The notes below the pieces were generated by a model, which did not search any database, had not been told where the DNA came from, and saw only the letters and a program-made list of their open reading frames with translations. This document shows positions 1 through 6,369 of a DNA stretch of 6,369 bases, one piece after another. Origin of the DNA: Bacillota bacterium (GTDB taxonomy: Bacteria > Bacillota > Bacilli > Bacillales_B > DSM-18226); NCBI GenBank assembly GCA_021821235.1, contig JAKACS010000192.1, positions 1 to 6,369 of the forward strand, read 5' to 3'. How positions within the stretch are numbered: position 1 is the stretch's first letter; each line of letters opens with the position of its first letter. The position numbers were made by a program, and so were the translations under genes.

Positions 1-457
1 TAATCGCGGCAACGACACCAACTGGAACGCGCTTGGCAAATCCAACTCTTCCTTCTCCTCCAACCGCAGCATCCATCTTAATCAATTCCCCGTCGTTTCG
101 CTTTGCTTCCTCACTGGCGAAACGAAGAACCTGTACCGCACGACCCACTTCTCCCCGAGCATCCCGAATCGGTTTTCCTGCTTCCCGACAAAGAAGCTGG
201 GCAAATTCTTCCCCGCGGCTTTCAAGCAAGTCCGCAGATTTCCGCAAAATTGTTGAGCGCTGATGCGCAGGCATTTTTTTCATTGTTCCCTCAAAAACCT
301 GCCCCGCCGTTTCAATTGCCAAATGTAAATCTTCCTCTGTAGCAAAGTCTACCTTCCCTACTAAAACTCCATTGTATGGATTCCGTACCTCGTATTGGGT
401 ACGGCCGTTTCCGCTATATTCTTTTCCATTAATAAGCGATCCAATGTTAACCACCAC
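1..457 (-). CDS. Aldehyde dehydrogenase family protein, N-terminal part (gene continues past the left edge)
   Basis: This is the first 152 codons of an NAD(P)-dependent aldehyde dehydrogenase; the catalytic Cys/Glu domain lies outside the window. Translation begins MVVNIGSLINGKEYSG and gives the usual N-terminal ALDH features: an xNPYNG strand near residues 26-30, a helix with the pattern PAHQRSTILRKSADLL (63-78), EAGKPIRDARGEV (92-104), and RVPVGVVAAI (143-152), which leads into the Rossmann fold. The GEL and GGEGR segments (123-137) resemble the lactaldehyde/phosphonoacetaldehyde/succinate-semialdehyde dehydrogenase side of the superfamily rather than betaine aldehyde dehydrogenase, but substrate cannot be assigned from this part. 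The GTG at 457 is chosen because AGGAGG lies 8 bases upstream; a second GTG follows directly at 454. It starts 12 bases after the ATPase stop, so it is probably translated from the same mRNA. The likely role is oxidising the semialdehyde made by the upstream aminotransferase (inference). Confidence 0.9.
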   Translation of the reverse strand, partial: MVVNIGSLINGKEYSGNGRTQYEVRNPYNGVLVGKVDFATEEDLHLAIETAGQVFEGTMKKMPAHQRSTILRKSADLLESRGEEFAQLLCREAGKPIRDARGEVGRAVQVLRFASEEAKRNDGELIKMDAAVGGEGRVGFAKRVPVGVVAAI

Positions 458-465
458 TTTATATT

Positions 466-471
466 CCTCCT
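466..471 (-). promoter_or_regulatory. Ribosome binding site AGGAGG of the aldehyde dehydrogenase gene, overlapping the ATPase stop codon
   Basis: On the minus strand the ATPase stop TAG runs directly into GAGG, so the AG of the stop is part of the Shine-Dalgarno AGGAGG. The spacer to the GTG at 457 is 8 bases. This arrangement supports GTG as the start and suggests the two genes are translationally linked. Confidence 0.8.
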
Positions 472-1222
472 AATGTTCCACTTTTTGAAGAAATTCCTTC
501 GTTCGTTTATGCTTCGGGTTATGGAGTAATTCCTTTGGCGATCCTTCCTCGACGATCACGCCTCCGTCCATAAAAATTACCCGATCGCCAACCTCTTCCG
601 CAAATTTCATCTCATGTGTGACCAAAACCATGGTCATTCCTTCTTTCGCCAATTCGCGAATAACATTTAACACTTCACCAATTAATTCGGGATCGAGCGC
701 TGAGGTTGCCTCATCAAACAGCATCGCTTTCGGCTCCATCGCCAGCGCTCTAGCGATGGCGACACGCTGTTGCTGCCCGCCTGATAATTGAGCCGGATAA
801 TGATTCATCCGATCCGCCAAGCCGACTTTACGCAAATAGATTTCGGCTGTTTTTCGGGCAGCTTCTTTCGATTTCTTTCGGATTTTGATTTGAGCAGCCA
901 TTACATTTTCAAGTGCCGTCATCGTTGGGAATAAGTTAAACCGTTGAAAAACCATGCCCACTTCGGTTCGAAGCCCAGCAACATGCTTCTCATTAAATTT
1001 TTCACCCGGTTTACTAAAATAATCACCATGGACCTTGACCGTTCCGCTTGTTGGAATTTCCAAATAGTTTAAGCAGCGAAGAAAAGTGGATTTGCCTGAG
1101 CCAGACGGTCCGATGATCACCACCTTCTCTCCCTGATGAATCTCTAAATCAATTCCTTTTAAAATTTCATTCGTGCCGAAAGATTTTCGCAATTGATTTA
1201 CTTCAATGATTGCATTAGACAT
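470..1222 (-). CDS. Polar amino acid ABC transporter, ATP-binding protein (GlnQ/HisP type)
   Basis: This is the cytoplasmic ATPase that powers the importer encoded by the two genes before it. The 250-residue length is typical of the GlnQ/HisP/ArtP group. All nucleotide-binding elements are visible: Walker [10 protein letters not shown] (38-46), Q-loop Gln93 in VFQRFNLFP, signature LSGGQQQR (146-153), Walker B ending [12 protein letters not shown] (166-177, with Asp170 and Glu171), and switch His203 in VTHEM. The [13 protein letters not shown] stretch after the Q-loop is characteristic of polar amino acid transporters. The D-loop region reads DEATSALD rather than the commoner DEPTSALD, an ordinary variation. 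The ATG at 1222 overlaps the permease 3' end by 8 bases (ATGTCTAA), with GAGGAG inside the permease gene serving as ribosome binding site, so the two are probably translationally coupled. The substrate is set by the binding protein and permease, not by this subunit. Confidence 0.95.
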
Positions 1223-1922
1223 GGCGCGCTAATCTCCTCTCCAGCACTCGGACTACTTGGGCCATTGGTAAACTTAGGACTAAATACGCTAGTGCTAAAA
1301 GCGTATAGGATTCAATCGTTAAGAACGTTTGCGAGGCGTAGGCTTGAGTACGAAGCAATAGTTCATACACCGTAATGAACGCAAGAAGTGAGGTATCCTT
1401 AATCATCATGATAATGTAATTGCCAAAGGTGGGTAAAGCAATCCGGCCGGCCTGTGGAATGACTATCGACCACATCGCCTGTTGCTTGGTGTAGCCAAGT
1501 GCGAGTGCGGCTTCCGTTTGACCGCGGTCGATCGAAATAATCGAGGAGCGAATTACTTCGGATAAATAAGCACCATAATTGATTCCCATCGCAACAGTGC
1601 CGGCAGTAAAGGCATCAAAATTAATTTGATAGTTTGGAATCCAAAATTGAACGATGAGCGAGAGAATTAATGGAACAACATAATACATATACACGAGTTG
1701 GACAACCAAAGGGGTGCCGCGAATAATTTCCAGGAATACCACCAATACGCCGTTCAGCCATTTGATTTTTGAAATACGGCCAAGAGCAATCAATGTTCCA
1801 AGGACCAACGCCAAAGCAAATCCGGCTATAGTGGCTCCGAGAACGGTTCCCATCGCTTTAAGCAATTCCGGATACAAGTCTTTAAAGGCTGTAGCAAAAT
1901 CTAAATTTTTTAAGATGTTCAT
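1215..1922 (-). CDS. Polar amino acid ABC transporter, permease (HisM/HisQ family)
   Basis: This is the inner-membrane channel subunit of the importer, 235 residues, as usual for the HisMQ family. It has about five hydrophobic segments (roughly 22-48, 58-92, 104-128, 160-185 and 205-225). The family signature [14 protein letters not shown] lies at 69-82, and the ATPase-contacting EAA loop lies at 134-160 ([17 protein letters not shown] then IPQAGR). Only one permease gene is present, so the channel is probably a homodimer with two copies of the ATPase, as in other Gram-positive glutamine and cystine-type importers. The ATG at 1922 is preceded by a G-rich site (GAGGGGGG) about 6 bases upstream. 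The gene is separated from the upstream lipoprotein gene by 90 bases containing a hairpin, and overlaps the ATPase gene by 8 bases. Confidence 0.95.
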
Positions 1923-1962
1923 ATATACCCCCCTCGTATATTAGAAAAGCATAAGCCAGACA

Positions 1963-2000
1963 ATTATAAAATTAGGAGAGCTTCATCAAGAGCTCTCCTA
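1963..2000 (-). terminator. Hairpin with short U-tract between binding-protein and permease genes; probable partial terminator or mRNA-stabilising element
   Basis: The arms TAGGAGAGCT and AGCTCTCCTA (1991-2000 and 1973-1982) are perfectly complementary over 10 bp, with an 8-base loop. On the minus strand the stem is followed by ATTTTATAATT. It starts 12 bases after the lipoprotein stop codon. The stem is strong, but the U-tract is short and interrupted by A, so read-through is expected; the permease and ATPase genes downstream have no other clear promoter. Hairpins in this position in bacterial transporter operons are known to cause more binding protein than membrane subunits to be made. That is the most likely role here, by inference. 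Confidence 0.75.
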
Positions 2001-2012
2001 GAACATGACGAC

Positions 2013-2876
2013 TTACTTTCCAGCAGGCACGAAGTTATCTTCGTTTAATCCATACTTTTTCAACACTTTTAGGACAAAGCCTTCTTCCTTCAACTTATCC
2101 AACTCACTATTGACAGCTTCCAACAGATCTTTATCTGACTTTCGGACTGCCGCACCAATTTTTCCAGCTGCTTCGGCTTTATAAGGAGAAACCAATTTTA
2201 AGTTCAAGGTTTTATCATTGGTGATACTATATCCAGCCACCGCACTATCAGTGATGGTCGCATCAATTTTTTTCGTATTAACCGCAAGAAGTAGTTCAGA
2301 TTGAGAGTTAAATACCTTCACATCTTTGATTTTGCCTTCTTTTTGAAGCTTTTGCGCAAACTCAAGGAAGGCTGTTCCCTTTTGTCCGCCACCCGTCTTA
2401 TCCTTTAAATCCTCCAAACCGTTACTCGGAGAATCCTTCAAGACGACTAATGCTTCCCCTTCGGTATACCAAATGTTTGTGAAATTGGCGATCTTCTGAC
2501 GCTCTGGTTTGATATACATTCCATCTGTTACCATATCAACCCGGTTGTTATTAAGCTCAAGCAACAGATTTTCAAACTTCACTTCTTTCATTTCTACTTT
2601 TGGGATGCCTAACCGCTTGGCGATTTCAGTAATGATTTCAGCGTCAATACCGGCAAACTTTTTCGTATCTTTATCAATGTAGGCAAAAGGCACGTCGTTA
2701 GAGGAAGCGACAACCAGCACCCCTTTTTCTTTTGCTTTTTCTAATGTACTAGCAGAAGATTTGCTGTCAGCTTTCGCTTTACTAACAGATCCGTTTGTTG
2801 CTTTTCCGCTACTGCAGCCAGCTAAAAGGACAAGTGCAACAGCCATAAGCAAAAAAAGTTTAGTGAAGTGTTTCAT
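2013..2876 (-). CDS. Polar amino acid ABC transporter, substrate-binding lipoprotein
   Basis: This is the extracellular receptor of the importer, 287 residues, family 3 (HisJ/GlnH type, SBP_bac_3). The N-terminus MKHFTKLF, a hydrophobic stretch and the lipobox LAGC with Cys21 make a lipoprotein signal; a Ser/Lys/Ala-rich tether follows (22-43). The binding domain begins about residue 45 (EKAKEKGVLVVASSNDVPFAY) and includes GIDAEIITEIAKRLG (76-90) and MYIKPERQKIANFT (120-133). By comparison with LAO/HisJ proteins, Arg126 is the carboxylate-binding arginine, Thr168 (GTAF) a second carboxylate contact, and Asp210 (ATITDSAV) the amino-group ligand, so an amino acid ligand is likely. The positions matching the usual pocket serines are Asp118, Gly119 and Tyr121 (TDGMY), which suggests a non-standard side chain. 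The ATG at 2876 has AAGGGGGAA upstream, 25 bases after the HisD-like gene. The exact ligand is unknown. Confidence 0.92.
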   Translation of the reverse strand: MKHFTKLFLLMAVALVLLAGCSSGKATNGSVSKAKADSKSSASTLEKAKEKGVLVVASSNDVPFAYIDKDTKKFAGIDAEIITEIAKRLGIPKVEMKEVKFENLLLELNNNRVDMVTDGMYIKPERQKIANFTNIWYTEGEALVVLKDSPSNGLEDLKDKTGGGQKGTAFLEFAQKLQKEGKIKDVKVFNSQSELLLAVNTKKIDATITDSAVAGYSITNDKTLNLKLVSPYKAEAAGKIGAAVRKSDKDLLEAVNSELDKLKEEGFVLKVLKKYGLNEDNFVPAGK

Positions 2877-2901
2877 CCAATTTCCCCCTTAAAATGTAAG
2901 T

Positions 2902-4173
2902 TTAGTTGATGTCCAGCTTTCCACTCCATCTGACATTGGCTGAGCGAAGATGACCAATTAATCCTTCCTGGTTTGACTGTCTAACACAATGGGGTGCCAG
3001 CACCTCTACCCCTGCTGGTTTGATCTGTTGATAGGTTACTACTTTTAAAAATGTCCCTACCCATACGCCGCCGGTATATTTTGCAGCAGCCCGTGTGGGA
3101 AGAATATGATTCGTTCCACACACTTTGTCGGCATAAACAACCGAGGAAAGTTCCCCTAAAAAAAGTGATCCATAGTTAATGAATCGGTCTTTAATTTCAT
3201 ATGCATTTTTTGTTTGAACATGGAGATGTTCCGGTGCCCACTCATTCACAATTGAAATAGCTTCTTCAAAATGATCAGCCAAGAATACTTGCCCCTTTTT
3301 TCCCCACGATGCGCGGGCGACTTCAGCAGTCGGCAAGGTTTTCAACTGTTCTTCAATTTCACGAAGAACGGCCATTCCTAGATCACGATCCGTCGTGACC
3401 AAGGCGACCCTTGCATTAACATCATGTTCGGCTTGGGCAAGTAAATCGGAAGCTACATAAACCGGATTAGAAAATTGGTCAGCTACCACTAACACTTCAC
3501 TAGGACCGGCTAACAAATCAATTCCAACCTGACCATTTACCTGGCGCTTGGCCTCGGTCACAAACAAGTTGCCCGGTCCGGTAATCTTGTTAACCGGAGC
3601 AATCGACTCAGTCCCGTAAGCAAGAGCAGCAATTGCTTGCGCTCCGCCCACACGGTAGATTTCATCTGCTCCGGACAAGTGGGCCGCTACGAGAACGGCC
3701 GGATGGACTTCGCCTGTCTTGGTTGGCGGTGTACATACTTTCACATTTGAAACACCTGCGACTTTTGCCGGGATGATCGCCATCTGTGCCGAAGATAACA
3801 ACGGATAGCGGCCTCCGGGGACATAAGCTCCCACCGTTTCAATCGGAATCACCCGTTGTCCTAAAAACACCCCTGGAATCATTTCTTGTTCAAATTCAGT
3901 CAGTGATCGGCGTTGAGCTTCGGCAAAGGCTTGAATCCGTTCAATAGAAAATTGGAGATCCTCTATCAATGTTTGCGGCAATTGTGCTCGTGCCTTTTGA
4001 ATATCCTCCCCTTTGACGCGAAGTTCTTCGATCTCCACCCCATCAAACTCTCGCAAATAGGCTTTGAGGGCAGCATCCCCTTCATGGCGAACGCGGCTAA
4101 TAATAGAAGATACAGTGTCTTTAACGGTTACTTGTTCTCCACTGTTCAGCTGTTCCTGTTTTAACATTTCCAT
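2902..4173 (-). CDS. hisD: Histidinol dehydrogenase family protein (HisD-like), probably a catabolic paralogue
   Basis: Zinc- and NAD-dependent dehydrogenases of this family oxidise an alcohol to a carboxylate in two steps; HisD itself converts L-histidinol to L-histidine. The 423-residue product has full family length and retains every hallmark: PGGRYPL (about 119-125), GPGN (199-202), AGPSEVLVVAD, the zinc ligands Gln247 and His250 (AQAEHD), the catalytic pair Glu315-His316 (APEHL), Asp349 before CGTNHILPT, and Glu403/His408 (EGLIGH) at the C-terminus. It should therefore be active. Other histidine genes are absent, and it sits between an aminotransferase and an amino acid importer, so a substrate other than histidinol is likely; the same family contains sulfopropanediol dehydrogenase HpsN. 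The segment TGGVWVGTFLKVVTYQQI (367-384) lies where HisD proteins differ most from their paralogues. The ATG at 4173 is preferred over the TTG at 4179. Family assignment is sure, substrate is not. Confidence 0.85.
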   Translation of the reverse strand: MEMLKQEQLNSGEQVTVKDTVSSIISRVRHEGDAALKAYLREFDGVEIEELRVKGEDIQKARAQLPQTLIEDLQFSIERIQAFAEAQRRSLTEFEQEMIPGVFLGQRVIPIETVGAYVPGGRYPLLSSAQMAIIPAKVAGVSNVKVCTPPTKTGEVHPAVLVAAHLSGADEIYRVGGAQAIAALAYGTESIAPVNKITGPGNLFVTEAKRQVNGQVGIDLLAGPSEVLVVADQFSNPVYVASDLLAQAEHDVNARVALVTTDRDLGMAVLREIEEQLKTLPTAEVARASWGKKGQVFLADHFEEAISIVNEWAPEHLHVQTKNAYEIKDRFINYGSLFLGELSSVVYADKVCGTNHILPTRAAAKYTGGVWVGTFLKVVTYQQIKPAGVEVLAPHCVRQSNQEGLIGHLRSANVRWSGKLDIN

Positions 4174-4181
4174 GGACAAGT

Positions 4182-4187
4182 CTCCTT
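4182..4187 (-). promoter_or_regulatory. Ribosome binding site AAGGAG of the HisD-like gene
   Basis: AAGGAG begins directly after the aminotransferase stop codon TAA (4188-4190). Its spacer is 8 bases to the ATG at 4173 but only 2 bases to the in-frame TTG at 4179. This places the start at 4173 and shortens the longest open frame by two codons. Confidence 0.8.
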
Positions 4188-5537
4188 TTACGCTTTTACT
4201 GCTTGACCCAGTACTTCGTGAATGGAAGATTCCAATACATCCAACCCTTCAGCCAACTGCTCATCGGTTACGACTAGCGGAACTAAGACTCGGATACAAT
4301 TGCTGAATAGTCCGGCATTTAGAAGGATCAGCCCTTTTTGCTGGGCATTGGCAATAATCTTGGAAACCGCTTCTTTATCAGGTTCTTTTGTTTGTGGATC
4401 TTTCACGAATTCAATCGCTACCATGGAACCTAAGCCGCGAACATCGCCAATTTGCGGATAGTGAACTTGTAAACTTTTAAACCGTTCCGTTAACGCCGTT
4501 CCGATTTTTTGAGATCTCTCTACTAATCCATCATTCTCAATAATCTTGATTACTTCGAGGGCAGCCACACAGCCGAGCGGGCTTCCACCATATGTGCCCC
4601 CAATTTCACCCGGCGCCGGTGCATCGATAATTTCAGAACGTCCGACAACGGCAGAAATCGGAAGGCCTGCCCCTAAAGATTTCGATAATGTCATCAAATC
4701 TGGCACAACGCCAAATTGCTCGATCGCGAACATTGTGCCGGTACGGGCAAAACCAGTCTGAATTTCATCGGCGATAAAGAGGATGCCATACTTTTCACAA
4801 ATCTTCTTAAGCCCTTGCATGAAGGTTTTGGACGGAACGACAAATCCTCCTTCGCCTTGAACAGGTTCGATGATGACAGCAGCAATTTCATCAGTTGGCG
4901 CTTCAGCTAAGAAGAATGTTTCTAGCTCCTTTAAAAGTTCTTGATCGAGCTGCTCCTCTGTCATCCCTTCCGGCCTGCGGAAATAATAAGGATAACCTGC
5001 ACGGAATGTCTCCGGAGCAAACGGTCCAAATTGATATTTATAAGGCTTTACTTTACTCGTTAACGACATCGCCAGCAGCGTCCGGCCATGGAAACCGCGT
5101 TCGAAGGAGATAATCCCTTTACGGCCGGTGTACTTTCGGGCAATTTTTACAGCATTTTCAACCGCTTCCGCTCCACTATTAGCAAAAAAAGCTTTTTTCG
5201 CATGATCGCCTGGTGTAATCCGAACCAACTCTTCCGCCAACCTAACATACGGTTCATACATCATGACATTGAAACAAGTATGGATATACTGATCAAGCTG
5301 ATTTTTCAAAGCTTGGACAACACGGGCTGGACTATGGCCGACGTTTAAGGTTCCGATTGCTCCAGCAAAATCAATAAAGGTATTCTCGTCAACATCTGTT
5401 AATAAGGCTCCCTCGCCCTTTTCTGCAAAGGATAAAATCGAATTGGATGGGCCTCGTGCAACGACGTGTTCTTTTCGTTTTAACAATTCTTGAGCCTTCG
5501 GTCCAGGCACGGCTGTTTTCATGTTAATAGACGGCAT
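4188..5537 (-). CDS. gabT: Class III PLP aminotransferase, 4-aminobutyrate--2-oxoglutarate type (GabT)
   Basis: This cytoplasmic PLP enzyme moves a terminal amino group to 2-oxoglutarate, giving a semialdehyde and glutamate. The 449-residue protein is close in pattern to E. coli GabT throughout. PLP elements are SGAEAVE (121-127), GFHGRT (148-153), Asp257 in DEIQTGFARTG, the Schiff-base lysine Lys286 (LSKSLGAG) and Thr315 (GGTYGG). The positions that set GABA specificity in E. coli GabT are also kept: Ile61 (for Ile50), Arg152 (Arg141), Glu229 in EPVQGEGG (Glu211) and Arg416 in IRVLVPL (Arg398). This supports an omega-amino acid such as GABA with 2-oxoglutarate as acceptor, though 5-aminovalerate or a related compound is possible. 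The ATG at 5537 is chosen because AAGGAGG ends 7 bases upstream; the frame stays open for 13 more codons but they lack a ribosome binding site and cover the operator. It is the first gene after the operator and lies 14 bases before the HisD-like gene. Confidence 0.9.
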   Translation of the reverse strand: MPSINMKTAVPGPKAQELLKRKEHVVARGPSNSILSFAEKGEGALLTDVDENTFIDFAGAIGTLNVGHSPARVVQALKNQLDQYIHTCFNVMMYEPYVRLAEELVRITPGDHAKKAFFANSGAEAVENAVKIARKYTGRKGIISFERGFHGRTLLAMSLTSKVKPYKYQFGPFAPETFRAGYPYYFRRPEGMTEEQLDQELLKELETFFLAEAPTDEIAAVIIEPVQGEGGFVVPSKTFMQGLKKICEKYGILFIADEIQTGFARTGTMFAIEQFGVVPDLMTLSKSLGAGLPISAVVGRSEIIDAPAPGEIGGTYGGSPLGCVAALEVIKIIENDGLVERSQKIGTALTERFKSLQVHYPQIGDVRGLGSMVAIEFVKDPQTKEPDKEAVSKIIANAQQKGLILLNAGLFSNCIRVLVPLVVTDEQLAEGLDVLESSIHEVLGQAVKA

Positions 5538-5544
5538 ATTGTAT

Positions 5545-5551
5545 CCTCCTT
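5545..5551 (-). promoter_or_regulatory. Ribosome binding site AAGGAGG of the gabT-like gene
   Basis: This near-perfect Shine-Dalgarno sequence has a 7-base spacer (ATACAAT) to the ATG at 5537. It decides against the longer frame starting at 5576. Confidence 0.88.
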
Positions 5552-5564
5552 GTATGTGTACAAT

Positions 5565-5578
5565 GATTGTATACAATC
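5565..5578. promoter_or_regulatory. Probable GntR/FCD operator, 14-bp perfect palindrome GATTGTATACAATC
   Basis: The sequence GATTGTATACAATC reads identically on both strands. Its core TTGTATACAA matches the short palindromes generally bound by FadR/VanR-type GntR regulators, and it lies between the gene for such a regulator and the first enzyme gene. Further TTGTA half-sites surround it: on the plus strand at 5539, 5550 and 5604, and on the minus strand reading from 5563. TTGTA-N4-TACAA at 5550-5563 forms a second, spaced inverted repeat that overlaps the gabT ribosome binding site. No convincing -35/-10 pair for a separate gabT promoter is visible; the TACAAT inside the palindrome could act as a -10, but nothing like TTGACA lies 17 bases upstream. 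Binding here could block initiation or act as a roadblock to transcription from the gntR promoter. Confidence 0.72.
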
Positions 5579-5596
5579 GACCCTATTAAAAAATTA

Positions 5597-6286
5597 CTAG
5601 GGATTGTACCGAGTAATGATTTGTTCAATTGATAAGGCGTGATTTAATTTTTTCGTGAAGTCAATATCTCCTACGATGAATGGAATGTGATCGATGGCTA
5701 GTTGTTTTGCACGGTTAGCGTCTCGTTGATGGATAGCCTCATACAAGGCACGATGCTCATGATTGGAGTGAGTGGTATTGGTTTCTGCAACGTCGTAGAA
5801 TGTTTGAATGATATACGTTAAGGATAGAATTTCTCGCAAATACCGGATGAGATACACATTCTTGCAGGCTTCAATTACTGCCATATGAAAGGACTGAATG
5901 GCTTGAAGGGCAAGGTGTGGTTGATTCTGCTGATAGTACTGTTCCTCTCGATCCAAGAAGATGTTCATTTTTTCAAAATCGGTCGAACTCGCCTTTAGTG
6001 CTGCTAGATATGTAGCTTCTGGCTCTAAGATCTGCCTGACGAAAAAGATCTCTTCTGCTTCTTGCGGGGTCGGGCAATAAACAAATGCTCCCTTATTGGG
6101 TATGAATTGCACGAGTGATTCATACCTCAGCCGAGAAAGCACCGACCGAATCGGCGTTCGACTCACGCCAAACGCATCAGCAAGGGAAGATTCCACTAAT
6201 TGAGTGCCCGGTGGAAGCTCTGCATTAAAAATGGCATTTCTTAAAACCTGGTAAATTTGCTGTTCCCCCATTTTTGAATGTAACAA
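5597..6286 (-). CDS. GntR-family transcriptional regulator, FadR subfamily (FCD domain)
   Basis: This is a DNA-binding regulator, probably the ligand-responsive repressor of the operon. The 229-residue protein has a winged helix-turn-helix (about 8-70) with the GntR pattern PPGTQLVESSLADAFGVSRT (25-44), PIRSVLSRL, and wing PNKGAFV. An all-helical FCD effector domain follows (about 75-215), beginning FFVRQILEPEATYLA. FCD domains usually hold a metal through Asp and three His; here His134 (SFH), His178 (NHEH) and His200 (DHIPF) are present, but the Asp expected four residues before the first His is Ile130. The start is TTG at 6286, since AAGGAGG lies 6 bases upstream while the first ATG (6271) is 21 bases away. 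It lies 59 bases upstream of gabT, on the same strand, with an FCD-type operator in the gap. Family is certain; ligand is unknown. Confidence 0.92.
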   Translation of the reverse strand: MLHSKMGEQQIYQVLRNAIFNAELPPGTQLVESSLADAFGVSRTPIRSVLSRLRYESLVQFIPNKGAFVYCPTPQEAEEIFFVRQILEPEATYLAALKASSTDFEKMNIFLDREEQYYQQNQPHLALQAIQSFHMAVIEACKNVYLIRYLREILSLTYIIQTFYDVAETNTTHSNHEHRALYEAIHQRDANRAKQLAIDHIPFIVGDIDFTKKLNHALSIEQIITRYNP

Positions 6287-6292
6287 ACCAGT

Positions 6293-6299
6293 CCTCCTT
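6293..6299 (-). promoter_or_regulatory. Ribosome binding site AAGGAGG of the regulator gene
   Basis: The full AAGGAGG core with a 6-base spacer fixes the TTG at 6286 as the start codon. A strong site paired with a weak start codon suggests moderate regulator synthesis. Confidence 0.85.
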
Positions 6300-6317
6300 C
6301 CATCACTTTCTATCGCT

Positions 6318-6346
6318 AGTTTAATTTAATTTTTCTGAAAGGTCAA
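6318..6346 (-). promoter_or_regulatory. Probable sigma-A promoter of the regulator gene and perhaps the whole operon
   Basis: On the minus strand TTGACC (6341-6346) and TAAACT (6318-6323) are separated by exactly 17 bases; they match the -35 and -10 consensus at 5 and 4 of 6 positions. A strongly AT-rich stretch lies just upstream (6347-6363), which could work as an UP element. Transcription would begin around 6311, giving a leader of roughly 25 bases before the TTG start. No copy of the TTGTA-type operator is seen here, so this promoter may not be autoregulated. Confidence 0.6.
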
Positions 6347-6369
6347 TATATTTAAAATATTTTGTCTGT

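Follow-up and report, generated by a model that had tools for sequence, protein, structure and literature searches.

What a dehydrogenase of the HisD family oxidises when it is encoded among genes for an importer, an aminotransferase and an aldehyde dehydrogenase, and whether these neighbours share one pathway with it, is the question raised by this locus. The window, meaning the whole stretch of DNA analysed, is a contig of 6,369 bases with seven genes, all on the minus strand, in one direction and separated by short gaps. The first is a GntR/FCD-family transcriptional regulator (5597..6286; Pfam GntR and FCD, both above cutoff), found at the matching position with 82% identity in locus L001 and 83% in L002. 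There follow a GabT-type class-III aminotransferase (4188..5576, likely ATG at 5537; PRK06918 and TIGR00700) and the HisD-family dehydrogenase, HisDL (2902..4179, likely ATG at 4173; Pfam Histidinol_dh), whose ATG lies 14 bp from the gabT stop. The next three genes encode an amino-acid-type ABC importer: a family-3 substrate-binding lipoprotein (SBP; 2013..2876; Pfam SBP_bac_3), a permease (1215..1922; BPD_transp_1 and TIGR01726, above cutoff) and an ATPase (470..1222; Pfam ABC_tran). Last comes an aldehyde dehydrogenase (ALDH) gene cut by the contig end, of which the first 152 residues are present (2..457; Pfam Aldedh). The sequence-only reading had described a set for uptake, transamination and aldehyde oxidation around a HisD-like enzyme, with no other histidine gene; open reading frames and profile matches confirm the set, and the called reading frames of the window include no further histidine gene.

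Two elements of the intergenic regions, read on the same strand, recur among related loci. Between the regulator and gabT lies an operator-like block, TTGTATACAA-N3-TTGTACACA (5555..5576), and in all four loci inspected (the window, L001, L002 and L193) a palindromic block of the form TTGTATACAA-N3-TTGTACAC, with a variable final base, stands between the regulator and gabT or its remnant. Judged by the operator consensus, this block would act as the operator. The interval between the SBP and permease genes holds a hairpin with a 10-pair stem (1973..2000), and this gap contains a hairpin in six of six folded loci. Neither promoter-like sites (9 versus 10.4) nor terminator-like sites (5 versus 6.5) exceeded the numbers in shuffled sequence.

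The HisDL reading frame encodes 425 residues from a TTG, or 423 from the ATG at 4173, the length that matches database relatives. It scores 502 bits with Pfam Histidinol_dh over residues 15-417 and 489 bits with NCBIfam TIGR00069 (cutoff 243.8). The zinc ligands Gln249, His252, Asp351 and His410 are present, as are the catalytic residues Glu317, His318 and Ser227, in keeping with the earlier description of a fully equipped enzyme. The nearest solved chains are those of HpsN, the enzyme with which HisDL had already been compared, and aptly so: Lys352 of HisDL, directly after the zinc-ligand Asp, is the Lys common to HpsN, and this position is Tyr in the HisD of his operons. The presence of Lys352 suggests that the substrate of HisDL bears an acidic group. 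Cupriavidus pinatubonensis HpsN is reported to bind the sulfonate through His126 and Lys353; the first of these is a conserved His among HpsN enzymes, whereas HisD mostly has Leu there, and activity on L-histidinol was not detected (PMC11382572; HpsN chain numbers in our analysis are higher by 1). HisDL has Leu127 at the His126 site, its motif reading GRYPL where HpsN has G-R-Y-[AS]-H. Among the 120 relatives listed, from 7998 in the database, the sulfonate-site His occurs in none, and the [AS]DK pattern occurs in 119, P0063 being the exception.

Loci related to the window were gathered by scanning a single genome from each GTDB species with a pattern; of the 201 loci obtained, the best 80 were kept. 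Among these 80, twelve loci (L001-L012), all from Bacillota, encode proteins with 68-89% identity to HisDL, and the next locus stands at 51%; a thirteenth, L193 (genome G548, 88%), came from the family to which Neobacillus terrae belongs, represented by 193 genomes. An SBP match adjoins HisDL in seven of these 13 loci (L001, L002, L004, L006, L007, L009 and L193), accompanied by permease and ATPase in L001, L002, L004, L006, L007 and L009; L193 is counted by its SBP. The amino-acid-site Arg and Asp, which bind the carboxylate and amine in family 3, are retained in the eight operon-type SBPs aligned, and because of this we infer that the imported ligand is amino-acid-like. For the ATPase, the best NCBIfam model is GlnQ (334 bits, below the cutoff of 379). 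Six of the 13 loci lack the SBP, among them some with carriers of a different kind (APC in L003, TRAP in L011), so it is not certain that the whole HisDL clade has one substrate. The APC carrier of L003 has a GABA permease as its best model (529 bits, below the cutoff of 678), and L011 carries genes of TRAP type. A PAS-sigma54 activator lies upstream of HisDL in seven of the 12 loci searched (L003, L004, L006, L007, L009, L010 and L011); that of L010 is about 4 kb away.

The aminotransferase and ALDH genes are less constant. Apart from the window, gabT and ALDH adjoin HisDL in only two of the 13 Bacillota loci (L001 and L193); a class-III aminotransferase gene in L007, 8.3 kb off and on the opposite strand, was left out of this count. 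Locus L002, from Bacillus sp. AFS006103, keeps the regulator, HisDL and the importer. Its gap between regulator and HisDL contains stretches that match the start (94.5% over 73 bases), an inner part (94% over 34) and the end (80% over 99) of L001 gabT, and after the ATPase gene lie ALDH remnants of 84% over 44, 91% over 113 and 85% over 142 bases. These remnants indicate that L002 formerly had both genes and that both have decayed while the rest was retained; as they are still 80-94% similar, the loss may be recent. They are also the strongest indication that a single module, separable from HisDL and the importer, is formed by GabT and ALDH, and they caution that an adjoining gabT and ALDH need not share the pathway of HisDL. 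The retained genes are under purifying selection, with dN/dS values of 0.035-0.172 for pairs of regulator, HisDL, SBP, permease and ATPase genes (computed with our own script; L193 contributed HisDL only). The genome of L002 (G002) encodes three GabT homologues elsewhere (52-60%), which might stand in for the lost gabT, and holds no ALDH of the operon type at E<=1e-110.

As to the module itself, GabT exceeds the cutoffs of both PRK06918 (690 bits versus 676) and TIGR00700 (599 versus 507), and it aligns with Arg141, Glu211, Asp239, Lys268 and Arg398 of E. coli GabT. The ALDH piece in the window shares 87% identity with the corresponding beginning of the complete L001 gene, whose product is an orthologue of 476 residues; with TIGR01780 the latter reaches 391.5 bits, below the SSADH cutoff of 646.35, a low score that does not exclude the activity. 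No ALDH specificity was drawn from residues, as the E. coli GabD positions examined lack the expected residues even in E. coli. N. terrae (G001) carries a further gabT-ALDH pair elsewhere, with 67% and 47% identity to the operon types; the operon pair is therefore an additional set, perhaps a specialised one.

Outside Bacillota, 358 plasmid records matched, and 17 were opened, chosen from 40 listed before their neighbours were known; in 15 of the 17 the HisDL is from Pseudomonadota and has the [AS]DK pattern. Genome loci were fetched from 20 of 36 places in one search and four of five in another, the fifth being already in the set. A profile for class-III PLP enzymes was run on the fetched flanks of loci longer than 12 kb, with L274, in which HisDL is split over two frames, counted once; L250, at 9.6 kb, fell below this length, and tblastn found no class-III enzyme there. 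Such an enzyme is encoded near HisDL in seven of 30 Pseudomonadota [AS]DK loci (L194, L197, L198, L199, L241, L242 and L243). The profile also matched in two of the 13 Bacillota loci of the window clade, and in none of eight loci of another Bacillota [AS]DK subgroup, 28 GDK-type entries or 52 DY-type entries. Nine Pseudomonadota genomes contain 112 class-III PLP genes in 52.5 Mb, so that about 1.2 would be expected in 30 loci, where seven were observed. Because five of the seven loci share one enzyme type, the independent events are fewer than seven and, by subfamily, at least three. These five (L198, L199, L241, L242 and L243) encode a match to the L199 enzyme, which among solved chains is closest to a phospholyase (5g4i) and an ethanolamine-phosphate phospho-lyase (6tor); nearby are genes for a kinase, a regulator (best model PuuR) and a binding protein (best model PotD), the models scoring below cutoff.

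Enzymes of the HisD type convert a CH2OH group or an aldehyde next to a zinc-bound OH or NH2 into an acid, using two NAD. The gene content and residues described above suggest that the window probably carries an inducible catabolic operon for import of a small amino-acid-like compound and its oxidation to an acid by HisDL, joined by a separable GabT/ALDH module. The importer would take up a small polar compound that bears an acid group and probably also an amine. HisDL, with zinc and NAD, would take a primary alcohol that lies beside a zinc-binding OH or NH2, or the aldehyde corresponding to it, to the acid in two hydride steps, as in HisD and HpsN. The second module would carry a terminal amine through the aldehyde to an acid, acting either on amine-bearing relatives of the substrate or on the product of HisDL.

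A stricter scheme, along the lines of the sequence-only reading, is an obligatory linear pathway: HisDL would turn an amino alcohol into an omega-amino acid, and GabT and ALDH would finish it. This scheme draws on the window, L001 and L193, where the set of genes is complete, on the joint decay of gabT and ALDH in L002 and on the repeated occurrence of class-III PLP enzymes near Pseudomonadota HisDL. It appears unlikely, however, given that gabT and ALDH adjoin HisDL in so few Bacillota loci, that L002 keeps HisDL and the importer without them, and that a search for GabT at E<=1e-100 gave no match in five of 12 HisDL genomes. The same three observations weaken the case for gabT as the fixed partner of HisDL. 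Of the single catabolic pathway proposed in the sequence-only reading, the association of HisDL with importers (7/13) is supported, and the class-III enzymes that recur near it in Pseudomonadota (7/30) speak in favour of that reading, whereas an obligatory gabT-ALDH pair, linked in 2/13 Bacillota loci, is not supported.

Within the preferred reading of a HisDL-importer core with a separable module, one candidate reaction can be named, albeit as a quite improbable one: HisDL may form malate from 3,4-dihydroxybutyrate or 3-hydroxy-4-oxobutyrate, with 4-amino-3-hydroxybutyrate as the compound from which the GabT of the window would produce the aldehyde. This proposal would accord with a Lys as in HpsN that is not accompanied by the sulfonate-binding His, with the amino-acid-type importer, with kinase and phospholyase-like genes that adjoin HisDL in Hyphomicrobiales, presumably for R-CH(OH)-CH2NH2 chemistry, and with malic enzyme genes, which were found in four of 132 loci (L005, L012, L143 and L256), each time adjoining a Lys-type HisD-like gene. 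The two proposed substrates correspond exactly to DHPS and sulfolactaldehyde with a carboxylate in place of the sulfonate. A close alternative would be the conversion of 3-amino-1,2-propanediol to isoserine. The literature searched included papers on HpsN but no description of this gene set, just as none had been known to the sequence-only reading, and nothing on HisD-like enzymes for 4-amino-3-hydroxybutyrate or 3,4-dihydroxybutyrate.

Two unrelated functions might instead share one regulator, GABA use by GabT and ALDH and a separate function of HisDL and the importer. While this would suit the way in which gabT and ALDH were lost together and the remainder was retained, and a GabT that scores above the GABA-transaminase cutoffs, the second gabT-ALDH pair of N. 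terrae and the repeated presence of class-III PLP enzymes as neighbours of HisDL from other phyla make it decidedly improbable.

HisDL could also be a histidinol dehydrogenase, either salvaging imported histidinol or serving biosynthesis, as its TIGR00069 score and the adjoining amino-acid-type importer would allow. At least two HisD-family genes are present, however, in all 12 genomes of L001-L012, the set of relatives to which this count applies, and in all 12 the best Pfam HisD match adjoins hisG and hisB (L081-L092). A second hisD in a his operon, the feature by which the sequence-only reading proposed to separate the two roles, is thus present throughout these relatives, which makes it very improbable that HisDL serves histidine biosynthesis. 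Phylogeny is less decisive on this point. In a 54-row tree the window clade stands on its own (support 100/100), apart from his-operon HisD, and the Lys-type rows group with 96/89, as they do in a 115-row quick tree (SH-aLRT 96). Constraining the window clade to group with his-operon HisD was not rejected (p-AU 0.10), and in the quick tree this constraint gave p-AU 0.61 and a likelihood 7.7 above that of the free tree. Both tests admit the his-operon alternative, and a firm claim that HisDL descends from the HpsN side was dropped. With Lys in place of Tyr after the zinc-ligand Asp, and no histidine step that fits GabT or ALDH, a histidinol dehydrogenase nonetheless seems most improbable.

Database names call relatives of HisDL histidinol dehydrogenase or, on many, sulfopropanediol 3-dehydrogenase. 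For Ruegeria HpsN, the efficiency with histidinol is reported to be 691-fold below that with DHPS, and some activity on DHPS is reported for E. coli HisD (PMC11131964). Profile scores place Xsc above cutoff in two of 13 HisDL genomes (G003 and G010) and in none of the three operon-type genomes (G001, G002 and G548), so that DHPS use via the Xsc route is unlikely, and neither hpsO/hpsP nor a sulfolyase gene was seen adjoining HisDL. Despite the second database name, the nearest solved chains and the shared Lys, the Leu at the sulfonate site, the rejection of a single clade of HisDL with HpsN (p-AU 1.9e-42, two HpsN chains used) and the scarcity of Xsc leave an identity as HpsN barely credible.

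It is very likely that HisDL has been mislabelled and is a catabolic paralogue. The Lys of HpsN combined with Leu for the sulfonate His marks a further group of HisD-family proteins, which occurs in Bacillota, Pseudomonadota and additional phyla. We found no test of either database name for this group, and the residue pattern provides a sequence rule for re-labelling them. The analysis also yields a list of candidate substrates, and the operon is small enough to be assayed whole.

Four characterised systems come closest to the operon. C. pinatubonensis HpsN, the R-DHPS 3-dehydrogenase (PDB 8v35), shares with HisDL the fold family, zinc ligands, catalytic Glu-His, the Lys after the zinc-ligand Asp and recruitment to catabolism, but differs in its sulfonate-binding His, Leu in HisDL, and its separate clade. 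E. coli HisD likewise has the fold, zinc ligands and Glu-His, and it has Leu at the HpsN His site; unlike HisDL, which lies outside any his cluster, it has Tyr361 where HisDL has Lys. Polar amino acid importers of the EhuB, GlnH and AncQR type resemble the operon's in their family-3 SBP with Arg and Asp, one permease and one ATPase, although the operon SBP and ATPase score below the curated cutoffs of the listed equivalog models for such importers. Finally, GABA catabolism by GabT and GabD matches the operon in a GabT above the GABA-transaminase cutoffs and the presence of an ALDH, whereas the operon has HisDL and an importer in addition, its ALDH falls below the SSADH cutoff, and in N. terrae its gabT-ALDH pair is a second copy.

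In the window, an operator-like block, TTGTATACAA-N3-TTGTACACA, lies between the regulator and gabT genes (positions 5555-5576), and its sequence is kept in L001, L002 and L193, three Bacillota loci that carry a close HisDL, the HisD-family dehydrogenase of the operon. Further along, a hairpin at positions 1973-2000 separates the binding-protein and permease genes; it occupies the same place in all six of the loci that were folded, and may reduce expression of the genes downstream of it.

In L002, the HisDL and importer genes are intact and are flanked by decayed remnants of gabT and the aldehyde dehydrogenase gene (L002:9791-10010 and L002:13690-13982). The HisDL of a Sinorhizobium plasmid is itself spread across two frames (L274:8773-10216), reflecting either a frameshift or a sequencing error.

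In both Cohnella loci, L005 and L012, a malic enzyme gene (L005:8274-9731 in the former) is divergent from HisDL, and such a gene likewise adjoins the Lys-type gene, with lysine after the zinc-ligand aspartate, in L143 and L256. Other neighbours accompany further HisD-like genes. A separate subgroup (L132, L135, L137, L138, L139, L141 and L200) belongs to a recurring cluster. Its other genes are of amidase, alpha/beta hydrolase, cupin, aldolase and ester-cyclase-like type; these names come from the annotation in L200 and were assigned by eye in the other loci. The GRYPM-type HisD-like genes of L128, L129 and L140 stand next to genes, likewise named by eye, for an SDR, a 3-hydroxyacyl-dehydrogenase-like protein and a GntP-like carrier.

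Finally, the loci of three DY-type HisD genes (L013, L014 and L016) contain no his genes. In L013 and L014, the two whose neighbours were read, an amino-acid-permease-like gene follows. All three enzymes, which carry tyrosine after the zinc-ligand aspartate as in his-operon HisD, possibly serve histidinol salvage.
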